Part shown: positions 1 to 11,219 of the stretch, in pieces
Layout of the letters: every line of letters begins with the position of its first letter
How positions within the stretch are numbered: the first letter of the stretch is position 1
Source: Gemmatimonadota bacterium
GTDB taxonomy: Bacteria > 4572-55 > J002
Direction: 5' to 3'
Length of the DNA: 11,219 bases
Assembly: GCA_003697105.1 (NCBI GenBank)
Contig: RFFQ01000156.1
Location: 1-11,219 of the forward strand
Notes under the pieces: generated by a model
The model's database searches: none
What the model saw: only the letters and a program-made list of their open reading frames with translations
What the model was told of the DNA's origin: nothing
Program-made: the position numbers and the translations under genes

Positions 1-48
1 ACCGGTGCCAATCCAGCCAATTTTAGAAGTTGAAGTGAGTTGGTGCAT
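1..48 (-). CDS. NAD(P)-dependent oxidoreductase, 3-hydroxyisobutyrate dehydrogenase-like (N-terminal fragment)
   Basis: Only the first 16 codons of a minus-strand gene are in the window. They read MHQLTSTSKIGWIGTG, which ends in the glycine-rich beta-alpha turn of a Rossmann NAD(P)-binding fold. The wording IGWIGTG is typical of the beta-hydroxyacid dehydrogenase family (3-hydroxyisobutyrate dehydrogenase, tartronate semialdehyde reductase, glyoxylate/succinic semialdehyde reductase). The start is supported by a good ribosome binding site, read on the minus strand as GGAAGGAG just upstream of the ATG. The gene is transcribed away from the ars island, so it marks the island's left edge and is probably not functionally linked. 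Substrate cannot be inferred from this fragment. Confidence 0.6.
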   Translation of the reverse strand, partial: MHQLTSTSKIGWIGTG

Positions 49-379
49 CGTAATGCTCCTTCCAAAAAATATTTAAGACAAAAATGAGTTAATTTATAGA
101 CGGCATCCCATCTGGTAAAACAACCGCTCTATCACTGAAAGAATAAAACGTGAATAAATGATACTCATAGCAAGAGCGTAACATCCCTAAAGACAATGTC
201 ACCAGTATAAATAAAAAAATTCAACGGGGCAACTACCCAATGTGGGGTATAAATTAGAGTCGGTAAACAATATGTCCGCCAAATTTTCGGATTTGAAAGA
301 TTTATCTAGCGGTAACATGTTGAAAATAAAACTGTTACGGAACTTAACCACCTTAATTTCAAGATATTGGTAAAAAAGG
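49..379. other. Divergent intergenic region, AT-rich
   Basis: About 330 bp separate the divergent dehydrogenase start from the arsR promoter. I see no convincing gene here; the open frames on the minus strand lack a ribosome binding site and any recognisable protein signature. On the minus strand a TATAAA-like box (93-98) is a possible -10 for the dehydrogenase, but it has no good -35 partner. Small inverted repeats occur at 234-249 (TACCC/GGGTA) and 312-338 (GTAACA/TGTTAC); both are too short to interpret. Confidence 0.4.
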
Positions 380-407
380 TTGACAAACTCAATTTTATAT
401 TTATATT
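380..407 (+). promoter_or_regulatory. sigma70-type promoter of arsR and the ars operon
   Basis: A perfect -35 box TTGACA (380-385) is followed after 16 bp by TATATT (402-407). The -10 box overlaps the left arm of the 27-bp inverted repeat. Transcription would start within the candidate ArsR operator, the usual geometry for steric repression by ArsR/SmtB proteins. It lies about 30 bp before the arsR start codon and is the most convincing promoter in the island. Confidence 0.7.
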
Positions 408-423
408 TCGCCATATAACGAAA
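397..423 (+). promoter_or_regulatory. Candidate ArsR operator 1 (left arm of the 27-bp inverted repeat)
   Basis: Positions 406-423 form an imperfect dyad, TTTCG-CC-ATAT-AA-CGAAA, of the size and type bound by dimeric ArsR/SmtB repressors. The whole 27-bp stretch recurs exactly, in reverse complement, at 796-822 just before arsM. The dyad directly abuts the arsR -10 box. Being both palindromic and duplicated at two gene starts makes a regulatory role likely; binding by this ArsR is inferred. Confidence 0.65.
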
Positions 424-437
424 CAAAGAGGTAACCC

Positions 438-779
438 ATGCGGCACATAACAAAACTTTTTAAAGCCCTTTCCGACCCCAATCGGTTGCGGATTTTAAAG
501 ATGCTGGAGACAAAACCCCTTTGTGTGTGCGAGATCACAACGGTGTTGAATCTGGCACCATCGACGGTTTCCAAACATCTTTCCATCTTGCGAGATACCG
601 GCTTGATTACCGATGAGAAAGACGGAAAATGGGTGAACTATTCTCTGACAACCAACCCCACCGATGCCTATGTGGCGGAAATACTGCCATTGATCCGCCA
701 TTGGCTGAATGAGGATGACACCATCCGGCAAGATCGATCCCACGCGGCTGGCGCAGACCGCATGATGATTTGTTGCTAA
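438..779 (+). CDS. arsR: ArsR/SmtB-family arsenic-responsive repressor
   Basis: Dimeric winged-helix repressor that should release operator DNA when As(III) or a trivalent organoarsenical binds its cysteines, derepressing the ars operon. The 113-residue protein shows the family core: FKALSDPNRLRIL at about residues 8-20, the metalloid motif LCVCEI with C29 and C31, and the recognition helix STVSKHLSILRDTGLI at about 42-57, followed by the wing. The classical E. coli ArsR site uses three Cys (C32, C34, C37); here the third is absent, but the protein ends in a Cys-Cys pair (C112, C113) that could complete or replace the site. The start is supported by AGAGGT at 427-432. It is the first gene after the promoter at 380-407 and is bracketed by two identical candidate operators, so autoregulation is expected. 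Confidence 0.9.
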   Translation: MRHITKLFKALSDPNRLRILKMLETKPLCVCEITTVLNLAPSTVSKHLSILRDTGLITDEKDGKWVNYSLTTNPTDAYVAEILPLIRHWLNEDDTIRQDRSHAAGADRMMICC

Positions 780-795
780 TTTTTTTATCTTTTCA

Positions 796-822
796 TTTCG
801 TTATATGGCGAAATATAAATAT
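796..822 (+). promoter_or_regulatory. Candidate ArsR operator 2 with possible arsM promoter (right arm of the inverted repeat)
   Basis: This is an exact reverse-complement copy of 397-423; its dyad TTTCG-TT-ATAT-GG-CGAAA occupies 796-813. A TATAAA box at 814-819 follows directly and could be a -10 for arsM, with only a weak -35 (TTTCAT, 791-796, 17-bp spacing). An operator here would let ArsR separately control arsM and the downstream genes. An open frame beginning at 805 starts inside the operator and lacks a ribosome binding site, so it is not the arsM start. Confidence 0.6.
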
Positions 823-852
823 GTTATGGGTACGTTGAGGAGGGATTTTCTC

Positions 853-1641
853 ATGCCGAATTCGGTTCAACTCAAGCAGATTGTCAAAGAAAAATATGCC
901 CGCATTGCCGCTACATCCACCTCCTGCGGTTGCGGTTGCAGTGCTTCCGATAGCGATCCTCTTAATATGAGTGAAGATTACTCGCATCTGGAAGGCTACA
1001 CCATAGATGCCGATTTAGGCTTAGGGTGCGGCATACCGGCTAAATTTGCCAATATCAACACGGGTGATGTGGTTCTCGATCTCGGCTCAGGGGCAGGTAA
1101 TGATGTCTTTGTGGCGCGAGCACTTGTTGGCGAAGCTGGATATGTCATTGGTATAGATATGACCCCTGAGATGATCGATAAAGCGAATCGACATAATACC
1201 AAGTTGGGATACCAAAATGTGGTGTTCCGGCTAGGGGATATTGAAAACCTGCCGGTAGAAGACAACCGTGTGGATGTGATAATTAGCAACTGTGTGCTAA
1301 ACCTCGTTCCAAATAAGCGCCGCGCTTTTGCCGAAATGTTCCGGGTGCTAAAACCGGGGGGTCATTTTTGTGTATCCGATATTGTCACATCGGGTGACCT
1401 GCCGCCCCGCTTAAAAAAAAGCGCGGAAATGTACGCCGGTTGTGTCGCGGGTGCGGTTCAAAAAGAGGTGTACCAGCAACTGATAACGGAAGCGGGTTTC
1501 ACTCAGGTAGAGATCAAAGAAGAACGCCGTATCCCCCTCGACCCGGGTATGTTAAAGGAACTTTTGACCGGTCCAGAGCTTCTTGATTTTCAACACGGGA
1601 AAAACGGCATTTACAGCATCACCGTGTACGGAATGAAATGA
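853..1641 (+). CDS. arsM: Arsenite S-adenosylmethionine methyltransferase ArsM
   Basis: Cytosolic enzyme that methylates As(III) stepwise with S-adenosylmethionine to mono-, di- and trimethylated arsenicals. I choose the ATG at 853 (262 aa), preceded by GAGGAGGGA, over the in-frame ATG at 805, which lies inside the operator repeat. Class I methyltransferase motif I is VLDLGSGAGND (about 74-84), the acidic residue ending strand 2 is in GIDMTPEMI (100-108), and the later KPGG loop is at about 167-170. The arsenic-binding cysteines known in the family are all recognisable: C59 in LGLGCGIP, C147 in SNCVLNLVP and C197 in AGCVAGA. An additional CGCGC cluster lies at residues 25-29. It follows arsR by about 70 bp and precedes an ArsP-type permease that could remove its trivalent methylated products. 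Confidence 0.93.
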   Translation: MPNSVQLKQIVKEKYARIAATSTSCGCGCSASDSDPLNMSEDYSHLEGYTIDADLGLGCGIPAKFANINTGDVVLDLGSGAGNDVFVARALVGEAGYVIGIDMTPEMIDKANRHNTKLGYQNVVFRLGDIENLPVEDNRVDVIISNCVLNLVPNKRRAFAEMFRVLKPGGHFCVSDIVTSGDLPPRLKKSAEMYAGCVAGAVQKEVYQQLITEAGFTQVEIKEERRIPLDPGMLKELLTGPELLDFQHGKNGIYSITVYGMK

Positions 1642-1730
1642 GAAGAAAATCAACTCCGTGCTAAGAAGCCCATGGGGGGACTCGGCGTATTTTAAGTCAC
1701 GTGTGTTCGGATAAATGGGAGACGGTACCG

Positions 1731-3032
1731 ATGGATTGGAAAGACGAAATAAAGCCTCTTTTTTGGCTACTGGTAATTTTCGGTCTGGCGTATTTCATGC
1801 CGGTCGGGCAGAATCGCTTTGATCAAGCAATTTTGGAAGCCTTTGCGTTAACCAAATGGTACGCTCGTGAGCATGTTCTACTCTGTTTAGTCCCCGCATT
1901 TTTTATTGCCGGGGTGATTTCTGTGTTTGTCAGTCAAGCCGCGGTCATCAAGTATTTTGGGGCAGGCACAAAAAAGTGGCTCTCGTATGCGGTTGCCTCG
2001 ATTTCAGGGACGGTATTAGCGGTCTGTTCGTGTACCATTTTACCGCTGTTTGCCGGGATTTATAAACGGGGCGCTGGGATTGGTCCTGCCACCGCTTTTT
2101 TGTATTCCGGACCGGCGATCAACATTTTGGCGATCATCCTCACCGCGCGAATTTTGGGCGCAGAGTTAGGTATTGCCCGTGTAGTGGGTGCGGTATTGTT
2201 CAGCGTGATTATCGGCTTATTGATGCACTTGATCTACCTCAAAGAAGAGCAAACGAAAGCCGCTTTACAAGCCACCATGCCCGAACCGGAAGAATCACGC
2301 CCGCTATGGCAGACCACGTTCCACTTTTTTGTGCTGGTGGCGATTTTGGTGTTCGCCAACTGGGGTAAGCCCGCCAGTGAAAGCGGCTTATGGGCATTTC
2401 TCTACCAGAATAAGTGGAGCATCACGGCGGGGTTTAGCCTCTTGCTGATGTTCTCGCTGACATTTATTCTGCGGATCAACGGGTTACACGTAATTTTGGG
2501 AGGAATCCCTGTCATTATTGGGGTGATGTTGTACCCGCAGCAGCCATTGATTCCGTTTGTGATGGGGACAATCAGTCTCAGCGTGCTGTTATCAATCCAT
2601 GAAGGTGAACCGGCGGAATGGATGGACGCTACATGGGGATATACCAAGCAGATTATGCCGTTACTGGCGGCAGGTGTGCTAGCCGCCGGATTTTTGCTGG
2701 GTTCACCGGAAGGCGGGCAAGGTGTTATTCCTAATGAATGGGTAGCGAATTTGGTCGGGGGAAACTCTTTTTTTGCTAACTTTTTTGCCTCAATCGTTGG
2801 GGCATTTATGTATTTCGCCACGCTAACGGAAGTACCGATTGTGCAAGGGTTGATTAATAGTGGGATGGGCAAAGGTCCGGCGCTGGCGTTGTTACTGGCG
2901 GGCCCGGCACTCTCTCTGCCCAACATGTTAGTCATTCGTAGCGTGATCGGTACGCAAAAAACAATCATTTTTGTCACGTTGGTGGTGGTCATGGCAACGA
3001 TTAGTGGAATGGCTTTTGGCGCCTTTAGCTAA
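1731..3032 (+). CDS. arsP: ArsP-type permease (PF03773-like), probable methylarsenite/organoarsenical efflux
   Basis: Polytopic inner-membrane permease of the ArsP/YraQ (DUF318) family; characterised ArsP proteins export trivalent methylated and aromatic arsenicals. The ATG at 1731 (433 aa) is preferred because GGGAG lies 9 bp upstream; an in-frame GTG at 1701 has no good site. Hydrophobic segments run the whole length in two halves. The first half holds the family signature AVCSCTILPLFAG (C99 and C101, candidate metalloid ligands) followed by GPATAFLYSGPAINI. The second half repeats the pattern in TEVPIVQGLINSGMGKGPALALLLAGPALSLPN, written here as one motif region near residues 380-410. Position directly after arsM supports export of methylated arsenic. 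Some relatives act on other metals, so the substrate is inferred from context. Confidence 0.8.
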   Translation: MDWKDEIKPLFWLLVIFGLAYFMPVGQNRFDQAILEAFALTKWYAREHVLLCLVPAFFIAGVISVFVSQAAVIKYFGAGTKKWLSYAVASISGTVLAVCSCTILPLFAGIYKRGAGIGPATAFLYSGPAINILAIILTARILGAELGIARVVGAVLFSVIIGLLMHLIYLKEEQTKAALQATMPEPEESRPLWQTTFHFFVLVAILVFANWGKPASESGLWAFLYQNKWSITAGFSLLLMFSLTFILRINGLHVILGGIPVIIGVMLYPQQPLIPFVMGTISLSVLLSIHEGEPAEWMDATWGYTKQIMPLLAAGVLAAGFLLGSPEGGQGVIPNEWVANLVGGNSFFANFFASIVGAFMYFATLTEVPIVQGLINSGMGKGPALALLLAGPALSLPNMLVIRSVIGTQKTIIFVTLVVVMATISGMAFGAFS

Positions 3033-3056
3033 TCGACCTGAATAGGAGGTGTTAGC

Positions 3057-3812
3057 ATGTTATATCCCCTAATTTTTGCTATCATTTTCATCGCTTCATT
3101 TTTATTCGCCATGCTGGGATTGGGTGGCGGCATGGTCTATGTGCCTGTGCTCAAATGGGCCGGATTTTCGGTCAAGGAAGTTGCCATTCCACTGGGTTTA
3201 CTGCTCAATGGTCTCAACACCTTGCTGGCTCTGATCCCCTTTGCCCGCAAGAAGTTAGTGGACTGGAAAGGCGGTTCGGCCATGGCAATAGCAGCTTTGG
3301 TCTGTGCCCCAATTGGCGCTTATACCGCGCAATTTGTACCGGTTAAGCAATTGCTGATTCTGTTTTCCATCGCTGTGCTCGTTGCCGCCTTTCGGATGCT
3401 TCTTTTTTCCCGCAACCCGGAGCCGGAGGCGATGATGTCACTGGCCAAAAGGTCGGCTATCGGCGCCGGCGTGGGCGCTCTGGCCGGGTTTGCCGGCGGA
3501 CTGCTGGGCATCGGCGGCGGCTTCATCATCGCCCCGATCCTGATGTGGATGGGCTACAAGACTAAAAAAGCGGCGGCGACAACGGCGTATGTGGTAACGT
3601 TCTCGTCTTTTTCCGGCTACCTGGGCCACATGGCGGAAGGTCATTTCAACTGGCCGCTGACCATCGGCGTGGTCATTGCGGTCATCGCCGGCTCGCAGTT
3701 GGGCGGCTCGTTTATGTCCACCAAAGCGAATCCCAAATGGGTGAAGCGAATTTACGCGGTCGTGCTGCTGGCGATTGCGATCAAACTCATATGGGGTGTT
3801 ATTGCATCCTGA
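3057..3812 (+). CDS. TauE/SafE (TSUP) family membrane exporter
   Basis: 251-residue integral membrane protein of the TauE/SafE family (PF01925-like), whose studied members move sulfite, sulfoacetate or other small sulfur-containing anions. The sequence is a chain of hydrophobic helices with the duplicated glycine-rich signature: LGLGGGMVYVPVL at about residues 20-32 and LLGIGGGFIIAPIL at about 149-162, followed by the AATTAYVVTFSS helix. The length is normal for the family, and the start has a near-perfect AGGAGGT (3044-3050). In this operon it might export a sulfur or arsenic-sulfur species, but that is speculation. Base composition shifts within the gene: the first third resembles arsP and arsM, while the part after about 3400 is much richer in G+C, like the next genes. 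Confidence 0.82.
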   Translation: MLYPLIFAIIFIASFLFAMLGLGGGMVYVPVLKWAGFSVKEVAIPLGLLLNGLNTLLALIPFARKKLVDWKGGSAMAIAALVCAPIGAYTAQFVPVKQLLILFSIAVLVAAFRMLLFSRNPEPEAMMSLAKRSAIGAGVGALAGFAGGLLGIGGGFIIAPILMWMGYKTKKAAATTAYVVTFSSFSGYLGHMAEGHFNWPLTIGVVIAVIAGSQLGGSFMSTKANPKWVKRIYAVVLLAIAIKLIWGVIAS

Positions 3813-3864
3813 TTATCAGCATCTCACCAAAATTTAAAAACCTTCAACATAAGGAGAAGTAGAA

Positions 3865-4467
3865 ATGATGAATCCAGAAGACTGGCTCGAATTCGGACAG
3901 AAATTTCACGGGCACAAATGCCCGGCCATGCCGATGGGTCTGCGGGTCGCGGCGGCGGCCATGAATGCCCTCGGTGTTGAACGCACCGGTGACAGCGCTA
4001 TCCTGGCCCTGCTGGATCTGGGCGAAGACCACTGCGCCACCTGTTTTGCTGACGGCGTGCAGGTCATCAGCGGCTGCACGATGGGCAAGGGCAACATCAA
4101 AAAGACGCACAAGGGCAAGTGGGCGTTGACCCTAATCGACAAGAAGACGAAAAAGGCCGTGCGGGTGACACCCAAAGCTGAGGCCATGCTGGCCAACAAG
4201 AAAACCTCGTTCTTCAAAGACTACCGGGAAAAAGGCGTGCCGCCCACCAAAGTGCCGGACGATGTGGTGCAGCCGCTGGTGGAAAAGGTCATGGGTGCCC
4301 CGGACGACATGCTTTTAAATATCTCTGAAGTTTTTGACGTTGATTACCAGGATCCGCCGCATAGCTTTGCCAGTTTTGTCTGCGAGGAATGCGGCGAAAT
4401 GGTGGTGGAACAATACGGCCGGATCAAGGGCGACCATAAAGTGTGTATCGACTGCGCAGCAAAATAG
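3865..4467 (+). CDS. FmdE-domain protein with C-terminal zinc ribbon, function unknown
   Basis: 200-residue soluble protein resembling subunit E of molybdenum formylmethanofuran dehydrogenase (FmdE family, PF02663-like), found in many anaerobes without the enzyme itself. The N-terminal FHGHKCPAMPMGLR (H15, H17, C19) and DHCATCFADGVQVISGC (H56, C57, C60, C71) supply the metal-binding His/Cys set of the family. A four-cysteine ribbon closes the protein: C173-x2-C176 and C194-x2-C197. AGGAGA (3852-3857) supports the first of two adjacent ATG codons. The reaction is not known. Family members bind zinc, and here the gene sits between a TSUP exporter and a metal exporter inside an arsenic operon, so a metal- or metalloid-handling or thiol role is possible. 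Codon use is strongly C/G-ending, unlike arsR, arsM and the genes after 5700. Confidence 0.8.
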   Translation: MMNPEDWLEFGQKFHGHKCPAMPMGLRVAAAAMNALGVERTGDSAILALLDLGEDHCATCFADGVQVISGCTMGKGNIKKTHKGKWALTLIDKKTKKAVRVTPKAEAMLANKKTSFFKDYREKGVPPTKVPDDVVQPLVEKVMGAPDDMLLNISEVFDVDYQDPPHSFASFVCEECGEMVVEQYGRIKGDHKVCIDCAAK

Positions 4468-4480
4468 ATTTATTACCCAA

Positions 4481-4509
4481 CCCTGTCAGCGTTTAAAACG
4501 CTGACAGGG
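4481..4509. repeat. Perfect hairpin between the FmdE-like and CDF genes
   Basis: CCCTGTCAGCG (4481-4491) and its exact reverse complement CGCTGACAGGG (4499-4509) enclose TTTAAAA, which can add three A/T pairs. No T-run follows on either strand, so it is a poor intrinsic terminator. It may stabilise or process the operon mRNA, lower expression of downstream genes, or be one copy of a dispersed palindromic (REP-like) element. It occupies almost the entire gap before the CDF gene. Confidence 0.7.
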
Positions 4510-4528
4510 ATATAAAAAGGAAAATGCC

Positions 4529-5440
4529 ATGAGCCACAATCCTCATCACCATACGCCGGTATCGGGTTGGCGGCTGCTGGTCACCATGCTGCTTAATTTC
4601 GCTATCACCATTGCAGAGATTATCGGCGGGATCATGTCCGGCAGTCTGTCACTGATTTCGGACGCGCTGCACAATTTCAGCGACGGCCTGTCCATCGTTA
4701 TCAGCTATGCTGCCCTGCGTCTGGCCGGGCGACCGTTTTCCCAACGCCATACCTTTGGGTTAAAGCGGGCGGAAATATTTGCGGCGGTCATCAACGCTAC
4801 CGTGCTGGTGATGATTTCGTTGTATCTGTTTTACGAGGCCGTCCTGCGATGGCTTCACCCGGAGCCGGTGCATGGTCAGTTAATGACGATTGTGGCTCTC
4901 ATCGGGCTGACTGCCAACGTGGTCGGCGTTCTCCTGCTGAAAAAGGATTCGGCGGGCAGCCTTAACATCAAATCAGCTTATTTGCATCTGCTCAGCGACG
5001 CGGTGTCTTCGGTCGGGGTCATCCTGGGCGGTTTGGCGATTTATTGGTGGGATGTTTTTTGGCTGGACCCGCTGTTGACGATCCTGATTGGGGTGTATAT
5101 CATCAAAGAGAGTTTGGCGATTCTGCGGGAGGCTTTTCATGTGCTGATGGAAGGCGCCCCTCTGCATATCACGCTGGAAAAGGTAAAAACGGCTGTCGAA
5201 GCACTGAAAGACGTCAACGATATTCACCATGTGCATGCGTGGACTGTTGGCGAAAATGACGCTCATTTAGAAGCCCACATCAATATTGTGGACATGCCGG
5301 TGAGCGAAACGACCGTTCTGCGGCAAAGAATTAGCTCGATCCTGCATGATCAATTTGGCATTGAACATGTCACCCTGCAATTTGAATGTAACCAATGCCC
5401 GAATGTGGGATTGATCCATTCGGGTCATCATCATTCTTAA
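4529..5440 (+). CDS. Cation diffusion facilitator (CzcD/ZitB-like) divalent metal exporter
   Basis: 303-residue CDF-family antiporter, expected to export Zn2+, Cd2+ or Co2+ across the inner membrane in exchange for protons. The N-terminus is histidine-rich (SHNPHHH). The substrate site shows the HxxxD pairs of Zn/Cd-type CDFs: H48-D52 in DALHNFSD (second transmembrane segment) and H153-D157 in HLLSD (fifth). Six membrane segments precede a cytosolic C-terminal domain containing HVHAWTVGENDAHLEAHI, as in CzcD and ZitB. The tail ends in a Cys/His-rich stretch (ECNQC, then HSGHHHS) that may bind metal. An AAGGA site precedes the ATG. Location in the arsenic operon suggests co-resistance to a second metal; the specific ion cannot be read from sequence alone. 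Confidence 0.88.
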   Translation: MSHNPHHHTPVSGWRLLVTMLLNFAITIAEIIGGIMSGSLSLISDALHNFSDGLSIVISYAALRLAGRPFSQRHTFGLKRAEIFAAVINATVLVMISLYLFYEAVLRWLHPEPVHGQLMTIVALIGLTANVVGVLLLKKDSAGSLNIKSAYLHLLSDAVSSVGVILGGLAIYWWDVFWLDPLLTILIGVYIIKESLAILREAFHVLMEGAPLHITLEKVKTAVEALKDVNDIHHVHAWTVGENDAHLEAHINIVDMPVSETTVLRQRISSILHDQFGIEHVTLQFECNQCPNVGLIHSGHHHS

Positions 5441-5463
5441 CTCGTTAAAAAAGGAGTCTGACA

Positions 5464-5700
5464 ATGGAAGTCAAAATCCTGGGCACGGGCTGCCCCAAAT
5501 GCCAAAAACTAGCTCAAATGGTCACCGACGTGGCCAAGAAGAACAACATCACCATCGACATGGAAAAAGTTACCGAGATTGACGACATCATGGCCTACAA
5601 TATCATGATGACGCCGGGTCTGGTGATCAATGGCGAAGTGAAAAGCGCGGGCAAACTGCCCAAAAACGACCAAATCCTGACCTGGCTCAAGGAGGGGTAA
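5464..5700 (+). CDS. Mini-thioredoxin, redox-active disulfide protein 2 type (CPKC)
   Basis: 78-residue cytosolic thioredoxin/glutaredoxin-fold protein (Thioredoxin_3, PF13192-like). The strand-loop VKILGTGCPKC places the redox pair at C10 and C13, and the cis-proline loop is MTPGLVING with P51; KLPKNDQILTWL forms the last helix. There is no signal peptide. The start has AGGAG at 5452-5456. Such small thioredoxins often lie next to ArsP-type permeases. Here it could reduce ArsC (which needs a thioredoxin), the membrane CcdA homologue, or cysteines of the permease; this is inferred from position. The next gene starts on the base after its stop, and that gene's ribosome binding site (AAGGAGG) lies inside this reading frame, so the two are translationally linked. 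Confidence 0.88.
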   Translation: MEVKILGTGCPKCQKLAQMVTDVAKKNNITIDMEKVTEIDDIMAYNIMMTPGLVINGEVKSAGKLPKNDQILTWLKEG

Positions 5701-6201
5701 ATGTATCGTTATATTTCAGCCTTTTTGATGCTGTTGCTTGTTTTCGGTTTAGCCTGTAGCCAGACCGACCACACTGAATCACAACAGAAAGTGGATACGG
5801 CCCAACCATCAACGGTCAAGGAAGCCGTTTCCGAAGCGCCGGTAACTCAATCCGACACGACCGCCGTTGTTGACAGCACGGGCGCGGCAGTAACTAAAAC
5901 CATCGCAATGATCACCTTCATCGAACTCGGATCGGTGAATTGCATACCGTGCAAAAAAATGCAGCCGGTGATGAAATCCATCGAGAAAAAGTATGCCGGT
6001 CAGGTGGAAGTGATTTTTTACGATGTTTGGAAGGAGCCGGAACGGGGAAAAGAATTTGGCATTAAGATGATTCCAACCCAGGTATTTTTGGATCCGGAAG
6101 GTACGGAACTCTTGCGGCATCAGGGATTCTTCCCGGAAGAACAGATTGATGAATTTTTGCAATCCAAAGGCTTAAAAGTCGTGGAGGTACCTTCCACATG
6201 A
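5701..6201 (+). CDS. Putative thioredoxin-fold lipoprotein (CIPC)
   Basis: 166-residue exported thioredoxin. Residues 1-19 form a type II-like signal (YRYISAFLMLLLVFGLAC), with C19 as probable lipidated cysteine; the lipobox GLAC is not a perfect consensus. A low-complexity linker rich in T, V, Q, S and D (about 20-67) leads to a thioredoxin domain with the redox motif NCIPCKKMQP (C81, C84) and the cis-proline loop MIPTQVFLDPEG (P125). This layout fits a membrane-anchored periplasmic reductase. Its stop overlaps the start of the CcdA-like gene by ATGA, so the two are probably translationally coupled and the CcdA protein is the natural electron donor (inference). The substrate is unknown. Confidence 0.83.
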   Translation: MYRYISAFLMLLLVFGLACSQTDHTESQQKVDTAQPSTVKEAVSEAPVTQSDTTAVVDSTGAAVTKTIAMITFIELGSVNCIPCKKMQPVMKSIEKKYAGQVEVIFYDVWKEPERGKEFGIKMIPTQVFLDPEGTELLRHQGFFPEEQIDEFLQSKGLKVVEVPST

Positions 6202-6899
6202 TTATGGACTGGTTTTCTCGGCTGACCCTAGCGATGGAGGGCAGTTTTGGTTTGGCGTGGGTTGCCGCATTTATCTGGGGCATATTGAGCATTTTGCTCA
6301 GCCCTTGCCACCTGTCGAGTATCCCATTGGTGATTGGCTTTATCAATACACAAGGCAAGATCACGCTCAAGCGCACCTTCACCTTATCGCTGATGTTTTC
6401 CATCGGGATTTTAATTACCATTGCCGGCATCGGCGTGATCACGGCGTTGATGGGACGAATGCTGGGTGATATTGGGCGCTGGGGCAACATCGTGGTTGCA
6501 GGTGTCTTTTTTGTGATAGGTTTGTATTTGTTGGATGTTATAAAATTGGAGTGGAGTAGTTTTGCTCCTACCACCACCCAGTTACGCGGTATTCCGGCGG
6601 CGGTTGTTCTGGGTTTGCTCTTCGGGGTCGGCTTGGGTCCTTGTACCTTTGCCTACATGGCACCGGTGTTGGGTGTGGTGTTTCAACTCGCTTCTACGGA
6701 GATTATCAAAGCCATCTTGTTATTATTTGCTTTTGGTATTGGACACTGTGCGGTGATCGTCCTGGCTGGGACATTAACAAAATGGGTACAATCTTATCTG
6801 AATTGGTCGGAAGAATCTACGGTAACCATCTGGATCAAGCGCATTTGCGGCATACTGGTGATATTCGGAGGCGTATATCTGATTTATACCACAAGTTAA
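6198..6899 (+). CDS. CcdA/DsbD-type transmembrane thiol electron transporter
   Basis: 233-residue membrane protein of the CcdA family (DsbD membrane domain, PF02683-like), which passes electrons from cytosolic thioredoxin to periplasmic thiol proteins. The two redox cysteines are in the expected pseudo-symmetric places: C37 in LLSPCHLSSIPLV and C149 in GLGPCTFAYMAPVL. About six hydrophobic helices are visible. The gene overlaps the preceding lipoprotein gene by ATGA; a second ATG at 6204 is possible but less well supported. In most bacteria CcdA serves cytochrome c maturation; here there are no heme-handling genes nearby, and it is surrounded by three thioredoxin-like genes, so it more likely powers the exported thioredoxins of this operon. 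Confidence 0.88.
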   Translation: MIMDWFSRLTLAMEGSFGLAWVAAFIWGILSILLSPCHLSSIPLVIGFINTQGKITLKRTFTLSLMFSIGILITIAGIGVITALMGRMLGDIGRWGNIVVAGVFFVIGLYLLDVIKLEWSSFAPTTTQLRGIPAAVVLGLLFGVGLGPCTFAYMAPVLGVVFQLASTEIIKAILLLFAFGIGHCAVIVLAGTLTKWVQSYLNWSEESTVTIWIKRICGILVIFGGVYLIYTTS

Positions 6900-6911
6900 A
6901 TGAGGTGAACG

Positions 6912-7580
6912 ATGACACGGATACTAATGTTATGGATAGGGTTGTTGGGGAGCGTCACGTTAGGTTTCGCGACGGAATCCCCCCTAATCCCTTTGCGGGA
7001 TCAATTGGGACAGATTCAAGTCTCATTAGCTATGAACAAGATACCGGAAAAACATCAAATCCTAACACTAAGCACGTATATTGACCAATTAACGGCGGAT
7101 GATCTATCACAATGGGCGGTATGTGATCATCCCAAGTCCGAATTAGATGCGTTTCAAACGGTATTTGAGTCATTTCGCGAGATGTACCAGACGCACTCTT
7201 CGGCAGATACGCTTTTAAGTGCATTTAAACCGGTCACTCAATCCTATAACCGTTTATTTGGGCGCCATTTGCATAATCAGATCAAAACGGCCGAAAAACC
7301 GAAAATTATCCTCTTTTCGACCTCCGTTTCGTGCGAATGTACGCTGAAAGCGGCGGCTGAAAATGAGGTAGCCGTCCAGAAATTTTACCAAGATTATCCC
7401 CACATTGCCGATTATGTCATTATTGATGCCTTTTATGAAACAGCATTACGCGATACCTACCAAATCCATTTTTTACCGGTGGCGGTTGTTTTAGATCGTG
7501 ACGGGACCGAAATGGAACGATATGTTGTGGAAGATTTTTTGTATCCAGAACTTGAAGTCTTACTCACATCCACCCCATAA
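6912..7580 (+). CDS. Exported thioredoxin-like protein with CxC motif
   Basis: 222-residue protein I do not recognise as a named family. Residues 1-20 look like a Sec signal peptide (RILMLWIGLLGSVTLGFA). Residues about 25-125 are mostly helical with one cysteine, C71. The C-terminal part, from about 130, resembles a thioredoxin fold: KIILFSTSVSCECTLKAA puts C141 and C143 where the CxxC of a thioredoxin would be, and HFLPVAVVLDRDGTEMERY matches the cis-proline strand (P189). A CxC pair in this place is unusual and may have different redox properties or bind a metal or metalloid. GAGGTG (6902-6907) supports the start. It lies 12 bp after the CcdA-like gene, whose product could keep it reduced, and just before arsC. 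Codon use is A/T-leaning, unlike 3400-5700. Confidence 0.75.
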   Translation: MTRILMLWIGLLGSVTLGFATESPLIPLRDQLGQIQVSLAMNKIPEKHQILTLSTYIDQLTADDLSQWAVCDHPKSELDAFQTVFESFREMYQTHSSADTLLSAFKPVTQSYNRLFGRHLHNQIKTAEKPKIILFSTSVSCECTLKAAAENEVAVQKFYQDYPHIADYVIIDAFYETALRDTYQIHFLPVAVVLDRDGTEMERYVVEDFLYPELEVLLTSTP

Positions 7581-7597
7581 TCAGAGAGGTTTAAAAC

Positions 7598-8044
7598 ATG
7601 ATAGAACCCCCCTTGCGCATCCTTATTTTGTGTACGGGCAATTCGTGCCGTAGCCAGATGGCAGAGGGATTTTTACGCTCATTTGATAACCGGTTAGCTG
7701 TTTTTTCCGCGGGCACCGCTCCCGCCGTGCGGGTTCACCCCAAAGCGGTGCAAGTGATGCAGGAAGCCGGGATCGATTTGAGTAAACACTATCCCAAAAC
7801 GGTCAATTCGTTTATCGATCAGGCATTTGATTATGTGATCACGGTTTGCGGGCATGCGCAGGAGACTTGCCCAGTGTTTACCGGACAGGTCAAACAGCGG
7901 TTACACATCGGATTTGATGATCCGGCAACAGCGACCGGTACTGAAGAAGAAATATTGGCGGTTTTCCGCCGGGTTCGGGATGAAATTCAAGATCAATTTT
8001 TCCATTTTTATACAAACCATATCACATCCAAAAAGGGAAGTTGA
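7598..8044 (+). CDS. arsC: Arsenate reductase, low-molecular-weight phosphatase type, thioredoxin-coupled
   Basis: 148-residue cytosolic enzyme that reduces As(V) to As(III). The phosphatase-like loop is [14 protein letters not shown] with catalytic C12, C17 and R18. The two shuttle cysteines of the Staphylococcus pI258 ArsC mechanism are present as C84 and C91 in VCGHAQETC, so the enzyme disulfide should be recycled by thioredoxin and not by glutaredoxin. The catalytic aspartate is D108 in GFDDPA. AGAGGT (7585-7590) supports the ATG. One base separates its stop from the acr3 start, so reduction and export are tightly co-expressed. The mini-thioredoxin gene earlier in the operon is a plausible dedicated reductant. 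Length is slightly above the pI258 type (about 131 aa). Confidence 0.95.
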
Positions 8045-8045
8045 G

Positions 8046-9110
8046 ATGAGTGCATTAACAAAAAAGCTATCCATTGTCGACCGGTATCTCACGTTATGGA
8101 TTTTCCTGACAATGTTTGTGGCGGTTAGCATTGGCTATTTTGTGCCCGCCATTGCTCAGTTTTGGGACACCTTTAAGGTCGGCACGACGAACATTCCGAT
8201 TGCTATCGGTTTAATCTTGATGATGTATCCACCCCTTGCCAAAGTGAAGTACGAGGAATTACCGGTGGTGTTTCGCAATGTTCGCTTGTTGGTCTTATCA
8301 CTGATTCAAAACTGGATTGTTGGACCCTTTGTCATGTTCTTTCTGGCAATTCTCTTTCTGCCGGACAAACCGGAAATGATGGTCGGGGTGATTCTAGTGG
8401 GATTAGCCCGGTGCATTGCCATGGTGCTGGTATGGAACGATCTGGCAAAAGGCGATAGCGAGCTTGCGGCGGGATTGGTCGCTTTTAACGCCATTTTTCA
8501 GGTCTTCTTGTACTCGGTTTATGCCTATATCTTCATTACGGTGTTGCCGCCGTTGTTTGGCTTAAAAGGTGCCATCGTGAAAGTTTCCATTGGTGAGATT
8601 GCCATAACGGTCTTAATTTATCTGGGTATCCCGTTCGTTGCTGGGATGCTCACCCGCGCGATTCTGGTGAACGTGAAAGATAAGGATTGGTATCACCAGC
8701 AATTTATTCCCAAATTATCCCTAGTTACTCCGGTGGCATTGCTGTTTACGATCTTTGTCATGTTTTCCCTGAAGGGTGACTCCATTGTCAAGCTCCCGTT
8801 AGATGTGATTCGAGTCGCCATTCCCTATACGGCTTATTTTGCGGTGATGTTTTTTATAACCTTTTTTGCCGCGAAAAAGATTGGCGCCAACTATGCGCAA
8901 ACCACTACCGTTTCCTTCACGGCGGGTAGTAACGATTTTGAGCTGGCGATTGCCGTTGCCGTGGCAGTTTTTGGCATTAACTCTCCGGCGGCATTTGCCA
9001 CAGTCATTGGACCGTTGGTTGAAGTGCCCGTACTGATTATGCTGGTCAATGTGGCGCTTTGGTTTCAGCGGAAATGGGTTGGCGGCACAAATACCACCAA
9101 CACACACTAA
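8046..9110 (+). CDS. acr3: Arsenite efflux permease Acr3
   Basis: 354-residue inner-membrane protein of the Acr3 (bile/arsenite/riboflavin transporter) family, which exports arsenite using the proton-motive force. Ten or so membrane helices are visible. The family hallmark [19 protein letters not shown] places the essential cysteine at C123, and [13 protein letters not shown] and [17 protein letters not shown] (E326) match conserved late helices, including the functionally important glutamate. The ATG at 8046 directly follows the arsC stop and has AAGGGAAG upstream inside arsC; the open frame extends back to 7854, but that extension overlaps the well-supported end of arsC and is not membrane-like. 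This is the last gene of the island; a long hairpin follows. Confidence 0.95.
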
Positions 9111-9136
9111 CCCCGAACCTACCAGCGACCTTTTCC

Positions 9137-9185
9137 AGTGGAACGGCAATCCGATCTTACATTAAAACGGGGTTGCCGTTCCACT
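9137..9185. terminator. Long hairpin after acr3, possible operon end or dispersed repeat
   Basis: AGTGGAACGGCAA (9137-9149) pairs perfectly with TTGCCGTTCCACT (9173-9185). TCC (9150-9152) and GGG (9170-9172) extend the stem with one G-T wobble, leaving a 17-base loop. The stem would stop or stabilise transcripts at the end of the ars operon, but no clean T-run follows, so it is not a textbook intrinsic terminator. Its large symmetric form would also fit a small dispersed palindromic element. Confidence 0.5.
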
Positions 9186-9207
9186 TGCGATTTCCTCAGA
9201 TTTCCAT

Positions 9208-9237
9208 TTGACAATTTTTCCCTCTCTGTGATATGCT
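9208..9237 (+). promoter_or_regulatory. sigma70-type promoter of the putP-like gene
   Basis: A perfect TTGACA (9208-9213) is followed after 18 bp by TATGCT (9232-9237), preceded by TG one base upstream, giving an extended -10. It lies 45 bp before the start codon at 9282 and after the hairpin at 9137-9185, so the symporter gene has its own promoter and is separate from the ars operon. Confidence 0.65.
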
Positions 9238-9281
9238 CCGCAATCATCTTCATCATTAAATTTTCAGGAAAGGAGCAGTGT

Positions 9282-10727
9282 ATGAATCCTACATTAATCG
9301 GGTTTATCCTTTATTTGGTGTTGATGGTTGGCGTCGGGTTATGGACATATACCCGCACTAAAACGCATGAAGACTTTTTGCTAGGTGGGCGGAGACTGAA
9401 CCCGTGGGTGATTGCCTTTTCGGAGCGGGCATCCGGGGAGTCCGCTTGGTTGCTGTTGGGTTTACCGGGCGCAGCGCTGGCGGTGGGTCTGGGCGAAACA
9501 TGGACGGTGATTGGTTGTGTCGCGGGGATCATTATCTCATGGATATTCATCGCGCAGGGTCTCCGTGCCGATAGCGAAAAATACAACGTCCTCACTCTAC
9601 CGGAATATTTTGCCCAAAAATTTGGCAAAGAGAACGAGATCGCGTTGCGCGTGATCCCCACCCTGATTATCCTCTTTTTTTACACGTTTTACATTGCGGC
9701 ACAGTTTAGCGGCGCGGGTAAAGCGCTCAATGTCACATTTGGTATTCCGGTCGAAATGGGGATGGTTATTGGAGCAGTGATCATTGTGACCTACACTCTG
9801 ATGGGCGGCTTTGCCGCGGTTGCCTTCACAGATGTGGTACAAGCGGTTTTGATGCTGGGAACGGTTGTCATTTTGCCCATTATTGGATTTGTAACATTGC
9901 AGGAGGCGCACGGTTCGATAACAGAAGCGCTTTGTGCCACAAATGCAACGCTCTGTTCTTGGACGTCCGGCGTGAGTGGTTGGGCGGCGGTCGCCGTGGT
10001 CATCGGGGGGTTGAGCTGGGGTTTCGGATATATGGGACAACCTCACCTTATCATCCGTTACTTAGCCATGCGCACACCGGAAGATGCGAAATTTGCCCGC
10101 CCGATTGCCTTTGCGTGGGCGATACCGGCATTTACCGGTGCATTTCTCATCGGATTTGTGGGTGTCGGATTATATGGCACAGAACAGTTCGCTGCCGATC
10201 CTGAGCAAATCATGCCTTACATGGCAACCCATCTCCTGCCGGCATGGCTCGCCGGTATTTTCATCTCCGGTGCAATTGCGGCAATGATGTCCACAGCGGA
10301 TTCCCAAATTTTGGTGATGACCTCCGCCATTACCGAAGATATTTACAACCGTCTCTTGGGCAAAACACCTACCCAATCCCAGTTGGTGTTGATTTCCCGT
10401 ATTGCCACCTTATTAATTGGGGTGTTTGCGTTTATACTTGCCTATTTTAGTCAGGAGTTGGTTTTCCAACTGGTCAGTTATGCTTGGTCGGGGTTGGGTG
10501 CCTCGTTTGGTCCCATTATCCTCTTCTCGCTTTTTTGGAAAAAATTGACCCGCGAAGGGGTTCTGGCCGGTATGCTGGTGGGGTCGATCTCTACCGTGCT
10601 TTGGCGCAATATCGCCGATCTCCAAGCCATGGTCACCGAGCGATTTGCCAGTTTTGTGCTGGCAGTGATCGCGATATGGGTGGTTTCTCTACTGACTCAG
10701 AAAAACTCGAATAAGAGTAAGGCTTGA
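9282..10727 (+). CDS. putP: Sodium/proline symporter-like protein (SSS family, PutP type)
   Basis: 481-residue inner-membrane Na+/solute symporter, closest in motifs to the proline carrier PutP (E. coli 502 aa). About 13 hydrophobic segments are visible. LLGGRRLNPWVIAFS, ASGESAWLLLGLPGA, MGGFAAVAFTDVVQ and the Na+-site helix MMSTADSQILVMTSAITEDIY (around residues 340-360) follow PutP order. AGGAAAGGAG just upstream fixes the ATG at 9282; the open frame back to 9138 only runs through the upstream hairpin and promoter. The first sodium-site segment differs: where E. coli PutP has SDMSGW with D55, this protein has SGESAW, so G52 aligns with the aspartate and the acidic E53 is shifted by one. Proline is the likely substrate, but another amino acid or organic acid is possible. 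Confidence 0.82.
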   Translation: MNPTLIGFILYLVLMVGVGLWTYTRTKTHEDFLLGGRRLNPWVIAFSERASGESAWLLLGLPGAALAVGLGETWTVIGCVAGIIISWIFIAQGLRADSEKYNVLTLPEYFAQKFGKENEIALRVIPTLIILFFYTFYIAAQFSGAGKALNVTFGIPVEMGMVIGAVIIVTYTLMGGFAAVAFTDVVQAVLMLGTVVILPIIGFVTLQEAHGSITEALCATNATLCSWTSGVSGWAAVAVVIGGLSWGFGYMGQPHLIIRYLAMRTPEDAKFARPIAFAWAIPAFTGAFLIGFVGVGLYGTEQFAADPEQIMPYMATHLLPAWLAGIFISGAIAAMMSTADSQILVMTSAITEDIYNRLLGKTPTQSQLVLISRIATLLIGVFAFILAYFSQELVFQLVSYAWSGLGASFGPIILFSLFWKKLTREGVLAGMLVGSISTVLWRNIADLQAMVTERFASFVLAVIAIWVVSLLTQKNSNKSKA

Positions 10728-10752
10728 CAACCCCGCACAAAAGGTGTATTTA
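10724..10752 (+). promoter_or_regulatory. Possible promoter upstream of serA
   Basis: A perfect TTGACA (10724-10729) overlaps the putP stop codon, and TATTTA (10747-10752) lies 17 bp downstream as a weak -10. If real, transcription would begin just before the terminator-like hairpin at 10769-10796, which would then act in the serA leader. The -10 matches poorly, so this is tentative. Confidence 0.35.
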
Positions 10753-10768
10753 ACTCCCGCAATTGGGT

Positions 10769-10796
10769 ATCCCTGCCATACTGGTGGGGATTTTTT
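10769..10796 (+). terminator. Rho-independent terminator between putP and serA
   Basis: ATCCCTGCCA (10769-10778) and TGGTGGGGAT (10782-10791) pair over ten positions, two of them G-U, around a three-base loop, followed by a run of six T (10791-10796). This has the form of an intrinsic terminator for the symporter transcript. Because serA starts only 31 bp later with no room for a normal promoter in between, it may also work as an attenuator for serA. Confidence 0.7.
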
Positions 10797-10827
10797 CGTG
10801 AATGGATTCAAGTTTTAGGAAGCAACC

Positions 10828-11219
10828 ATGTCTATCTTTTATCCAGAACCGCATCAAAAGGTGTTACTGCTGGAAAATATTCATCCCCGGGCGGCAACAG
10901 CGTTTGAAGCCGCCGGTTATCACGTCCAACAATTGGCACATAGCCTTTCCCCATCGGAATTGATAGATCAGGTATCCGATGTTTCGATTTTAGGGATTCG
11001 CTCGAAAACAAAAATTACGACGGATATTCTCGATCACGCGCCGCAGTTGAAGGCAATTGGTGCGTTTTGTATTGGTACGGATCAGATCGATTTAATGGCC
11101 GCGATGCAAAAGGGAGTTTGTGTCTTCAATGCCCCGTATAGTAGTACGCGCAGTGTGGTGGAATTGACCCTCGCAGAAATGATCTGTCTATTGCGGGGTG
11201 CCTTTGACCGCAGTATGAA
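10828..11219 (+). CDS. serA: D-3-phosphoglycerate dehydrogenase (N-terminal part, cut by window end)
   Basis: The first 130 codons of the enzyme that oxidises 3-phosphoglycerate to 3-phosphohydroxypyruvate, the first step of serine synthesis. The fragment covers the substrate-binding domain of a D-isomer-specific 2-hydroxyacid dehydrogenase: LLLENIHPRAATAFEAAGY near the start, GIRSKTKITTDIL, then AIGAFCIGTDQIDL and the FNAPYSSTRSVVELTLAEM stretch before the NAD-binding domain. These closely follow E. coli SerA (AIGCFCIGTNQVDL, FNAPFSNTRSVAEL), so it belongs to the E. coli type and not the long ACT-ASB type. AGGAAG (10817-10822) supports the start. It is a housekeeping gene marking the right flank of the island. 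Confidence 0.9.
   Translation, partial: MSIFYPEPHQKVLLLENIHPRAATAFEAAGYHVQQLAHSLSPSELIDQVSDVSILGIRSKTKITTDILDHAPQLKAIGAFCIGTDQIDLMAAMQKGVCVFNAPYSSTRSVVELTLAEMICLLRGAFDRSM

Follow-up and report, generated by a model that had tools for sequence, protein, structure and literature searches.

The stretch of DNA analysed here, referred to as the window, is 11,219 nucleotides in length and carries an ars gene cluster. The arsR gene, which encodes one 113-residue ArsR/SmtB repressor, is located between the two arms of a long inverted repeat (Table 1). Behind the right arm, profile searches identified an arsenite methyltransferase gene (arsM) and then further ars genes. The long cluster past arsM covers positions 1701–9110; by profile matches it contains an ArsP-type permease, a TauE/SafE exporter, an FmdE-like protein, an ArsE-like thioredoxin, a DsbD-like/ArsG-like membrane protein and ArsC, and by eye we also named one CDF-like exporter and one Acr3-like carrier. 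One 222-residue frame (6912–7580), located between the DsbD-like gene and arsC, has no Pfam or NCBIfam match. A close-spaced inverted repeat, with 23-nt arms matching at 83% and only 3 nt apart, is present at 9137–9185, just past the Acr3-like gene; it is a possible terminator.

Table 1. Genes, repeat arms and predicted control elements around arsR
Feature	Position	Strand	Basis
-35 box TTGACA, arsR promoter	380..385	+	Promoter scan; match peak at the homologous place in relatives
Left arm, exact 27-bp inverted repeat	397..423	+	Sequence comparison
-10 box TATATT, arsR promoter, overlapping O1	402..407	+	Promoter scan; left-flank TATA in relatives
Predicted operator O1, 26 bp, 12-2-12 geometry (core dyad 406-423)	402..427	+	Core within 1 mismatch upstream of arsR in relatives
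Ribosome-binding site AGAGG of arsR	427..431	+	Sequence
arsR, 113-aa ArsR/SmtB repressor, CVC (C29, C31) and C-terminal C112	438..779	+	Profile matches; cysteine conservation
T7 tract directly past the arsR stop	780..786	+	T tracts here associated with O2 in relatives
Weak -35-like TTTTCA, putative arsM promoter; O2 occupies the 18-bp spacer	790..795	+	Sequence; location partly dictated by the ArsR half-site
Predicted operator O2, 26 bp (core dyad 796-813), 16 nt past the arsR stop	792..817	+	Second dyad within 2 mismatches in relatives
Right arm, exact 27-bp inverted repeat	796..822	+	Sequence comparison
-10-like TATAAA, putative arsM promoter	814..819	+	Right-flank TAT at O2 versus O1 in relatives; TATAAT match peak here
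arsM ribosome-binding site GAGGAGGG	837..844	+	Sequence
arsM, arsenite methyltransferase, start likely ATG 853, not 805	853..1641	+	NF008823, 324 bits (cut-off 263); start by ribosome-binding site and frame

As the initial annotation had described, arsR is bracketed by a perfect 27-bp inverted repeat, each arm of which contains the same 18-bp dyad. The left arm, ATATTTATATTTCGCCATATAACGAAA, is the exact reverse complement of the right arm over all 27 bp; separated by 372 nt, the two form the longest inverted pair of the whole window. The extended repeat has 38-nt arms (397–434 and 785–822) of 89% identity, with 350 nt in between. The common dyad, TTTCGCCATATAACGAAA, is of the form TTTCG-N8-CGAAA with an inner ATAT. 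In the 4.18-Mb genome, the dyad with the ATAT centre is present only at 406–423 and 796–813, and the control pattern, read backwards, has no occurrence. Being both the longest pair of the window and unique to two sites of the genome, the inverted repeat with its ATAT dyad is beyond chance. The looser dyad, with any N8, is at chance level and not specific, counting eight sites genome-wide compared to seven for the control, and at these counts no regulon beyond ars was seen in the genome. Searches of a plasmid collection and of distant DNA with positions 380–900 gave no match, and neither did an Rfam search. The initial annotation also used the repeat to explain why two open frames start with MAKYKY; this holds for the frame 805–1641, whereas in the minus-strand frame 199–453 these residues are internal. 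Because of the GAGGAGGG ribosome-binding site and the frame, ATG 853 is a more likely start for arsM than ATG 805.

Loci of ArsR relatives were compared in two sets. For set 1, 56 loci were fetched, and the best 51 of 56 were scanned together with the window; window included, 51 upstream and 50 downstream stretches could be scored. The named loci of this set are labelled Calditrichota, Neomarinimicrobiota, Ignavibacteria and other Bacteroidota, KSB1, Verrucomicrobia and others. Set 1 was fetched partly with the peptide KHLSILRD, and helix conservation in this set is therefore biased. Set 2 contains 64 further loci from other genomes of several phyla, which were not fetched by peptide pattern. 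Two genomes of the window's own phylum were found, and the other one has no close arsR.

When the dyad was searched for in these related genomes, as the initial annotation had suggested, it was found upstream of arsR in both sets. Within one mismatch, it is present in 46/51 stretches of set 1 (38 exact), compared to ∼5 (5.0) in shuffled sequences even at a two-mismatch cut, and in 41/64 loci of set 2, compared to 0.5 expected; the relatives are non-independent samples, and fewer separate events underlie these counts, and those given below, than the figures suggest. The upstream consensus, TATATTTCG-N8-CGAAATGA, fits a 12-2-12 ArsR/SmtB site. In set 2, the upstream dyad accompanies the recognition-helix core SKHLS: it is present in 33 of the 38 loci with this core and in 8 of the 26 without it (p = 1e-5, for a grouping chosen post hoc).

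The repressor is a member of the ArsR winged helix-turn-helix family, with scores of 65.8 bits against Pfam HTH_5 (cut-off 22) and 95.9 bits against NCBIfam HTH_metalloreg (cut-off 55). Among the first-set relatives, C29 and C31 (within LCVCE) are invariant and C112 is conserved in 96%. This cysteine set, a CVC near residue 30 plus one C-terminal cysteine, is different from the sites listed in PMC4562236, which are C32/C34/C37 in R773, C95/C96/C102 in A. ferrooxidans and C15/C16/C55 in C. glutamicum.

The arsR promoter, TTGACA-16-TATATT at 380–407, was the only call of the promoter scanner near the two arms; it is overlapped by the left arm, which agrees with the earlier placement of the left copy on the arsR -10 box and start. 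In the relatives, TTGACA matches peak at offset -27 from the dyad, 17 bp before the left-flank TATA, and a left-flank TATA occupies the -10 position at 21/45 upstream dyads in set 1 and 21/41 in set 2. Lying over the TATATT box, O1 has the layout of an ArsR/SmtB operator, a 12-2-12 imperfect inverted repeat, and this geometry is kept in the relatives. According to PMC7994332 and PMC8790569, ArsR/SmtB operators in general are of the same geometry and position. In Pseudomonas putida KT2440, as described in PMC7994332, an imperfect palindrome over the arsR -10 box is bound by ArsR1 and ArsR2 and released by arsenite; like that palindrome, O1 is placed on the arsR -10 box, as judged here from sequence. 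Taken together, these observations indicate that the ArsR encoded between the arms almost certainly has this dyad as its operator.

A second dyad, within two mismatches, was found past the arsR stop in 26/50 stretches of set 1, compared to ∼5 (5.1) expected, mostly 10–20 nt from the stop; in set 2, it was found in 14/63, compared to 2.5 expected, mostly 16–21 nt from the stop. O2 sites are more degenerate than those at O1, and at the two-mismatch cut none was found in roughly half to three quarters of the relatives. In most relatives arsR is followed by ars genes on the same strand, and the gene behind O2 matches the ArsC, ArsP, Acr3, ArsM, ArsE-like or FmdE protein of the window in 21/23 loci. 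The recurrence in both sets supports the earlier claim of two operators, one predicted at the promoter of arsR and the other ahead of the following gene. Because the second dyad recurs at the same place across phyla, a one-off duplication was set aside: the predicted twin operator is a recurrent layout across distantly related bacteria. The recent duplication considered in the initial annotation thus fails as the origin of the second operator, although the exact 27-bp identity does look recent. We propose that this ArsR clade either inherited the twin layout from its ancestor or acquired it several times.

Directly behind the second dyad lies the TATAAA element. A TAT on the right flank is much more frequent at O2 than at O1, with 15/23 versus 4/45 in set 1 (p = 2e-6) and 4/14 versus 1/41 in set 2 (p = 0.01). 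Together with the TATA on the left of O1, this bears out the earlier remark that the two copies have a -10-like element on opposite sides. The right-flank TAT is located where the -10 box of the next gene would fall, which supports a second ArsR-controlled promoter. The putative arsM promoter is far from consensus, and the apparent conservation of the -35 region at O2 partly reflects the ArsR half-site. The lack of a good -35 box at O2 would also suit a promoterless operator, at which bound ArsR acts as a roadblock to read-through from the arsR promoter, keeping arsR low and the downstream genes off. The fixed short distance of O2 past the arsR stop and intergenic gaps short enough for a single operon fit this as well; however, a TAT right behind the dyad is specific to O2 sites, which is the behaviour expected of a -10 box, and repression at O1 would already act on the same transcript. 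We consider a roadblock unlikely.

Several features of the segment between arsR and O2 were also recorded. The T tract past the arsR stop is longer in loci with a second dyad (p = 4e-5). A terminator at this tract was considered and rejected: the hairpin of the window is about as stable as those of shuffles (-9.0 versus -8.1) and is not adjacent to the T run. Among the relatives, hairpins are present in a few, and no consistent terminator hairpin was found. The RNA fold of 740–870 is ordinary (z = 0.48).

With two sites in cis, ArsR might bridge O1 and O2 and form a repression loop around arsR, as the initial annotation had suggested; such a loop would measure ∼390 bp. ArsR/SmtB repressors are generally dimers and are not known to bridge sites. 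The spacing between the two sites is 381–407 bp and weakly phased (Rayleigh p ∼0.05); however, it is mostly fixed by the length of arsR, which confounds the phasing. AzuR, moreover, is a dimer in solution (PMC8790569). Beyond this weak hint from phasing, looping is not supported, and we regard it as very improbable. That the arms are the borders of an arsR cassette able to invert or move, as 27-bp perfect ends flanking one gene might suggest, is hardly credible, given that these ends are operator sequence kept across phyla, that the ars genes lie behind arsR on the same strand in most relatives, that the dyad has no further copy in the genome, that the 27-mer is absent from viral contigs, that no recombinase was present among the window proteins scanned, and that neither terminal repeats at other loci nor inverted cargo were seen.

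The recurrent layout of the family leaves the mirror identity of the arms to be accounted for. Aligning O1 with the reverse complement of O2 gives a longest exact run of 27 bp in the window and of 15 bp in the next best relative, and runs between different loci do not exceed 14 bp. If sites were drawn independently from their own family profiles, the chance of 27 identical columns would be ∼3e-7 per pair, a value that serves as a guide only, since neither lineage nor local composition enters into it and the repeat was the reason for choosing this locus. In view of these runs and this estimate, operator constraint probably explains the dyads but not the full 27-bp identity. Strict inverted orientation is suggested by set 1 (16:7, sign-flip p = 0.03), but as a family rule it was not replicated in the independent set 2 (7:7, p = 0.70). 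Co-variation of the operators within a locus gave p = 0.02 in set 1 and p = 0.14 in the pooled data, and was dropped. The perfect mirror may be a later event; our guess, which is plausible, is that one operator was recently copied onto the other, most simply by template switching between the inverted copies.

We thus favour the explanation that the two arms are two ArsR operators, serving separate promoters for arsR and for arsM onward, and that a copying event came later; on the sequence evidence, we judge this whole explanation to be probable. Dimeric ArsR would bind O1, thereby covering the -10 box and start of the arsR promoter, and would also bind O2, between the weak -35 element and the TATAAA of a second promoter that serves arsM and the genes further on. 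Both promoters would be shut as long as arsenite is absent. Binding of trivalent arsenic at C29, C31 and probably C112 would release ArsR and open both promoters. One repressor would then govern two outputs separately, its own production and the detoxification genes. More tentatively, and with greater doubt than confidence, this cross-phylum ArsR clade might split the ars cluster into two independently repressed units by keeping the second operator-promoter in a fixed position right behind arsR, and inverted copying by template switching might keep the operators of this lineage identical; this would amount to gene conversion between operators and would maintain matched affinities.

Regulators with several sites are known from other systems. 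As predicted for ArsR here, CmtR of Mycobacterium tuberculosis, an ArsR/SmtB repressor, controls itself through multiple operators, as indicated by the title of Chauhan 2009 (cited in PMC5658604); different from ArsR, it is a Cd sensor. Synechocystis ArsR also has two sites (Lopez-Maury 2003, cited in PMC4585019), but these are located in one promoter-operator region. According to PMC4585019, they are ATCAA-N6-TTGAT sites at one promoter and none is upstream of arsM, whereas here a predicted site precedes arsM. Different from the window, P. putida KT2440 has one operator region per ars promoter, with half-site CATATTCG..., and the available part of PMC7994332 describes no second site past arsR. 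In the ars1 operon of Bacillus sp. CDB3, an inverted repeat is likewise located between ars genes; that repeat is a close-spaced RNA hairpin attenuator (PMC4562236), whereas here 372 nt separate the arms, each of which contains a DNA dyad. In the literature searched, with few subscription papers included, we found none that describes an additional operator immediately behind arsR. The arrangement is a variant of these known designs, in which the second operator directly behind arsR seems to be new.

The comparison defines a specific predicted operator for a widespread and apparently uncharacterised ArsR clade. For sensor designers, it offers a ready two-operator module, and the mirror-perfect pair is a test case for the homogenisation of inverted operators by template switching. 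The prediction is that separate ArsR-controlled promoters drive arsR and the downstream detoxification genes; if this is true, the cell could set its repressor level and its detoxification output separately.
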